Assembly (NCBI RefSeq): GCF_016889705.1
Contig: NZ_CP069526.1
Location: 1-64,000, forward strand
DNA: 64,000 nt
Reading direction: 5' to 3'
Source of the DNA: Amycolatopsis sp. FDAARGOS 1241
GTDB taxonomy: Bacteria > Actinomycetota > Actinomycetes > Mycobacteriales > Pseudonocardiaceae
The notes under the pieces are model-generated. The model was not told where the DNA came from, did not search any database, and was given only the letters and a program-made list of their open reading frames with translations. A program made the translations under genes and the position numbers. This document shows, one piece after another, positions 1 to 64,000 of the stretch (positions within the stretch are counted from its first letter, which is position 1; each line of letters opens with the position of its first letter).

Positions 1-263
1 CGTTCGCCGGCCGCGCCATCGCCGACCAGGTCTCCGAAGCCGGCTTCACCGCGGTCGTCCCGCGCACCCGCCACCGCTCCGACCTGGCCTACCGCGACCT
101 GGCCACCTTCGTCGAAAACGCGCTGGCCACGGCCTTGGCCGACCCCGCGCACCCCGATCGCGACCAGCTGACGTCCGCCGCCCGCTCCGCCTACTCCTGG
201 ACGCGCACCGCCGGCCCCGGCGACTTCCTCCAGTGCTGGACTGAACTCACCGCCACCCGCTAG
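1..263 (+). CDS. C-terminal fragment of an unidentified protein
   Basis: The reading frame that starts at base 3 is open from the window edge to a TAG at 261-263 and gives 86 residues. The start lies outside the window. Codon third positions are strongly GC-rich, as expected for a real gene here. The fragment is helical and soluble-looking and ends with a Trp-containing tail (CWTELTATR). No motif in it lets me name the family. It is followed by about 400 bases without a gene. Confidence 0.6.
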   Translation, partial: FAGRAIADQVSEAGFTAVVPRTRHRSDLAYRDLATFVENALATALADPAHPDRDQLTSAARSAYSWTRTAGPGDFLQCWTELTATR

Positions 264-309
264 CCCGCTCGCCCAGCCCGCGAACCTCCGGCGGAAGCAC
301 GCACACGCC

Positions 310-411
310 CGCCGCGCCCCGCACCGACGACCACGCACCCGCACCCGCGCAGCCAACGAACGCCGCGCCCCGCACCGACGACCACGCACCCGCACCCGCG
401 CAGCCAACGAA
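310..411. repeat. Perfect 51-bp tandem duplication
   Basis: Bases 310-360 and 361-411 are identical 51-bp copies placed head to tail in the gap after the first gene. The unit is CG-rich and ends in AGCCAACGAA. The length is a multiple of three, but no convincing gene covers it. It looks like a recent slippage duplication. Confidence 0.9.
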
Positions 412-555
412 CGCCTCGCGCAGCCCACGTACCGGGGACGCCCGCGTTCGACTTCGGCCTCATGCTGAGCACCATGTCGGACAACACCAACACCCTGCCG
501 ATCACCGACCGGCGACCACCACGGAACGAGCCCTGACAACGCAACGCAACCGCGC

Positions 556-612
556 CGGGGGTCCAGGGGGGCGAAGCCCTCCCTGGCGGGGGCCTGGGGG
601 TCCGACCCCCAG
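556..612. repeat. Nested G-run/C-run hairpin element
   Basis: Two adjacent hairpins are visible: 563-586 with stem CCAGGG/CCCTGG, and 594-612 with stem CTGGGGGT/ACCCCCAG. This G-tract/C-tract layout resembles short interspersed elements near actinomycete tRNA and gene ends. That comparison is from memory; only one copy is seen in this window. The gap 264-676 otherwise holds the 51-bp duplication and a terminator. Confidence 0.5.
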
Positions 613-626
613 AAGACACACGAGGA

Positions 627-663
627 AGGCCCCTTGTCCGCGCTTTCCGCGGACAAGGGGCCT
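627..663 (-). terminator. Intrinsic-type terminator downstream of tRNA-Pro
   Basis: A 16-bp perfect stem (AGGCCCCTTGTCCGCG and its complement) encloses a 5-base loop, immediately 3' of the tRNA on the minus strand. No long U-run follows, as is common in high-GC actinobacteria. Confidence 0.8.
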
Positions 664-676
664 CCGGACTTACTCG

Positions 677-750
677 TCGGGGTGGCGGGATTTGAACCCA
701 CGACCTCCTCGACCCGAACGAGGCACGCTACCAAGCTGCGCCACACCCCG
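677..750 (-). tRNA. tRNA-Pro (anticodon CGG)
   Basis: The minus strand folds as a 74-nt cloverleaf. The acceptor stem is CGGGGTG/CACCCCG with discriminator A, the D stem is GCGC/GCGT with GG in the loop, and the anticodon stem is CCTCG/CGAGG around loop TTCGGGT. The T arm is GTGGG-TTCAAAT-CCCGC. The anticodon CGG reads CCG, a very frequent proline codon in this genome. The 3' CCA is not encoded. A strong hairpin terminator follows. Confidence 0.95.
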
Positions 751-779
751 AGGTACTGCTTAACGGGTCGTGGAGAAGT

Positions 780-1748
780 TTAGCGGACGGTCTTGGCGGC
801 CTTGCGCGGGGTTGTCTTTAGGTCGTCTTCCGGGCTGACGCCGCGCGGGACCAGCGTCAACAGGCTCGCCTCCGGCGGGCAGGCGAAGCGAGCGGGTGCG
901 TACGGCGACGTGCCGAGACCCGCGGAGACGTGCAGCCACATGTGCGCGCCCCAGCGGGAGGCGCCGCGGGCGCGGGTGCGGTCGAGCTCGCAGTTGGTGA
1001 CCAGCGCGCCGTAGCCGGGCACGCGCAGCTGGCCGCCGTGGGTGTGGCCGGCGAGGACGAGGTCGTAGCCGTCGGTGGCGAACGGGTCGAGCACACGCGG
1101 CTCGGGCGAGTGCGTGACGCCGAGGCGCACGACGGCGCTCGCGTCGGCCGCGCCCGCGATCTCGCTGTAGCGGTCGCGGTGCAGGTGCGGGTCGTCGAGA
1201 CCGGCGGCGAACACAGCCCGGCCACCGACGTCGATGGTGCGGCGCACGTGCGTGAGGTCGGTCCAGCCGTGCTCGACGAATGCGGCGCGCAGGTCGCGCC
1301 ACGGCAGCTTGGTGCCGTGGATGCGCTTCTTCTTGCCCTTCGGCATGAGGTAGCGCGCGGGGTTCTTGGGCTTGGGCGCGTAGTAGTCGTTGCTGCCGAA
1401 GACGAACACGCCGGGCCGGTCGAGCAGCGGGCCGAGCGCGCGCAGCACCGACGGCACGGCCGTGCGGTGCGACAGGTTGTCGCCGGTGTTCACGACGAGG
1501 TCGGGTTCGAGCTGGTCGAGCGCCGCGACCCAGCGCTGCTTCGCGCGGTGTCCGGGCAGCATGTGCAGGTCGGAGACGTGCAGGATCGTGAACGGCTTCG
1601 ACCCGGGCGCGAGGACCGGCAGCTCGGCCGTCCGGAGTGTGAACCGCCGCCGCTCCACCCCCACGGCGTAACCGAGGGTCGCGGTCCCGAGGGCGACGGT
1701 CCCCACCGTGAGCTTCTTGACGGTGCTGGTGTTACTGAGCGTGCGCAC
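780..1748 (-). CDS. Membrane-anchored metallophosphoesterase (Rv3683/YkuE type)
   Basis: This is a calcineurin-like phosphoesterase of 322 residues. One N-terminal hydrophobic segment (about residues 12-30) probably anchors it in the membrane. The metal-binding blocks are in order: SDLH (D60, H62), NTGDN, GSND, a THSP block and GHTHGG near the C terminus. I chose the GTG at 1748 because the frame upstream reads as non-coding Arg-rich sequence and this start puts the anchor at the N terminus, although no strong ribosome-binding site is visible. The same gene next to a class A PBP occurs in M. tuberculosis (Rv3683-Rv3682). The substrate is unknown; relatives act on phospholipid-linked or nucleotide phosphodiesters. 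Confidence 0.85.
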   Translation of the reverse strand: MRTLSNTSTVKKLTVGTVALGTATLGYAVGVERRRFTLRTAELPVLAPGSKPFTILHVSDLHMLPGHRAKQRWVAALDQLEPDLVVNTGDNLSHRTAVPSVLRALGPLLDRPGVFVFGSNDYYAPKPKNPARYLMPKGKKKRIHGTKLPWRDLRAAFVEHGWTDLTHVRRTIDVGGRAVFAAGLDDPHLHRDRYSEIAGAADASAVVRLGVTHSPEPRVLDPFATDGYDLVLAGHTHGGQLRVPGYGALVTNCELDRTRARGASRWGAHMWLHVSAGLGTSPYAPARFACPPEASLLTLVPRGVSPEDDLKTTPRKAAKTVR

Positions 1749-2029
1749 GACGCGAGGATACGTGTTCGATCGTGGTCCGCGTCGGCGCGGGGACACCCCG
1801 CTGCGCTGATCACGCTGCGTGCTCGCCAGCTTCCGATGCGTGGCGGAGATCTCCCGAACGTGATCGCGACGAGACCCCTGGCGTCGTCGCGCGAGGCCGC
1901 TTTGGTGACGCAGGCGGCCGGCGCGCCGGCCGCCGCCCACGCCTGTAGCCTCGGCCGCACCGCCCCCGTCACCGACGACTACCGCACCTGCTGCGACGGC
2001 ACACGAGTGGTGCAACCAGCTAATCCTGT

Positions 2030-2278
2030 TCAAGCCCTGACGCCACGCGGTTGCCGCCGCCAGATCACCGACAGCCGCACGATCGCGACCACGGCGCCGG
2101 GTGCGAACAGCGCCACCCACCAGAACAACGACGCCCACAGCACGGCGAGGAACACCACCGACGCGAAGAGGTGCAGGCCCAGCACGACTTTCTGCCACTG
2201 CGGCGAACGGACCGGCCAGCACGCGACCACCATCGACGGTACGAACGTGAGCGCCAACACCACGATCATGGCCGCCAT
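2030..2278 (-). CDS. Small two-helix membrane protein, paralogue of the next gene
   Basis: This 82-residue protein has about two hydrophobic helices and a basic tail (WRRQPRG). I do not recognise a named family. Its C-terminal half, around APGAVVAIVRLSV, aligns with FGPGSLIALVRLSL in the protein encoded at 2407-2682. Both have a Trp-rich middle and the same strand, length and position, so the two are probably a tandem duplicate pair. ATG start at 2278. The function is unknown. Confidence 0.55.
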   Translation of the reverse strand: MAAMIVVLALTFVPSMVVACWPVRSPQWQKVVLGLHLFASVVFLAVLWASLFWWVALFAPGAVVAIVRLSVIWRRQPRGVRA

Positions 2279-2406
2279 GTCGGCTCCTCCCCCTGGAGTC
2301 CCATTGTCCGCCGAAACCGTCCCAGCCGTCCAGGTGATCGCGGCGACTGTCTGTCCGGCTGCTTCGGGAATCGTCGGGCGGGTGCGCGTTCAGACCGTTA
2401 CGAACC

Positions 2407-2682
2407 TCATTTCGGCTGCCTGCCGCGCGAATGCGGCCGGAACAGGGAAAGACGAACGAGTGCGATCAGGGAACCCGGTCCGAACGTGACGAGCCACACC
2501 AGTGGTGACCAGTACTTCGCATTCCAGTCCGCCAGGTAGATGAACGCCACGACAGCCAGCGAGCCGAGTGGAATCGCCGCCAGCACGCGAGTTCTGACGC
2601 GGCCACGCCACGGCAGCACCGCCAGGATCACCGAGGTGGCGAACAATTCGACCAAGAAGAGAAAAGCGATCCCCACTGCCAC
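2407..2682 (-). CDS. Small membrane protein, paralogue of the downstream gene
   Basis: This 91-residue protein has about three hydrophobic stretches and a basic C terminus (RPHSRGRQPK). It shares the PG-S/A-xxAIVRLS block near its C terminus with the neighbour at 2030-2278. The GTG at 2682 has the sequence GGGA directly abutting it. The second GTG at 2676 is better spaced from that element and may be the true start. No function can be assigned. Confidence 0.55.
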   Translation of the reverse strand: MAVGIAFLFLVELFATSVILAVLPWRGRVRTRVLAAIPLGSLAVVAFIYLADWNAKYWSPLVWLVTFGPGSLIALVRLSLFRPHSRGRQPK

Positions 2683-2755
2683 TCCCGGCTGATGGTCCGC
2701 GGCCCGGTCTAGCCGTGGAATTGCTGCAACGGGCAGCTGCCGATCGGGCCGAAAA

Positions 2756-2791
2756 AACGCCGGCCGGGAGCCGAGGCTCCCAGCCGGCGTT
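2756..2791 (-). terminator. Intrinsic terminator of the PBP gene
   Basis: The minus strand shows AACGCCGGCTGGGAGCC paired with its near-complement around a short loop, followed by six Ts. A canonical U-tract terminator is unusual in such a GC-rich genome. It sits 3 bp after the PBP stop codon. Confidence 0.9.
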
Positions 2792-2794
2792 CGA

Positions 2795-4939
2795 TCACCG
2801 TCCGGTGTACTTCGGATCCTCCGGTGGCAATGGGGCGATCGGCTGCCCCTCCATGATCTTCGTCATCGCGCCGAACCAGGTTTGGGCTGGGGTCTTACCG
2901 CCGAACATGTTGCCGGTGCCGCAGGTCGTGACGGTGCCGACGGAGCGGAAGCAGAGCCCGCCGGAGCCGCCTTCGGGGCGGAACACCATGGCGGCGCCGG
3001 CCATCTGGGGCGTGCCGGCGACGAACGTCGCGGAGCCGTTGTTCTGGGTGGTGCCCGTCTTGCCGAGGATCGGGCGGTTCCAGCCGACGGCCGCGGCTGC
3101 CGCGGCGGACGTGCCACCCGGCTGATCGTCCTTGCTCATGCCGACGACCATGGTGTTCGCGAGGCCTTCCGGCACCGCCTGCTGACAGGCCTCTTCCTTG
3201 TACGGCACGGTTTTCCCGTTGCGGTCGGTGATCCCGGCCAGCGGTGTGGGCGGGCACCAGACCCCGCCACTCAGCAGCGTGGCGGCGACGTTCGCCAGTT
3301 CCAGACCACTGGTCGGACTGAAGCCCAGGGTGAACGCGCCGAAGCCGGGGCTCTTGTCAGTCGGGCCGTACGCCTTGGACTGCGGCACGCTCTTCGGGTC
3401 CTTGGGGTCGACCGGGTTACCGCCGGTGTCGCTGGCCATGGTGTTCTTCATCCCGAGCCGGGTCGCCATGTCGATGCCCGGCCCGGTGCTGCCCAGCTTG
3501 TCTTCGAGCGCCACGAACGCGGTGTTCGGCGAAGTCGCCAGCGCGCCTTGCAGCGTGTTGGACGCACCGTAGTGACCGGCGTTCCCCACGCAGTACCACC
3601 GCGACCGCAGCGGCGGACCGGTCGGCGGGCATTGGTCGCCACCACCCGGGAACACGTGCGACACGTAGCCGTCGCCCACCGGGATGTTGCTGTAGATCCC
3701 CGCGATCCCCCGGTCCAGCACCGCAGCCGTGGTGAAGATCTTGTAGCTCGACCCCGCGCCACCGGTGTTGTAGACGCCCGAGGGCAGCGCGTAGGTGGTC
3801 TGGCCCGCGTCGGCGTCGATCCCGTAGTCGCGGTTCGCCGCCAGCGCCACGACTTCGTGCCGCGTTTTCCCGGGCCGTACCAGGGAAAGCGTGTTGGCCA
3901 CGTTCTTCTGCGTCTTCTTGACCTGCGTCTCGGCCGAGACCTTGGCTTCGTGGTTGGCCTTTTCGTCCAGCGTGGTCTTGATGGTGTAGCCGCCGGTGTA
4001 CAGGTCGTCCTTCGTGAAGCCCGACTTCAGGAGGTAGTCCTCGACGTACTGGCAGAAGAAGCCGTTCTCCGGGCCGGCGCCGGTGCAGTTCGACGCGGGC
4101 TTCGCGGGCGCGTCGGGAACCACACCCAGCGGCTCGGCCTTGAAGCGCTCTGCGTCGGCCTTCGCGAGTTTGCGGTTGTCGACCATGCGGTCCAGCACGA
4201 GGTTGCGGCGCGCGGTCGCCTTGTCGGGGTGCTTCCACGGGTCGTTGTTGATCGGGTTGTTCACCAGGCCCGCCAGCAGCGCCGCCTGCGGCACGGTCAG
4301 CTGTTCCGGCGTGGTGTTGAAGTACGCGTGCGCGGCCGCGCCGATGCCGAAGATCTGGCGCGAGAACTCGACGACGTTCAGGTACCCCGCGAGGATCTGC
4401 TGCTTCGACAGCTTCGTTTCGAGCTGGATCGCGATCCGCGCTTCCTTGAGCTTGCGCGCGAGCGTCTGCTCCTGCGCCTTCTCCTGACCGGCCTTGTCGC
4501 TGCGGTAGACGACGTTGATCAGGTAGTTCTTGACGTACTGCTGCGTCAGCGTCGAGGCGCCCTGCGTGTCGCCGCCGGTGCTGTTGGACACCGCGGCGCG
4601 CAGCGTGCCCTGCCAGTCGACCCCGTGGTGCTCGTAGAAGCGCTTGTCCTCCACCGAGACCAGGGCCCACTTCATGGCCTCGTTGATCTGGTCGGCCGCG
4701 ACCGGGATGCGGTACTGGTCGTACAGCGTCGCGATCGGCTTGCCGCCGGAGTCGGTGATCGTCGTCACCAGTGGCGGTGGGATGTCGGCGAGATCGGACG
4801 AGGTCTTCTCCACCGTCTCGCTCGCCTGGTTCGAAGCCACCCCGGCCGCGCCCACCACCGGGAACAGGATTCCGGCGATGAGCACCCCCGCGAGCAGACA
4901 GAGGCCGATGAGCTTGAAGAGACCGTCCGTTTTGCGCAC
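2795..4939 (-). CDS. ponA2: Class A penicillin-binding protein (PonA2 type)
   Basis: This bifunctional peptidoglycan synthase of 714 residues polymerises glycan strands and cross-links peptides outside the membrane. A short cytoplasmic tail precedes one membrane helix (about residues 7-30). The GT51 domain carries EDKRFYEHHG (about 96-105) and QGASTLTQQY. The transpeptidase carries SSYK (about 396-399), SPN (about 470) and KTGTT (about 623). GTG at 4939 places the helix correctly; the longer frame upstream looks non-coding. The neighbours (metallophosphoesterase, WhiB, ArsA pair) match the Rv3682 locus. It ends soon after the transpeptidase domain and has no C-terminal PASTA domain, whereas M. 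tuberculosis PonA2 has one. It is divergent from whiB4, with 371 bp between. Confidence 0.93.
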   Translation of the reverse strand: MRKTDGLFKLIGLCLLAGVLIAGILFPVVGAAGVASNQASETVEKTSSDLADIPPPLVTTITDSGGKPIATLYDQYRIPVAADQINEAMKWALVSVEDKRFYEHHGVDWQGTLRAAVSNSTGGDTQGASTLTQQYVKNYLINVVYRSDKAGQEKAQEQTLARKLKEARIAIQLETKLSKQQILAGYLNVVEFSRQIFGIGAAAHAYFNTTPEQLTVPQAALLAGLVNNPINNDPWKHPDKATARRNLVLDRMVDNRKLAKADAERFKAEPLGVVPDAPAKPASNCTGAGPENGFFCQYVEDYLLKSGFTKDDLYTGGYTIKTTLDEKANHEAKVSAETQVKKTQKNVANTLSLVRPGKTRHEVVALAANRDYGIDADAGQTTYALPSGVYNTGGAGSSYKIFTTAAVLDRGIAGIYSNIPVGDGYVSHVFPGGGDQCPPTGPPLRSRWYCVGNAGHYGASNTLQGALATSPNTAFVALEDKLGSTGPGIDMATRLGMKNTMASDTGGNPVDPKDPKSVPQSKAYGPTDKSPGFGAFTLGFSPTSGLELANVAATLLSGGVWCPPTPLAGITDRNGKTVPYKEEACQQAVPEGLANTMVVGMSKDDQPGGTSAAAAAAVGWNRPILGKTGTTQNNGSATFVAGTPQMAGAAMVFRPEGGSGGLCFRSVGTVTTCGTGNMFGGKTPAQTWFGAMTKIMEGQPIAPLPPEDPKYTGR

Positions 4940-5310
4940 GCAGCCAGGGTACTGAAGGCCTGTGGTGCCGCCGTGACCCTCACGCCCGTGCGTGGCGGTC
5001 AGTGCCGGCCGGTGCCGGCCGGTGCCGGTCAACCGTGACAAAACGGACCCCAAGAGGTGACTTCCGGTAACGGAATGCATGCTAGGGCTTGGCGGGGGGA
5101 ACCGACGACCCCTACAGTCCGTCAACGTCTCACGAAGAATTGCCGACGGATGGTCCAGCGCGAGAGGGAGCTGTGCTGGGCCGAACGGAGGCAGCGGCAC
5201 CGGGGAGGTGCCGTCACCGACGTGGGACGCAGAGGGAGACACGCTCGCGGGGGTGGGAGCGGGAGCTTCGCCTCCGCTGGTGTCGAACACCAGGGTAGGG
5301 AGCTGGGGGT
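4940..5310. promoter_or_regulatory. Divergent ponA2/whiB4 promoter region with decamer repeats
   Basis: This 371-bp gap separates two divergent genes and must hold both promoters. Bases 5003-5029 contain about two and a half head-to-tail copies of TGCCGGCCGG. I see no confident -10/-35 pair or known operator. Confidence 0.45.
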
Positions 5311-5607
5311 ATGGAGACCAACCAGTCGAGCTGGCGCGTGAGCGCTTCGTGCCGGGACGCCGATCCCGACGGGCTCTTCGTGCGCGGGGCCGAGCAGAAC
5401 CGGGCGAAGGCCGTGTGCCTGGGGTGCCCGGTCCGCACGGAGTGCCTGGCCGAAGCGCTCGACGGCCGGATCAACTTCGGAGTCTGGGGCGGCATGACCG
5501 AACGCGAGCGTCGCGCGCTGCTGCGCCGGCGCCCGGACGTGATCAGCTGGACCGAACTGCTGGAAGCGGCCAAGCGCGACGCGCTGGAGAGCGCACGCGT
5601 CAGCTGA
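5311..5607 (+). CDS. whiB4: WhiB-family iron-sulfur regulator (WhiB4-like)
   Basis: This 98-residue WhiB protein carries the four cluster cysteines (C14, then a CxxC pair at about 36/39, and one at about 45), the turn motif GVWGGM, and a basic C-terminal stretch (ERERRALLRRR) for DNA contact. WhiB proteins bind a redox- and NO-sensitive 4Fe-4S cluster and control transcription with the principal sigma factor. ATG 5311 follows a purine-rich stretch (GGGAGCTGGGGG). Its place beside ponA2 and the ArsA-like pair matches Rv3681c (WhiB4), which is linked to oxidative-stress responses. The WhiB4 assignment rests on synteny plus length. Confidence 0.9.
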   Translation: METNQSSWRVSASCRDADPDGLFVRGAEQNRAKAVCLGCPVRTECLAEALDGRINFGVWGGMTERERRALLRRRPDVISWTELLEAAKRDALESARVS

Positions 5608-5649
5608 TCCGTCGTGAGGGTCGCGCGCCGGACGCCCGGCGCGCGGCGC

Positions 5650-6789
5650 TCACGAGTTCTTCGCCAGCTTCGCCCCGATGTCGCGCAGGCCCTCGAGGTC
5701 GTGCACGTCGCCGGCCAACGCCGGCACGCGCACCAACGGCACCTCCGGGTGTGCTTTCGTGAACCGCGAGAGCAGCCGGTTCTCGCGTTCGGCCAGGGCT
5801 ACGCGGTCGGCGTGCAGCCGGAGCACGGCCTCGGCCAGCGGCGCGCTCGTGTCGCCCTGGTGCAGCGACTCCGCGGCCGCGAGCGCCTCCGACGCCGACA
5901 GCGGTGCCAGCACTGGGTGCGTCCGGTTCGCGACGAGCCCCGCGAGCGGCATCGACTCGCCCGCCAGCCGCTCGACGAAGTACGACGCCTCGCGCAACGC
6001 GTCGGGCTCCGGCGCGGCGATCACGAGGAACGACGTGCCGCTGGACCCCAGCAGCTCGGCCGTTTTGCGTGCGCGTTCGCGGAACCCGCCGAACATGCTG
6101 TCGAAGGCCTGCATGAACGCCGATGCGTCGGCCAGCAGCTGCCCGCCGATGATCGTCGACACGGCCTTGGCGAACATCGAGAACCCGGCGCTGACGACCT
6201 TGCGCAGGCCCCAGCCGCCGGCCTTCGCAGGTCCGGTGAGCAGGCGGATCATGCGCCCGTCGAGAGCGCTGGACAGGCGCGTCGGCGCGTCCAGGAAGTC
6301 GAGCGCCGAACGGCTCGGCGGCGTGTCGACGATGATCAGGTCCCACTCGTCCGTGGCGGCGAGCTGGCCTAGCTTCTCCATCGCCATGTACTCCTGCGTA
6401 CCGGAGAACGACGTGGAAATGGTCTGGTAGAAGGGGTTCTGCAGCAGCTGCTCGGCCCGCTCGGGCCCGGCGTGCACGCGCACCATGTCGTCGAACGTGC
6501 GGCGCATGTCGAGCATCATCGCCCACAGCTCGCCCTTGGGGTCGAACCCGTCGACCTGCACCTGCCTCGGGTGGTTGCCCAGCTCCCGCAGGCCCAGCGC
6601 CTGCGCCAGGCGGCGCGCCGGGTCGATCGTGAGCACGACGGTCTGCCGGCCGCGTTCGGCGGCGCGCAGCGCGAGCGCCGCGGCGGTGGTCGTCTTGCCG
6701 ACGCCCCCGGAGCCGCAGCACACGATCACGCGGTTGGCCGGGTCGTCGAGCAGGGCGTCGACGTCGATGGCGCTCTCGGTGGTGGTCAT
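5650..6789 (-). CDS. Get3/ArsA-like ATPase, second subunit (Rv3680 type)
   Basis: This 379-residue P-loop ATPase belongs to the ArsA/Get3 family. The Walker A region reads GSGGVGKTT (residues 26-34). The signature lysine of the deviant motif is replaced by Ser27, while the P-loop lysine K32 is kept. A switch-like IIVDTPPS follows in the middle third. Its start overlaps the stop of the upstream partner (TGATG), so the two are translationally coupled and probably form a heteromeric complex. Homologues Rv3679-Rv3680 sit at the same place in M. tuberculosis. No arsenite-pump gene lies nearby, so arsenic export is unlikely. The gene converges with whiB4. Confidence 0.88.
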
Positions 6790-7793
6790 CAGCGCACCCC
6801 CTGGTCCAGCAGGGCTTCGGCGAGGTCGTAGAGCGCGGCCACGTCGACGCCGTCGGTGACCTCCGGCAGCTCCAGCGTCGGCAGGTCGGCCTCGGCGAGC
6901 TGCTCGCGCGCCCGTTGCTCGGCGGCCACGCGCACGGCGTGCTCCACGGTCTCCTCCACCAGCGCGTCGAGCATCTCCTCGGGCAGCTTAAGCCCGGCCG
7001 ACGCGAGGCCGGAGCGCACGCGGCCGGCGTCGACGCGACCGTCGGCGGCCGCGGTCACCGACCGCGCGGGCAGCCGCGGCGGGCGCACGCGGTTCACCAT
7101 CACGGCGCCGGGCCGCAGGTCCGCGCCGTCGAGCTCGGCCACGGCCTCCACGGTCTCGCGCACCGGCATCTCTTCCAGCAGCGTCGTGAGGTGCACGACG
7201 GTCTCGCCGGAGTGCAGCAGCCGCACCACGCCGTCGGCCTGGCCGCGGATCGGGCCGGTCTTGGCGAGGTCGGTGAGCGCCTTGGTGACGTCGAGGAACT
7301 TGACCACGCGGCCGGTGGGCGGTGAGTCGACCACCACCGCGTCGTAGGTGTGGCGACCGTCGGACTCCGTGCGGCCCACGCACTCCTTGATCTTCCCGGT
7401 GAGCAGGACGTCACGCAGGCCCGGCGCGAGCGTGGTCGCGAACTCGATCGCGCCCATCCGGCGCAGCGTCCGGCCGGCGAAGCCCAGGTTGTAGAACATC
7501 TCGAAGTACTCGAGCAGCGCCGCCTCGACGTCGATGTGCAGCGCGCGCAGCTCGCCCCCGCCGGGGACGGACGCGATGCGCTGCTCCGCGTACGGCAACG
7601 GCTCCGTGTCGAAGAGCTGGGCGATGCCCTGGCGGCCCTCGACCTCGATCAGCAGCACCCGGCGGCCCTCGCGGGCGAGAGCCAGCCCCAGCGCCGCGGC
7701 GAGGGTGGTCTTGCCGGTGCCGCCCTTGCCGGTGACGAAGTGCAGCCGGGCCCGGGTGAGCTCGTCGGGCCAGCCGGCGGGGGGTGTGGTCAC
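6789..7793 (-). CDS. Get3/ArsA-like ATPase, first subunit (Rv3679 type)
   Basis: This 334-residue partner ATPase has a complete deviant Walker [10 protein letters not shown] (residues 22-30), with signature lysine K23. The second nucleotide motif region reads VVVDSPPTG. The GTG at 7793 opens the operon and its stop overlaps the ATG of the second subunit. Family members use ATP-driven closing of a dimer to handle clients, such as tail-anchored proteins in eukaryotes. The bacterial clients are unknown. Having one subunit with the signature lysine and one without suggests asymmetric catalysis, which is inference. Confidence 0.88.
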
Positions 7794-7815
7794 ACCGTCA
7801 ACCCTAAACCGGCTC

Positions 7816-8064
7816 TCAGCTGGCGAGCACCATGACGCCGACCGCAGCCGCGGTCGCCGCGACGAGGATCCAGGTGAGCGCGCCGGGCAGCACGGTCAGC
7901 GTGAGCACGCCCACCACCACGAGCGCAGTGAACGTCACGGCACCGCCGATCGCGACCTGCGCCGAGCTGTTCGCGCGGTCGCGCACCTTGGCCATCACCA
8001 CGAGCACGAGCGGCAGCCCGGCTGTGGCGAGCAGGGCGGTCGCGACGATCCGCCACGTCTCCAC
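7816..8064 (-). CDS. Small membrane protein of unknown function
   Basis: About 82 residues with two to three hydrophobic helices separated by a charged loop (KVRDRANSS). I prefer the GTG at 8064 (VETWRIV). The frame stays open to an ATG at 8112, which would add a non-hydrophobic leader. It lies just upstream of the ArsA-like operon on the same strand, 22 bp away, and may be co-transcribed with it. No family is recognised. Confidence 0.6.
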   Translation of the reverse strand: METWRIVATALLATAGLPLVLVVMAKVRDRANSSAQVAIGGAVTFTALVVVGVLTLTVLPGALTWILVAATAAAVGVMVLAS

Positions 8065-8091
8065 GCCGCCCACGCTAGCGACCCGCGCTCG

Positions 8092-8107
8092 TGTGAAGTG
8101 GCCCACA
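8092..8107. promoter_or_regulatory. Candidate CRP-family binding site
   Basis: TGTGAAGTGGCCCACA matches the actinobacterial CRP/GlxR consensus TGTGA-N6-TCACA except for one base in the right half. It lies between a leftward gene and the rightward DUF4177/ridA genes, a sensible position for control. A CRP-family regulator is encoded at 16435-17109. Confidence 0.45.
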
Positions 8108-8217
8108 TTCACCTGTGGTCGGTGAGTCGTTCACCTGGACGGGTGCACCCAGGGCGGTAGGGCGTTGGGCGGCGGTGGCCATGACCGCCCTTGCCCGCTT
8201 GGCTACGCTCCCCGGTC

Positions 8218-8379
8218 ATGAGCGCCACCAAATGGGAGTACGCCACCGTCCCCCTCCTGATCCACGCGACGAAGCAGATCCTCGACCAGTGGGGCGAGGA
8301 CGGCTGGGAGCTGGTCACCGTGCTGCCGAACCCGAGCGGCGAACAGCACGTCGCGTACCTCAAGCGCCCGAAGAACTGA
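8218..8379 (+). CDS. DUF4177-type small protein (Rv3678A-like)
   Basis: This 53-residue soluble protein starts at ATG 8218; the frame upstream is non-coding. The pattern KWEYATVPLL...QILDQWGEDGWELVTV...YLKRP is characteristic of DUF4177. A protein of the same length sits next to the RidA gene in M. tuberculosis. The function is unknown. RidA begins 11 bp downstream, so the two probably share a transcript. Confidence 0.8.
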   Translation: MSATKWEYATVPLLIHATKQILDQWGEDGWELVTVLPNPSGEQHVAYLKRPKN

Positions 8380-8390
8380 GAGGGAGACGC

Positions 8391-8846
8391 GTGACCTGGA
8401 GTTCCCGGCTCGCGGAGCTCGGCATCGAGCTGCCCGGCGTCGCCGCGCCGCTGGCCGCGTACGTGCCGGCTGTGCAGAGCGGTTCGCACGTGTACACGTC
8501 CGGCCAGCTGCCGTTCGTCGACGGCACGCTCGCCGCGACCGGCAAGGTCGGCGCGGAGGTCAGCCCCGAGGAGGCCAAGGGCCACGCCCGCACCTCCGTG
8601 CTCAACGCGCTGGCCGCGGTGCACGCCCTCGTCGGCATCGACTCGGTGGTGCGGATCGTGAAGGTGGTCGGCTTCGTCGCGTCCGCGGAGGGCTTCACCG
8701 GCCAGCCCGCCGTGGTCAACGGTGCGTCCGAGCTGCTCGGTGAGGTCTTCGGCGACGCAGGCAAGCACGCCCGCTCGGCCGTCGGCGTCGCGGAGCTGCC
8801 CATCGGGGCGCCCGTGGAGGTCGAACTGATCGTGGAGGTGAAGTGA
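8391..8846 (+). CDS. RidA/YjgF-family enamine/imine deaminase
   Basis: This 151-residue RidA-fold protein starts at GTG 8391, preceded by GAGGGAGA. Family features include YTSGQLPF near residue 40, the central ALVGIDSVVRIVKVVGFV block and the C-terminal PIGAPVEVELIVEVK strand. RidA trimers hydrolyse reactive enamine/imine intermediates released by PLP enzymes. The C-terminal catalytic Arg of classical RidA is not obvious, so this belongs to a divergent subfamily (the M. tuberculosis gene at this place is Rv3678c). Its stop overlaps the ATG of the next gene. Confidence 0.8.
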   Translation: MTWSSRLAELGIELPGVAAPLAAYVPAVQSGSHVYTSGQLPFVDGTLAATGKVGAEVSPEEAKGHARTSVLNALAAVHALVGIDSVVRIVKVVGFVASAEGFTGQPAVVNGASELLGEVFGDAGKHARSAVGVAELPIGAPVEVELIVEVK

Positions 8847-9475
8847 TGGACCCCGACATCGAACAGTCCCTGCACGAGCTGCTGATCCGGCTGGCGGGCC
8901 GTACGCCCGACCAACTGCTGTGGCGGTTCCGCGACTGGCTCGGCGAAGGCGCCATGGGGACGCTCGCGCGCACCCTGCCCAGGTCTTTGCTTAAGCACAG
9001 GATCGATCTGGACCAAACCGAGTACCGCCTGCTCGTCGCGGGTCTCATCCCGCACGGCGCCGACTGGCACCAGGTGAGTTCCACCCTGGGGGTAGACGAC
9101 GTCACCGAGACCAGGTACACATTCACGCAGAGTGCGCCCGAATGGGTGAACTCCGTCGACTCTGTGTCCGTCTTGCTCCACGCAACGTTGCGAGGACGCG
9201 CGGATGTGGGGGAAGTGCGGCAAAGCTGGCGACACCTCGGTGTGGTCGGTGAGGGTGGGGCCAAGCGAGTCCTGCTGGTGACGGCGACGTCGGGCCTCCC
9301 GAGGCTCACCGGCGAGCTGCAGCGGGTGCTGCGGGTGCTGGGGGACGAGGAGCCCAGCGTCGAGGTCATCCCTCCGCGCTTCGACCTTCCCGGGTACCAC
9401 CGGGCCGCGCTCGCGAACTCCGAGCTGGTCTGCGTCGGTGCCGCGGGATCCGGTAATCGACTCGTCGCCGCTTAA
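8846..9475 (+). CDS. Unknown protein, first of a tandem paralogous pair
   Basis: This 209-residue soluble protein starts at ATG 8846, overlapping the ridA stop (TGATG). I do not recognise its family. The N terminus (LHELLIRLAGRTPDQLLWRF) and the C terminus (GYHRAALANSELVCV) align with the same regions of the next gene (LHNLLLALAGRIDDSALTEA and DYHQSAAAVATPVWV). A beta strand reading RVLLV versus RVVLV lies between. The two genes are therefore probably ancient tandem duplicates. This copy lacks the long Pro-rich tail of its partner. Coupling to ridA suggests co-expression. Confidence 0.75.
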   Translation: MDPDIEQSLHELLIRLAGRTPDQLLWRFRDWLGEGAMGTLARTLPRSLLKHRIDLDQTEYRLLVAGLIPHGADWHQVSSTLGVDDVTETRYTFTQSAPEWVNSVDSVSVLLHATLRGRADVGEVRQSWRHLGVVGEGGAKRVLLVTATSGLPRLTGELQRVLRVLGDEEPSVEVIPPRFDLPGYHRAALANSELVCVGAAGSGNRLVAA

Positions 9476-9513
9476 CGCTCGTTGCCGCCAGGCGAGCTGG
9501 GAGGAGCAGAGCA

Positions 9514-10659
9514 ATGGTGGAGGTTCACGACGGCCCGCCGATGGACGGGTTCTCGGTGCCCCTGCGCCTGCACAACTTGTTGCTGGCCCTGGCGGGCCGC
9601 ATCGACGACAGCGCGCTGACCGAAGCGCGCGAGCTGATCGCCCGCGCGCACATCGACGAAGCGGTGGAGCTCACCACGGGCACGCTCATCGCGGGCCGCA
9701 TCCCGGTCAGCTCGTCCGAGCAGCGTGAACTGGCGCTGGTGCTCGAGATGAGCCGGTCGGACGCGACCCTGGCCAACGACCTGCTGGTCGACGAGGCCGA
9801 GCAGGTCCACAGCCACCGCTTCACCGGGGACAACCAGCCCGAGTTCGGGCTCGCCGAGGCACTCGACCGCACCCTCCAGGTGCTGCCGGACGTCCGCTCC
9901 GTGCACGCGGTGTGGCGCAACACCCCGGCGGGCAGCGTGCCGGGCGCGCTGCCACAGCGCGTGGTGCTGGTGGAGCTGGGCCCTGAGGGCAACCCGCCCG
10001 CGGTCGCGTTCCGGGTCGACACGGCCCTGCGTCGCGCCGGCATCCGCTCAGTTGTCGAGGTCAGCGGTCCTGGGGTTGCGCGGTCCGATTACCACCAGTC
10101 GGCCGCGGCCGTCGCGACACCGGTGTGGGTCACGGGGAGCACGCACACGACCACGGACTACCGGCCCGAGCCGGTGATCACGCCGCCACCGCCGGCTCCC
10201 GTGCCGACGCCGGCGCCGGCGACCGTGGCCGAGCCCGTCGTCGAGGCCCCGAGCCGGCACAGCATGCGGGCGGAGCCAGAGCAGCCGGTCGCGCCCGTGG
10301 TGCCGATCGTGCAGAACCCGCCGGCCCCAGCGGCGGACAACCCGCGCAAATCGCGGTCGGAGACGCGCGCCGAGCGCACCGCCGACCTGACGCCCGCCGA
10401 GGTCGCCCAGCTGCGCCAGGCGCTGGCCGAAGACCCCGAAAAGGGCCGCGAGATCGCCGCGGGCAAGCCGAGCCTGCACGAGGTCGTCGAGCTGCCCGCG
10501 CTCGACCTGGACGACCCGAGCCTGTCCGAACGCGATCGCGCCCTGCTGCGCGAGCTGCACGAGGAGCTCGCCGAGCGCGAGCGCGCCGAGGCGGCCCGGC
10601 TGCGGCTGAACGGTGCGTCGCGCTCGGGTGGCGGCGACCAGCGGTGGTCGTCGTCCTGA
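9514..10659 (+). CDS. Unknown protein with Pro-rich linker and charged helical tail, second paralogue
   Basis: This 381-residue protein starts at ATG 9514. Residues 1 to about 205 form a domain shared with the upstream gene. Residues about 210-285 are a Pro/Ala/Val-rich linker. Residues about 290-365 are strongly charged and helical (LTPAEVAQLRQALAEDPEKG), ending in a Ser/Gly-rich tail. There is no signal peptide or membrane segment, so it is probably cytoplasmic, with the charged tail perhaps a protein-protein contact. No named family is recognised. M. tuberculosis has no equivalent at this place. A hairpin terminator follows. Confidence 0.75.
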   Translation: MVEVHDGPPMDGFSVPLRLHNLLLALAGRIDDSALTEARELIARAHIDEAVELTTGTLIAGRIPVSSSEQRELALVLEMSRSDATLANDLLVDEAEQVHSHRFTGDNQPEFGLAEALDRTLQVLPDVRSVHAVWRNTPAGSVPGALPQRVVLVELGPEGNPPAVAFRVDTALRRAGIRSVVEVSGPGVARSDYHQSAAAVATPVWVTGSTHTTTDYRPEPVITPPPPAPVPTPAPATVAEPVVEAPSRHSMRAEPEQPVAPVVPIVQNPPAPAADNPRKSRSETRAERTADLTPAEVAQLRQALAEDPEKGREIAAGKPSLHEVVELPALDLDDPSLSERDRALLRELHEELAERERAEAARLRLNGASRSGGGDQRWSSS

Positions 10660-10677
10660 CGGTCTGACGCTCGACGC

Positions 10678-10710
10678 AGCCCCCTGACCCGCACGCGGCC
10701 CGGGGGCTGC
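10678..10710 (+). terminator. Hairpin terminator after the paralogous pair
   Basis: GCAGCCCCC and GGGGGCTGC form a 9-bp perfect stem around a 15-base loop, 19 bp after the stop of the preceding gene. There is no U-tract. Confidence 0.6.
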
Positions 10711-10774
10711 GCTGCGTCGGCGATATGTCACAAGTTGCAGGCGTCAGGTCACGGCTGCGAGGTATGTTGCCCCG

Positions 10775-11599
10775 GTGGATCGGCCGCGTGAGTTCGTCTT
10801 CGACATCCCCGTGGGGGCCGGCGTCGGCACGAAGGCGAACGCCGACGGGCCGCCCGTGACACCCAAGGACGCCGCCACGGTGATCCTCGTGCGCGACGGG
10901 TCCCAGGGCGTCGAGGTCTTCCTGCAGCACCGCGTCAAGGGCATGCCCTTCGCCGGCGGCATGACCGTGTTCCCCGGCGGCGGGGTGGACCCGCGCGACG
11001 CCGACGCGTCCGTCGCGTGGGCCGGGCCGCCGCCGAGCTGGTGGGCTGAGCACTTCACCTGCGACGAGAGCCTCGCCCGCGCGCTCGTGTGCGCGGCGGT
11101 CCGCGAGACGTTCGAGGAGTCCGGCGTGCTGCTGGCGGGCACCGAAGACGCCGTGGTCGCCGATGTCACGCCGTACGGCGAAGCGCGCAAAGCCTTGGAG
11201 AGCCGGGAAATCTCGCTGGCCGCGTTCCTCCAAGACGCCAGGCTGACGCTGCGCGCCGACCTGCTGCGGCCGTTCGCGCACTGGGTGACCCCGCCAGAGG
11301 AGCCGCGCCGCTACGACACGCGGTTCTTCTCCGCGAAGCTGCCCGAGGGCCAGCGTGCGGACGGCGCGACGTCGGAAGCCCACGCCACCGGCTGGCAGAG
11401 CCCCGCCGCCGCGATCGGCGACGCGCGCGAGGGACGCCGCATGCTGATGCCGCCGACGTGGCTCACCCTCACCGACCTCGATGAATTCGCCACGGCCGAC
11501 GACCTGCTCGCCGCGCCGCGCGAGATCGTGAAGACCATGCCGACCCTGATCCAGGACGGCGACAAGTTCCGCGTCGTGCTCGACCCGACGGAGGCCTGA
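10775..11599 (+). CDS. Nudix hydrolase, NUDT19-like
   Basis: This 274-residue Nudix protein starts at GTG 10775. The Nudix box is split by an insertion: GGMTVFPGGGVDPRD, a loop, then the catalytic helix AVRETFEESGVLL. That split is typical of NUDT19-like acyl-CoA diphosphatases. The reaction would hydrolyse a nucleoside diphosphate linked to another moiety, with CoA esters as plausible substrates. The next gene starts 2 bp downstream, so it belongs to an operon with the metallo-beta-lactamase-fold hydrolase and mycoredoxin. Confidence 0.85.
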   Translation: MDRPREFVFDIPVGAGVGTKANADGPPVTPKDAATVILVRDGSQGVEVFLQHRVKGMPFAGGMTVFPGGGVDPRDADASVAWAGPPPSWWAEHFTCDESLARALVCAAVRETFEESGVLLAGTEDAVVADVTPYGEARKALESREISLAAFLQDARLTLRADLLRPFAHWVTPPEEPRRYDTRFFSAKLPEGQRADGATSEAHATGWQSPAAAIGDAREGRRMLMPPTWLTLTDLDEFATADDLLAAPREIVKTMPTLIQDGDKFRVVLDPTEA

Positions 11600-11601
11600 C
11601 G

Positions 11602-12375
11602 GTGACCGCTCCCGCGTACGGCGTGCTGCGCCGCGTCTCGGAGAACGCGCAGGTGCTGCTGGAGAACAACCCGTCGACGATGACGCTCGAGGGCACGAAC
11701 AGCTGGGTGCTGCGCGCGCCCGGCGCGTCGGCCGCCGTGGTCGTCGACCCGGGTTACCGCGACCTGCAGCACCTGGAGAAGCTCGCGGCTGTCGGCGCTG
11801 TGGAGCTCGTGCTGCTGACCCACCACCACGCCGACCACGCCGAGGGCGCGCCGTGGTTCGCCGAGCGCGTCGGCGCGCCGGTGCGGGCGTTCGACGCGTC
11901 GCTGTGCATTGGCGCCGAGCCGCTGGCCGACGGCGACGTGTTCACCGCGGGCGGGCTGGAGTTCCGCGTGCTGCACACACCGGGGCACACCGACGACTCC
12001 GTGTCGCTGCACTTCGCCGGTCGGCTCCTCACCGGCGACACGATCCTCGGCCGTGGGACGACCGTGCTCAAGGACCTCGGTGACTACCTGCGGTCCCTGC
12101 GCAAGCTCATCGAGCTGCCCGACGGCACGCCCGGCCTGCCCGGACACGGTCCCGAGCTGCCGAACCTGCCCGCGACGGCCCGGGAATACCTGGCCCACCG
12201 GGAACAGCGGCTGGACCAGGTGCGTTCGGCGTTGAAGGTGCTCGGGGCGGACGCGTCGCCGCGACAGGTCGTGGAGGTCGTGTACGCCGATGTCGACCGG
12301 GCGCTGTGGGCGCCCGCCGAGCAGAGCGTGCGGGCACAGCTGGACTACCTACGTGCTTCGGAGGACGGGCGATGA
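11602..12375 (+). CDS. Metallo-beta-lactamase-fold hydrolase (LACTB2-like, Rv3677c type)
   Basis: This 257-residue protein has the zinc motif THHHADH (residues 73-79), a downstream GHTDDSVSL histidine block, a TGDTILG aspartate block and a C-terminal GHGPE histidine. Human LACTB2 is a ribonuclease and the bacterial relatives are poorly characterised hydrolases. GTG 11602 follows the previous stop by 2 bp and its own stop overlaps the mycoredoxin start (ATGA). The M. tuberculosis homologue Rv3677c lies at the same syntenic position next to crp. Confidence 0.88.
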   Translation: MTAPAYGVLRRVSENAQVLLENNPSTMTLEGTNSWVLRAPGASAAVVVDPGYRDLQHLEKLAAVGAVELVLLTHHHADHAEGAPWFAERVGAPVRAFDASLCIGAEPLADGDVFTAGGLEFRVLHTPGHTDDSVSLHFAGRLLTGDTILGRGTTVLKDLGDYLRSLRKLIELPDGTPGLPGHGPELPNLPATAREYLAHREQRLDQVRSALKVLGADASPRQVVEVVYADVDRALWAPAEQSVRAQLDYLRASEDGR

Positions 12376-12626
12376 GTGACGTCGAGGTCGAGTTCTACTG
12401 GCGGCCGGGCTGTGGCTTCTGCGCGGCGCTGCGGCGGCCGCTGATGGCGAGCGGCCTGAACGTCAAGGAGATCAACATCTGGGAAGAGCCGGGGGCGGCC
12501 GAGCGCGTGCGCGCGGTGGCGAACGGCAACGAGACCGTGCCGACCGTGATCATCGGTTCGACGGCGCTGGTGAACCCGACGTTCGACGAGGTCGAGGCCG
12601 CGGTGAAGGCCGAGTCGGCCGCCTGA
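12372..12626 (+). CDS. Mycoredoxin/glutaredoxin-like protein
   Basis: This 84-residue thioredoxin-fold protein has the active site CGFC (C14, C17) after a WRPG turn and the cis-Pro motif TVPTVIIG. Mycoredoxins reduce mixed disulfides with mycothiol, the actinobacterial low-molecular-weight thiol. The ATG at 12372 overlaps the stop of the upstream hydrolase (ATGA), so expression is coupled to it. It could be a general glutaredoxin-like protein, but the actinobacterial setting favours mycoredoxin. Confidence 0.85.
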   Translation: MSDVEVEFYWRPGCGFCAALRRPLMASGLNVKEINIWEEPGAAERVRAVANGNETVPTVIIGSTALVNPTFDEVEAAVKAESAA

Positions 12627-12638
12627 GCGCTTTCGCGG

Positions 12639-12666
12639 GGCCGCTCACCGGTGGTGGTGAGCGGCC
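12639..12666 (+). terminator. Hairpin terminator after mycoredoxin
   Basis: GGCCGCTCACC and GGTGAGCGGCC form an 11-bp perfect stem with a GGTGGT loop, 12 bp after the mycoredoxin stop. It ends the Nudix/MBL/mycoredoxin operon and faces the convergent dnaN-like gene. Confidence 0.7.
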
Positions 12667-12670
12667 TCGC

Positions 12671-12715
12671 CATGTTTAGAACCGCCATGTTTAGAACCGC
12701 CGTGTTCAGAACTGC
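12671..12715. repeat. Three 15-bp tandem repeats
   Basis: CATGTTTAGAACCGC occurs twice exactly, followed by one diverged copy (CGTGTTCAGAACTGC). The tract lies between the mycoredoxin terminator and the 3' end of the dnaN-like gene and is AT-rich for this genome. Confidence 0.9.
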
Positions 12716-12756
12716 CGTGTGGTCTGAGAGCGAGGCGACGGCAGAGGCGTTCGTGG

Positions 12757-13821
12757 TCAGCGGGGCAGTATCGGCATCAGCAGGTACGTCAGGTCCACCT
12801 CCTGCTCCTCGACCGCCCGCACGACGCACGCCCGCAGGCCCGGCTGGATGGCCAGCCGGACGGTGGCGCCGGAGAAGGGAGCGAGGGCGTCGAGGAGGTA
12901 GCGGGCCTGGAAGGACGGGGAGGTGCGGCCGCCGGAAACGTTTGCCTTCAGGGTTTCCTCGGCTTCGCCCGTGTCAGCGCGGGTGCTGGCGAGGCGGACG
13001 TGCGAGTCGCCCACTTCGAGGGTGAGGACGCGGCGGTCTTCGGCATACACGCCGACCCGGCGGACGGCCGCGGCGAGCGCGTCGGCGGGCAGCGAGAGTT
13101 CCGTGTCGACGGCGTTGCGGGGAATGGTGTCGGCGGAGAGGAAGCCGGCGTCGAGGACGGCGGTGGTGAGGGTGCCGCCGGGCCAGCCGAGGCCGAAGTG
13201 GGCGGCGTCGGCGTGGAGGCTGACCGGGCCCGACGCCTGGCGCGTGGCCTCGGTGAGCAGGCGTGCGGGCACCAGGACGTCGAGCGGCCCCCACGCCGCT
13301 CGCAGCCGAATCCGCGCCACTGCCATCCGGTAGCGGTCCGACGCGGTGAGCACGAGCTCGTCGCCCTCGGTCTGCACGCGCACGCCCGTGAAGACCGGCA
13401 GCGGGTCGTCCTTCGCGGCCGTACCGGCGACCGTGCGCACGGCCGCTGCGAACAAGGACCCGTCCACTTCGGACAGCCGCGGTGGCTGTGCCGGCTCCAC
13501 CCGGGCACCGCCGTCCAGCAGCGGTAAGGCGAAGCGCGCCCCCTCCACGCGTACCGCCAGCCGGCTGCCCTCGACGACCAGCCGCACGCGGTCGGTGTCG
13601 AGCATCTTCACCGTCTCGGCCAGCGGGGCCGCGGGCACGAGCACCTCCCCGTCGACGTGGGCCGTCGCCGGACACGTCAACCGCACCGACAGGTCACGAT
13701 CGCCGGCCGCCACCTCGAGCCCACCTGCGGCCGCGCGCAGCCGCAGCGCCGCCCCCGGCACGAGCCGGGCCACGGCGTTCACGGCCGCGGACAACGGCCG
13801 CACCGGAGACGTCAGATCCAT
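12757..13821 (-). CDS. DNA polymerase III beta subunit paralogue (second sliding clamp)
   Basis: This 354-residue protein has the three-domain DnaN pattern. It includes FTGVRVQTEGDELVLTASD in domain 2 and the C-terminal hallmark TYLLMPILP, the strand that helps form the protein-binding pocket. DnaN rings encircle DNA and tether polymerase and repair proteins. The main dnaN gene normally lies beside dnaA and gyrB, and none of those is here, so this is probably an accessory clamp. I chose ATG 13821 (MDLTSP), since the frame upstream looks non-coding. The gene is flanked by minisatellites on both sides and has no equivalent at this place in M. tuberculosis. Whether it still forms a ring is unknown. 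Confidence 0.82.
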   Translation of the reverse strand: MDLTSPVRPLSAAVNAVARLVPGAALRLRAAAGGLEVAAGDRDLSVRLTCPATAHVDGEVLVPAAPLAETVKMLDTDRVRLVVEGSRLAVRVEGARFALPLLDGGARVEPAQPPRLSEVDGSLFAAAVRTVAGTAAKDDPLPVFTGVRVQTEGDELVLTASDRYRMAVARIRLRAAWGPLDVLVPARLLTEATRQASGPVSLHADAAHFGLGWPGGTLTTAVLDAGFLSADTIPRNAVDTELSLPADALAAAVRRVGVYAEDRRVLTLEVGDSHVRLASTRADTGEAEETLKANVSGGRTSPSFQARYLLDALAPFSGATVRLAIQPGLRACVVRAVEEQEVDLTYLLMPILPR

Positions 13822-14049
13822 GCCCGGAAAGCTAGTGGTGGGCACCGACAAAAACCGCACGCTGAGCACTTGACCAGCGGAAACGACGCAAAATCGACCC
13901 ATTCAGGAGCACCGGTAGCCGGCTGAGTTGCAGCCATCCGCCGCGCAGCCGGGACGCGCCGAGTGGATCCGAGCGACGTACATCGAGTTCGACAGCCACC
14001 GACGACCCGGCCTGTCTCGCGATGCGACGGGCGCTACCGGCCGGTGTGC

Positions 14050-14615
14050 CGCAGCCCGTCAGATCGGTCACTCGGCCGCGCCCCGCGCAGCATGGCTGCG
14101 GGCGAAGATGAGCTCGGCAGCCGCGTGGCCCGTCGCGCGAAGTGAGCGCTCACGCCGGCGCCGACAGCCTCGCGAGTGGTGGGCCGTCCGGTCGGTCGCC
14201 TGAACCGTCGCCCCGCTGTACGGCTGAGGACGAAGATGAGCTCGGCAGCTGTGTCGCCCATCGCTCCGTGTGAGGGCTCTCGCCCGCGCCAACGGCATAG
14301 CCGGGTTGGCACCCCTGTCCGGTCGGTCGCCTGAACCGTCGCCCCGCTGTACAGCTGCGGACGAAGATGAGCTCGCCAGCTGCGTGGCCCATCGCTCGAA
14401 GTGAGCACTCACGCCGGCGCCGACAGCCTCGCGAGTGGTGGGCCGTCAGGTCGGTAGCTCGAACCGTCGCCCCGCCGCACGACTGAGGCCAGATGAGCTC
14501 GGCAGCTGCGTGGCCCATCGCTCGAAGTGAGAGCTCTCACCCGCACTGGCGGCCTCGCTGAGTGCCAGACCTGTCCGGTCGGGTCGCTCGAACCGCCATC
14601 CTGCGCGGGCTCCAG
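14050..14615. repeat. Degenerate tandem array, about 128-bp period, four to five copies
   Basis: The marker GATGAGCTCG recurs at 14107, 14235, 14366 and 14492, giving spacings of 128, 131 and 126 bp. Other shared blocks, such as GTGGCCCATCGCTCGAAGTG and GAACCGTCGCCCCGC, keep the same spacing. The spacings are not all multiples of three and no frame shows typical codon bias, so it is probably non-coding. The array fills most of the 852-bp gap 13822-14673 upstream of the clamp gene. I see nothing else recognisable in that gap. Confidence 0.85.
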
Positions 14616-14673
14616 CGTGAAGGCGAAAACGGTCCCGGCAGTCACCCGCCGGGCCCGTCCTCACAGGGAACCC

Positions 14674-15936
14674 CTACCGCCCCGCGGTCACCAGCTCGTC
14701 CGAGTCGGTAGGCGACGGAGCCTGCGGCGGCACCGTGCCGCGCAACAGCCAGACCACCGTGGCCAGCGCGAGGCCGGTCGCGCCGGCCGCGAGGAACGAA
14801 GCGCCCGGGCCGGCGTGCTCGACCAGGTAGCCGCTCACGGACTGGCCCGCGGCGAGTCCCAGCGTCACCGCCGTGAGGACCCAGCCGAAGGCCTCCGCCG
14901 CGGTGCCGCGCGGGGCGACGACCTCGATGGCGGTCGAGTGGGTCGTCGACTGGGGCGTGATGAGGGCGCCGGCGAGCAGCATCAGCAGTGCGAGGCCCCA
15001 CAGGGACGACGTCAGGGCCAGGAGCGCGACCAGCGCCGCGAACCCGCCCAGCAGCGCGGGCAGGCGCAGGCCGAGCCGCCGCGGCCACGGGCGCAGGCTG
15101 TAGGCCACGCCGAACGCCACCGACGTCAGCGACCACGCCGACAGCAGCAAGCCGCTCAGCGCGGCGTGGCCGGACTCCGTCGCGGCGGCCGGCACGGCCA
15201 CCTCGACGAACCCGATCACCACGCCGAAGCCCAGCGCGGCCACGGCCAGCGTCCGCATGCCCGGGCCGGCCAGCGCACCCAACAGCCGGGACTTCGCCCG
15301 CGGCGCCGGGCCCCAGGCGCGCACGGCGGGGCTCAGCGCGAACACCGTCGCGCCCGTCGCCATCGCCGCGGCGCCCACGACCATGCCGGTGCCGGCCCAC
15401 GGTGCCGTGATCAGCAACCCGGCGATGCCCGGGCCGAGGATGAAGAACACCTCCATGCTAATGGCTTCGTACGAGAAGGCCGCGTTGCGCGCGGGGCCTT
15501 CGGGCAGCAGCTTCGTCCACAACGCCCGCGAAGCCGAGCCGATCATCGGCTCCGACAAGCCCGTCGCGGCGGCCAATGCGACCAGTACGAACGTCGTCGC
15601 GTGCGCCTCGATCGCAAGGGCCAGCGCGGCCATCGACACCACGAACAGCGCCACCACGGCCAGCAGCGGACGCGTCGGCCCGTAGCGGTCGATCAGCCGC
15701 CCCTGCACCACCGCGCCCACGGACACGCCGACGAGCGAGCTGGCGGAGACCAGCCCGGCCGCGGCGAACGAACCGGTTTCTCGCTGCACGTATAGCAGTG
15801 CGGAGATGCCGATCATCGCGATCGGCACGCGGGCGAGCACCGACGCGACGACCGGGCGGCGAGAGCCGGGAGCCCTCAGCGCGGCGCGGTAGTCGGCGAG
15901 CGTGGTGCGGCCTTCGGAGTGAGCAGAGTGGGACAC
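14674..15936 (-). CDS. MFS transporter
   Basis: This 420-residue membrane protein has about twelve predicted helices. An MFS loop motif RLIDRYGPTRP follows helix 2, and the C-terminal half carries repeated Ala/Gly/Leu-rich helices. The family exports small molecules using the proton gradient, but the substrate cannot be read from sequence. GTG 15936 is followed by SHSAHSEGR. A perfect palindrome (TGGTACGGAAGTACCA) and a second GTACCAG copy lie just upstream, suggesting repressor control. Confidence 0.85.
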   Translation of the reverse strand: MSHSAHSEGRTTLADYRAALRAPGSRRPVVASVLARVPIAMIGISALLYVQRETGSFAAAGLVSASSLVGVSVGAVVQGRLIDRYGPTRPLLAVVALFVVSMAALALAIEAHATTFVLVALAAATGLSEPMIGSASRALWTKLLPEGPARNAAFSYEAISMEVFFILGPGIAGLLITAPWAGTGMVVGAAAMATGATVFALSPAVRAWGPAPRAKSRLLGALAGPGMRTLAVAALGFGVVIGFVEVAVPAAATESGHAALSGLLLSAWSLTSVAFGVAYSLRPWPRRLGLRLPALLGGFAALVALLALTSSLWGLALLMLLAGALITPQSTTHSTAIEVVAPRGTAAEAFGWVLTAVTLGLAAGQSVSGYLVEHAGPGASFLAAGATGLALATVVWLLRGTVPPQAPSPTDSDELVTAGR

Positions 15937-15937
15937 G

Positions 15938-15975
15938 CGTACCAGTATGCCGGAGAATGGTACGGAAGTACCAGT
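15938..15975. promoter_or_regulatory. Palindromic operator candidate upstream of the MFS gene
   Basis: TGGTACGGAAGTACCA at 15958-15973 is a perfect inverted repeat with 6-bp arms. A further GTACCAG half-site lies next to the start codon at about 15939-15945. The arrangement of a full site plus a half-site 22-37 bp from the GTG fits an operator that would block transcription initiation. The cognate regulator is not identified. Confidence 0.55.
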
Positions 15976-16434
15976 TGTTTTGCGGTCAGGTGCGTCACCG
16001 TCGCAACCGAGCCGGGAGTTACGCCTTGGAGGTCTCGATCCCGTAACGCTCTATGGATTCTCGGTGAAGTCGTGCAACGAAATGGCCGAACGGGCGTCCT
16101 TGAGAGTGAAAGGCCTTGAATTCGTGGGTACAGGCCATGATGGTTGAACAACAACACAACCCAGCTCCCTCCGGCGTACGGGTCGGGGCCTGAACCGGAG
16201 GGCGGGGAGCGCGGATCGTCGGGGGATGGTCCGCGCGCACGCGGGGAGCCGGTGCGCCACGTCGGGGGTGGCGCCCGGCTCCTCGTCATTTTTTGCCTTC
16301 ACGCCCCGAAATCCGCGCGCGACACGGCTCGAACCGCCGACTCCCCTCGTGTGGGGGACCGGCATCACTCCCCCGGGACGCCGAAGGCCACCCGCCGCGC
16401 GAACGCGGGAGGTGGCCTTCGAACGAGGCGAAAC
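15974..16434. other. Intergenic region, no convincing gene
   Basis: This 461-bp stretch is less GC-rich than its surroundings. It holds the CRP-gene terminator at 16382-16421. It also holds two short frames of uncertain status: a 39-codon minus-strand frame around 16019-16138, and a 17-residue plus-strand frame at 16140-16193. Neither has a good ribosome-binding site. I see no RNA gene. Confidence 0.5.
16382..16421 (-). terminator. Hairpin terminator of the CRP-family gene
   Basis: CGAAGGCCACC and GGTGGCCTTCG form an 11-bp perfect stem 13 bp downstream of the CRP-family stop codon on the minus strand. Confidence 0.75.
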
Positions 16435-17109
16435 TCAGCGAGCGCGCCGCGCCAGCCGCTCCGGGTCGAGGATCAGCACGCTCTTGCCCTCGAGCCGCAG
16501 CCAGCCGCGGTGGGCGAAGTCGGCGAGAGCCTTGTTGACGGTCTCACGGGAGGCGCCGACGTACTGGGCGATCTCCTCCTGTGTGAGGTCGTGGGTCACG
16601 CGCAGCAGGCCGGCCTCCTGGCTGCCGAAGCGCTGCGCCAGCTGAAGCAGCGCGCGCGCCACGCGGCCCGGCACGTCGGTGAAGATCAGTTCGGCGACCA
16701 TGTTGTTCGTCCGGCGCAGCCTGCGGGCCACGACGCGCAGCAGCTGCTCCGCGATCTCCGGCCGCGTCGAGATCCACTGGCGCAGAGCCGGGCGGTCCAT
16801 GGTGACGGCGCGGACCTCGGTGACCGTGGTCGCGCTCGACGTGCGGGGGCCCGGGTCGAAGATGGAGAGCTCGCCGAACATGTCGGACGGGCCGAAGATC
16901 CCGAGCAGGTTCTCGCGGCCGTCCGGCGACTTGCGGCCGATCTTGACCTTGCCGGACTGAATGATGTAGAGCTTGTCGCCCGGTTCGCCCTCGCTGAAGA
17001 TGACATGGCCGCGGGGGAACTCCACGGATTCCAAGGTCTGGGCCAGCGCCTCAGCGGCTGCCGGCTCAACACCCTGGAAAATGCCCGCACGGGCCAGGGT
17101 TTCGTCCAC
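16435..17109 (-). CDS. crp: CRP/FNR-family cAMP-responsive regulator (Rv3676/GlxR type)
   Basis: This 224-residue protein has an N-terminal cyclic-nucleotide domain. The binding loop [18 protein letters not shown] (about residues 78-95) carries the RTSSA motif that contacts cAMP phosphate and base. A dimer helix and a C-terminal winged helix-turn-helix follow ([21 protein letters not shown], slightly shortened here as motif [18 protein letters not shown]). It is a global regulator of carbon metabolism and resuscitation genes in relatives. GTG 17109 has a GAGGAGG ribosome-binding site. Its position beside nth and the small membrane gene matches Rv3676-Rv3674c. Confidence 0.95.
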
Positions 17110-17267
17110 CTCGGGTGCCTCCTCGTCGAGAAACGATCACTTCCTCCGCAGGTCGAAGGCCGTGTCGCCGATCACTTTCGCGTCAGTCTAGGGCGTGTCG
17201 GCGAGATCGCCCGTCGGCTCGCCGCCTGGGGGCGGCGTCCGGAGACGATCTCGCACGAACAGGGAGC

Positions 17268-17519
17268 CTAACTCCGCACGCGCCGCGCGCGTAGCCTGGC
17301 TGCCCGTCCGCCCAGCCTGCGGAGCCGGAACAGCTCCAGCGCACGGCCGATCCCGTGGCCGTAGAGCGCCCTGACCTCGTTGGGTTGTGCCTGCTCCAGG
17401 AACTCTTCGACCTCGTTCTCCTGCACCGCGACGTGCTTGAGACGGCTCTCCACGCGCTCCATGAACAGCGCGAAGAACATGATCACCAATGGGACCAGGA
17501 TCACGAACCACGCGGTCAT
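17268..17519 (-). CDS. Small single-helix membrane protein (Rv3675 position)
   Basis: This protein of about 83 residues starts with a membrane helix (TAWFVILVPLVIMFFALFM), followed by a charged, probably coiled cytoplasmic tail ending in a very basic stretch. ATG 17519 is preferred; an ATG at 17528 adds three residues. M. tuberculosis Rv3675, a possible membrane protein, lies at the same place between crp and nth. The function is unknown. The gene is divergent from nth. Confidence 0.65.
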   Translation of the reverse strand: MTAWFVILVPLVIMFFALFMERVESRLKHVAVQENEVEEFLEQAQPNEVRALYGHGIGRALELFRLRRLGGRAARLRARRVRS

Positions 17520-17666
17520 GACGCGCATCCACTGCTGAAGGTAAGCATCGCTCCAGATCCTCGCTCCTCGCGGCACACGGTGCGCCGAGGTGGTGCTCTG
17601 GCGTGTCGGCCGTCCACCGGCGGGTGCTCCCGCCCGGCTCGTCCGACGCGCCCGTAGGCTATCGGG

Positions 17667-18428
17667 GTGCCACCTGCCGTCACGAACGCCCCCCGAGAGG
17701 GCGCCGGTGAGAGCCGGCTTGCCTTGGTGAGACGCGCCCGGCGTATGAAGCGTTGCCTCGACGAGGTGTATCCGGACGCGAAAACCGAGCTCCACTTCAC
17801 GAACCCGCTGGAACTCCTGGTCGCCGTCGTGTTGTCGGCGCAGACGACCGACGTCCGCGTGAACCTGGTCACGCCCGCGTTGTTCAAGCGCTACCCGACC
17901 GCGGCGGCCTACGCGGGCGCCGACCGCACCGAGCTCGAGGAGTTCCTGAGGCCCACCGGGTTTTTCAGGGCCAAGGCCAACTCGGTGATGGGCCTCGGCG
18001 CGGCGCTCGTCGAGCGCTTCGACGGTGAGGTACCCGCCAAGCTCGACGACCTCGTCACGCTGCCCGGTGTGGGGCGCAAAACGGCCAACGTCGTGCTCGG
18101 CAATGCCTTCGGCAAGCCCGGCATCACCGTCGACACGCACTTCGGCCGGCTCGTGCGCCGCTGGGGGTGGACGGCCGAGGAGGACCCGGTCAAGGTCGAG
18201 TTCGCCGTGGGCGAGCTGATCCCGCGCAAGGACTGGACGATGCTGTCCCACCGCGTGGTCTTCCACGGCCGCCGCGTGTGCCACGCTCGCAAACCCGCGT
18301 GCGGCGCCTGCCCGCTCAAGAAGGACTGCCCCTCCTACGGCCTCGGGCCCACCGAGTTCGAGGTCGCCGCGAAGCTGGTCAAGGGCGAGGAGCGTGAGCA
18401 CATCCTCGAGCTGGCGGCGCGCGGGTGA
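17667..18428 (+). CDS. nth: Endonuclease III (DNA glycosylase/AP lyase)
   Basis: This 253-residue base-excision-repair enzyme removes oxidised pyrimidines and cleaves the abasic strand. The helix-hairpin-helix [13 protein letters not shown] includes the catalytic lysine, and VDTHFGR supplies the catalytic aspartate. The C-terminal 4Fe-4S cluster motif is C-x6-C-x2-C-x5-C ([17 protein letters not shown]). GTG 17667 gives an N-terminal extension of about 25 residues before the conserved core. Its stop overlaps the GTG of the next gene (GTGA), starting a four-gene operon with the order of M. tuberculosis Rv3674c-Rv3671c. Confidence 0.95.
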
Positions 18429-19024
18429 CAGCGGTCACCAAGTGGGCACTCGGCGTCGCGGTCCTGGTGGTCGCGGTGCTCGTCGCCGTGCTCACGACGC
18501 GCGGGGGCGCGAAGAACGCGCCCGCGGCGACCGGTGACCTCAGCGCCGCCCGCGCCGCGGCTGCCCTGCAGGCCTGCCCACCCGCCGCGTCCGGACCCGC
18601 CGTCGGGCAGCTCTCCGGCATCCAGGCCGACTGCCTCGGTGACGGTTCGCGCGTCGACTTCGGCAAGGTCCTCGCCGGCACCCCGACGCTGGTGAACGTG
18701 TGGGCGTCGTGGTGCGTGCCGTGCCGCACCGAGCTGCCGGTCCTCCAGCGCTACGCGGCCGAGCCCGGCGCCGTGCGAGTGGTCGGCGTGCAGACCGCCA
18801 GCCCGGCCGCCGACGGCCTCGGCCTGCTGCACAGCCTCGGCGTCCACCTGCCGTCGGTCTACGACGGCAACGACCAGGCCGGGCCGATCCGCACCGCGCT
18901 CAAAGTCCCCTCGCTGCCCGCGTCGTACGTCGTGACTGCCGACGGCCTGGTCCACTTCATCTCGAACCCCCGCACGTTCGACAGCACCGACCAGGTGCGC
19001 GCAGCTGTGAAGGACTACTCATGA
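18425..19024 (+). CDS. Membrane-anchored TlpA-like thioredoxin
   Basis: This 199-residue protein has an N-terminal signal anchor (about residues 6-24) and an extracytoplasmic thioredoxin domain with active site WCVPC (about 95-99). The cis-Pro region is SLPASYVV. TlpA/ResA-type proteins reduce disulfides outside the membrane, for example during cytochrome c maturation. The M. tuberculosis counterpart at this place is Rv3673c. Overlaps with nth (GTGA) and with the Nudix gene (ATGA) indicate coupled translation. Two further cysteines, at about residues 51 and 69, could form a structural disulfide. Confidence 0.9.
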
Positions 19025-19728
19025 CCGGTCCCCTCGTCGAGCCCGAAGCCGTGCCCGAGTGGCTGCGGCCGCTGGTCAAGGTGGCCGGTGACGTCGACAG
19101 CCGCACGTTCACGCGCTTCGACCTCGACCCCGAGCAGCTCACGCGCTCGGCCGCGGTGCTGATCCTGTTCGGCGAGCGCGCCGACGGTCCCGACGTGCTG
19201 CTGCAGCGCCGCGCCGACACCCTCGGCTCGCACGCGGGCCAGGTCGCCTTCCCCGGCGGCGGCGCGGAGGACGGCGACGACGGACCCGTCGGCACGGCCC
19301 TGCGCGAGGCCGAGGAGGAGACAGGGGTGGACCCGTCCGGCATCCTGCCCGTCGCGATCCTGCCGCAGCTGCCCGTGCCGGTTTCGCGCTTCGCGGTGAC
19401 GCCCGTGCTCGCCTACTGGCACACGCCCTCGCCCGTCCACGCCGTGGACCCCGGTGAGACGGCGGCCGTCGCGCGCGTCTCGCTCGCCGATCTCGCCGAC
19501 CCGGCCAACCGCTTCCGAGTGCAGAAGCGCGGCAGCTCGTGGCGCGGCCCGGCGTTCGACGTGGAAGGCCTGTTCGTGTGGGGTTTCACCGCCGGTCTGC
19601 TGTCAGCGCTGCTGTCGCTCGGCGGCTGGGAGCGCGAGTGGGACACCGGCGACGTGCGTGACCTTGACGTAGCGTTGGCCGAACACCGGGCCAGAAACGG
19701 GGCGCCGGGAAGGGCGAACGAGGGGTGA
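19021..19728 (+). CDS. CoA-type Nudix hydrolase
   Basis: This 235-residue protein has a full Nudix box (GGGAEDGDDGPVGTALREAE then EETG) preceded by LLQRRADTLGSHAGQVAFP. That preceding stretch matches the UPF0035/CoA-pyrophosphatase signature. The likely reaction is cleavage of CoA or related diphosphates. ATG 19021 overlaps the TlpA stop. The MarP gene starts 4 bp after its stop. It is the second Nudix gene in the window and unlike the NUDT19-like one at 10775. Confidence 0.9.
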   Translation: MTGPLVEPEAVPEWLRPLVKVAGDVDSRTFTRFDLDPEQLTRSAAVLILFGERADGPDVLLQRRADTLGSHAGQVAFPGGGAEDGDDGPVGTALREAEEETGVDPSGILPVAILPQLPVPVSRFAVTPVLAYWHTPSPVHAVDPGETAAVARVSLADLADPANRFRVQKRGSSWRGPAFDVEGLFVWGFTAGLLSALLSLGGWEREWDTGDVRDLDVALAEHRARNGAPGRANEG

Positions 19729-19732
19729 CGGC

Positions 19733-20917
19733 GTGAACTGGGTCGATGTCCTCGTGGTGGTGCTGGCGGTGCTGGCGGCTGTCTCGGGGGCTCTCCAGGG
19801 CGCGATCGTCGCATTGCCCGCGTTGATCGGCGTCGCCATCGGCGCCGTGCTGGGGGTGAAGCTGGCGCCGTTCGTGATCGAGCTGTTCGACAACCCCGTG
19901 GCCAAGGTGGCGTTCGCGCTCGCCGTGGTGGTGTTCCTCGTGGTGCTCGGGGAGACGCTCGGCGTGTGGGCCGGGCGCAAGCTGCGCCAGAAGATCAGCC
20001 CGAACCGGGTGTCCGGAGTGGACAAGACGCTGGGCGCGATCGTCCAGGCCGCCGCGGTGTTCGTGGTGGCCTGGCTCGTCGCGAACCCACTGACGACCGT
20101 GTCGGCGATCCCGGGCCTGGCGAAGTCGATCAACTCGTCGGTGGTGCTGGGCGAGGTCAACGACCTGATGCCGGCCGAGGCGCAGGGCCTGCCGAGCGAC
20201 CTGCGCAAGCTGCTCGACGCGTCGGGTTTCCCGTCGGCGCTCTCGCCGTTCGAGAAGGCGCCGGCGGCGGATACGGCCCCGCCGGACACGTCGATGAACG
20301 TCACCGCGGTCGCCCGCCGGGTGCACCCGAGCGTGGTGAAGATCCGCGGCAACGCGCCGTCGTGCTCGAAGGCGCTGGAGGGCAGCGGGTTCGTGATCGC
20401 GCCGCAGCGCGTGCTGACCAACGCGCACGTGGTGGCGGGGACCGACGAGGTCGGGATCGAGTCGACCCGCGGTGACTACCGGGCCCGCGTCGTGTACTTC
20501 AACCCCGAGGTCGACATCGCCGTGCTGGCCGTGCCGGGCCTGAGCGCGCCGACGCTGCCGTTCGCGCAGGAGACAGCGCGCGCCGGGGACAACGCGATCG
20601 TGCTCGGCTACCCGCTCGATGGCCCGTACACGGCGACGCCCGCTCGCGTGCGCGGCCGCATCAACCTGCGTGGCCCGGACATCTACGACGCGAAGACCGT
20701 GCAGCGCGACGTGTTCACCATCCGCGCCATCATCCGCAGCGGCAACTCCGGCGGGCCGATGATCACGCCCGAGGGCGACGTCATCGGCGTGGTGTTCGGC
20801 GCCGCGGTGGAGGATCCGGACACCGGCTTCACGCTCACGGCGGACCAGGTGCGCGCGGAGGTCGCGGCCGCGCCGTCGCAGACGACGAACGTCAGCACCG
20901 GCGCCTGCGCGAGCTGA
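19733..20917 (+). CDS. marP: MarP-type membrane serine protease
   Basis: This 394-residue protein has an N-terminal CvpA-like domain with four membrane helices (about residues 1-120) and an extracytoplasmic trypsin-like protease domain. The catalytic triad is His in TNAHVV (about 232), Asp in VDIAVL (about 261) and Ser in GNSGGP (about 339). Cysteines in APSCSK and in the C-terminal GACAS could form the disulfide known in M. tuberculosis MarP (Rv3671c), which is needed for acid resistance through activation of a peptidoglycan hydrolase. GTG 19733. It is the last gene of the nth operon and converges with the EphE-like gene. Confidence 0.93.
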   Translation: MNWVDVLVVVLAVLAAVSGALQGAIVALPALIGVAIGAVLGVKLAPFVIELFDNPVAKVAFALAVVVFLVVLGETLGVWAGRKLRQKISPNRVSGVDKTLGAIVQAAAVFVVAWLVANPLTTVSAIPGLAKSINSSVVLGEVNDLMPAEAQGLPSDLRKLLDASGFPSALSPFEKAPAADTAPPDTSMNVTAVARRVHPSVVKIRGNAPSCSKALEGSGFVIAPQRVLTNAHVVAGTDEVGIESTRGDYRARVVYFNPEVDIAVLAVPGLSAPTLPFAQETARAGDNAIVLGYPLDGPYTATPARVRGRINLRGPDIYDAKTVQRDVFTIRAIIRSGNSGGPMITPEGDVIGVVFGAAVEDPDTGFTLTADQVRAEVAAAPSQTTNVSTGACAS

Positions 20918-21000
20918 TTACCAATCCGACCAAAAGTAGGCCACCCCGGGGCACGACGTAACCGTTGCTACGCAAGTGGATGGCCGTGGCTGTGGCCGGA

Positions 21001-21951
21001 TTAGTGATGAACGGCGCAGTAGCCGATGAAGTCCACAACGGACTTCGTCACGCGGTCCGGTTCCTCCAGGTGCGGGAAGTGCCCGACACCCGGCCAGATG
21101 CGCGGTTCGCCGTGCGGCCCGGCCCAGTGCACGGACGCGCGCGCGGTCTCGGGGACGATGCACGTGTCCACGGCGCCGTGCAGCTGCAGGACCGGCGCGG
21201 CGACGCGGGTGCCCACCGCGTCGGTGAAGCGGCGGCCCTCGCCGCGGAACTGGGCGCGGAAGGCCCAGCGGTAGTACTCCAGCGCGGAATGCGCGACGCC
21301 CGGCACGAGCATCGCCTGGCGGAACAACGCGATCGAGGTGGTGAAGTCCGAAGCGGACCGCCACGCCGGTCCGGACCAGGCGTGGAACAGCGCTTCCACG
21401 TTGGCGGCGCCGTCGCGCACGAGCCACTTCTCCGGCGCCATCGGCACCTGGAAGCGGAACAGGTGCCCGGCCGCGCGGGCCTGGCCACCGCGCAGGCGCA
21501 GGGCCGAACGGAGCACCGCGGACTTGAGCGCGAGCGGGTGCGCGGCCCCGACGGCCGTCACGGAAGCCACGAGCCGGGGGTGCAGGGCGGCGACCGTCCA
21601 CGCGAGCAGGCCGCCCCAGGCGTGCCCGACGAGATGTGCGCGACGCGCGCCGAGCGCCTTGATCAGGCCGCCGACATCACCGGCCAGCGTCCACGCGTCG
21701 TAGCCGCGCGGGGGCTTGTCGGAGTCGCCGTAGCCACGCAGATCCACGGCCACGGCGCGGAAACCGGCGTCCGCGACGCCGCGCAGCTGGTGGTGCCACG
21801 TCCACCAGAACTCGCCGAACCCGTGCAGGAACAGCACCAGCGGTCCGTCACCGGCTTCGGCGACGTGCAGCCGGATGCCGTTGGCCGAGACGTCGCGGTG
21901 CGTCCACGGTCCGTCGATGCGGACGATCGACGGGTCGGGCGTGAGCTGCAC
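21001..21951 (-). CDS. Alpha/beta hydrolase, EphE-like, nucleophile position Ala
   Basis: This 316-residue alpha/beta-hydrolase resembles epoxide hydrolases: oxyanion region HGFGEFWWTW, nucleophile elbow GHAWGG, late Asp in HGAVDTC and His in GVGHFPH. Active epoxide hydrolases have Asp at the elbow (GHDWGG). Here the codon is GCC (bases 21619-21621), giving Ala111. The enzyme may therefore be inactive as an epoxide hydrolase or act by another mechanism. GTG 21951. Its position between marP and the holin-like gene matches Rv3670 (EphE). Confidence 0.85.
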   Translation of the reverse strand: MQLTPDPSIVRIDGPWTHRDVSANGIRLHVAEAGDGPLVLFLHGFGEFWWTWHHQLRGVADAGFRAVAVDLRGYGDSDKPPRGYDAWTLAGDVGGLIKALGARRAHLVGHAWGGLLAWTVAALHPRLVASVTAVGAAHPLALKSAVLRSALRLRGGQARAAGHLFRFQVPMAPEKWLVRDGAANVEALFHAWSGPAWRSASDFTTSIALFRQAMLVPGVAHSALEYYRWAFRAQFRGEGRRFTDAVGTRVAAPVLQLHGAVDTCIVPETARASVHWAGPHGEPRIWPGVGHFPHLEEPDRVTKSVVDFIGYCAVHH

Positions 21952-21973
21952 TGGTTCGCACCGGCCCGGCGCG

Positions 21974-22471
21974 TCAGGGGCGCGTCGCGGGCAGGTCGTC
22001 TTCGGCGGTCCGGCGCGGCTTCAGCGCGGCGGCCGTCTCCTTGACGCTGTCGATCGTGCGCTCCGGCGCCTTGATCTTCTTCACCTTGCGCCAGCCGAGG
22101 AACGCCGTGACCGCGGTGGTCAGCAGCATCAGGCCGAACACGGTGAGGAACGCCGGCCAGCGCACGCCCCACCAGTCGGAGAGGATCTCGGCGATGAACA
22201 GGAACAGGAAGTACGTGCTGTAGAGCCCCACGGCGAGGGCGATCAGGAAGAAGACGGCACCCTTCATGCCCTTCTTCGCCTCGCCGACCAGCTCCGCCTT
22301 CGCCAGCTCGACCTCGGCCCTGACCAGCGTCGACAGGTGCTGGGTGGCGTCGCCGACGAGTTTGCCGACGGACTGTTCGGCGGCTGCGGCCTCTTCATCA
22401 CTCGACAGGGGCAGGTACGGCACGGCCCCCACGCCGTCGGGGCCGGTGCGTCCGTGTTTGGGGCTGCTCAC
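21974..22471 (-). CDS. Holin-superfamily-like membrane protein (Rv3669 type)
   Basis: This 165-residue protein has an acidic, helical N-terminal part (about residues 25-70, EVELAKAELVGEAKKGMK), two membrane helices, and a basic C-terminal tail. It fits the actinobacterial putative holin-X family, common in chromosomes and not evidence of a prophage here. GTG 22471 gives the family-typical N terminus. It is 22 bp upstream of the EphE-like gene on the same strand, as in Rv3670-Rv3669. The role is unknown. Confidence 0.82.
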   Translation of the reverse strand: MSSPKHGRTGPDGVGAVPYLPLSSDEEAAAAEQSVGKLVGDATQHLSTLVRAEVELAKAELVGEAKKGMKGAVFFLIALAVGLYSTYFLFLFIAEILSDWWGVRWPAFLTVFGLMLLTTAVTAFLGWRKVKKIKAPERTIDSVKETAAALKPRRTAEDDLPATRP

Positions 22472-22530
22472 CGGGTCATCGTGCCACGTACCCCTTCGCC
22501 AAGCGCGGCGGACCGGCGGGAGTGTCGGGA

Positions 22531-23718
22531 TCACGTCCTCCGAGCGTGCGCCCGGCTGCGCCGCAGCAGCAGCCCGGCCGCCGCCAGCGACGCGATGGTC
22601 GACGCGATCAGCACCGCCGCCTTGGCCACGTCGGTGTCCGGTCCGCCGAGCGCGAGCTCGGCGATCAGCAGGCTCACCGTGAACCCGACACCGCCGAGCA
22701 TCGCGAGCGCGCACAGGTCGCGCCAGCTCGTGCCGGTCGGCTTTTCCGCCACGCCCAGCTTCACCGCCAGCGCGCTCGCGCCGAGGATGCCGGCGAACTT
22801 GCCGGCCACCAGTCCGAACAGGACCGCGAGCGGCAGCGCCGTGGTGAACACCCGGCCCAGCGCGTCGCCGCTCACCGAGACACCGGCGGCGAACAACGCG
22901 AACACCGGCACCGCGACGCCGGCCGACCACGGCTGCAGGCGGTGCTCCAGGCGCAGGGCCGGCGCTTCGTCCTCACCCTCGTCGAGCTTGACGCGCGTGA
23001 GCAGCCCGAGCGCGACGCCGGCGATCGTGGCGTGGATGCCCGCCGAGTGCACCGCGACCCAGGTGATCACGGCGAGCGGCACGTACAGCCAGGCTGTGCG
23101 CACGCGCTTGTGCTGCAGGTACGCGTACAACCCGAGAGCCAGCACCGCAATGCCCGCAGCCACCAGGTTGAAGCCCGACGTGAAGACGATCGCGATCACG
23201 AGGATCGCGCCGAGGTCGTCGACCACGGCCAGCGAGAGCAGGAAGACCCGAGCGCTGCTGGGCAGGTTCGACGCGGTCAGCGCCAGCACGCCGAGCGCGA
23301 ACGCGATGTCCGTGGCCACCGGGATCGCCCACGCCTGGCCGAAGCCCGGCGTTCCGCCGCCGATGGCGAACGCCACCACGGCCGGTACGACCATTCCGCC
23401 GAGAGCCGCGAGCACCGGTAGCACCGCCTGCTTGACCCGCGACAGCTCACCGACCACGAGCTCGCGCTTGAGCTCCAGACCGGCGACGAAGAAGAACAAC
23501 GCGAGCAGGCCGTCCTTCGCCCAGTCGCCGACCGAGAGGTTCAGGCGGAGGAACTCCGGCCCGAGGTGGAAGTCGCGCACGGCCCGGTAGACGTCGCCGG
23601 CCGGCGAGTTCGCCCAGACCAGTGCGACGGCTGTGGCGACCAGCAGGATGATCCCGCCGGTGGTCTCGGTGCGCAGGTAGCGGGCGAACTCGGCAGCGGC
23701 TCGGCGAGGTGCGTTCAC
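22531..23718 (-). CDS. nhaA: Na+/H+ antiporter NhaA
   Basis: This antiporter of 395 residues has the NhaA landmarks FFFVAGLELKRELVVGEL, PVATDIAFALGVLAL and LAVVDDLGAI; the adjacent aspartates in the last block bind Na+ and protons. It exchanges Na+ for H+ across the membrane for pH and salt homeostasis. GTG 23718 is chosen because GGAGG lies 7 bp upstream; a TTG at 23742 would bury that site inside the gene. It is divergent from the POT transporter. Confidence 0.93.
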   Translation of the reverse strand: MNAPRRAAAEFARYLRTETTGGIILLVATAVALVWANSPAGDVYRAVRDFHLGPEFLRLNLSVGDWAKDGLLALFFFVAGLELKRELVVGELSRVKQAVLPVLAALGGMVVPAVVAFAIGGGTPGFGQAWAIPVATDIAFALGVLALTASNLPSSARVFLLSLAVVDDLGAILVIAIVFTSGFNLVAAGIAVLALGLYAYLQHKRVRTAWLYVPLAVITWVAVHSAGIHATIAGVALGLLTRVKLDEGEDEAPALRLEHRLQPWSAGVAVPVFALFAAGVSVSGDALGRVFTTALPLAVLFGLVAGKFAGILGASALAVKLGVAEKPTGTSWRDLCALAMLGGVGFTVSLLIAELALGGPDTDVAKAAVLIASTIASLAAAGLLLRRSRAHARRT

Positions 23719-23926
23719 GGGCGGGACCTCCGGGTACGGCAATCGGCACAGACTGTTGCCGACCAGGCTTCCCGGCGCACCTTGAGGTCATCTTAACGAA
23801 CGCGAAACGACCGTAAGCGGCGCGAATGACCCTTCCCACACCCGGTCCGGTGTTCCGTTCACCCGTTTGCCTTCTAGCATGCCAAGCAGAAACGACAACG
23901 TTGTCCAGGACAGGAACGAGACAGTT

Positions 23927-25384
23927 GTGAGCACCTCCACCGAGGTCCAGCAGGACACGAGGTTCTTCGGGCACCCACGAGGACTGGCGAACCTCTTCGG
24001 CGTCGAGATGTGGGAGCGTTTCTCCTACTACGGGATGCTCGGCATCCTCGCCATCTACCTCTACTACTCGGCCGACAAGGGCGGCCTCGGCATCGACCAG
24101 GGCGCCGCGCTCGGCGTCGTCGGCGCGTACGGCGGCACGGTCTACCTCGCCACCGTGATCGGCGCGTGGGTCGCCGACCGCATCCTCGGGTCCGAGCGCA
24201 CGCTGTTCTACAGCGCCGTGCTGGTCATGATCGGCCACATCGCCCTGGCGCTGCTGCCCGGCATGACGGGCATCGGCGTGGGCCTCGCGTGCGTAGCACT
24301 CGGTTCCGGCGGCCTCAAGGCCAATGCGACCGCCGTCGTCGGCACGCTGTACGCCGAGGGCGACGAGCGCCGCGACGCCGGCTTCACCCTCTTTTACATG
24401 GGCATCAACCTGGGCGCGTTCATCGGGCCGCTGCTCACCGGGCTCGCCCAGTCGGAGGTCGGCTTCCACCTCGGCTTCGGCCTCGCCGCGATCGGCATGG
24501 CGCTCGGCCTGATCCAGTACACGCTCGGCCGCAAGAACCTCGGCGCGAAGGCCTCGGAGGTCCCCAACCCGCTGCAGCCGTCGCAGCGCTGGCTCTTCGT
24601 CGGCATCGCGGTGGTCATCGTGGCCGCGATCGTGGCGCTGATCCTCTCCGGTGTCGTCGGCCCGGCGAACCTCGCGGACGTCGTCGTCTACGTGGTCATC
24701 GCGATCTCGGTCGTGTACTTCGTGGTCATCCTGACCAGCCGGAAGATCACCTCCGAAGAGCGCAGCCGCGTGTTCTCGTTCATCCCGATGTACATCGCGA
24801 GCGCCGCGTTCTTCTCGCTGTACCAGCAGCAGTCCACGGTCGTCGCGGCCTACAGCGACCAGCGGCTGAACCGCGACCTGTTCGGCTGGCTCATGCCGGT
24901 GTCGTGGGTCAACTCGATCAACCCGGTGTTCATCATCATCCTGGCACCGATCGTCGCCGCGATCTGGACGAAGCTCGGCGACCGGCAGCCGTCCACGCCG
25001 ATGAAGTTCGTGCTCGGCACGGTGTTCATGGGCATCGCGTTCCTGCTGTTCCTGCCGATGACCGGCACCGGCCAGAACGGCAGCCCGCTGATCGCGCTCG
25101 TCGGCATCCTGCTGGTGTTCACGGTCGCCGAGCTGATGCTGTCGCCGGTCGGGCTGTCGCTGTCCACGAAGCTCGCGCCCAAGGCGTTCCGCACGCAGAT
25201 GGTGGCGCTGAACTTCCTGTCGGTCTCACTGGGCACCGCGATGTCGGGCAAGCTCGCCGAGTCCTACGACGTGCACGACGAGACGCCCTACTTCAGCATC
25301 ATCGGCGGTGTCGCGATCGTCGTCGGCCTGGTGCTGCTGGCGTGCATCCCGTTCATCAAGAAGCTGATGAAGGGCGTGCACTAG
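23927..25384 (+). CDS. POT/PTR-family proton-dependent oligopeptide transporter
   Basis: This transporter of about 485 residues imports di- and tripeptides with protons. The family signature ExxERFxYYG is present as EMWERFSYYG, and the second signature region reads FTLFYMGINLGAFIGPLL. About fourteen hydrophobic segments are visible. The start is uncertain. GTG 23927 puts FFGHPRGL at the expected distance from the N terminus; ATG 23879 would add 16 residues and has no visible ribosome-binding site. It converges with the VIT-family gene with no spacer. Confidence 0.9.
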   Translation: MSTSTEVQQDTRFFGHPRGLANLFGVEMWERFSYYGMLGILAIYLYYSADKGGLGIDQGAALGVVGAYGGTVYLATVIGAWVADRILGSERTLFYSAVLVMIGHIALALLPGMTGIGVGLACVALGSGGLKANATAVVGTLYAEGDERRDAGFTLFYMGINLGAFIGPLLTGLAQSEVGFHLGFGLAAIGMALGLIQYTLGRKNLGAKASEVPNPLQPSQRWLFVGIAVVIVAAIVALILSGVVGPANLADVVVYVVIAISVVYFVVILTSRKITSEERSRVFSFIPMYIASAAFFSLYQQQSTVVAAYSDQRLNRDLFGWLMPVSWVNSINPVFIIILAPIVAAIWTKLGDRQPSTPMKFVLGTVFMGIAFLLFLPMTGTGQNGSPLIALVGILLVFTVAELMLSPVGLSLSTKLAPKAFRTQMVALNFLSVSLGTAMSGKLAESYDVHDETPYFSIIGGVAIVVGLVLLACIPFIKKLMKGVH

Positions 25385-26113
25385 CTAACCGACAGTGGTG
25401 CCGAACAGCACCCCCACGAAGTAGGTGACGAGCATGGTGAGGGCGCCGACGCCGACGTTGCGGGTGATCGCGCGCCCCACCTGCGCGTTGCCGAGCCGGG
25501 CGCTCACGAAGCCGGTGAGCGTCAGGCCCACCACCACGGCCAGCGCACACGCCCACACACGCACGGACACGGCCGTCCACGCGATGGACAGCAGGGGCAG
25601 CAGCGCGCCGACCGTGAACGCGAGCAGCGAGGCCCACGCGGCCTGCCACGGGCTCGTGAGGTTGTCGGGGTCGATGCCGAGTTCGGCCTCCGCGTGCGCC
25701 TGCAGCGCGTCCTTTTGCGTCAGCTCGCGGGCGACCTGCGCGGCGAGCTCCTTCGACAGGCCCTTCTCCTCGTAGATCCCGGCGAGTTCGCGTTCCTCGG
25801 CCTCCGGCATCGTTTTCAGCTCGTGCTTCTCGAGCCGAAGCAGGGCGCGTTCCGTGTCGCGCTGGGTGCTCACGCTCACGTATTCCCCGCCGGCCATCGA
25901 AAACGCGCCGGCGACGAGCCCGGCGATTCCGGCGGTGAGGATCGTGGTGCTGCTGGTGGTGGCACCCGCGACCCCCACCACGATGCCGGCCACGGACACG
26001 ATGCCGTCGTTCGCGCCGAGAACCCCCGCGCGCAGCCAGTTCAGCTTGCCGCCCACGTCGTCGTGTGGTTCGTGGGAGAAGTGGGATTCCATCGTGTCCA
26101 CCGTTTCGGTCAC
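25385..26113 (-). CDS. VIT1/CCC1-family transporter
   Basis: This 242-residue protein carries the VIT family start LRAGVLGANDGIVSVAGIVVGVAGA, the GGEYVSVSTQRDTE segment after helix 2, a charged cytoplasmic domain (about residues 85-145) containing several Glu residues, and three C-terminal helices. Eukaryotic relatives move Fe2+ or Mn2+ into vacuoles; bacterial ones are probably Fe/Mn exporters. GTG 26113 or ATG 26092 could be the start. Its stop abuts the POT gene stop. Confidence 0.88.
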   Translation of the reverse strand: MTETVDTMESHFSHEPHDDVGGKLNWLRAGVLGANDGIVSVAGIVVGVAGATTSSTTILTAGIAGLVAGAFSMAGGEYVSVSTQRDTERALLRLEKHELKTMPEAEERELAGIYEEKGLSKELAAQVARELTQKDALQAHAEAELGIDPDNLTSPWQAAWASLLAFTVGALLPLLSIAWTAVSVRVWACALAVVVGLTLTGFVSARLGNAQVGRAITRNVGVGALTMLVTYFVGVLFGTTVG

Positions 26114-26222
26114 TGGAATAGTGAAACACGGAATTCGCGTGGCCGCGACAGATTGTCGCTGTCGGATGGGCTACATCAAGGCAGGGTTTCCTTATTTAAT
26201 TGTGCCTTGCCTTCGTCCGAAT

Positions 26223-26882
26223 TCAGCCGATCGGCTCGGGCAGCGGCGCCACGGTGTAGGTCAGTTCGAGCACGTTGCCGTTGGCGGGGTCCGTCATCGC
26301 CACGCGCCAGCTCTCGCCGAACTGGTCCACGGCCGGGTCCATCGGCAGCGTGCCCGACAGCAGCGCGGTGCCCGGCGTCGCCAGGCCGCGCTCTTGGAGC
26401 ACCGGCAGCCAGTACGACGGCGGGAGCAGTTCGGCGAGTGTGCCGTCCTGCACCGGCACGCCGTCGACCCACGACTGCAGGCGGACGGCGTCGAGGTCGG
26501 TGATGTCGTCGAGCCGCCACGCGCGCCGCGAGAGCACGTCGGGGTCGGCGTTCTTGCTCCAGGCGACGCCGTGGACCTCGAGTTCGCGGTCGGTGTGGTC
26601 GCACGCGGCGGTGAGGAGCACACCTTCCTCGGTGATCACGAGCGCCCACTCGGCTTCGCCGGACGTGCGCCCGTGCTGCGCCGGCACAGTCTCCGTCTGC
26701 TGCGCGAGGTAGGGCGCCACCGGGTACAGCGCGGGCGTCACCGACGGCGCGGGCACGCCCAGCTCGGCGAGTTCGCGCACGTGGGCAGCCACGTCGTCCT
26801 GGCTGCGCCCGGCGTAACCGGCATTGAGCAGCGTGTGCACGGAGGTCGTCACTTCGGAGCCGTCGAGCAGGGTGAAGCGCAC
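26223..26882 (-). CDS. DUF2848-family protein
   Basis: This 219-residue soluble protein matches the DUF2848 pattern, with NAGYAGRSQDDVAAHVRELA near the N terminus and a central VAPYLAQQTETVPAQHGRTS. The fold is thought to be related to fumarylacetoacetate-hydrolase-like proteins, but the reaction is unknown. GTG 26882 is chosen because GGAGG lies 7 bp upstream. It is divergent from a cupin gene across an 84-bp gap with a palindrome, suggesting shared regulation and a small catabolic pair. Confidence 0.82.
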   Translation of the reverse strand: MRFTLLDGSEVTTSVHTLLNAGYAGRSQDDVAAHVRELAELGVPAPSVTPALYPVAPYLAQQTETVPAQHGRTSGEAEWALVITEEGVLLTAACDHTDRELEVHGVAWSKNADPDVLSRRAWRLDDITDLDAVRLQSWVDGVPVQDGTLAELLPPSYWLPVLQERGLATPGTALLSGTLPMDPAVDQFGESWRVAMTDPANGNVLELTYTVAPLPEPIG

Positions 26883-26916
26883 CTGTGTACCTCCGGGAGT
26901 CTTGCGTCCAGCCTTG

Positions 26917-26931
26917 TATACATGGAGTATA
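26917..26931. promoter_or_regulatory. GntR-like operator candidate between DUF2848 and cupin genes
   Basis: TATACATGGAGTATA is an inverted repeat with 5-bp arms around 5 bp, preceded by TTG. AT-rich GTATAC-type palindromes are typical GntR operators. The site lies centrally between two divergent starts, each with its own GGAGG. No GntR gene is adjacent. Confidence 0.5.
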
Positions 26932-26966
26932 TCCGCGGGGGTGGCGTTGTCGCGGAGGTTCGCGGA

Positions 26967-27299
26967 ATGAGCTGGCAGGAAGTGTCCACTGTGGAAGGGC
27001 GAGTGCTGGTCGGCGGCACGGCGTCCGTCCGCGAACGCGAGCGCGCCGCCCACGGCCTGGTGTACGAGATCCGCTACCCGGCCGGTGTCGGCTCGCCCTT
27101 GCACAGCCACGACCACGACAGCATCATCTACGTCCTCGAAGGCCGGCTCGCGGGTGAAGTCGACGGTGTGCGTGGCGAGTTCGGACCCGGCGACACCGTC
27201 GTGCACCCGCGCGGCGTGCCGCACCAAGTGACGGCCATTGTGGACAGCCGGTGGCTCGAGTTCAAAACCCCGCTGCCCGAAAAACCGCCCCTGGCGTGA
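26967..27299 (+). CDS. Small cupin-domain protein
   Basis: This 110-residue single cupin has motif 1 GSPLHSHDHDSIIYVLEG, supplying metal-binding His and Glu, and motif 2 PGDTVVHPRGVPHQV, supplying the last His. It could be a small isomerase/dioxygenase or a sensor-like accessory protein. ATG 26967 has GGAGG 8 bp upstream. Its divergent partner is the DUF2848 gene. A strong hairpin follows 1 bp after the stop. Confidence 0.85.
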   Translation: MSWQEVSTVEGRVLVGGTASVRERERAAHGLVYEIRYPAGVGSPLHSHDHDSIIYVLEGRLAGEVDGVRGEFGPGDTVVHPRGVPHQVTAIVDSRWLEFKTPLPEKPPLA

Positions 27300-27300
27300 C

Positions 27301-27333
27301 GAAGGCCCGGCACCGCGAAGGTGCCGGGCCTTC
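27301..27333. terminator. Bidirectional hairpin terminator
   Basis: GAAGGCCCGGCACC and GGTGCCGGGCCTTC form a 14-bp perfect stem with loop GCGAA. It lies between the cupin gene and the convergent AT-hook gene and can serve both. Confidence 0.85.
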
Positions 27334-27344
27334 GATCAGAACTG

Positions 27345-27821
27345 TCAGACGTCGAGGTCGGCAAGCGCCGCCTTGGCGGCCTCCAGCTCGGCCTCGAGCT
27401 GCGCGACCTTCGCGGCCTGCGCCTCACGGGCCTGGTTGATGACCTCGTCGATCGGAACCGACAGGTCCTCGTGCAGCTCGCGCGCGGCGCGCGACACGGC
27501 GGCGGCGGGGATCTCCAGGCCCTTCGCGACCCACTTGCTGCCGTTCTTCAGCTCGGCCTGCCACTCACCGTCGGCCGTGCCGGTGACGGTGAGGGTGAGT
27601 TCCACCGTGCGGGTCTTCTTCGCCGTGGACGCGGCGGCCTTGGGCCGGCCGCGCTTCGGCTTCGGTGCTTCCTCGGCGGGCTTCTCCTCGGAAGCGGGGG
27701 CCGGCTCCGCCGAATCGGAAGACGACGCCGCCGGGGTGGCGGGCTCGGTGGCCTCCGCGGCTTCGGTGGCCTGCGCTTCGCCCGCAGTGTCCTCGTCGTG
27801 CGTCAAGGCTTCCACGGTCAT
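27345..27821 (-). CDS. AT-hook-like basic protein of unknown function
   Basis: This 158-residue protein begins with an acidic, Ala/Glu/Thr-rich disordered region (about residues 1-45). An AT-hook-like PKRGRPKAA follows. Next is a compact beta region (RTVELTLTVTGTADGEWQAE), and the protein ends in a helical, probably coiled-coil tail (AQLEAELEAAKAALADLD). ATG 27821 follows AAGGAG. The AT-hook core suggests minor-groove DNA binding, perhaps nucleoid-associated. I believe relatives are common in Pseudonocardiaceae (possibly DUF6319), but I am not certain of the family name. Confidence 0.7.
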   Translation of the reverse strand: MTVEALTHDEDTAGEAQATEAAEATEPATPAASSSDSAEPAPASEEKPAEEAPKPKRGRPKAAASTAKKTRTVELTLTVTGTADGEWQAELKNGSKWVAKGLEIPAAAVSRAARELHEDLSVPIDEVINQAREAQAAKVAQLEAELEAAKAALADLDV

Positions 27822-27909
27822 TCGTGTCGTCTCCTTGCCCGGGTAGGGGTGGGTACCGCGGCACATCTTAGAACAAGCGTTCGATGTCCGCCATTCAGGG
27901 TAATCACGC

Positions 27910-27945
27910 AGGAAGGGGCCCTCCCGGCCGGGAGAGCCCCTTCCT
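27910..27945 (-). terminator. Hairpin terminator of the acetyl-CoA synthetase gene
   Basis: AGGAAGGGG and CCCCTTCCT form the outer stem, with an inner CTCCCGG/CCGGGAG stem, 20 bp after the acs stop on the minus strand. Confidence 0.8.
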
Positions 27946-27964
27946 CACGACGGAGAACTTACCC

Positions 27965-29944
<1,980 letters not shown>

Positions 29945-30038
29945 GGTTGCAAGGCCTCCTGTAGTGCGAACCCGCGGCTCACGGCACGCTAGCGACGTTA
30001 GTCCGCCCAGGACAAGCGCGCAGCTGTGTCGCGGGCCG

Positions 30039-30620
30039 TCAGGCGAGGCGGGCCAGCAGCCGGGCGCGTGCGCCGGGCCATTCAGCTTCCGTCATCGAGT
30101 ACACCACCGTGTCGCGCGTCGTGCCGTCCGGGCGGATCCGGTGGGCCCTCAGCACGCCCTCGCGCTGGGCTCCGAGTCGTTCGATCGCGCGCTGCGAACG
30201 CAGGTTCCGGCTGTCGGTCTCCCACGCCACGCGCTGGGCGCCGAGCACCTCGAACGCGTTGCGCAGCAAGAGGAACTTGGCCTCGGTGTTGAGTGCGGTG
30301 CGCTGCCACCGGGGGCTGAGCCACGTGTGCCCGATCGACAGGATCCGGTGCTTGGGCACGATTTGGTAATACGAGGTGGTGCCGGCGACGAGGCCGGTGG
30401 TGAGGTCGACTTGTGCGAACGCGAGGCGGTCGGGGTCGGCGACGGCGGCTTCGACGTACCGCTCGGCGTCGGCCGGACCCTCGAACGGCCGGGAGCTCAG
30501 CCACGTCCAGATCGCCGGATCGGGTCCGGCTTCGAACAGGCCCTTCGCGTGGTCCGGACGCAGCGGTTCGAGGCGCACGTGGGTGCCGGACAGGGTCGGG
30601 TGGTCGCTCCAGTCGCTCAC
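30039..30620 (-). CDS. GNAT-family N-acetyltransferase (RimJ/RimL-like)
   Basis: This 193-residue acetyltransferase starts with HVRLEPLRPDHAKGLFEAG and has the conserved block IGHTWLSPRWQRTALNTEAK, followed by a core ending in RSQRAIERLGAQREGVLR. This order is typical of the RimJ/RimL group, which acetylates protein N termini or small amines. Acetyl-CoA loop residues are less standard (WQRTALN rather than RGxGxA), as in many group members. GTG 30620. The substrate is unknown. Confidence 0.85.
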   Translation of the reverse strand: MSDWSDHPTLSGTHVRLEPLRPDHAKGLFEAGPDPAIWTWLSSRPFEGPADAERYVEAAVADPDRLAFAQVDLTTGLVAGTTSYYQIVPKHRILSIGHTWLSPRWQRTALNTEAKFLLLRNAFEVLGAQRVAWETDSRNLRSQRAIERLGAQREGVLRAHRIRPDGTTRDTVVYSMTEAEWPGARARLLARLA

Positions 30621-30734
30621 GAACCGAAGCTACGAGCGTAAGTGGTCTTGCGTGATAGCCAATTCTCGATCATTTCGCCAGGCCACTTTTCGGTTGCTTA
30701 TGCTCCCTGGACCGACGGAATGGAGAGGCGCGGC

Positions 30735-31232
30735 ATGGCTGACGAGCGGGAAGAGCTCACCTGGGAGTTGTTCGGCGGCGCCAGCAGGGAGCTGGCGGAG
30801 CAGGTGGCGGCCGACGGCTTCGAGCCGGACCTCATCCTCTCCATCGCGCGCGGCGGGCTGTTCGTCGCCGGCGCCCTCGGGTACGCGCTCGACGTGAAGA
30901 ACCTGCACGTGATGAACGTCGAGTTCTACACCGGCGTCGACCAGCGCCTCGACCTGCCGGTGATGCTGCCGCCGGTGCCCAACGTCGTGGACCTGAGCAA
31001 CAAGAAGGTGCTCGTCGCCGACGACGTGGCCGACACCGGCGCCACGCTCAAGCTGGTGCGCGACTTCTGCGCCGACCACGTGGCCGACGTGCGCTGCGCC
31101 GTGATCTACGAGAAGCCGCATTCGACGGTGCAGAGCGAATACGTGTGGCGGCGCACCGACCGGTGGATCAACTTCCCGTGGTCGGTCCTGCCGCCCGTCG
31201 TCAAGCGCGCGGGCCAGGTGCTCGACGCATGA
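30735..31232 (+). CDS. Phosphoribosyltransferase-domain protein
   Basis: This 165-residue type I phosphoribosyltransferase carries the PRPP loop VLVADDVADTGATL and an N-terminal LILSIARGGLFVAGAL hydrophobic block. These features suggest purine salvage (xanthine or hypoxanthine type) or a related use, but the base cannot be predicted. ATG 30735 follows GGAG; an ATG at 30720 is an alternative. The stop overlaps the ATG of the Fic-like gene (ATGA), so the pair is coupled. Confidence 0.85.
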   Translation: MADEREELTWELFGGASRELAEQVAADGFEPDLILSIARGGLFVAGALGYALDVKNLHVMNVEFYTGVDQRLDLPVMLPPVPNVVDLSNKKVLVADDVADTGATLKLVRDFCADHVADVRCAVIYEKPHSTVQSEYVWRRTDRWINFPWSVLPPVVKRAGQVLDA

Positions 31233-31951
31233 GCGACCCGCTCAAGCCGCTGCTGGACCTCGACGGCGTCGCGGCCGCGGCCAAGGCGGCGCAGGACGCG
31301 GTCTTCGCCGTGCACCGGCTGCCCGCGAACCTGCGCGGCGGTGCGGAAACGGCCGCGGAAGCGTCCGTCCGCGCGGCCCGCGCGTCGGCGGGGATCGACG
31401 GTGCGAACCCCGAGCTGCCGGCCGGCGGTGCCGTGGCCGATCCGCTGCTGGCCGGCGCGTTGCGCGTGGCCGAGACGCTCGAAGCCATGCTGCCCACGTG
31501 GCGGCGCGCACCGTTGCAGGCGCTGGCGCGGCTGCACGTGCTCGCGGCGGCCGACGTCGTGACCGACCAGAACGCGCTCGGCCGGCCCCGCTCCGGCGGC
31601 GAACGCCTCGAACTGCTGGCCCAGCTCGTCACGGGTGCGACTTCGGTGCCCGGCGCGGTGCTCACGGCCGTGGTGCACGGTGAGCTGCTCGCGCTGCGGC
31701 CGTTCGGCTCGGCCGACGGGGTGGTCGCCCGCGCGGCGGCGCGCCTGTCGATGGTCGCGACGGGGCTGGACCCGAAGTCGCTGACCGTGCCGGAGGTGGC
31801 GTTCTTCCGGCGCGTGCCGAAGTACGTCGAGCTGGTCGACGGCTTCGCGGCCGGCACACCCGAGGGTGTGCGCGAGTGGCTGCTGTTCTGCTGCGAAGCG
31901 TTCGAAGCGGGCGCGCGCGAGGCCCGCAGCATCTCGTCGGCGGCCGGCTGA
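31229..31951 (+). CDS. Degenerate Fic/Fido-fold protein
   Basis: This 240-residue helical protein shows a Fic-like core: VVHGELLALRPFGSADGVVAR followed by a helix, shown here as AVVHGELLALRPF then GSADGVVAR. It corresponds to the Fic motif HPFxxGNGRxxR. Arg157 occupies the catalytic His position, and the GNGR loop is SADG, so AMP-transfer activity is not expected. ATG 31229 overlaps the phosphoribosyltransferase stop. Fic proteins normally modify target proteins with AMP or related groups. Here a binding, regulatory or alternative role is more likely, which is inference. Confidence 0.7.
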   Translation: MSDPLKPLLDLDGVAAAAKAAQDAVFAVHRLPANLRGGAETAAEASVRAARASAGIDGANPELPAGGAVADPLLAGALRVAETLEAMLPTWRRAPLQALARLHVLAAADVVTDQNALGRPRSGGERLELLAQLVTGATSVPGAVLTAVVHGELLALRPFGSADGVVARAAARLSMVATGLDPKSLTVPEVAFFRRVPKYVELVDGFAAGTPEGVREWLLFCCEAFEAGAREARSISSAAG

Positions 31952-31954
31952 GAC

Positions 31955-31971
31955 GTGTGGCAGTGCCACAC
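31955..31971. promoter_or_regulatory. 17-bp palindrome upstream of the SDR operon
   Basis: GTGTGGCAGTGCCACAC is a perfect inverted repeat (8-bp arms, one central base) 70 bp before the SDR start and just after the Fic-like stop. It is a plausible operator for the PucR-type regulator encoded by the third gene of the operon. Confidence 0.55.
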
Positions 31972-32040
31972 TGGGTTTTGCGGTTCTGTGGTGGCTCGGC
32001 ACATGGTCGGCAAGGTCGGCGCACCCTAACCTCGTAGCCC

Positions 32041-32814
32041 ATGACCAGTGGTGCACGTCACAGCTCGCCCCGTGCTCTCGATGGCCGGGTCGCCTTGGTG
32101 ACCGGCGGAGCGGGCGGCATCGGCCTCGCTTGCGTGCGGGCGCTCGCGGCGGTCGGAGCCAAGGTGCACGTCGTCGACGTCGACGCGGCCGGAGCCGAAG
32201 CGGCCGCGGCCGAAGCCGGGGGCTGGGCGCACGTCGGCGACCTGACCGACCCCGCGGTGATCGACGCACTGCCGGCTGAGCTCGACGTGCTCGTGAACAA
32301 CGCGGGCGTGCAGCACGTCGCCGCGCTCCACGAGTTCCCGCCCGAGGAGTTCGCGCGCATCCAGGCGCTGATGGTCACCGCGCCGTTCCTGCTGATCCGC
32401 CGCTCGCTGCCCGCGATGTACGCGCGCGGCTGGGGCCGGATCGTCAACCTCTCCAGCGTCCACGGCCTGCGCGCCAGCCCGTACAAGGCCGCGTACGTGG
32501 CGGCGAAGCACGCGCTCGAAGGACTGTCCAAAGTGGCCGCGCTGGAAGGTGCGGAGCACGGCGTGACGAGCAACTGCGTGAATCCCGGGTACGTGCGCAC
32601 GCCGCTGGTCACCGCGCAGCTCGACGCGCAGGCCGCCGAGCACGGGCTCGACGCGGACGACGTCGTCGAGCAGGTGCTGCTGCGGCGGGCCGCGATCAAG
32701 CGGCTCATCGAACCGGCGGACGTCGCCGACCTCGTGGTGTGGCTGTGCGGCGAGCACGCCGGCCACGTCACGGGCGCGTCGCTGCCCCTGGACGGCGGCT
32801 GGTCGGCCGCCTGA
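32041..32814 (+). CDS. Short-chain dehydrogenase (3-hydroxybutyrate dehydrogenase-like)
   Basis: This 257-residue classical SDR has the NAD motif TGGAGGIG, VNNAG, and the catalytic Ser-Tyr-Lys in SSVHGLRASPYKAAYVAAKH. The overall pattern, including NPGYVRTPLV and the C terminus ASLPLDGGWSA, fits D-3-hydroxybutyrate dehydrogenases, which interconvert 3-hydroxybutyrate and acetoacetate. The exact substrate is a guess. It is followed after 32 bp by a carboxylate/proton symporter, consistent with use of an imported organic acid. Confidence 0.85.
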   Translation: MTSGARHSSPRALDGRVALVTGGAGGIGLACVRALAAVGAKVHVVDVDAAGAEAAAAEAGGWAHVGDLTDPAVIDALPAELDVLVNNAGVQHVAALHEFPPEEFARIQALMVTAPFLLIRRSLPAMYARGWGRIVNLSSVHGLRASPYKAAYVAAKHALEGLSKVAALEGAEHGVTSNCVNPGYVRTPLVTAQLDAQAAEHGLDADDVVEQVLLRRAAIKRLIEPADVADLVVWLCGEHAGHVTGASLPLDGGWSAA

Positions 32815-32846
32815 ACCCCCGTCCCCACAGCGAAGTGGAGTCCGAA

Positions 32847-34178
32847 GTGGACAACGTGACGACCGCGCCGAGGTCCGGGCTGCTCCGGGTCGTCGGCGCC
32901 AGCCTGATCGGCACCACCGTGGAGTGGTACGACTTCTTCCTCTACACCTCGGCCGCCGCGCTGGTGTTCAACAAGCTGTTCTTCCCGACGGCCGACCCGC
33001 TCACCGGGACCCTGCTCGCGCTGCTGACCTACGCCGTCGGCTTCCTGGCGCGGCCCGTCGGCGGGCTCGTGTTCGGGCACTTCGGCGACCGCATCGGGCG
33101 CAAGCGCCTGCTCGTGGTGAGCCTGGTGATGATGGGCGGTTCGACGTTCCTCATGGGCGCGCTGCCCACGTACGGTGCGGTCGGCGTGCTCGCGCCGATC
33201 CTGCTCACGCTGCTGCGGCTCGTGCAGGGTTTCGCGCTCGGCGGCGAGTGGGGCGGCGCCGTGCTGCTGGTTTCGGAGCACGGTGACGACCGGCGGCGCG
33301 GGTTCTGGGCCTCGTGGCCGCAGACCGGCGTGCCCGCGGGGAACCTGCTGGCCACGGCCGTGCTCGCGATCCTCGCCGCCGTGCAGTCCGACGCGACGTT
33401 CACCTCGTGGGGCTGGCGGATCCCGTTCCTGCTCTCGGGTGTGCTCGTGGCGATCGGCCTGTGGGTGCGGCTGGCCGTGGCCGAGTCGCCGGTGTTCGTG
33501 GCCGCGAAGGCCGCTGCCGGCGAACAGGAGCACGCGCCGATCGTCGACGTGTTCCGCGGGCACCTGCGCGGCCTGGTCGTGACGTTCGGCGCGCGGCTGG
33601 CGGAGAACGTGTCGTACTACGTGATCACCGCGTTCATCCTCGTGTACGTGACCACGGGCCTCGGCATGCCGAAGGCGACCGGGCTGACGGCCGTGCTCGT
33701 GGCGTCGGCCGTGCACCTCGTGACGATCCCGCTGTGGGGCCTGCTGTCGGACCGGGTCGGGCGCAAGCCGGTGTACCTGTTCGGCGTGATCGGGATGGCC
33801 GCGTGGGCGTTCGGCTTCTTCTGGCTGCTGGACCTGCGCACGACGGGCGCGGTGATCGGGGCGGCGACCATCGGGCTCGTGGTGCACGGCGCGATGTACG
33901 GGCCGCAGGCCGCGTTCTTCGCCGAGCAGTTCCCGACGCGCGTGCGCTACACCGGCCTGTCGGTCGGCGGGCAGCTGTCGTCCATCGCGGCGGGCGCGAT
34001 CGCGCCGATCATCGCCGTGGCGCTGTTCCAGGCGTACCACACCACGGTGCCGGTCTCGGTCTACGTCGCCGCTATGTGCGTGCTGTCGCTGCTGGCTCTG
34101 CTCGGCGCCCGCGAAACGCGGGGCGAGTCGCTGCACGACGTCCCGGCTGACGCGGGGCGGTCTTCAGTGACAGCATGA
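32847..34178 (+). CDS. MHS-family metabolite:proton symporter
   Basis: This 443-residue MFS transporter of the metabolite:H+ symporter group has the N-terminal TTVEWYDFFLYTSAAALVFN, the loop FGHFGDRIGRKRLL, and the second loop LLSDRVGRKPVYLFG. The group imports organic acids, betaines or similar compounds. GTG 32847 is chosen because TGGAG lies 6 bp upstream; a GTG at 32835 overlaps that site. Its stop overlaps the regulator start (ATGA). Together with the SDR it probably forms an uptake-and-oxidation unit. Confidence 0.88.
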   Translation: MDNVTTAPRSGLLRVVGASLIGTTVEWYDFFLYTSAAALVFNKLFFPTADPLTGTLLALLTYAVGFLARPVGGLVFGHFGDRIGRKRLLVVSLVMMGGSTFLMGALPTYGAVGVLAPILLTLLRLVQGFALGGEWGGAVLLVSEHGDDRRRGFWASWPQTGVPAGNLLATAVLAILAAVQSDATFTSWGWRIPFLLSGVLVAIGLWVRLAVAESPVFVAAKAAAGEQEHAPIVDVFRGHLRGLVVTFGARLAENVSYYVITAFILVYVTTGLGMPKATGLTAVLVASAVHLVTIPLWGLLSDRVGRKPVYLFGVIGMAAWAFGFFWLLDLRTTGAVIGAATIGLVVHGAMYGPQAAFFAEQFPTRVRYTGLSVGGQLSSIAAGAIAPIIAVALFQAYHTTVPVSVYVAAMCVLSLLALLGARETRGESLHDVPADAGRSSVTA

Positions 34179-35971
34179 CCTGCGTGGACGCCAACCGCCG
34201 GCTGCTCGAGCTGCTCGCCACCGGGGCGAGCAGCGAGCAGCTGGCGCACGCCGCCCGCGCGGCCGGCGGCGACGCGGCCGAGCTCGCGCTGCGCATCCGC
34301 GAGACGCTCACCGAGCACCAGCGGCGTGAAGCCGAGCTCACCGCGCTGTTCGACACCGCGAGCGACCTCGCGCGGCTGCGGGACCCGGACGCCGTGCTGC
34401 GGTCGATCGTGCGGCGGGCCCGCACGCTGCTCGGCGTGGACGTGTCGTACCTGAGCCTCAACGACGAAGCCGCCGGCAAGACCTACATCCGCGTGACCGA
34501 CGGCTCGGTTTCGGCGCTGTTCCAGCAGATCGTGCTCGGCATGGGTGAGGGGCTGGGCGGGCTCGTGGCCCAGACGGCGCGCCCGTACGCGACCGCGGAC
34601 TACTTCGCCGACGCACGTTTCCGGCACACGGCCCCGATCGACACGGGCGTGCTCGAGGAAGGGCTCACGGCGATCCTCGGTGTGCCGCTGGCCATCGGCG
34701 GCAAGGTGCTCGGCGTGCTCTACGCGTCGGACCGTTCGCCGCGCGAGTTCTCGACGGCGGAGGTCGCGCTGCTTTCGTCGCTGGCCAACCACGCGGCGAT
34801 CGCGCTCGACAACGCGCACCTGCTCGACGAGACGCGGCAGTCGGCGGCCGAGCTGAACGCCGCGAACGCGACCATGCGCCGCGCCGACGAAGCGCACGAC
34901 CGGCTCATGGACCTCGTGCTGCGCGGCGGTGATCTGCCGGAAGTCGCCGCGGAGGTGGCCGGCGTGCTGCGCGGGGAGATCGCCGTGCACGACCCTTCGG
35001 GTGAGCTGCTGGCGGGCTCCCCGCTCTCGTTCGACGGGCCCGCTGTGGCGTCTTCGCGCACAAGCGGGCGAGCGGAGTCCACGGAGGACACCTGGGTGTG
35101 CGCGGTGCAGGCGGGCCAGGAACTGCTGGGGAGTCTCACGCTCGCCGGCCGGCCCGAGCTCGCGGGCGCCGACCGCCGGCTGTTCGAACGCGCGGCCGTG
35201 GTGACGGCACTGCTGCTGATGCTGCGGCGGTCCGTCGCGCAGGCCGAGGACGAGGTGCGCGGCGAGCTGCTCACCGATCTGCTGACCGCGCCGGCGCGCA
35301 ACCCGGCGTCGCTGACGGCCCGTGCGCGACGGCTGGGGGTCGACCTGGCGGCCCCGCACGTGGTGCTGGTCGCCCACGCGCCGGGCACGTCCCGGCGGGC
35401 ACTGGCGTCGGCGTGCGCGCGGTTCGGTGACCTGGTGGGCGTGCACGCGGAGCAGGTCGTGGCGCTGGCGCCACCGGGCGTCGCGGCCGCGAAGGTGGCG
35501 AGTGAGCTCCGGTCCGTTGTGGACTGTCCGGTGACCGTCGGTGCTGCCGGGCCCGCGACGGGTCCCGCCGCGTTGGCCGACGCGTACAGCGAGGCCGTGC
35601 GCTGTGTCAGCACGCTGCTGGCGCTCGGCCGTGCAGGCGACGGCGCGGCGATGGCCGAGCTGGGGTTCCTCGGCGTGCTGCTCGGCCGCCACGCCGACTT
35701 GCCGGCCTACGTCCGCGCGACGCTCGGCCCGGTGCTGGACTACGACGCCCGCCGCGGCACGGACCTCGCCGGCACGCTGCGCGCGTACTTCGCGACCGGC
35801 GGGAACCTGGCGCGAGCCAAGGACGTGCTGCACGTCCACGTGAACACGGTGGTGCAGCGGCTCGACCGCGTTTCGGCACTACTGGGCGACGACTGGCGCG
35901 ACCCTGGCCGCGCGCTGGAGATCCAGCTCGCGCTGCGGCTGGCCGAACTCGGCCCTACTCAGCCGGGCTGA
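34175..35971 (+). CDS. GAF-domain PucR/CdaR-type transcriptional regulator
   Basis: This 598-residue regulator has an N-terminal helical part, a GAF domain (about residues 65-220: RTLLGVDVSYLSLND, LEEGLTAILGVPL, VLYASDR), a middle CdaR-like region and a C-terminal helix-turn-helix (GGNLARAKDVLHVHVNTVVQ). Such proteins sense small molecules, often carboxylates. ATG 34175 overlaps the symporter stop, so the regulator is made with the system it probably controls. Its tail overlaps the convergent Ni/Co permease gene by 17 bp. Confidence 0.88.
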   Translation: MTCVDANRRLLELLATGASSEQLAHAARAAGGDAAELALRIRETLTEHQRREAELTALFDTASDLARLRDPDAVLRSIVRRARTLLGVDVSYLSLNDEAAGKTYIRVTDGSVSALFQQIVLGMGEGLGGLVAQTARPYATADYFADARFRHTAPIDTGVLEEGLTAILGVPLAIGGKVLGVLYASDRSPREFSTAEVALLSSLANHAAIALDNAHLLDETRQSAAELNAANATMRRADEAHDRLMDLVLRGGDLPEVAAEVAGVLRGEIAVHDPSGELLAGSPLSFDGPAVASSRTSGRAESTEDTWVCAVQAGQELLGSLTLAGRPELAGADRRLFERAAVVTALLLMLRRSVAQAEDEVRGELLTDLLTAPARNPASLTARARRLGVDLAAPHVVLVAHAPGTSRRALASACARFGDLVGVHAEQVVALAPPGVAAAKVASELRSVVDCPVTVGAAGPATGPAALADAYSEAVRCVSTLLALGRAGDGAAMAELGFLGVLLGRHADLPAYVRATLGPVLDYDARRGTDLAGTLRAYFATGGNLARAKDVLHVHVNTVVQRLDRVSALLGDDWRDPGRALEIQLALRLAELGPTQPG

Positions 35972-37070
35972 GCCGCGCCGACCACTTCTCCTCGATGCGC
36001 CCGAAGCGCCAGACGGCGAGCGCGACCAGCCACGTCACGATGAACAACCCGACGATCCCGAAGCCGACGTAGTCGAGGTTGATGTCCGCGATCGCCGCCA
36101 ACGGACCGTTCGTGATGTCCAGTTTCTCCGCGAGGATCGACACGAGCTCGATCGTGCCGATCAGCAGCGCGACGGCCACGGACAGCGCTGTGACGGTGAT
36201 GTTGTAGTAGATCTTGCGGATCGGCCGTGCGAACGCCCAGCCGTAGGCGAAGTTCATGAACACACCGTCGGCGGCGTCGAACAGGCTCATGCCGGCTGCG
36301 AAGAGCACCGGCAGTACGAGGATCGCGTACCAGGGCAGAGCGAACGCGGCGGCGCCGGCGGCGAGCACGAGCAGGCCGATCTCCGTCGCGGTGTCGAAGC
36401 CGAGTCCGAAGAGGACACCCACGGGGTAGATGTGCCAAGGCTTGCGCACGGCTTTCGTCGCGCCGCGCAGCAGCCGGTTCATCAGGCCGCGGTTGTCAAG
36501 GTGGCGTTCCAGGGACTCCTCGTCCAGCTCCCCTCGGCGCATCCGCGCGAAGACCCGGCTGATCCCGACGAGCACGACGAGGTTCATGATCGCGATGAGG
36601 TAGAGAAAAACGCCCGAGACGGACGTGCCGATCAGGTCCGTCGTCTCGTGCAGGGTGGACGAGTTGTCCTCGAGCTGGCCGGCCACCGCGCGCACGCCCA
36701 GCGACAGCAACAGGCACAACCCGAACACGATCGTCGAATGCCCCAGGGAGAACCAGAACCCGACCGAGAGGGGCCGCGTGCCGTCGGCCATCAGCTTGCG
36801 CGTGGTGTTGTCGATCGCGGCGATGTGGTCGGCGTCGAACGCGTGCCGCATGCCCAGCGTGAACGCCGTGACCCCCAGCCCGATGCCGAACGCGCCCGAC
36901 GCGCCGAGGTTGTAGTGGTGCGGCGCGATGAACAGCACCAGCACGCCCCAGCCGAGCAAGTTCAGCAGCAGGATCACCGCCGCCATCCCGGAGATCGACC
37001 CCCACTCGCGCCTCGACAGCGGCTGCCTTGCCTGCCCGCTGCGGGTGTGCGGTGCGGAGCCCCCGGCCAT
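35955..37070 (-). CDS. NiCoT-family nickel/cobalt transporter
   Basis: This 371-residue permease has about eight helices and the family signature RHAFDADHIAAIDN (H-x4-D-H) in helix 2. It also has a second conserved segment FGLGFDTATEIGLL and a third at GMSLFDAADGVFMNFAYGWA. It imports Ni2+ or Co2+ with high affinity. ATG 37070 is chosen; the upstream frame is Arg-rich and looks non-coding. No urease, hydrogenase or cobalamin genes lie nearby. A hairpin covers the leader just upstream. Confidence 0.92.
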   Translation of the reverse strand: MAGGSAPHTRSGQARQPLSRREWGSISGMAAVILLLNLLGWGVLVLFIAPHHYNLGASGAFGIGLGVTAFTLGMRHAFDADHIAAIDNTTRKLMADGTRPLSVGFWFSLGHSTIVFGLCLLLSLGVRAVAGQLEDNSSTLHETTDLIGTSVSGVFLYLIAIMNLVVLVGISRVFARMRRGELDEESLERHLDNRGLMNRLLRGATKAVRKPWHIYPVGVLFGLGFDTATEIGLLVLAAGAAAFALPWYAILVLPVLFAAGMSLFDAADGVFMNFAYGWAFARPIRKIYYNITVTALSVAVALLIGTIELVSILAEKLDITNGPLAAIADINLDYVGFGIVGLFIVTWLVALAVWRFGRIEEKWSARLSPAE

Positions 37071-37094
37071 GCGAACCCGCCTTCTCTCGTGCAA

Positions 37095-37116
37095 CACCTG
37101 AGAGAGTAAGCAGGTG
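37095..37116 (-). promoter_or_regulatory. Leader hairpin of the Ni/Co permease gene
   Basis: CACCTG and CAGGTG form a 6-bp stem around 10 bases, 25 bp upstream of the permease ATG. It may be an operator or a leader structure. It does not match a cobalamin riboswitch or a clear Nur box. Confidence 0.35.
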
Positions 37117-37155
37117 AAAAGATGAACCGCAATACTCGAAGGTTCACAACGCGAT

Positions 37156-37179
37156 CCCCTCACCACACGAGGTGAGGGG
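37156..37179. terminator. Short GC-rich hairpin
   Basis: CCCCTCACC and GGTGAGGGG form a 9-bp perfect stem around ACACGA in the gap between the Ni/Co permease and murQ. It could end the murRQ transcript, whose stop is 222 bp away, or protect it. Confidence 0.5.
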
Positions 37180-37207
37180 GCCCTTCGTCGGATTCCGGCA
37201 CACGCCA

Positions 37208-37375
37208 CCGCGAGATCGAGAGGTCTACATCCCTTGCCACAGCGCGAGATCGCGCCGGTTTCTGGACTGAGCGATGTGCTCGGCCCCGGCCGAGCACATC
37301 GTGAGGGAAGAAACCGGGTCAACGCGATCTCGCCGCCCTGGCGGAGCCGACGCAGACAACACCGTGATCTCGCGG
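37208..37375. repeat. 168-bp nested palindromic element
   Basis: Four nested pairs of inverted arms are perfect: 37208-37217 with 37366-37375, 37244-37254 with 37323-37333, 37255-37263 with 37309-37317, and 37272-37285 with 37288-37301. The last is a 14-bp stem with a 2-base loop. The element lies between murQ and the Ni/Co permease gene and encodes no protein. It may be a mobile-element remnant, a structured RNA or a large terminator. Confidence 0.8.
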
Positions 37376-37400
37376 CCCCGGCGAAGCCGGGGCAGACAAT

Positions 37401-38351
37401 TCAGCCGGCGCGTAAGTGCAGGGAGTCCAGCGCCTTGCGGACGTGGCCGCTGTTGGCTTCCAGTGCGGCCGCCGCGTGCTCGACGTCGGAGCCGGACAGC
37501 AGGTGCACCAGCGCCACCTTGAGGTCGCCGCCGGCGTCGGTGAGCGCGTCGGAGCACTCGGCCATGGTCAGTCCCGTGGCTTCCTGCAGGATCCGGATCG
37601 TGCGGCCGCGCAGTTTCGCGTTGGTCGCTCGCATGCTGACCATCAGGTTCGAGTACGTCTTGCCCAGCTTGATCATCGTGGCCGTGGAGAACGCCGTGAG
37701 GATCAGTTTCTGCGCCGTGCCCGCCTTCATCCGGGTCGAGCCGGCGATCACCTCGGGGCCGGTGGCCACGGCGATCAGCACGTCGACGCCGGCCGGCTTG
37801 GCCGCGCGGGGGTTGGCCGAGACCAGCCCCGTGTGCGCACCGAGGCGGCTCGACGCCTCGAGGGCGCCGAGCACGAACGGCGTGCGCCCGGACGCGGCGA
37901 GACCGAGCACGAAGTCACCCGGACGGACGGCCGCGGACAGTTCGGCCGCGCCCGCTTCGTCGTCGTCCTCCGCGTTCTCGACCGCCTGGCGCAGGGCCTT
38001 CTCCCCACCGGCGTGGTGCGCGACGAACCAGTCCGCCGGCACGTTGAACGTCGGCACGAGCTCGGCCGCGTCCAGTGTGGCCAGCCGGCCCGAGGTGCCC
38101 GCCCCCACGTAGTGCACGCGGCCGCCGTCCCGCAGGGCTTCGACGGCGTAGTCCACCGCGCGCGCCAGCTGTGGCAGCACCGCGGCCACCGCGTCGGGCA
38201 CCCGGCGGTCCTCGGCGTTGATCGAGCTGAGGATCCCCATGGTCGACATCAGGTCGATGTCCACCGTGCGGGGGTTGCGCTGCTCGGTCGGCGAATCGAC
38301 GTGCACCGCCTGGCAGGGGACGGTCATCATGCGCCTCGTTTCTGAGTTCAC
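37401..38351 (-). CDS. murQ: N-acetylmuramic acid 6-phosphate etherase
   Basis: This 316-residue SIS-domain enzyme splits MurNAc-6-phosphate into GlcNAc-6-phosphate and lactate during cell-wall recycling. Landmarks are the ADRxV-like start (NAEDRRVPDAV), YVGAGTSGRLATLDAAELVPTF (first half YVGAGTSGRLATLDAAEL), ITGSTRMKAGTAQK-like GSTRMKAGTAQKLI, and SNLMVSMRATNAKL. GTG 38351 overlaps the murR stop (GTGA), supporting that start, although ATGs at 38330 and 38327 are possible. It closes the recycling cluster. Confidence 0.94.
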   Translation of the reverse strand: MNSETRRMMTVPCQAVHVDSPTEQRNPRTVDIDLMSTMGILSSINAEDRRVPDAVAAVLPQLARAVDYAVEALRDGGRVHYVGAGTSGRLATLDAAELVPTFNVPADWFVAHHAGGEKALRQAVENAEDDDEAGAAELSAAVRPGDFVLGLAASGRTPFVLGALEASSRLGAHTGLVSANPRAAKPAGVDVLIAVATGPEVIAGSTRMKAGTAQKLILTAFSTATMIKLGKTYSNLMVSMRATNAKLRGRTIRILQEATGLTMAECSDALTDAGGDLKVALVHLLSGSDVEHAAAALEANSGHVRKALDSLHLRAG

Positions 38352-39349
38352 TTACCGGTTTCCCGCGGACGGCGGCGACCGTCGGGCCTGACCCCGAGCC
38401 GGTGCGAGCCGACCGCGTCCCTCGTCGCGTCCAGGGCGCTGACGGACTCGTCCATGTGCCGCTGCGCGACCCCGATGAACAGGCAGTCGATGACGGTGAG
38501 CTGGGCGATGCGACTCGCGGTCGCGCCCGAGCGGAAGGTGGTCTCGCGCGCCGCCGTGGTGAGCACGTGGTCGGCGACCTCGGTGATCGGCGAGCGCGGG
38601 AAGTTCGTGACCGCGACGGTGATGGCGCCGTGCTCGCGAGCGACCCGCAGGGCCTCGACGGTGTCGGTGGTCGCGCCGGTGTGGGAGACACCGATCGCGA
38701 TGTCGCCGGGGCTCAGCACCGCGGCCGAGGTGAGCATGATGTGCGTGTCGGACCACGAGAAGCTCACGCGACCGATGCGGTGCAGCTTCTGCTGCAGGTC
38801 GGCGGCCACGAAGGCGCTCGCGCCTACGCCGTACACGTCCACGCGGCCGGCCTCGGCCACGAGGTCGATCACGCGCTGCAGCTCCGCCACGTCGAGCTGG
38901 TCGGCGGTTTCCTCGACGGCCCGCGCGTCGGCGAAGCTGACTTTGCCGATCACGGCGGCCAGGTCGTCCTCGGGGCCGATCTCGCCACCCAGGTTGCGGG
39001 TGGTTCTGGCTTCGGTGCGGGCGGTGTCCGCGGCCAGCGCGATGCGTAGCTGCGGGTACCCGCCGACGCCGACGGCCTTGCAGAACCGCGTGACCGTCGT
39101 CTCGCTGGTGTTCGCGGCGAGAGCGACCTCGGTGATGCTGCGCCGCGCGACGGACGCCGGGTCGTCCAGCACGACCTTCGCGACCCGCTGTTCCGCGCGG
39201 GCGAGACCCGGCAGGAGCGACCGGATGCGGACCAACGGGCTCGCGTCGGCGTCACGCACAGTGGTCTGAGCTGCGGAATCTCCGGACGGTGCCGGGATGG
39301 TCACGGAATCGGCATCGTCGACCGTCGGAAAGTTACTAACCGTTGGCAT
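38348..39349 (-). CDS. murR: MurR/RpiR-family regulator of MurNAc recycling
   Basis: This 333-residue protein has an N-terminal HTH_6 domain (RAEQRVAKVVLDDPASVARR then SITEVALAANTSETTVTRFC) and a C-terminal SIS sugar-phosphate-binding domain (VYGVGASAFVAADLQQKL, IGVSHTGATTDTVEAL). MurR in E. coli senses MurNAc-6-phosphate and represses murQP. ATG 39349. It overlaps murQ by 4 bp. Two near-identical 14-bp elements upstream are candidate binding sites. Confidence 0.92.
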   Translation of the reverse strand: MPTVSNFPTVDDADSVTIPAPSGDSAAQTTVRDADASPLVRIRSLLPGLARAEQRVAKVVLDDPASVARRSITEVALAANTSETTVTRFCKAVGVGGYPQLRIALAADTARTEARTTRNLGGEIGPEDDLAAVIGKVSFADARAVEETADQLDVAELQRVIDLVAEAGRVDVYGVGASAFVAADLQQKLHRIGRVSFSWSDTHIMLTSAAVLSPGDIAIGVSHTGATTDTVEALRVAREHGAITVAVTNFPRSPITEVADHVLTTAARETTFRSGATASRIAQLTVIDCLFIGVAQRHMDESVSALDATRDAVGSHRLGVRPDGRRRPRETGK

Positions 39350-39447
39350 TTGCGACAAGGCTACCCACATCCTTCGGCAGGATCGCAACCCGTCCGTGTC
39401 TGCGGACTTCGATTTGCGATTAATCGTTGACCAGAAAGTCGCTAACC
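39328..39447 (-). promoter_or_regulatory. Direct repeats upstream of murR
   Basis: GAAAGTTACTAACC at 39328-39341 and GAAAGTCGCTAACC at 39434-39447 match in 12 of 14 positions. They flank an AT-rich stretch just upstream of and at the murR start, as expected for regulator binding sites or paired promoter elements. Confidence 0.5.
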
Positions 39448-39560
39448 AGGTCGCGGGTGTTAACGAGCTCAAGCTAACGACTTGGCAACTTAGTGGCGCC
39501 CCGCAAAAGGCTTCGGATCGCTGAGTGGGAGGTTCAGTTCGGCGCTGCGCGACAGCGCGG

Positions 39561-41324
39561 TCACCGGTTGCTCAACTTCCACCCGATCGCGGTGAGTGCC
39601 GACGGGTTCCGCTCACCATCGAGAACTGTCCGGCCGCGTTCGGTGACTTTCACACCGTCTAGAGAAACTCCGCGCCCGGTGTAATTCGGATCGGTGCTGT
39701 AACGCCAGCGGAGGCTCGTAACGCCGCCGGCCGGCACGTCGGCCGTCACCCGCCACCAGGCGCGGTGCCCGTGGCCTGAGAGCGAAGTCACCTCTCCCGG
39801 CGGCGCGCCCGGTCCCGTCGCGTGCACGGCCACTGGTTGCCAATTGACGCCGTCGGAGGACGATTCCAGCTGAAGTGGATCAGATGGTCCCTCGGTGTCC
39901 ACGAAAGCGTAGAAGGAGACCTGCAGGGCACCATCGGACCGCGGTGTCAAGGGCTGCGTACTCAGCGTAGCCGTGGACTTGTCGCCGAGGTCCGAGTACC
40001 AGGCATCGCGGCCGATTTTGGGCCGGACGGCCATCGCCTGAGCCAGTGAAGAGGCCCAGACCTGGCGCGCGGTGTTGATGGACCCCCAATTCCGGGTGGG
40101 GTGCACTCGGTTGGACAGCAACAGCGCGAACGAGCGCGACTCCGGGTCGATGACCAGCGTCGTGCCCGTGAAGCCGGTGTGGCCCGCTGTGACGGGCGAG
40201 GAGAGCGCGCCCATGTACCAGGGCTGGTCGAGCTCGAAGCCGAGGCCGTGGGAGTCGTCGGGGAACTGCTGGTTGTAGTTCGTCAGCATCTGCTCGACGG
40301 TGTCCGGCCTCAGGATGCGGTGGCCGCGGTAGGTGCCGCCGTTGAGGATCGTCTGGCAGAGGATCGCCAGGTCGCTCGCGGTGGAGAACACGCCGGCGTG
40401 CCCGGCGACGCCGCCGAGCGACCACGCGTTCTCGTCGTGCACCTGGCCGCGCACGAGCCCGCGCGGTGGGTTGCTTTCGTACTCGGTCGCGGCGATGCGG
40501 TCCAGCTTCGAGGCCGGCGGGTTGTAACCCGTGTCGACCATGCCGAGCGGCGCGGTGATGCGGTCGTGCACCACCTTGTCGAGCGTCTGCCCGGTGAGCT
40601 TCTCGATGACGAAGCCGAGCGTGAGCATGTTGAGGTCGGAGTACAGGTACGTCGTGCCCGGTGGGTTCTTCAGCGGGCTGTCGAGCACGGCCTTGCGGCG
40701 CGCCGGAATGTCCGGGTAGCCCTCCCAGAGCGACGGTGCCGGGTCGGCGTCGAAGCCGGACGTGTGCGTGAGCAGCTGCTCGATCGTCACGTCCTGCTTG
40801 CCGTTCACGGCGAACTCGGGCAGGTAGCCGACCACGGGCGCGGAGACGTCGAGCTTGCCCTGGTCGACCAGCTGCAGTGCGGCGATCGAGGTGAACAGCT
40901 TCGAGATCGACGCCAGGTCGAAGATGGTGTCGTTGCGCATCGGCACCTGCTGCTCGGGCGGCAGCTCGGTGCCCGCTGCGTCGGCGTAGCGCACGGCGCC
41001 GCCCACGGCGTAGCGGTCGACGACCACACCGTCGTGCGCGAGCAGGCCGACGGCGCCGGAGAAGTGCGGGTGACCGCTTGCGTCGGGCTGTGTCCAGCTC
41101 GCCAGGAACTGCTCGGCGCCGCGGATCGGGCCCGGGTCGAGCCCGACGTCCGCCGGTTCGCCCTCGCGCAACGTCGTCGACGGCGGCGCGAACCCGTGCC
41201 GGGGCACGTCGAAGCGCCCGGCGAGCGGATCGTGCTGCGTGGTGGCGATGGCGGAGGCTCCTGCGGTGGTCGAGGCCGCGACGAGCACGGCGATCGTCGC
41301 GACGAGCACCTTCCTAGCACGCAT
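39561..41324 (-). CDS. Secreted beta-lactamase-family serine hydrolase
   Basis: This 587-residue protein has an N-terminal signal sequence (about residues 1-25). A beta-lactamase/AmpC-like domain carries SISK (S139, K142) and YSDLN, and a later GHTGFTGT corresponds to the third active-site motif. A C-terminal beta-rich region (about 440-587) may bind carbohydrate. In the Bacillus MurNAc-recycling operon a protein of this family acts on muropeptides together with NagZ and NamZ. The gene follows namZ by 11 bp with a GGAG site, so it is part of the same transcript. Confidence 0.85.
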   Translation of the reverse strand: MRARKVLVATIAVLVAASTTAGASAIATTQHDPLAGRFDVPRHGFAPPSTTLREGEPADVGLDPGPIRGAEQFLASWTQPDASGHPHFSGAVGLLAHDGVVVDRYAVGGAVRYADAAGTELPPEQQVPMRNDTIFDLASISKLFTSIAALQLVDQGKLDVSAPVVGYLPEFAVNGKQDVTIEQLLTHTSGFDADPAPSLWEGYPDIPARRKAVLDSPLKNPPGTTYLYSDLNMLTLGFVIEKLTGQTLDKVVHDRITAPLGMVDTGYNPPASKLDRIAATEYESNPPRGLVRGQVHDENAWSLGGVAGHAGVFSTASDLAILCQTILNGGTYRGHRILRPDTVEQMLTNYNQQFPDDSHGLGFELDQPWYMGALSSPVTAGHTGFTGTTLVIDPESRSFALLLSNRVHPTRNWGSINTARQVWASSLAQAMAVRPKIGRDAWYSDLGDKSTATLSTQPLTPRSDGALQVSFYAFVDTEGPSDPLQLESSSDGVNWQPVAVHATGPGAPPGEVTSLSGHGHRAWWRVTADVPAGGVTSLRWRYSTDPNYTGRGVSLDGVKVTERGRTVLDGERNPSALTAIGWKLSNR

Positions 41325-41335
41325 GACCGGTCTCC

Positions 41336-42601
41336 TCAGCGGTAGATCAGGTAGGGCCGGCGTCTGCGGTCGAACGAGGCGAGCTCGGCGCGCCAGGCGC
41401 CGGTGACCTCGTTGACCCCGGCGCCGGCGTCGATGGAGGTGCGTAGCCGGTCGGATCCGGAGAGCAGGTCGATGGCGTGGTCGGGCCGCCAGCCGAAGGT
41501 GGCGGGGGCGATCTGCTTGGCCGTGACGAGCATGGCCACGGCCGTGGTGATGGCGTCGAAGGACCGCGGGTCGGTCACCGTCAGCTCGACGCCGCCGCAG
41601 GTCTCGTTGACGAACTTGCTGAACGTCGGCACGAAGTAGGTCTCGCGGAACTTCACTCCGGGCAGGTCGAGCGCTTCGAGCTTGTCGCGCCAGTGCCAGT
41701 CGACGCCCGGTGCGCCGATGATCTCGAACGGGCGCGTGGTGCCGCGGCCCTCGGCGAAGAGCGTGCCTTCGAACAGGCAGGTGCCGGGGTAGACGAGCGC
41801 GGTGTCGAACGTCGGCATGTTCGGGCTCGGCATGATCCAGTCGAGGCCGGTGGCGGGGAAGAGCACGTCGCGCCGCCAGCCGCGGACCTCGACGACTTCG
41901 AGCTTGTCGAGCTTCACGCCTTCTTCGGGCAGGAACTCGGCGGCGTACAGGCGGGCCAGCTCGCCCACGGTCATGCCGTGCTGCTGCGCGATCGGCTTGC
42001 GGCCGACGCCGGACGCGAACTTGGGGTCCAGCACCGGCCCGGCGGCGCGGCCACCGATCGGGTTCGGGCGGTCGAGGACCACGAACGCCGCACCGACCTC
42101 GGCCGCGGCGACCATCGCGGTGTAGAGCGACCAGATGTAGGTGTAGAAGCGGGCGCCGACGTCGGCGATGTCGAAGACGACCGTGTCGAGCCCGGCCTTG
42201 GTGAACAGGCCGGCGAGCTTCGTCGCGTCGGCGCCGTACGCGTCGTACACGGGGATGCCGGTGCGCGGGTCGGTGTAGTCGCCTTCGGACCCGCCGGCCT
42301 GCGCGCTGCCGCGGAAGCCGTGCTCGGGGCCGAACGCCGCCACGGGCCGGACCCCGGCGGCGACCATCGAATCGACGATGTGGTCACCGTTCGCGAGCAC
42401 GCCCGTCGGGTTGGAGAGGACGCCGAGCTTGCGGCCGGCGAGCGGCCGCCACTGCTGGGCGGCGAGCTGCTCGGCGCCGGTGAGCACTTCGCTCTCCAAC
42501 GGGTTCTGCGCGGGCGCGGCCTGAGCGACGGCCGAGCCGCCCGCGAGCACCGGTACCGCGAGCGCGGGGACGGCGAGGAACTTCCTGCGGTTTACGGTCA
42601 C
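41336..42601 (-). CDS. namZ: NamZ-type exo-beta-N-acetylmuramidase (DUF1343)
   Basis: This 421-residue exported protein begins with a twin-arginine-like signal (NRRKFLAVPALAV). Family blocks include GVLSNPTGVL, FGPEHGFRGSAQAG, VFDIADVGARFYTYIWSL, VLDRPNPIGG and PSPNMPT. NamZ removes MurNAc from the non-reducing ends of glycan fragments. GTG 42601 overlaps the nagZ stop (GTGA). With nagZ it can degrade peptidoglycan chains to single amino sugars. Confidence 0.9.
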   Translation of the reverse strand: MTVNRRKFLAVPALAVPVLAGGSAVAQAAPAQNPLESEVLTGAEQLAAQQWRPLAGRKLGVLSNPTGVLANGDHIVDSMVAAGVRPVAAFGPEHGFRGSAQAGGSEGDYTDPRTGIPVYDAYGADATKLAGLFTKAGLDTVVFDIADVGARFYTYIWSLYTAMVAAAEVGAAFVVLDRPNPIGGRAAGPVLDPKFASGVGRKPIAQQHGMTVGELARLYAAEFLPEEGVKLDKLEVVEVRGWRRDVLFPATGLDWIMPSPNMPTFDTALVYPGTCLFEGTLFAEGRGTTRPFEIIGAPGVDWHWRDKLEALDLPGVKFRETYFVPTFSKFVNETCGGVELTVTDPRSFDAITTAVAMLVTAKQIAPATFGWRPDHAIDLLSGSDRLRTSIDAGAGVNEVTGAWRAELASFDRRRRPYLIYR

Positions 42602-44421
42602 CAGCTCAGTCCATGTCCGAAGGGGTACTTGACGGTGTTCACGTCGGCGCCGGCCGGGACGTCGACCGGAAGCTTGCCGCTCGGGGCCGTCTCACCGAGC
42701 ACGACCTTCGCGAGCGCCTCCAGTGAAGGCGTGATGTAGCCGTAGGTCGCGAGCCACGTCGGCACGGGGTTGGCGTATCCGGCGTCGTACGGGATCTGCG
42801 CGGCGACGGCGACCACGGGCTTGCCGGTGGCCATCAGCGCCTGCAACAGCTTGGTCTGCAAGGGAAAACCACCGATGTTGTTCGTGAGCACCACGACCAG
42901 GTCGGTCTTCGCGGCGGCCGCGGCGGCCTGTGCGATGGCCGCGTCGGACGGAGTCTGGCCCGTCTGCAGCGCGGTCGCCTTCGTGCCGTGGGCGGTGAGG
43001 CGGTCGGCGAGCGTCTGCGTCGAGGCCACGCCCCAGCCCGTGACGAGCGCGGCGGCGGGCTTCTCCTTGAACGGCAGCACTCCGGCGTCGTTGGCGATGG
43101 CGGTGATCGACCGGTCGGCGATGCCCTGCGCGGTGGCCAGGTGCGCCGGCGTACCGACCTTCTTCGCGACCAGCGCCGGGTTGTCGAACGGCGAAGTGAG
43201 GATGCCGCGCTTGAGCTTCAGCTTGAGCACGCGCAGCACGCTCTCGTCGATCCGCTGCATCGGCAGGTCGCCGGACTTCACGGCGTTGATCACGGAGCTG
43301 ACCGCGACGTCGAGGTGCACCGGCATGAGCAGCTGGTCGACGCCCGCTTTCAAGGCCAGCACGGGGATTTCGGCGTCGCTGTGCAGCTCGCGCACGCCCT
43401 GCATCTCCAGGGAGTCGGTGATCACCACGCCGTGGTAGCCCAGTTCGTCGCGCAGCTTGCCGGTGATGATCGGCTTCGACAGCGTGGCCGGCTCACCCGA
43501 CGGGTCGAGGCTGGGGAACTGGATGTGTGCGCTCATGATCGAGTCGATGCCGGCGGCGATCGCGGCCTTGAACGGCGGTACGTCGATCTTGCGCCAGTCG
43601 GCCTCGCTGCGGTCGATGCGCGGCAGGCCAGTGTGGCTGTCGGTGGCCGCATCGCCGTGTCCCGGGAAGTGTTTCGCCGTGGAGGAAACGGTTTCGAACG
43701 GCAGCCCGGAGTCCTGGTAGCCCTTGACCTCCGCCGTCACGAACTGGCTCGCCAGGCCCGGCTGGCCGGCGAACGAGCGGACGCCGATCACCGGGTTGGC
43801 CGGGTTGGAGTTCACGTCGGAGTCGGGGGCGAAGTCCTGGTTGATCCCGACGGCGCGCAGCTCGTGGCCGATGATCGTGGCGGCCTGCGTCGCCGCGTCG
43901 GTGCTGCGGCCGGCGGCGATCGCCATCGAGTTCGGGAACTCCGTGGCCGGCGCGCCCATGCGGGTGACCGTGCCGCCCTCCTGGTCGGTGCCGATCTGCA
44001 GCGGGATGTGCGCGCCGCTCGTGATGGCGGCCTGCTGGAGACCGTTGGACAGCTTGGCGACCTGGGTGGGGTCGTCGAAGTTGTCGCGGGTGTCGTTGTT
44101 GAAGTAGATGACGCCGCCGAGGTGGTACTTGCGGATCACCTGAGCGGCGGTGTCGACGCCGAAATCGGCCTGGTTCTTGGGGTTCACCTCGTCGGCGGAC
44201 TTGCCGTTGACCCAGGTGACGAAGAGCTGGCCGACTTTCTCCTCGAGCGTCATGCCGTGGAGCGCCCGCTGGGCGGCCGCGTCGGTGGCGGTCACGGCCG
44301 GGGCCGCCGGGGTGCTGCCGGACGCGGTCGCGCCGAGCCCGGCGACGGCGAGCAGCCCCGCGAGGGGAACGGCGAGCGCATGGATCCTCCGCGGGCGCGT
44401 GCGCGCGAGTCGGTTCGTCAC
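42598..44421 (-). CDS. nagZ: Exported family 3 beta-N-acetylglucosaminidase
   Basis: This 607-residue GH3 enzyme has a signal sequence (basic start, then LAVPLAGLLAVAGLGATASG). Landmarks are QIGTDQEGGTVTR, the NagZ-specific loop KHFPGHGDAATDSHTGLP with the His/Asp general acid pair, and the nucleophile Asp in VVITDSLEMQG. A C-terminal domain follows, as in Bacillus NagZ. It removes GlcNAc from muropeptides outside the cell. GTG 44421 has GGGAGG 6 bp upstream. It is the first gene of the recycling cluster. Confidence 0.93.
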   Translation of the reverse strand: MTNRLARTRPRRIHALAVPLAGLLAVAGLGATASGSTPAAPAVTATDAAAQRALHGMTLEEKVGQLFVTWVNGKSADEVNPKNQADFGVDTAAQVIRKYHLGGVIYFNNDTRDNFDDPTQVAKLSNGLQQAAITSGAHIPLQIGTDQEGGTVTRMGAPATEFPNSMAIAAGRSTDAATQAATIIGHELRAVGINQDFAPDSDVNSNPANPVIGVRSFAGQPGLASQFVTAEVKGYQDSGLPFETVSSTAKHFPGHGDAATDSHTGLPRIDRSEADWRKIDVPPFKAAIAAGIDSIMSAHIQFPSLDPSGEPATLSKPIITGKLRDELGYHGVVITDSLEMQGVRELHSDAEIPVLALKAGVDQLLMPVHLDVAVSSVINAVKSGDLPMQRIDESVLRVLKLKLKRGILTSPFDNPALVAKKVGTPAHLATAQGIADRSITAIANDAGVLPFKEKPAAALVTGWGVASTQTLADRLTAHGTKATALQTGQTPSDAAIAQAAAAAAKTDLVVVLTNNIGGFPLQTKLLQALMATGKPVVAVAAQIPYDAGYANPVPTWLATYGYITPSLEALAKVVLGETAPSGKLPVDVPAGADVNTVKYPFGHGLSW

Positions 44422-44978
44422 GTAAGGCCTCCCAGTGTCGTGCGCCGCCGGTGGTGAGAAGTCCACTGGGCGGCGCCGGTATCGGGAAGCTACTCACCGG
44501 CTCGAGCGTTGTCCATCGGCCGTGCGCAGGAACGTGGGGGGTCACCTGGGATTTCTTGGTGAAAGACGCAGCTCGGTGAAACGCTGGCGGCGCCCGTCGG
44601 CCGAAGCCGGCGGGCGCCGCCTGCAAGCGCGGAACATCTCGGGCGACCAAGCGTGCAACTCTGGTCGTACCTTCATGGACTCGGCGTCCGGCGTCCCGGT
44701 ACGCAGTCCCTAGACGACGAGCCTCCCGCGGCGTGCTGCGCGTGGGTACCCGGAGTCCGCGCACGGAGGTCGCCCGGGGTGGTAGAGGCTTCTCTTCTAC
44801 CTCTGCCCTGGCCGGCTCGACGTCCGCACCTACTTTCTACGCCGTGAGCACGGTCACTTCAAGACCGTGGACGGGTGCACCGGCAAAAGAAGCTCGATCC
44901 GGTGAGTCAAGTACCCTGAGCAACCGCCGATTCGGCTCTGTGCTTGAGAAAACCGGCCCGGTACCGCCGTGTGGGTGC
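44422..44978. other. Long leader region upstream of nagZ
   Basis: This 557-bp gap separates nagZ from the HAD gene on the same strand. It holds a 16-bp near-perfect hairpin at 44586-44621 (GGCGGCGCCCG and its complement, tetraloop CGAA). The rest shows several short inverted repeats, including one around 44780-44805 (GGTAGAGG/CTCTACC-like), but no recognised riboswitch, RNA gene or coding frame. The nagZ promoter should be here. Confidence 0.45.
44586..44621. terminator. Strong hairpin upstream of nagZ
   Basis: Sixteen pairs including one G-U enclose a CGAA loop. It may terminate the HAD transcript or act as an attenuator for nagZ. Confidence 0.6.
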
Positions 44979-45824
44979 TCAGCTCGGCGGGGTTCGGAAC
45001 CGTCGGCGACGACTCAGGCTGTACCACGTCGCGCCCGCCGCGACGGCGCCCACGCCGAGGGCCACCATGCCGGCCGAGCGAGCGGGGATTCGGCCGCGCA
45101 ACGACATCGGGCGCTCGAACGCGAGGATCGGCCAGCCGCGCTCGCCGGCCTCGCGGCGCAAGAGCTTGTCGGGGTTGACGGCGTGCGGGTGACCGACGAC
45201 CTCCAGCAGCGGGATGTCCGTGCTCGAATCGGTGTAGGCGTAGCACTCGGCGAGGTCGTACCCGTGCGTCGCGGCGAGCTGCTTCGCGGCGACGGCCTTG
45301 TTGTCGCCGTAGCAGTAGAAGTCGACTTCGCCGGTGTAGCGGCCGTCGGCGATCTCCATGCGCGTCGCGACGCACCGGGTCGCGCCGAGCATTGCGGCCA
45401 CGGGCGCGGCGACCTCCTCGCCGGTCGCGGAGAGGATCACGACGTCGTGGCCGTCGGCGAGGTGGCGCCCGATGAGATCGGTGGCCTCGACGTACACGAG
45501 CGGGTCCACCACGTCGTGCAGTGTTTCCCGCACGATCGCCGAAACCTGCGCGACATCCCAGCCGGCGCAGAGCTTCGAGACCTCGGCGCGCATGCGTTCG
45601 GTCTTGTCGGCGTCGGCGCCCGCGAGGGAGAACACGAGTTGTGCGTACGCGCTACGCAATGCGGCCCGCCGGTTGATCAGCCCTTCTCTGAGCAATGGTT
45701 TGCTGAACGCCAGAGCGCTGGAAGAAGCGATGATCGTCTTGTCGAGATCGAAGAACGCGGCGACAGCTCGCCGGGGTTCCCCGGGGACGGATTCGCGCGG
45801 CGGTGCGCTGCTGGGTTCGGGCAC
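44979..45824 (-). CDS. HAD-IB family phosphatase (SerB-like, Rv3661 type)
   Basis: This 281-residue HAD hydrolase has motif I FFDLDKTIIASSS, motif II ILSATGEE, and a later YTDSSTDIPLL with the acidic motif IV. The C terminus has a membrane helix (SAGMVALGVGAVAAGATW) followed by RRRR. Relatives dephosphorylate phosphoserine-like or lipid phosphates. GTG 45824 is preferred; a TATCCT hexamer lies just upstream, so a leaderless transcript is possible. The longer upstream frame is non-coding. Position and direction, divergent from the 6C RNA and ssd, match Rv3661. Confidence 0.87.
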   Translation of the reverse strand: MPEPSSAPPRESVPGEPRRAVAAFFDLDKTIIASSSALAFSKPLLREGLINRRAALRSAYAQLVFSLAGADADKTERMRAEVSKLCAGWDVAQVSAIVRETLHDVVDPLVYVEATDLIGRHLADGHDVVILSATGEEVAAPVAAMLGATRCVATRMEIADGRYTGEVDFYCYGDNKAVAAKQLAATHGYDLAECYAYTDSSTDIPLLEVVGHPHAVNPDKLLRREAGERGWPILAFERPMSLRGRIPARSAGMVALGVGAVAAGATWYSLSRRRRFRTPPS

Positions 45825-45993
45825 GTGATCAGGATAGGAGAACTCCCGAGCCCCTTCGCGCGTTGATCGAACACCGGCGCGCCCGCCCGGCGGAAAATCC
45901 ATGACAGGACTGGGCATCCGGCTTTGGATGCCGTTATCGAATCGTAGGTGTCGCTCACAGCGCCAACCGGTGCCCGGCGGAGTTAAGGTGTGT

Positions 45994-46090
45994 GGACCCG
46001 GTGTCCAACCGGGCCGGTTCAGTCCGACCCCCCGGGGCTGAACCCACGGCGGCCCTCGTCCCTCCCCCCTGGCGAGGGCCGCCCTCTTTT
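45994..46090 (+). ncRNA. 6C small RNA
   Basis: About 97 nt contain two hairpins, each with exactly six consecutive Cs in its loop. Hairpin 1 is GGTTCAG/CTGAACC (46016-46044, Cs at 46028-46033). Hairpin 2 is GGCGGCCCTCG/CGAGGGCCGCC (46048-46083, Cs at 46064-46069). CTCTTTT follows as an intrinsic terminator. A TAAGGT -10-like hexamer lies at 45984-45989. Structure, size and position between the HAD gene and ssd match the actinobacterial 6C RNA (M. tuberculosis B11), which pairs with G-rich ribosome-binding regions. Confidence 0.88.
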
Positions 46091-46256
46091 GTGCGGGCTC
46101 AGTATTTTTTTCCGCCGCGGCCCCGGATCTCCGGGAGCTCTTCCGTCGGAATTTCGCCGAATCCGGAATTCTCGGCTCCGTTTTGCGGCGCTGGGGCCGC
46201 GCATTGTGCCGCATCCGCTCCTCCACGCGCGCTTGGTGGCGGGTTTCGAGCGCGAG

Positions 46257-46283
46257 TTGTCCACAAGCCCCGAGTTGTCCACA
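46257..46283 (+). promoter_or_regulatory. Two perfect DnaA boxes
   Basis: TTGTCCACA occurs at 46257-46265 and 46275-46283, both in the same orientation, with starts 18 bp apart. This is the consensus actinobacterial DnaA box. They lie between the 6C RNA and the cell-division-linked ssd gene. I did not notice another exact copy in the window, but this was checked only by eye. Confidence 0.65.
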
Positions 46284-46364
46284 GGCCGCCACATCGCCCA
46301 TTGCTGCGACCCGCCGGCCCCAGAGACCGTGGAACCACACCCGGCGTGCTTCACCCGGGTTCCA

Positions 46365-47790
46365 CCAAGGGGAGACCCATGCGATGCACACACCCACTCC
46401 TGCTCTCGGTCCACTTCGGCCGGTTCCCGCGGGCGAGCCGGATGAAATCACGCGCTTACATGCGACCGCCGGCTCGGGGCTCAATGCTCCTGCGTGCCAC
46501 CGCCCGATTTCGTTGTCAAGGGAACCGTCCGCTTACCTTCCACCGCCGCGGCGCGGCATGAATGGACTCGTTCAGCCTTGGCCCGGTTTCGCCGGCCGAA
46601 CCCGAAGAAAACCGTCCGCTTACACACCGGCGCACGGCTTCTCTCCGAATGACCGTCCTGTCAGAAGCCGGTTCGCCCCAGGGAAGACCTCTGAGAACCC
46701 GTCTCACCCTGTGTTCGACGAAGGGCCTCGGCAAAGCACCGAATCTCCGACCCGCCTGCACGCTGCCGAACCTGCACTGCTGAACGAATCGACCCGCTCG
46801 ACCGGGTTTGGCCTGGGACGAGGAGACCGGTGAGGGCGGTCCGCCGACTTGTCGGCAACGCCACGCTCGACGAATTGCCCGAGTCGGCGCCAAGCGGATT
46901 CTCCGCCGCAGGCCGAGGTCATCAACCGCGCCGCTGAATCCGCGCTGGTGAACCAAGCGACCCGCTCGACGCCAACCGCGTTCTGCCTCGGGAAGGGGAG
47001 CTGTGAGAACCGAACGTCGACCTGTCGCCAGGACCACGCTCGATGAGTGGCCTCGGCGCCGACCGGGTTTCTCGGCCGTGAGCCGAGCCCGAAGAGCGCC
47101 TGTGTCGCCCGCAGGCTGCCAAACCCGTACTGCTGACCGCAACAACTTGCTCAACGCCGACCGTGTTCTATCTGGGAAGGGGAGATCTGTGAGGACCGAA
47201 CGTCGACTTGTGGCCGGCGCCACGCTCGATGAGTGGCTTCGGCGCCAGCCGGGTTTCTCGGCCGCGAGCCGAGGCCGATGAGCGTGCCTCACTCGCACGC
47301 CGCTGAATCCGCGCTGCTGACCACAACGACCTGCTCGACGCCGACCGTGTTCTGCCCGGGGAGGGGGAGATCTTTGAGAACCGAACGTCGTCCTGCCGCC
47401 GGGGCCAGTGTCGATGAGTGGCTTCGGCGCCAGCCGGGTTTCTCGGCCCCGAGCCGAGGCCGATGAGCGTGCTTCCCCACACGTTGCCGAACCCGCATTG
47501 TTCACCAAAACGACCCGCTTGACGCCGACCACGTTCCGCCCGGAGGGGAGAACCGAACGTCGTCCTGTCGCCGGCGCCACGCTCGATGAGTGGCCTCGGC
47601 GCCGACCGGGTTTCTTGCCTGCTGGCCGAGTCCGATGAGCCTGCCTCGCCCGCACGCCGCCAAACCCGTACTGCTGACCACAACGACCCGCTCGACACCG
47701 ACCGGGTCCCGCCACTGGGGAGAGCCAGATGAAAAACGCCCGCCCGCTTGTCATCGCCGCCGAGGGCGCCGTGCTCGACGAGGTCTTGCG
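46365..47790 (+). repeat. Tandem decayed copies of the ssd leader and 5' coding end
   Basis: Units of about 173-186 bp repeat in front of ssd. Each has a purine-rich ribosome-binding site and a start codon or its relic at 46830, 47003, 47189, 47374 (TTG) and about 47548. Codons resembling the start of ssd follow: RTERRLVAGATLDEWLR in the repeats against MKNARPLVIAAEGAVLDEVL in ssd. The functional copy begins at 47729. More diverged relics seem to reach back to about 46378. Spacings are not multiples of three, so the relics are not one coding frame. I see no other gene in 46091-47728. Confidence 0.8.
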
Positions 47791-48793
47791 TGTCGCCGCC
47801 GTGGCGGGGTGCGAGCTCGATCGCGCGCCCGACCTCGCGGCCGCCCGGTCGCGCTGGAGCCGCGCCCCGCTCGTCGTGATCGAGGAGGACTGCGCCGACG
47901 ACCACGTGGCCATGCCGCGCCGCGACGGTGTTTTCGTGGTGTGCAAGGGCTCCGCGGACGTGGCGGTCTGGCGCCGGGCCGTCTCCGTCGGGGCGCGGCG
48001 CGTCTTCTGCCTCCCCGAAGACGAGTCCGAGTTGACCGTCGCGTTCGCAGATGTCACCGACGCCCCCGCCGATTCGCCCGGCCCGGTGATCGCCGTCGTC
48101 GGCGGGCGCGGGGGTGCCGGCGCCTCCGTGCTGGCGGCCGCGCTCGCCGTCGAAGCCGACCTCACCGCCCCGGCTCTGCTCATCGACTGCGACCCCCTCG
48201 GCGGCGGCCTGGATCTGCCCCTGGGCCTGGAAAACACTCCCGGGCACCGCTGGCCGGACGTCCGCCTTTCGGGTCGCGTCTCCCTCCCGTCGCTGATCGA
48301 CGCCCTGCCCCACCGCGGCACCCTGCCCGTGCTGTCCTGCGGCCGCACCGCCGCCGGCCCCGCGCCGCGCGCCCTGACGGCTGTCGTGTCCGCTGCCCGC
48401 CGCGCCGGTCGGGTCGTCGTCTGCGATCTGCCCCGCCACCTCGACGAGGGCGCACTCGCCGTCGCGGAGCTCGCCGACCTCGTCGCGCTGGTCGTGCCGA
48501 TCGAGTTCCGCGCCTGTATGGCCGCCAAACAGGTCCTCCACCACCTCACCGCCCACACCGACCGCCTCGGCATCGTCGCAAGTGGACATCCGCGCGCCGC
48601 CGCGCCACCGTCCCGCACCGCAGCCCTCCTGGGCCCGCCGCTGCTCGCCACCCTGGCCCCCGAGCGCCGCGTCGCCGCGACCCTCGAAACCGGCGAGTTC
48701 GACATCCCGCCCAAGGGCTCCCTGGCCACCACGGCCCGCGCCCTCCTCGCCGAGGCCCGGCCCAAGCCGGCTCACCTCGCTTCAGCCGCCTGA
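47729..48793 (+). CDS. ssd: Septum-site-determining protein / CpaE-like ATPase (Rv3660c type)
   Basis: This 354-residue protein of the MinD/CpaE superfamily has an N-terminal receiver-like domain (about residues 1-110). A ParA-like domain follows, with the degenerate Walker A VVGGRGGAGASVLAA; both the signature and P-loop lysines are missing. LLIDCDPLGGGLDL and VVCDLPRHLD stand for later motifs. It probably positions the pilus machine or affects septum placement, as reported for Ssd in mycobacteria. ATG 47729 follows GGGGAG. It heads the tad operon; tadA starts 32 bp downstream. Confidence 0.9.
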   Translation: MKNARPLVIAAEGAVLDEVLRVAAVAGCELDRAPDLAAARSRWSRAPLVVIEEDCADDHVAMPRRDGVFVVCKGSADVAVWRRAVSVGARRVFCLPEDESELTVAFADVTDAPADSPGPVIAVVGGRGGAGASVLAAALAVEADLTAPALLIDCDPLGGGLDLPLGLENTPGHRWPDVRLSGRVSLPSLIDALPHRGTLPVLSCGRTAAGPAPRALTAVVSAARRAGRVVVCDLPRHLDEGALAVAELADLVALVVPIEFRACMAAKQVLHHLTAHTDRLGIVASGHPRAAAPPSRTAALLGPPLLATLAPERRVAATLETGEFDIPPKGSLATTARALLAEARPKPAHLASAA

Positions 48794-48824
48794 TCCGTCG
48801 AACCACGTCTGGAGAACTCCCGGC

Positions 48825-49961
48825 ATGACCACCGATTTCGTCGAGCGCGTCCGCCACCGGCTGGCGGGCGAGAGCCGCCTCGCCGACCCGGTCGCCGTCG
48901 CCGAGGCGGTGCGGGCCGAGGCCGGCGGCACACTCAGCCACGACGCCGTGCTGGACGCCGTCCGCCAGGCCCGCGACGAGTTCGTGGGCGCCGGCCCGCT
49001 CGCGCCGCTGCTCGAAGACCCCGCCGTTACCGACGTCCTCGTCACCGCACCCGACCAGATCTGGACGGACGGCGACGCCGGCCTCGTCCGCACCCACCTG
49101 CGGTTTCCCGGCGAGGAAGCCGTTCGCCGCCTGGCCCAGCGCCTGGCCCTCGCGGCCGGCCGACGGCTCGACGACGCACAGCCCTATGTGGACGGTTGGC
49201 TTCCGGCCCCGGGTGGTCACGTCCGCGTCCACGCCGTCCTGCCACCCATCGCCCCGAACGGCACCTGCCTGTCCCTGCGTGTCCTGCGCCCCGCGACGCA
49301 CACCCTCGACACTCTGACCACCCTCGGCGTCGTCACCGAAGAGGGCGCGGAGCTCCTCCGCTCGATCATCACGAGACGCCTCGCCTTCCTCGTCACCGGC
49401 GGCACCGGTGTCGGCAAAACGACACTCCTGAGCGCTCTGCTGAGCGAAGTCGACCCGCGTGAACGCATCGTGTGCGTGGAAGACGCCGGCGAGCTCCGCC
49501 CTGCGCACCCGCAGTTCGTCAGCCTCGTCTCCCGCCCGGCCAACGTCGAAGGCGCGGGCGCCGTCGAACTCCCGGAACTGGTCCGGCAGGCCCTCCGCAT
49601 GCGTCCCGACCGCCTGATCGTGGGCGAAGTCCGCGGCGCCGAGGTGTGCTCACTGCTCAACGCCCTCAACACCGGCCACGACGGCGGCGCCTGCACCCTC
49701 CACGCCAATTCCCCCTCCGAGGTCCCCGCGCGCCTCGAAGCGCTCGCCTCCCTCGGCGGCCTCACTCGCGACGCCCTGCACAGCCAACTCGCCGCCGCAA
49801 TCCGCGTCGTCCTCCACCTCAAACGCGACCCCGACGGCACCCGCCGCCTCACGGAAATCGCGGCAATCCAGCGCACCACCCGCGAGGTCCACCCCACCCC
49901 CCTCTGGCGCGACGGCCAGTGGACCTCCCACCGCCCCCTCTTCGAAGAGGCCACCTCATGA
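48825..49961 (+). CDS. tadA: TadA/CpaF-type secretion ATPase
   Basis: This 378-residue secretion ATPase powers assembly of tight-adherence (Flp) pili on the cytoplasmic side of the membrane. Motifs are Walker A GGTGVGKTTL (about 192-201), an Asp box VEDAGELR, Walker B-like PDRLIVGEVRGAE and a His box NTGHDGGACTLHAN. ATG 48825. The stop overlaps the ATG of the repeat ORF (ATGA). The homologue is Rv3659c. In M. tuberculosis the next gene is directly tadB-like. Confidence 0.94.
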   Translation: MTTDFVERVRHRLAGESRLADPVAVAEAVRAEAGGTLSHDAVLDAVRQARDEFVGAGPLAPLLEDPAVTDVLVTAPDQIWTDGDAGLVRTHLRFPGEEAVRRLAQRLALAAGRRLDDAQPYVDGWLPAPGGHVRVHAVLPPIAPNGTCLSLRVLRPATHTLDTLTTLGVVTEEGAELLRSIITRRLAFLVTGGTGVGKTTLLSALLSEVDPRERIVCVEDAGELRPAHPQFVSLVSRPANVEGAGAVELPELVRQALRMRPDRLIVGEVRGAEVCSLLNALNTGHDGGACTLHANSPSEVPARLEALASLGGLTRDALHSQLAAAIRVVLHLKRDPDGTRRLTEIAAIQRTTREVHPTPLWRDGQWTSHRPLFEEATS

Positions 49962-51310
49962 CCCGCGCCTTCGCCCGCACCCCCCACCTTCGCGGACATC
50001 GCGGCAACGGCGCGCCCGCACCCGCTGCCGGCACCATCGGCTCGCCACTCGAGGCTCGCGGCATTCCCCGGCGTCCTGGCAACGGCGGCCGCGTGCGCGT
50101 AACTGGCACGGTCGACTCGCCACTCAAGCCGGACGGTATTCGGCGATGTCGCGGCTGTGGTCCGATCGCGAGGGGCGGCGTGCGTGTTGCTGGCCGCGTC
50201 GGCTGGCCGGTCAAGCCGGACGGTATTCACCGACGTCATCGCTGTGGCCCGATCGCGACGGGTCGCGTGCGCGTTGCTGGCAGGATCGGATCGCTAGTGG
50301 AGGCGCGTGGAATTTGCCGACGTCACGGCTTTGGCGCGATCACGAACGGCCGCATGCATGTTGCTGGCACCGTCGGTTCGGCACTCAAGCCCGACCGTAT
50401 TCACCGACGTTCCGGTTGTGCCCCGACCACGACGGGTCGCGTGCGCGCTGCTGGCGGCGTCGGCTCGCCGCTTGAAGCACGTGGAAATCGCCGTCACGGC
50501 TTCGGCGCGATCACGACGGGCCCCGTATACGTTGCTGGCACCCTCGGTCCGCTACTCAAACCGCACGGTACTCGCCGACGTCTCGACTGTGCCCCGACCA
50601 CGTCCGGCCACGTGCGCGTCGCTGACACCGTCCGCTCGCTACTTGAGGCGCACGGTATCCGTCGGCGTCGCACCAACGGCGCGCCCGGCCACGTGCGCAT
50701 CGCGGGTGTCGGCGGCTCACCACTGCAGCCGACCCGTCTTCGCCGACGTCCCAGCAATGGCGCGATCACGACGGGCCGCATGCAGGTTGCCGGCAGCATC
50801 GGCTCGCTGCTTGTGGTGCGTGGTGTTCGCCGACGCTGCGGCATCGACCTGACCACGACGGGCCGCATGCGTCTTGCTGGCACCGTCGGTCGGCCAGTTG
50901 AGGCGCGTGGAGGGCACCGACGTTGCCGCTGTGGCCCGACCGCGACCGGCCACGTGCGTGTTCGGGACACCCTCGACCGGCCACTCGAGGTACGCGGCTT
51001 TTGGCGGCTCTGCGGCAATACCCATGACTTACCCGGGAACCAGCCCGTCATGACTCACCACACGCCGGCCGGCGCCACCCCCATCCGCAGGCGCCGCAGC
51101 GCTGATCGCCACCACGGGAACCACCGGCCCTCCACCCGTGCGCTGCCGGACCGAGTTCCTCCCCACGAGGAGGTCACCTCGGCCACCCGGCGAACCGGCC
51201 AGGCCAACCACCACCACCTCGACCACCGACCGCCTGATTGCGCACAGCTCAACGGAACTTCCGCGACCCGATCAGCCGCTCGCCGACCTCCGAGGAAGGT
51301 CGCCGGATGA
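49958..51310 (+). CDS. 29-residue repeat ORF inserted between tadA and tadB
   Basis: This 450-codon open frame starts at ATG 49958 (ATGA overlap with tadA) and ends with TGA inside ATGA of tadB. Residues about 24-365 are twelve repeats of roughly 29 residues, typified by AGTVGSPLEARGIRRRHGCG then PITTGRVRV; forms with KPD and EAR alternate, giving a 58-residue higher period. Core repeat starts lie 87 bp apart with exceptions of 84 and 81, all multiples of three. The product would be very basic, without signal or membrane helix. GC3 is lower than in neighbours, so translation is plausible but unproven. The tail (366-450) is Arg/His-rich. Confidence 0.5.
   Translation: MTRAFARTPHLRGHRGNGAPAPAAGTIGSPLEARGIPRRPGNGGRVRVTGTVDSPLKPDGIRRCRGCGPIARGGVRVAGRVGWPVKPDGIHRRHRCGPIATGRVRVAGRIGSLVEARGICRRHGFGAITNGRMHVAGTVGSALKPDRIHRRSGCAPTTTGRVRAAGGVGSPLEARGNRRHGFGAITTGPVYVAGTLGPLLKPHGTRRRLDCAPTTSGHVRVADTVRSLLEAHGIRRRRTNGAPGHVRIAGVGGSPLQPTRLRRRPSNGAITTGRMQVAGSIGSLLVVRGVRRRCGIDLTTTGRMRLAGTVGRPVEARGGHRRCRCGPTATGHVRVRDTLDRPLEVRGFWRLCGNTHDLPGNQPVMTHHTPAGATPIRRRRSADRHHGNHRPSTRALPDRVPPHEEVTSATRRTGQANHHHLDHRPPDCAQLNGTSATRSAARRPPRKVAG
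50080..51030. repeat. 87-bp minisatellite within the tad operon
   Basis: The marker GCTGGC or its variants recurs at 50102, 50189, 50276, 50363, 50450, 50534, 50621, 50702, 50789, 50876 and 50963. Copies differ by many substitutions but only by in-frame length changes. There are no unique spacers, so it is not a CRISPR array. Confidence 0.9.
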
Positions 51311-52062
51311 TCGACTCCTGGCCCTTTCTCTGCCTCGGCACCGCACTCCTCGTCTGGCCCACTCTGCCGACCCGCCTCGACCCACCGCGGCGTCCCACCC
51401 TCACCATCCCGCACCTGCCTCGCCGCCTCCGTTGGCTCTTGCCGGCTCTGGCCGCCATCCCGATCGCCGGGCCGGGGGCAGCGTTGGCTGTCGCAGTCGT
51501 GACCGTCGCGGTGAGGCAGGAGTGGCGCAGCCGCAAGGAATCCGCGGCGACCCTGACCCGCGGAGAGCAGACCTCGGCCGCCCTGCGGGCGATGGTCGCG
51601 GAGCTCCGGGCGGGCGCGCACCCCGTGCTCGCAGCCGAAGCGGCGGCCGACGCCGTCCCGGCGCTGTCGGCTGAACTGCGCAACCTCGCCACCGCCGCGC
51701 GGCTCGACGGAGCGCTCGAATCCCGGCAGCTGCCCGAACTCGCCGCCGCCTGGGGGCTCGCCCGGAGGCACGGCCTCCCGATCGCCGACACCCTCGACGC
51801 CACCCGCCGCGACACCGACGCCGCCACCGCCTTCGCGCGACGTCTCCACGCCAAGATGGCCGGCCCGCGGATGAGCGCGACCGTCCTCACCGCGCTCCCG
51901 ATCGTCTGCCTCGCCATGGGGCAGGCCATCGGCGCCGATCCGCTGGCCGTCCTCACCCACACGCTCCTCGGGCAGCTCTTCCTCGTCACCGGCGCCGTTC
52001 TGATCTGGGCCGGCACCGCCTGGTCGCGCGCTCTGACCGCCCCACGCCGGGAGGCCCCGTGA
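51307..52062 (+). CDS. tadB: TadB-like pilus-assembly membrane protein
   Basis: This 251-residue type II secretion F-domain protein has N-terminal hydrophobic helices. A cytoplasmic helical domain follows (about residues 85-190, including ELRAGAHPVLAAEAAADAVP and ARRHGLPIADTLD), and two C-terminal helices end it. It forms the inner-membrane platform with TadC. ATG 51307 overlaps the repeat-ORF stop, and its stop overlaps the tadC GTG (GTGA). The homologue is Rv3658c. Confidence 0.88.
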   Translation: MIDSWPFLCLGTALLVWPTLPTRLDPPRRPTLTIPHLPRRLRWLLPALAAIPIAGPGAALAVAVVTVAVRQEWRSRKESAATLTRGEQTSAALRAMVAELRAGAHPVLAAEAAADAVPALSAELRNLATAARLDGALESRQLPELAAAWGLARRHGLPIADTLDATRRDTDAATAFARRLHAKMAGPRMSATVLTALPIVCLAMGQAIGADPLAVLTHTLLGQLFLVTGAVLIWAGTAWSRALTAPRREAP

Positions 52063-52748
52063 CCCCGTACCTCCTCGCGGCCGCAGCGCTCCTCATCTGG
52101 CCCAGTGCACCCGCGCCACGCAGTCTCGCCGAACGCGTGAAATGGCGTCCGAAGCTGCCCAGCCTCCGCATCCGGCACTTCATCGCAGCCGTCCTCGCCG
52201 GGGCCTCGGTCGCCGTGTTCGCCGGGCTCCCCGGCGGTGCCCTCGCCGGTGGGGCCGCGTGGTGGCTCCTGCGCCGCTCGCGGCGCCCGAAGGCCGACGA
52301 CGTCGGCGAACGCCTCGCCTCCGCCGCCACGCTCGACCTCCTCGCCGCGTGCCTGCGCACCGGCCTGCCGGTGCCGACGGCCCTCGAAGCCATCAGCACC
52401 ACCGCGCCCGAGCACACGGCCACGGCGCTGCGAGCCACCGCCCACCTCCTCGCCCTCGGTGCCGACCCGCCCGAGGCGTGGGCGCCGACCAGGACGCGGC
52501 CGGGGTTCGAGGAGCTGGCCGTGGCCGCCACCCGCACCGCGCGGTCCGGGGCCGCACTGGCCGCGACGGCCGACGGAATCTCCCGCCGCCTCCGCGACGG
52601 GCTCGGCGTCGAGGCCGAAGAACGCGCCGAACGGGCCGGGGTCGCACTGGCGCTGCCGGTCGGGCTCTGCTTCCTGCCCGCGTTCTTCGTCCTCGGCGTG
52701 CTGCCGGTGGTGCTCGGCCTCGCCGGGCAGATCGGCGGTCTGCTGTAG
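52059..52748 (+). CDS. tadC: TadC-like pilus-assembly membrane protein
   Basis: This 229-residue second F-domain platform protein has N-terminal helices, a cytoplasmic domain with LLAACLRTGLPVPTALEAIS and RSGAALAATADGISRRLRDG, and a C-terminal hydrophobic region (ALPVGLCFLPAFFVLGVLP). GTG 52059 overlaps the tadB stop. It corresponds to Rv3657c. It probably forms a heteromer with TadB beneath the pilus. Confidence 0.88.
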   Translation: MTPYLLAAAALLIWPSAPAPRSLAERVKWRPKLPSLRIRHFIAAVLAGASVAVFAGLPGGALAGGAAWWLLRRSRRPKADDVGERLASAATLDLLAACLRTGLPVPTALEAISTTAPEHTATALRATAHLLALGADPPEAWAPTRTRPGFEELAVAATRTARSGAALAATADGISRRLRDGLGVEAEERAERAGVALALPVGLCFLPAFFVLGVLPVVLGLAGQIGGLL

Positions 52749-52779
52749 ATGAATCCACAATGGACAGAAAGGAACCGGA

Positions 52780-52950
52780 ATGGACTTCCCCAGGCTCCCC
52801 GGAGACGAGGGAACCACCACCGCGGAGTACGCGATCGGCACCGTCGCCGCCGCGGCGTTCGCCCTCGCGCTGCTCGTCCTGCTCAGGGGCGACGCGATCG
52901 CCTCCGCGCTCTCGGGCCTCGTACAACGGGCCCTGACGGTGGCGAACTGA
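52780..52950 (+). CDS. Flp-type pilin (DUF4244)
   Basis: This 56-residue prepilin-like protein has a short charged leader (MDFPRLPGDEG) followed by TTTAEYAIGTVAAAAFALALL. That is the Gly/Glu/Tyr arrangement of Flp pilins with a hydrophobic helix that packs the fibre. Cleavage probably occurs after the Gly before the TTTAEYA stretch. ATG 52780 follows GGAACCGGA. It overlaps the next gene (TGATG). The homologue is Rv3656c. No prepilin peptidase gene is seen in the window. Confidence 0.85.
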   Translation: MDFPRLPGDEGTTTAEYAIGTVAAAAFALALLVLLRGDAIASALSGLVQRALTVAN

Positions 52951-53288
52951 TGGCGGGCCGTCGCCGGGACGGGGGCTTCGTCACGGTCGAAGCCGCGATC
53001 TCACTGGGTGCGCTCATGGCGGTGGTCGCGGCTCTGCTCGCGGGCCTCGCGGCGGTGCTTGGGCACATCCGTTGCCTCGACGCCGCTCGCGAAGCCGCGC
53101 GGCTGACCGCCGCCGGGCAACCGGGTGCTGCCGAAGCGGTCGTGCAGTCGATCGCCCCACGCGGGGCGCGGCTCACGGTGACCCGTGCCGGCGACGGCAT
53201 CACCGCCGTCGTCACCACCGACACCCTCGCCGGCCTCCACCTGGACGCCAGCGCGTATGCCATCGCCGAACCGGGAGCGCAGACGTGA
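52950..53288 (+). CDS. tadE: TadE-like pseudopilin
   Basis: This 112-residue protein has the basic leader AGRRRDGGFVTVEAAISLG, a hydrophobic helix and an extracytoplasmic domain with one Cys (IRCLDAAREAARL). TadE-like minor pilins help start or secrete the fibre. ATG 52950 overlaps the pilin stop, and its stop overlaps the next GTG (GTGA). It corresponds to Rv3655c. Confidence 0.85.
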   Translation: MAGRRRDGGFVTVEAAISLGALMAVVAALLAGLAAVLGHIRCLDAAREAARLTAAGQPGAAEAVVQSIAPRGARLTVTRAGDGITAVVTTDTLAGLHLDASAYAIAEPGAQT

Positions 53289-53635
53289 AGAACGACGAAG
53301 GAGTGGCGACCGTCTGGACGGCCATCGTGATCGCCGCGCTGATCGGCCTCGCGGCGGCCGGCGGCTGGCTCGCCGCGGCGGTGGCGGCCCGGCACCGCGT
53401 CGAAGCCGCGGCCGACCTGGGTGCCTTGGCCGCCGCATCGCACGCCGCCGACGGGCCGGCGCGAGCCTGCGACCGCGCCCGCGAGGTGGCCGACCACGAG
53501 GGCGCCGTGGTCACAGCCTGCACCTGGCGGGAACGGGACGCGCTCGTCGAAGTCCGCGCCGGGAGTCCACCCATCCCGGGATTGCCGGCGCCGTCGGCGC
53601 GGGCCAGAGCGGGTCCGGTCGGACTGCCGGACTGA
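53285..53635 (+). CDS. TadG/TadE-like secreted helical protein (Rv3654c type)
   Basis: This 116-residue protein starts with KNDEGVATVWTAIVIAALIG, a pilin-like leader and helix. An extracytoplasmic part follows with ADLGALAAAS and two cysteines (ARACDRAR and VTACTWRE), the usual Tad-secreted pattern. GTG 53285 overlaps the TadE-like stop. It is the last gene of the tad operon and corresponds to Rv3654c. Confidence 0.85.
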   Translation: MKNDEGVATVWTAIVIAALIGLAAAGGWLAAAVAARHRVEAAADLGALAAASHAADGPARACDRAREVADHEGAVVTACTWRERDALVEVRAGSPPIPGLPAPSARARAGPVGLPD

Positions 53636-54056
53636 CCTTTGCGCCGCTCGTCCGCAACTGCTGTCGACGAGTGGCGGACCGATGTTGATCTCCGCGGTGG
53701 CCGTCCGACGGGCGGCGACGACGAGCGGCGAAGCCCGCGAGCAGCGGTAGCTGACACACGGCGAACGGTCGAAACCCGAGGTCAGAGGGGTAAATCGACA
53801 AGGTGTCCCACGGGGCGCGTGACGGGTGTCGAATGTGTCCGGCCCCGTTCCAAGGGGGTCGAGCGGTGGTTCAACGGCCGATGATCGGCAGCTCGGTATC
53901 GGTCGAACGGTGCACTACTTGGCGTTCATCGCCCAGTAACCACCGGTTGTCGCGAACCCCTTCCGCGCAATGTGCAACTTGCCGTTTAGTGAGACGTGCG
54001 CCACCAACGGCCCCGACCCGGGTGGCGCAAAACCGGAACTTGAAGGCAGGAAAGCA
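53636..54056. other. Intergenic region after the tad operon
   Basis: This 421-bp gap shows no clear gene. A 29-codon minus-strand frame (53915-54004, GTG start, ending YWAMNAK) has no good ribosome-binding site and is doubtful. The AT-richer part around 53960-54000 (TTGCCG, TTTAGT) could hold the promoter of the next gene. No strong terminator hairpin was found directly after the tad operon. Confidence 0.4.
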
Positions 54057-54674
54057 ATGTTGGACGCGAATTGGCCGGACAGCTGGCGGAGCGCCTTCCG
54101 CATCGAACTGCGGGCGGAGGCGATCGGCCTCGCGTGGCGCGGCTGGCCGGTGCTCCCGGGCGCGACCCCGGCGTCGATCACCGGTGACGACGACCTCACG
54201 TGGCGCCGGCCGGTGCCGGCCCGCGACGACTGGCGCGAGCAGATCGGCACGCACGCCCACGAGGTCGCCACCTGGTTCTCCGACCGCACCCGCAGCCTGC
54301 TCGTGGCCACCGGCACCGCGCTCGACGCCATCGAGGTCGACGACGAGCTGGGCAAGCGCGCCGCCCGGCTGCTCCGCACCCTCGGCCATCCCGCGCCGAT
54401 CGTCGCGATGCCCAACGGTCGCTGGCTCTTCCTCACCGTGCCCGCCGAAAACCTCCCCGCGGAGCTCGCGGCGCAGGCTTCCGTGCAGTGGCACGGCGCC
54501 GGCAGCTACATCCCGCTGCCGCCCTCGCCGTTCCAGCACGGCGTGGTCCACTGGCGCGTGAAGCCCGAGGTGTGCGGCTGGCAGCTGCCCGACCCGGCCG
54601 AGGTGCACGACGTCCTCGTGCGCGCCCTCAGCGACCAGCACGCACCGCTGCTCGTGGAGACCACCGCTGCGTGA
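54057..54674 (+). CDS. Primase-polymerase-like N-domain protein
   Basis: This 205-residue protein resembles the stand-alone actinobacterial bifunctional primase/polymerase N-terminal domain proteins. Shared landmarks are RGWPVLPGAT, SLLVATGTALDAIEVDDELG, NGRWLFLTVP, GSYIPLPPSPFQHGVVHWRV and the ending WQLPDPAEVHDVL. The metal-binding acidic residues of true primases are not evident, so activity is doubtful. ATG 54057 has AGGA upstream. It is convergent with the helicase gene, 42 bp apart. Confidence 0.7.
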   Translation: MLDANWPDSWRSAFRIELRAEAIGLAWRGWPVLPGATPASITGDDDLTWRRPVPARDDWREQIGTHAHEVATWFSDRTRSLLVATGTALDAIEVDDELGKRAARLLRTLGHPAPIVAMPNGRWLFLTVPAENLPAELAAQASVQWHGAGSYIPLPPSPFQHGVVHWRVKPEVCGWQLPDPAEVHDVLVRALSDQHAPLLVETTAA

Positions 54675-54716
54675 CCGGTTCCACCCCGGCACAGCAGCGT
54701 TGACAACTGAAGAGGT

Positions 54717-57700
54717 TCACGAACCACCGTGGCCGCACTGTTCCCCGTGCTGACGCAAAGCCCCGAGCACGGCATCCAGAACGGCCACCGCCCCCGCCTT
54801 GTCCAGCGGATCGTTGCCGTTCCCGCACTTCGGCGACTGGACGCAGGACGGGCACCCCGTCGGGCACTCGCAGGAGACGATCGCCTCCCGCGTTGCGGCC
54901 AGCCACGGGACAATCGCGGCATAACCGCGGTCGGCAAATCCCGCACCCCCGGGATGCCCATCGTGCACGAACACCGTCGCCTCCCCGGTGTCCTCGTGCC
55001 ACGCGGTAGACACCCCGCCGATGTCCCAGCGGTCGCACGTAGCGAACAGCGGTAGCAGGCCGATCGCCGCGTGCTCGGCGGCATGCAGAGCGCCGGGGAC
55101 GCGCGCCGGGACCAACCCGGCGCCCCCCGGCGCCCTGTCGACACCCCCGGTCCCCACCGGCGCCACCTTCCCCACCGGTGGCACCCCGGGCCCCCGCTCC
55201 TCGGGCCCGGGTGCCTCAACGTCGAGCAGGTCCCGCTCCACGGCCTGGCCCGAAGGCTCCACGGGCGTACCAGATGCCGCATCACGCTTCGCTGCGCCAC
55301 CGGATCCGCCACGGCCGGCCCCGCCCACGTCGTTGCCGGCACCTCCCGCGCCCGCAACGGAATGGCCGCCAGACTCGGCGACCCCGGCAACTTGGTCGCC
55401 GGTGGCGCCGGCGCAGCGGCCGGCCGAACCGCCACTACTCGAGCCGCCACTGCCCGAGCCGGCTGTGCCGGCACGGTCCGCGTCGGCCGCGCCGCTACTG
55501 GCGGATTCAGCGTCCGCCGAGTCACAGCCGGCCGATTCACTGCTAGTCGAGTTGGCGCTGCCGGAGGCGGTGGTACTGCTGTCGGTGTCGGGTTCAGCGC
55601 CTGCGGGGTTGGCTGAGTCACTGCCAGGCGCGTCAGCGCTGGCGGAGCTGGTGTTGTCCGGCTCGGCGGCACCGTTGTCGGAGCCGGTGTTGGTGCGGCT
55701 GCGGTCAGCTGAGTCACGGCTAGCCGAGTCGGCATTGCCCGAGGCGGCGGCACTGCTGTCAGTGCCGGGTTCAGCGGATTCGGGGTTCGCCGGGTTACCG
55801 CGAGCCAAGTCGGTGCTGTCCGGCTCGGCGACACCGCTATCGGAGCCGGAGTCAGTGGAGCTGCGGTCAGCCGAGTCACTGTTAGCCGAGTTGGGGCTGC
55901 CGGAAGCGGCGGAACCCCTGTCGGTGCCGGGTTCCGCGCAGCTGCGGTCAGCCGGGTCACCGCCAGCCCAGTCGGCGCTGGCGGAATCGGTGTTGTCCGG
56001 ATCGGCGGCACCACTGTCGGAGCCAGCAGAGGTGCGGTCAGCAGGGGCGGGGCCGGCCGAGCGGTCACCGGCAGCGACATCGGCAAGGTCCGCGTCGGCA
56101 TCGCTGCCGGCCGAGTCATCGCCCGTGGGGCGGTCGGCTGAGGCGGTGCCCGGCGAATCGGTTCCAGCCGAGCAGTCGGCAGGGTCGGCGCCGGACCACG
56201 CAGCCGCGTCGCCGGAGCTTGAAGTGCCACTCGGCCCAAGGGGCGCCGCGGATTCGGTCCCCACCCGAGCATCCCCGGTCACCGTCCGGTGCGGGGGGCC
56301 GAGCAGGTCGTCGGACAGCGTGTACCAGACGGCGCGCGTGTGCAGGCTCTGCTCAGGCAGATCGAGTGGCGTGTGGTCCAGCACCTCGCCGGACGGGCGC
56401 CGCCGCAGGTAGCCGACGACCTGCGACGTCACCGCGACTTCGCCGAGGCACACGGTGACGCCGCCGTGGCGGCACCGCTGTTCGGTGGCCAGCACGGAGA
56501 TGTCCACGACCTCCCGCGGCGATGTGTGCCAGTCCGGGTCCTCCGCGTGCACGAGCGCGAGCCCCGTCTCGAGGTCGAGCTCGTCGACGACGTACGACGA
56601 GCCCTGGTGCAGGTACACCGCGCCCGGGTGGACGGCGTAGCACGCCGAGCCCGGGTCGACCGTGCCGAGCATGCGGCCGGAGTCCGCCTCGACGACGGCG
56701 ACCTGGTCGCCGCCCGAGCCGCGGATGCCGACTTCCGCATGGGGGCGGTCGCGCGAAGTCCAGTACCAGCCGCTGGAACGGCGGCGCAGGAGCTTCTCCG
56801 CAGCCAGGTCCGCCAGCACGTCCCGGGCCGCGGCGCCGCCGAACATCGCCAGCTCCGGTTCGGTCAGCGGCAGTTCCGCGACGGCGCACGCGAGCTGCGG
56901 ACCCAGCACGTACGGGTTCGTCGGGTCGAGCACCGCCGTTTCCACGGGACGATCCAGCAGCGCCGCCGGGTGGTGCACGAGGTAGGTGTCCAGCGGGTCG
57001 TCGCGCGCGATGAACACCACCAGCGCTTCGTCGCCCGACCGGCCGGCGCGCCCGGCCTGCTGCCAGAACGACGCCAATGTGCCCGGGTACCCGGCGAGCA
57101 CCACTGCGTCGAGACCCGCGATGTCGACGCCGAGCTCCAGCGCGTTCGTCGTCGCTACCCCCAGCAGCCGGCCGGACAGCAGAGCTGACTCCAGCGCCCG
57201 CCGCTCCTCCGGCAGGAAGCCGGATCGGTACGCCGCAACCGTTTCCGCCAACGCTGGGTCCACTTCGGACAGCAGCCGCCGCGCGCCCAGCGCCGTCAGC
57301 TCCGCCCCGCGCCGCGAACGCACGAAAGCCAGCGAACGCGCGCCCTCCACCACGAGGTCCGTGAGGATCCGCGACGCCTCCACACCCGCCGAACGCCGGA
57401 CCGGCGCGCCGTTCTCGCCCGTCAGCTCGTCGAGCAGCGGCGGCTCCCACAACGCGACCGTCCGCGCGCCCCGGGGGGACGCGTCTTCGGTCACCGCCTC
57501 GCACGCCACCCCGGTGAGCCGCGACGCGAACTCCGCCGGCGAAGCCGTGGTCGCCGACGCCAGCACGAACACCGGCGAAGCCCCGTAGTGCGCCGCGACC
57601 CGGCGCAGGCGGCGCAGCAGCAGCGCGACGTGCGAACCGAACACCCCGCGGTAGCTGTGGCACTCGTCCACCACCACGTAGGCGAGGTGCTTGAAAAACT

Positions 57701-58223
57701 GGGTCCACCGCGAATGTGCCGACAGGATCCCGCGGTGGAGCATGTCGGGGTTCGTGAACACCCAGTTCGCGTGCGCGCGCACCCAGTCGCGCTCCGTCAT
57801 CGGCGTGTCACCGTCGAACGACGCCGCTCGCACCCCCGGCAAGTCCAAAGAGGACACCGAACGCAGCTGGTCGGCGCCCAGCGCCTTCGTCGGCGACAGG
57901 TACAGCGCGGTGGCGCTCGAACCCGTGGCCAGTTCGGACAGCACGGGCAGCTGGTAGGCCAGCGACTTCCCCGATGCCGTGCCCGTCGACACCACCACGT
58001 GCATGCCCCCGTGCGCGTGCGAGGCCGCCGTGACCTGGTGCTGCCACGGCTTCTCCACCCCCGACGCCGCGAACGCCGACACCACCGCCGGCGCCGCCCA
58101 CTCCGGCCACGGCGCGAACCCCGCCGGACGCGCGGGCAATTGTGCCACGTGCGTCACCGGGTTCTCGTTCACCGGCACCCCCGCCGTGACCCGGCTGAGC
58201 AGCCTCCGTCCTCGCTCGACCAC
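54717..58223 (-). CDS. DEAH-box helicase (Rv3649/MrfA type) with a large repeat insertion
   Basis: This helicase is about 1,168 residues, against about 770 in the M. tuberculosis homologue. Motif I STGTASGKS (about 78), motif II DECH (about 188), motif III LASATT and motif VI QQAGRAGRSG (about 390) are present. The C-terminal domain has a four-Cys zinc site (CECPTGCPSCVQSPKC), as in the DNA-repair helicase MrfA. Residues about 645-1042 are an in-frame Ser/Asp/Ala/Gly-rich repeat insertion within the C-terminal domain, just before VPGALHAAEHAAIGLLP. GTG 58223 is preferred; GTGs at 58286 and 58178 are possible. The neighbouring cspA found in M. tuberculosis is absent. Confidence 0.88.
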   Translation of the reverse strand: MVERGRRLLSRVTAGVPVNENPVTHVAQLPARPAGFAPWPEWAAPAVVSAFAASGVEKPWQHQVTAASHAHGGMHVVVSTGTASGKSLAYQLPVLSELATGSSATALYLSPTKALGADQLRSVSSLDLPGVRAASFDGDTPMTERDWVRAHANWVFTNPDMLHRGILSAHSRWTQFFKHLAYVVVDECHSYRGVFGSHVALLLRRLRRVAAHYGASPVFVLASATTASPAEFASRLTGVACEAVTEDASPRGARTVALWEPPLLDELTGENGAPVRRSAGVEASRILTDLVVEGARSLAFVRSRRGAELTALGARRLLSEVDPALAETVAAYRSGFLPEERRALESALLSGRLLGVATTNALELGVDIAGLDAVVLAGYPGTLASFWQQAGRAGRSGDEALVVFIARDDPLDTYLVHHPAALLDRPVETAVLDPTNPYVLGPQLACAVAELPLTEPELAMFGGAAARDVLADLAAEKLLRRRSSGWYWTSRDRPHAEVGIRGSGGDQVAVVEADSGRMLGTVDPGSACYAVHPGAVYLHQGSSYVVDELDLETGLALVHAEDPDWHTSPREVVDISVLATEQRCRHGGVTVCLGEVAVTSQVVGYLRRRPSGEVLDHTPLDLPEQSLHTRAVWYTLSDDLLGPPHRTVTGDARVGTESAAPLGPSGTSSSGDAAAWSGADPADCSAGTDSPGTASADRPTGDDSAGSDADADLADVAAGDRSAGPAPADRTSAGSDSGAADPDNTDSASADWAGGDPADRSCAEPGTDRGSAASGSPNSANSDSADRSSTDSGSDSGVAEPDSTDLARGNPANPESAEPGTDSSAAASGNADSASRDSADRSRTNTGSDNGAAEPDNTSSASADAPGSDSANPAGAEPDTDSSTTASGSANSTSSESAGCDSADAESASSGAADADRAGTAGSGSGGSSSGGSAGRCAGATGDQVAGVAESGGHSVAGAGGAGNDVGGAGRGGSGGAAKRDAASGTPVEPSGQAVERDLLDVEAPGPEERGPGVPPVGKVAPVGTGGVDRAPGGAGLVPARVPGALHAAEHAAIGLLPLFATCDRWDIGGVSTAWHEDTGEATVFVHDGHPGGAGFADRGYAAIVPWLAATREAIVSCECPTGCPSCVQSPKCGNGNDPLDKAGAVAVLDAVLGALRQHGEQCGHGGS
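55095..56290 (-). repeat. In-frame coding repeats inside the helicase gene
   Basis: About 1.2 kb encodes disordered Ser/Asp/Ala-rich sequence with imperfect tandem copies. The plus-strand marker GTGTTGTCCG (or its variant) lies at 55651, 55813 and 55990, and CTGCTGTC or its variant at 55576, 55753 and 55915. The spacings are 162 and 177 bp, all multiples of three (54 and 59 residues). A half-unit of about 81 bp is also visible. The outer parts are less regular and Gly/Pro-rich. Confidence 0.85.
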
Positions 58224-58499
58224 GTGCCGAAGCTTCGCACAGAGCACCGACAGAACCGACCCGAGATCGATCAAGTGAGCAATCACACAAGGTCACGGAA
58301 CGTGCTGTCACCGGGACGCGTTGCAGGGCCGCTGAGCACTACCAATACACTCCCGCAATCCACACCCTCTGTGGCGAGCGTCATGTGAGACGTGCATTGC
58401 CCGCACGGCTAGCGTGTCGATCGGTACAGATCCCATGCCAGCGCAGGCACGGCGGGTACGACGAGTCCGCGCTGGCCAACGGCGTTCCCAGGAGGACGA

Positions 58500-60761
58500 A
58501 TGTCCCGGCAGTTCCTCGCGGAGGGCGGTCTCACGCTCTCCGGGGGTGGCTACACCATCGTCGGTGTGGTCGCCGTGGTCGCCCTTGCCGCACTCGCCAT
58601 CGGTTACGTGCTGCTCAGGGAGGTGCTGGCCGCGGGCCAAGGCACCGCCAAGATGCAGGACATCGCCAAGGCGGTGCAGGAAGGTGCGGCCGCATACCTG
58701 AAGCGGCAGCGCAACACCCTCGCCATCTTCGGCGTTATCGTGTTCCTGCTGCTCTTCGCACTCCCCGCCGACGACTGGAACGAGCGCATCGGCCGCTCGA
58801 TCTTCTTCCTCGTCGGCGCGGTGTTCTCGTTCACCATCGGCTACCTCGGCATGTGGCTCGCGACGCAGGCGAACCTGCGCGTGGCGGCCGCCGCGCGCGA
58901 GGAAGGCGGGCGTGAGATCGCGATGCGCGTGGCGTTCCGCACCGGTGGCGTGGTCGGCATGATCACCGTCGGCCTCGGCCTGTTCGGTGCCGCGATCGTC
59001 GTGCTCGTGTACACGGGCCAGGCCCCGAAGGTGTTGGAGGGCTTCGGGTTCGGCGCCGCGCTGATCGCCATGTTCATGCGTGTCGGCGGCGGCATCTTCA
59101 CGAAGGCGGCCGATGTCGGCGCGGACCTCGTCGGCAAGGTGGAGCAGGGCATCCCGGAGGACGACCCGCGCAACGCCGCGACGATCGCCGACAACGTCGG
59201 TGACAACGTGGGTGACTGCGCCGGCATGGCGGCCGACCTCTTCGAGTCCTACGCGGTCATGCTCGTCGCCGCGCTGATCCTGGGCAGCTCCGCGTTCGGT
59301 TCCAGCGGCCTGATCTTCCCGCTCATCGTGCCCGCCATCGGTGTCATCACCGCCGTCATCGGCGTGTACATCACGAAGGCGCGCGCGGGCGAGGGCGGTC
59401 TCGTCACGATCAACCGCTCGTTCTACATCTCCGCGGTGATCTCCGCCGTCCTCTCGGCCGTCGCGGCGTTCGTGTACTTGCCGAGCAGCTTCTCCGACTT
59501 CGGCGCGCAGTTCGCGGGCACCAGCGGCAACCCGGCGGTCATCGCGACCGTCGCCGTGATCATCGGCATCGTGCTCGCCGCGATCATCCTGAAGCTAACG
59601 GGTTACTACACCGGTACCGAGTACAAGCCGGTCCAGGACGTCGGCAGGACGTCGGAGACCGGTGCGGCGACCGTCATCCTGTCCGGCATCTCGGTGGGCT
59701 TCGAGTCCGCTGTGTACACCGCGCTCGTGATCGGTGCCGCCGTGTTCGGCGCGTACCTGCTGGGCGGCGCCGTCGCGCTGTTCGCGGTCGCGCTCGCGGG
59801 CACCGGTCTGCTGACCACCGTCGGCGTCATCGTCGCCATGGACACCTTCGGCCCGGTTTCCGACAACGCGCAGGGCATCGCCGAGATGTCGGGCGACGTC
59901 GACGAGAAGGCCGCGCAGATCCTCACCGAGCTCGACGCGGTCGGCAACACCACCAAGGCCATCACCAAGGGCATCGCCATCGCCACGGCGGTCCTCGCGG
60001 CCACGGCGCTGTTCGGGTCCTATTCGGACGCGATCACGAAGGCCGTCGGCGGAGCGGGCACGTTCCTCGCGAACATCGTCAGCCCGCCCACGCTGGTCGG
60101 TGTGATCGTCGGTGCGGCGGTCGTGTTCCTGTTCTCCGGCCTCGCGGTCAACGCGGTGTCGCGCGCCGCGGGCGCCGTGGTGTACGAGGTGCGCCGCCAG
60201 TTCCGCGAGATCGCCGGGATCATGGAAGGCACCACCCGTCCCGAGTACGGCAAGGTCGTGGACATCGTCACGCGCGACTCGCTGCGTGAGCTCGCCACGC
60301 CGGGTCTGCTGGCGGTGTTCGCCCCGATCGCCGTCGGCTTCGGCCTCGGCACGGGTGCGCTGGCCGGTTACCTGGCGGGTGCGATCGCGACCGGCACCCT
60401 GATGGCGATCTTCCTCGCCAACTCCGGTGGTGCCTGGGACAACGCGAAGAAGCTCGTCGAAGACGGCAACCACGGTGGCAAGGGCTCCGAGGCCCACGAG
60501 GCGACCGTCATCGGTGACACCGTCGGCGACCCGTTCAAGGACACCGCCGGCCCGGCCATCAACCCGCTGATCAAGGTCATGAACCTGGTCTCGGTGCTGA
60601 TCGCGCCCGCGGTCGTGACGCTCTCGGCCGGCGGCGGCGTGGACACCACCTGGCGCATCGTGATCGCGATCGTCGCGGTCGCGGTCGTCGTCGCGGCGAT
60701 CGTCGTGTCCAAGCGGCGCGGCACGGTCATCGCGGACACCCCGGCGGAGGCGAAAGCCTGA
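58500..60761 (+). CDS. hppA: Proton-pumping membrane pyrophosphatase, K+-independent type
   Basis: This 753-residue protein has about sixteen helices and couples pyrophosphate hydrolysis to proton export. The substrate site includes FTKAADVGADLVGKVE, DDPRNAATIADNVGDNVGDC (shortened) and a C-terminal GDTVGDPFKDTAGPA. The determinant region reads GNTTKA (K at about 486), the lysine that replaces K+ in K+-independent enzymes. ATG 58500 has GGAGG upstream. A strong terminator follows. It is divergent from the helicase. Confidence 0.95.
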   Translation: MSRQFLAEGGLTLSGGGYTIVGVVAVVALAALAIGYVLLREVLAAGQGTAKMQDIAKAVQEGAAAYLKRQRNTLAIFGVIVFLLLFALPADDWNERIGRSIFFLVGAVFSFTIGYLGMWLATQANLRVAAAAREEGGREIAMRVAFRTGGVVGMITVGLGLFGAAIVVLVYTGQAPKVLEGFGFGAALIAMFMRVGGGIFTKAADVGADLVGKVEQGIPEDDPRNAATIADNVGDNVGDCAGMAADLFESYAVMLVAALILGSSAFGSSGLIFPLIVPAIGVITAVIGVYITKARAGEGGLVTINRSFYISAVISAVLSAVAAFVYLPSSFSDFGAQFAGTSGNPAVIATVAVIIGIVLAAIILKLTGYYTGTEYKPVQDVGRTSETGAATVILSGISVGFESAVYTALVIGAAVFGAYLLGGAVALFAVALAGTGLLTTVGVIVAMDTFGPVSDNAQGIAEMSGDVDEKAAQILTELDAVGNTTKAITKGIAIATAVLAATALFGSYSDAITKAVGGAGTFLANIVSPPTLVGVIVGAAVVFLFSGLAVNAVSRAAGAVVYEVRRQFREIAGIMEGTTRPEYGKVVDIVTRDSLRELATPGLLAVFAPIAVGFGLGTGALAGYLAGAIATGTLMAIFLANSGGAWDNAKKLVEDGNHGGKGSEAHEATVIGDTVGDPFKDTAGPAINPLIKVMNLVSVLIAPAVVTLSAGGGVDTTWRIVIAIVAVAVVVAAIVVSKRRGTVIADTPAEAKA

Positions 60762-60781
60762 TCCGCCGAAGCGCGAACACC

Positions 60782-60820
60782 GTCGGGGCCCGGCACGCCG
60801 CGTGCGCGCCGGGCCCCGAC
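60782..60820 (+). terminator. Terminator of hppA
   Basis: GTCGGGGCCCGGC and GCCGGGCCCCGAC form a 13-bp perfect stem 20 bp after the hppA stop. No U-tract. Confidence 0.85.
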
Positions 60821-60922
60821 GCGTGCGGTGACTCTTCCCGCGCCCCGAAGAGTGACTTGCGAATGAATCTCGGATCGGTACGGTCGGGGGCACCTGGACG
60901 TCGACGAGCAGGAGGTGTGGGG

Positions 60923-61507
60923 GTGCGGCCGCGGTTGACCGTTCTAGCCGCGCTGGTGACAGGACTCGGGATCGGCCTCGCCGGCTGCGGGCAGCAGCCA
61001 CCGGTGTCGCACATCCAGCCGGGTGGACAGGCGGACGCCGCGAGCCAGGCCGATCCGGCCGCGAGATGGGCGGACGGCTACTGCGCGGCCGTGACGCACC
61101 TCGTGCGCACGCTCTCGGCCCTGCCCACGATCGACCCCAGCTCTCCTGCGCAGGCGTCCAGGACGTCGAGCCGGCTCCTGTCCTCGGTGGTCGACGGCAT
61201 CGACCAGACCGTCGCCGGGCTCGACGATGTGGGACCGCCGCCGGTGCCGGGCGCCGACAAGGCGCGCACGGACCTGCTCAACCGGTTCTCAGCCGTGCGT
61301 CAGCGTGCCGATTCGACCCGTGAACGCCTCGACACGGCCACCGACGCGGCTGCCACGAAGGCCGCGCTGGGCGACGCGAAGGCGAGCCTCGACGACGTCG
61401 CGAAGCTCGACGTCCTCGAGGTCCTCAACGCGACGCCGGAGCTCTCGGCGGCGGGCAAGCGCGCGCCGGGCTGCCAGCAGCTCGTGGTGCCGCCGGCGCC
61501 GCGTTAG
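60923..61507 (+). CDS. Putative lipoprotein of unknown function
   Basis: This 194-residue exported protein has a signal peptide ending in the lipobox LAGC (Cys22), so it is probably lipid-anchored outside the membrane. The mature part is helical with further cysteines (GYCAAV and PGCQQL), possibly paired. GTG 60923 is chosen because AGGAGG lies 7 bp upstream; the longer frame from 60857 lacks a good site and would push the signal inward. Similar lipoproteins are common in actinobacteria without known role. It converges with marR, overlapping by 4 bp. Confidence 0.8.
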   Translation: MRPRLTVLAALVTGLGIGLAGCGQQPPVSHIQPGGQADAASQADPAARWADGYCAAVTHLVRTLSALPTIDPSSPAQASRTSSRLLSSVVDGIDQTVAGLDDVGPPPVPGADKARTDLLNRFSAVRQRADSTRERLDTATDAAATKAALGDAKASLDDVAKLDVLEVLNATPELSAAGKRAPGCQQLVVPPAPR

Positions 61508-61947
61508 AGCTCTTCGGCCAGCCGCACGAGGTAGCCGGCGAAGCGCCGGCGATCGGCCGCCGCCCAGGTGGCGGTGAGCTCGTCGAACGTCCGCCGCTGC
61601 CACTGGTGCGACGCGGCGAGCAGCTCGCGCCCGCTGTCCGTCAGCTGCAGCGACGCCCGGCGCCGGTCTTGCCCCGACGTACCGCGGGTGAGGTAGCCGG
61701 CGGCGGTCGCGTCGCGGACCAGGCGGCTGGCACCCGAGTGGTCGAGGCCCAGGTGGTGCGCGACGGTCGCGACCGTCACCTCACCGGGGTGTGCGCCGAC
61801 TGTGTCGACGGCTTCCACCGCCAGGATGTGCTGAACGTGGCGCTGTTCGCCCATCAGCTCGGCCGCCGTGCGGGTGGTCCACCGCCGTGACCAGTGCCTG
61901 ACCAGGCGGAAGAGTGCGGGCCCGGCTTCTTCGAGAGGAGCTGTCAC
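61504..61947 (-). CDS. MarR-family transcriptional regulator
   Basis: This 147-residue winged-helix regulator has recognition region VATVAHHLGLDHSGASRLVR and wing TSGQDRRRASLQLTDSGREL. MarR proteins usually repress adjacent exporters until a ligand binds. GTG 61947 is preferred; an ATG further upstream overlaps the operator palindrome. The divergent MFS gene is frameshifted, so the regulator may now control only itself. Confidence 0.85.
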   Translation of the reverse strand: MTAPLEEAGPALFRLVRHWSRRWTTRTAAELMGEQRHVQHILAVEAVDTVGAHPGEVTVATVAHHLGLDHSGASRLVRDATAAGYLTRGTSGQDRRRASLQLTDSGRELLAASHQWQRRTFDELTATWAAADRRRFAGYLVRLAEEL

Positions 61948-61967
61948 GGTACTCAGAGTACCTCGAC

Positions 61968-61986
61968 TGTATGCGTTTCGCATACA
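61968..61986. promoter_or_regulatory. MarR operator palindrome
   Basis: TGTATGCGTTTCGCATACA is a perfect 19-bp inverted repeat (8-bp arms, TTT centre) between marR and the divergent MFS gene, the classic place for a MarR operator. Confidence 0.75.
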
Positions 61987-61999
61987 TAACGTGTGCGAT

Positions 62000-63324
62000 A
62001 TGCAGATAAATCTGCGAGGTCGGGGCACTGCGTTCGCCGCGCTCGCGCTGGGGATGCTGATGGCATCGCTGGACACCAACGTGGTCGTCGCGGCGCTGCC
62101 CGTGATCGCCGCGGATCTCGGGGGCGCCACGCGGTGGGCGGGGTGACGGCGGCCTACCTGCTGGCCGTGGCCGTGTCGACGCCCGTGCACGGCAGCCTCG
62201 GTGACCGCTGGGGCCGCCGACGGACGTTCGCCGGCTCGGCGCTCGTGTTCGCCGCCGGGTCGCTCGCGTGCGCGTTGGCGCCGGACGTGCCCGCGCTGGT
62301 CGCTTTTCGCGCCGTGCAGGGGCTCGGCGGCAGTGGGCTGATCGTGGCCGCGGTGGCGGGCCTGGCGGAGCTGTTCGACTGCGCGGAGCTGGTGCGCCGT
62401 CAGGGCTGGCTCACGGCGGTGTTCGCCGTGTCGGCGATCGGGGGCGCTCCGCTGGGCGGCGTGCTGGCCGCCACGGCGGGTTGGCGCTCGTCTTCCTGCT
62501 GAATCTCCCGCTCTGCGCCGTGGCGCTGCTGGGTGCGCGAGCGGTCCCCGGCGCCCGCCGGGTGAGCCGAACCGCGTTCGACTGGGCGGGCGCGCTGCTG
62601 GTCGCCGTGGCCGGCGGCGGGATCGTCGTGCTCGGCAGTGCCGGTGCGATTGACCGCGATCCGCTGCGGGCGACCGTGGTGGTTCTCCTCGCTCTCGTCG
62701 CGACCCTCGCGTTCGTCCGCGTCGAACGGCGCGCCGCCGCACCACTGCTCCCACCGCGCCTCTTCGCCGACTCCGGGCTCGCCCGAGCCATCGGCGTCAC
62801 CTTTCTCAGCGGAGTCGCGCTCTTCGGCAGCTTCACCTACGTCCCGCTCGTCCTCGGCGGCTCGCCGGCCACGACGGGTCTGCTGCTCCTGCCGATGACC
62901 GCCGGGCAACTGTTGGTGACCAGCGGATTCGCCGCGTTCACGCGCCGGTTTCCCCGGCTCACGGCCTGGGGTCGGCTGGGCCCTGGCCCTCGGCGTGGCG
63001 GGACTCCTCGCGACGGCCGCGATCCCGATAGTGCCGCCGGGTGGCGCCCGGTTCGGGGTGAGCATCGCCGGACTGGCGTGCAACGGGGCCGCTCTCGGCC
63101 TGTCCATGCAGGTCTACGCGCTGCTCGCGCAGTACTGGGCGCCTGCGGACGTCCTCGGCTCGGCGATGGCCACGCTCACCTTCGCGCGGCAGATCGGCGG
63201 CTCGCTCGGCATCGCCCTCTTCGGCCTCCGGTCCGGGCCTGCGGTGTTCGTCGCGGCCGCCGCGGTTCTGCTGGTTGCGTGGATTTTCGCGCCGCGGGCC
63301 GCGCACGACCGGCTCGTGCGGTGA
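62000..63324 (+). pseudogene. Frameshifted DHA2-type MFS exporter
   Basis: Translation must change frame three times to read one MFS protein of about 440 residues. The segments are 62000 to about 62140 (ALGMLMASLDTNVVVAALPV), then to about 62487 (LGDRWGRRRTFAGSALVFAA), then to about 62972 (FGSFTYVPLVLGG), then to 63324. The breaks fit single-base changes: a missing T near 62137, a missing C near 62487 and an extra G in a G-run near 62972. The start is ATG 62000. Sequencing error cannot be excluded, but three indels in 0.85 kb, with intact neighbours, favour a real pseudogene. Confidence 0.8.
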
Positions 63325-63393
63325 TCGCTCGATCGGCGAAAATCCGGGCGCAAGTCTCGCGGGCGATCGAACTTGTGTTCTATCATGCTCCGC

Positions 63394-64000
63394 GTGGATC
63401 GGACGATCTCGCTGTTCTCGGCGGAGGCGAGCGGCCCCGGGCTCCCGGACCTGGCCGGCCTGCTGTGCTGCCAGGGACAGATCACCGGCTTCGGGCGCAC
63501 GGCGGCGCGGCTGTCCGTGATCGTCGACGAGCAGTGGCGCGCGGGGGTGCTGGCGCGCGAGTGCCGCCGGCGTGGGGCCGACGCGCAGGTGACCGTGGCC
63601 GACTGTGGCCGCCCGCAGGTGCGCACGTCGTTCCGTGTCGATCTGCTGCCGCTGGCGGCGCGGTGGCTGCGCACAGGGTGCTCCGGTCCGACCGAAGACG
63701 ATTCGGGCAAGGCGGTGCCCGACGGGTTCCGCCTGAGCGGCGCGATGTTGCGCATGTGGGCGCTCGCGGCGGGGCGTCCGGGCCCGTCGGGTTACCTGCT
63801 CGGCATGGACCCGCTCGCGCCCGGGATGCACGAGGAACTGCTGGCCGCGCTGGAGCCGCTCGGCGTGCAGGCGCGGCTGCTGGGGCCGAAGGCGGAGGAG
63901 CCGGGCGTACGGGTGTCCGGCCGGCGCCGGCTCGACGGGTTGCTCGAGCTCATCGGCGAACCACCCGCGGGCGCGGAAGCCGCGTGGCCCGAGCTGCCGG
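63394..64000 (+). CDS. WhiA-like LAGLIDADG-fold protein, truncated by the window end (Rv3647c position)
   Basis: The frame is open to the window edge (202 codons). The N terminus resembles the WhiA homing-endonuclease-like domain: DLAGLLCCQGQITGFGRTAA, then a second half with RLSGAMLRMWALAAG and GVRVSGRRRLDGLLELIG. Whether a C-terminal DNA-binding domain follows is unseen. GTG 63394 lies 7 bp after TATCAT, a fitting -10 box, so a leaderless transcript is likely; ATG 63385 is the alternative. M. tuberculosis has Rv3647c here, followed by topA. Confidence 0.7.
   Translation, partial: MDRTISLFSAEASGPGLPDLAGLLCCQGQITGFGRTAARLSVIVDEQWRAGVLARECRRRGADAQVTVADCGRPQVRTSFRVDLLPLAARWLRTGCSGPTEDDSGKAVPDGFRLSGAMLRMWALAAGRPGPSGYLLGMDPLAPGMHEELLAALEPLGVQARLLGPKAEEPGVRVSGRRRLDGLLELIGEPPAGAEAAWPELP

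Follow-up and report, generated by a model that had tools for sequence, protein, structure and literature searches.

Rickettsia palindromic elements are dispersed palindromic repeats that are found inside protein genes and are tolerated as the reading frame is preserved. In ordinary translational coupling, adjacent genes are joined by a 4-nt start/stop overlap of the ATGA or NTGA type; overlaps of this length are present in 143 of 638 co-directional pairs sampled in the genome considered here. According to a review (PMC12548453), mycobacterial interspersed repetitive units (MIRUs) insert at start codons in such a way that the ORF inside them is coupled at -4 nt, an arrangement that likely keeps their influence on expression small. 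The MIRU units of senX3-regX3 measure 77 and 53 bp (PMC4213456), and both of these published lengths obey, by our own computation, the rule 3n-4, under which every unit forms an overlapping mini-ORF by itself.

The window, i.e. the whole 64-kb stretch of DNA that was analysed, carries the tad locus of a 9.8-Mb Amycolatopsis genome, with the order ssd, tadA, repeat frame, tadB and tadC. Its features are as follows.

47729..48793, plus strand: ssd, first gene of the tad locus, for a CpaE-like septum site-determining protein (TIGR03815, E 2.4e-86)
48825..49961, plus strand: tadA, for a TadA-family ATPase (TIGR03819, E 9.7e-146; T2SSE)
49958..49961, plus strand: ATGA junction, the repeat frame starting on the tadA stop (direct reading)
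49958..51310, plus strand: putative relay frame of 450 codons, the whole feature (ORF list and sequence reading)
50024..51022, plus strand: 12 diverged tandem units, with a unit of 87 bp, variants of 75, 84 and 81 bp, and a partial last copy
51023..51306, plus strand: non-repeated tail of the frame, with a GA-rich, ribosome-site-like stretch at its end before tadB (ribosome site by eye)
51307..51310, plus strand: ATGA junction, tadB starting on the stop of the repeat frame (direct reading)
51307..52062, plus strand: tadB, for a membrane platform protein (T2SSF, E 1.6e-06)
52059..52748, plus strand: tadC, for a membrane platform protein, overlapping tadB by 4 nt (T2SSF, E 2e-17)

Like a MIRU, the array lies in an operon junction and its internal ORF is coupled to its neighbour by a 4-nt overlap; here both flanking genes are joined in this way, by ATGA at 49958-49961 and at 51307-51310. 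A 4-nt start/stop overlap at both ends of the frame is also the mark of ordinary coupling, from which the locus differs in that the overlap is stretched over 1.35 kb by a frame without any sign of encoding a protein. The frame is kept as in the Rickettsia palindromic elements; unlike them, the array is tandem and sits between genes. From the sequence comparisons given below, the array is probably filler that is required to stay readable, its NTGA-to-NTGA frame letting ribosomes pass from tadA to tadB.

The repeat frame extends from ATG 49958 to TGA 51310 through 450 codons with zero internal stops. Direct reading confirms the preliminary description of the locus, in which a 1.35-kb insert was said to form one frame that overlaps both tadA and tadB by ATGA. 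Between the stop of tadA and the start of tadB the relay chain is unbroken, taking a single hop that runs from -4 to +1349 when counted from the tadA stop. TRF scores of 435-508 place the repeat array beyond chance. The 11 spacings of its 12 units are 75, 87, 87, 87, 87, 84, 87, 81, 87, 87 and 87 bp, all multiples of three, and when the copies are aligned, internal gaps appear at three places (12, 3 and 6 nt); the earlier statement that spacings come in multiples of three stands, and its restriction to 87, 84 or 81 bp falls with the one spacing of 75 bp. Neighbouring units are ~66% identical. By eye, the unit types follow in the order EAR, KPD, KPD, EAR, KPD, EAR, KPH, EAH, QPT, VVR, EAR, EVR. 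The alternation of KPD and EAR units with a 58-residue dimer period, which had been proposed, is visible in part, since the mean identity is 0.683 at lag 2 against 0.661 at lag 1, raised mainly for pairs beginning at units 3-5.

The predicted product of the frame has a pI of 12.0, with 84 Lys and Arg against 22 Asp and Glu, 11 Cys and 25 His, as expected from the very basic, Cys/His-dotted product of the preliminary description. Its strong basicity, the 450 open codons positioned like an operon member and the unit spacings in multiples of three would suit a repeat protein that functions in the pilus system, is restricted to the lineage and evolves fast, and a new pilus-associated repeat protein had indeed been put forward. 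The copies themselves argue otherwise. Their pairwise differences are equal at codon positions 1/2/3 (0.343/0.331/0.340), and dN/dS between them, a comparison that the same description had proposed, is 0.84 in the frame and lies inside the 0.80-1.00 of the five other frames, which leaves the protein reading unsupported. The GC3 of the frame is 0.71 (0.69 in the array part) against 0.88-0.90 in tadA, tadB and tadC, lower than in the neighbours as had been observed. With 178224 codons of the genome as its training set, a codon model gives the repeat frame a score of -0.26 per codon, resembling non-coding DNA and the forward frames of two other arrays in the window (-0.21 to -0.47); the scores of ssd, tadA, tadB and tadC are positive (+0.19 to +0.28). 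Pfam and NCBIfam searches of the frame matched no family, no homologue of the product at E <= 0.01 was found among 7989 candidate proteins scored, and a single-sequence structure model has a mean pLDDT of 38.8, a low-confidence prediction that is weak evidence. The spacers of the closest relatives, including the sister species G028, hold no similar sequence. Neither purifying selection at the protein level nor a recognisable homologue is found, and the array carries no mark of protein-level constraint. It most likely yields no useful protein, and the continuous reading frame appears preserved. A repeat protein of the pilus system, for which a conserved small ORF and a mild third-position excess in relatives (see below) may also be cited, is very unlikely.

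The frame could alternatively be open by chance, in a neutral non-coding array with high GC and a stop-poor unit, tadB being started from its own ribosome site. Dinucleotide shuffles of the whole spacer give P = 0.0044 for zero stops in the frame. Under an array-aware null, in which the copies are mutated independently from their consensus, P is 0.12, and long frames are common at such GC. The ribosome-site-like stretch before tadB, recognised by eye, speaks against a relay and for a neutral array. Openness of the array alone is weak to modest evidence, and the case for a readable filler rests on comparison with relatives.

A set of 153 tadA loci was collected, of which 29 with a tadA stretch identical to a kept one were dropped, leaving 124 distinct loci. 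The tadA-tadB overlap measures 4 nt in 34 of the 124 loci and 7 nt in 26. The gap is positive at 61 junctions; the relay test took the 40 where tadB carries NTGA and the gap is 13 nt or more, accepting ATG, GTG and TTG alike as starts; start assignment is uncertain in distant genera. Left out were 14 junctions with a gap of at least 13 nt and an assigned tadB start other than NTGA, and seven with a gap below 13 nt, mostly from distant relatives and with starts that are probably mis-set. Outside the A. nivea/rubida clade, a complete relay is present in 31 of 32 spacers against 18.3 expected from dinucleotide shuffles, in a set of loci that share ancestry and so are not independent in this or the other relay counts. 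The sole non-relaying spacer, of 13 nt (L050), is coupled-looking and has no start. Twelve of the 13 distinct lengths among the 32 spacers are 1 mod 3. The thirteenth, of 665 bp in Amycolatopsis sp. GM8 (L057), is 2 mod 3; it was considered as a breach of the frame rule and rejected as such, as it relays in three overlapping hops.

Among the relatives, G028 (tadA 90% identical) has a 478-bp spacer, G094 (89%) a spacer of 52 bp and A. jejuensis (79%) one of 220 bp, each forming a single frame with NTGA at both ends. Local alignment to the spacer of the window gives P 0.38 for G028, 0.755 for G094 and 0.035, a marginal similarity, for A. jejuensis, and comparison of the spacer heads detected no homology of the window's with those of G028 and G094 (P 0.81 and 0.46). 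Spacers that are unrelated or barely related in sequence thus keep an NTGA-to-NTGA frame, and the relay from tadA to tadB, which the preliminary description had offered beside the repeat protein, is supported by this comparison.

In the A. rifamycinica clade, the spacer is short, entry is mostly from GTGCTGA, and the lengths of 64, 46, 34, 31, 25 and 13 are all 1 mod 3. Parsimony over 26 of the 28 members counts at least nine length changes, each a multiple of three, on a FastTree tree with midpoint root and some weak nodes; for this count, L047, one of the 14 junctions mentioned above, was assigned 13 nt manually, and L163 and L044 were left out. We also note that in L163 (G090) the tadA frame extends ~760 nt beyond the tadB start, the usual stop being apparently missing. 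In the A. nivea/rubida clade, the stop codon of tadA is TAG or TAA and no start overlaps it, so that by definition none of the clade's eight spacers relays (expected 0.05). Their lengths are 1 mod 3 in five and 2 mod 3 in three; in three of the eight, the frame that ends at tadB is broken. The comparison of tadA-tadB spacers that had been suggested was thus carried out across related species rather than strains, and these eight and the one 13-nt spacer are those without a complete relay among the 40.

Since high GC and repetition favour open frames, the control was built on the real spacers with their repeats retained. One random small indel was placed in each real spacer, with 100 trials per size. 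For the tadA-tadB spacers with a gap of at least 25 (n=31), all 31 real spacers relay, against 1.6-7.1 after 1-2-nt indels and 30.2-30.8 after 3-nt indels. For the ssd-tadA spacers with an NTG start on the ssd stop (n=43), the corresponding numbers are 36, 13.2-16.4 and 35.3-35.7. Random 1-2-nt indels usually break the relay and 3-nt indels rarely do. A neutral array does not account well for this outcome, nor for relatives that share the design with other spacer sequences, for 31 relays in 32 tadA-tadB spacers and for nine length changes all in threes. The window's two other intergenic arrays (46929-47723 and 14094-14595), the periods of which are not multiples of three, do not relay. We regard a neutral array as unlikely.

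The ssd-tadA junction was tested in those 49 of the 124 loci in which the ssd alignment extends beyond residue 320 and the gap measures 100-1500 bp. A chain here means a series of ORFs that leads from the stop of ssd to the start of tadA, with overlaps of no more than 4 nt between successive members. A relay is present in 36 of these 49 spacers against 12.4 expected. The 13 chainless spacers comprise six without an NTG start on the ssd stop and seven with one, and these seven, out of 43 with such a start, include the closest relatives G028 (691 bp) and G094 (340 bp). In the genome of the window, no ATG, GTG or TTG start overlaps the ssd stop, and the gap to tadA is 31 nt. With G028 and G094 among the non-relaying spacers, the window's lineage is not a relay at this junction.

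Several ssd-tadA spacers are tandem arrays, and some of these have 3n units in one frame, such as the 93-bp units of the 1107-bp spacer in G025. Units of 3n-4 are present in four spacers (125, 263, 143 and 209 bp in L044, L050, L101 and L111, respectively), where hops of one unit plus 4 nt occur, and chains reach up to seven hops in Lentzea atacamensis (L101). A clean rule by which every array is 3n or 3n-4 was dropped, as L005 relays with repeats of 20-31 bp. Nor does 3n imply a relay, since this fails for the ssd-tadA arrays of G028 (L003, 114 bp) and A. rifamycinica (L043, 93 bp).

In the A. rifamycinica clade (e.g., L013, L019 and L049), a small ORF begins on the ssd stop in 27 of 28 loci. 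It has a conserved N-terminal block with the consensus MTAPTRVSELLLPTVLTLASRGPASAANFLTLLP, often followed by GTRVTA repeats, and the 34-codon block differs by 0.316/0.243/0.374 at codon positions 1/2/3. A third-position excess, which is mild, is also observed within the arrays of L016 (0.215/0.204/0.266) and L045 (0.169/0.192/0.242); no comparable codon-position signal was found in the array of the window. The small ORF after ssd may be a real small protein. Given the excess in its block and in the two arrays, some of the relatives' frames may encode real peptides, which may explain part of the frame conservation at ssd-tadA in the A. rifamycinica clade.

A search of the genome with a model of the unit found only these 12 copies at E < 1e-6, the next best having E 0.012 (150 of 36301 first-look candidates scored), and a search with the whole array gave no match but itself among the 40 of 203 candidates that were scored. 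No counterpart of the array was found in 79 other genomes of the genus with four candidate places scored per genome; 27 of the 79 have stretches of only 24-80 bp at E <= 0.001. A dispersed repeat family was rejected, the units occurring only at their own locus among the candidates scored. No published description of such arrays in Amycolatopsis tad operons appeared among the matches listed. An Rfam search of the spacer found no family inside. This result and the lack of conservation of the spacer sequence between close species argue against a regulatory region, e.g., an internal promoter for tadB and tadC, although the MIRU-bearing senX3-regX3 spacer of M. tuberculosis is reported (PMC4213456) to drive senX3-independent expression of regX3. 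Such a regulatory role is highly improbable.

The relatives offer clues to the origin of the spacers. A direct repeat of the junction, GAGGAGACGACCGCGTGATC, lies on both sides of the 52-bp spacer of G094, and the direct repeat GAGGAGGCGACCGCATGA on both sides of the 478-bp spacer of G028; both fit duplication. In the ssd-tadA spacer of A. vancoresmycina (L050), a 263-bp tandem array has three units, each with a shortened copy of the tadA start and its ATGA. These copies are identical to the real start at 71-74 of the first 90 nt, and N-terminal fragments of TadA would be translated in succession from this array. The junction repeats and the tadA-start copies together point to tandem duplication across a coupled junction as the way in which the spacers arise. 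An origin of the 87-bp unit from the first 500 nt of tadB, the spacer lead or the joined flanking genes was considered and found not convincing (P = 0.01 against mononucleotide shuffles, five targets tried), and the source of the window's own unit is not traceable by these matches.

A sequence of events for the readable filler can be proposed on this basis. In the ancestor, tadB was probably linked to tadA through a short overlap of start and stop, an arrangement that many relatives have. The junction would then have opened in the window's lineage, probably by its own tandem duplication, as we infer from the two close relatives, leaving NTGA at either end of a short frame, inside which tandem repeats could have grown up to 1.35 kb. 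After finishing tadA, ribosomes would begin again at the ATG that overlaps its stop and translate the array as one frame of 450 codons, the amino acids of which are not preserved; they would terminate at 51308-51310 and re-initiate at the tadB ATG that overlaps this second stop. A broken relay would leave up to ~1.3 kb of untranslated message. Untranslated message is exposed to Rho-dependent termination, and downstream initiation is lowered. The relay would thus protect the operon from transcription polarity, and selection would purge chain-breaking changes while the spacer sequence turns over freely.

The array is MIRU-like in its mode of action and is not a MIRU, because its units are not dispersed over the genome and are 3n in length. 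The unit of 87 bp is part of one continuous 450-codon frame rather than of 3n-4 length, the units are private to their own locus, the spacer sequences are replaced between close species, and the arrays of relatives resemble duplications of the junction itself. The 3n-4 rule, which is our own, is obeyed in the four ssd-tadA spacers of relatives listed above (L044, L050, L101 and L111). These features may define a class of intercistronic element without any defining sequence: private arrays that derive from duplication of a start/stop junction and survive only while readable, through 3n units in one frame or 3n-4 units with an NTGA each, under selection on ribosome continuity alone. We consider the case for such a class evenly balanced. 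The comparison also suggests that the MIRU design can arise in place more than once and needs no mobile family for this.

A long orphan ORF that lies between two genes of an operon is readily annotated as a hypothetical protein. Judged from sequence, the locus argues that some such ORFs could be translated filler in which only readability is conserved. A simple signature that can separate a relay from a protein is length modulo three together with NTGA ends, without codon constraint. Spacers of 13 to 1345 nt across related species also constitute a natural series for the tolerance of coupling to distance.

Relays are not in excess elsewhere in the genome: with genes called by the codon model of the genome, 214 co-directional gaps of 100-2000 bp in 1.26 Mb contain three chains against 3.6 expected, and the array of the window is one of the three. 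Two further co-directional gaps hold arrays (window 14094-14595 and one in L186), and neither relays. The array at 14094-14595 is a degenerate 128-bp tandem array of ~4 copies between minus-strand genes, with no chain on the minus strand. Another degenerate tandem array, with a unit of ~172-185 bp, occupies 46929-47723 just before ssd, between opposite-strand genes, and has 5-7 stops per forward frame. At 55650-55980, an 81/162-bp tandem repeat lies within a called minus-strand gene (54717-58178) and is apparently translated in-frame. Tandem arrays seem to be dense in this region, as six of the 14 detected in 1.264 Mb (the window and 60 sampled stretches) fall in the 64-kb window. We also note a 6C RNA (RF01066, 66.2 bits) at 46013-46087 on the plus strand, upstream of the tad locus.
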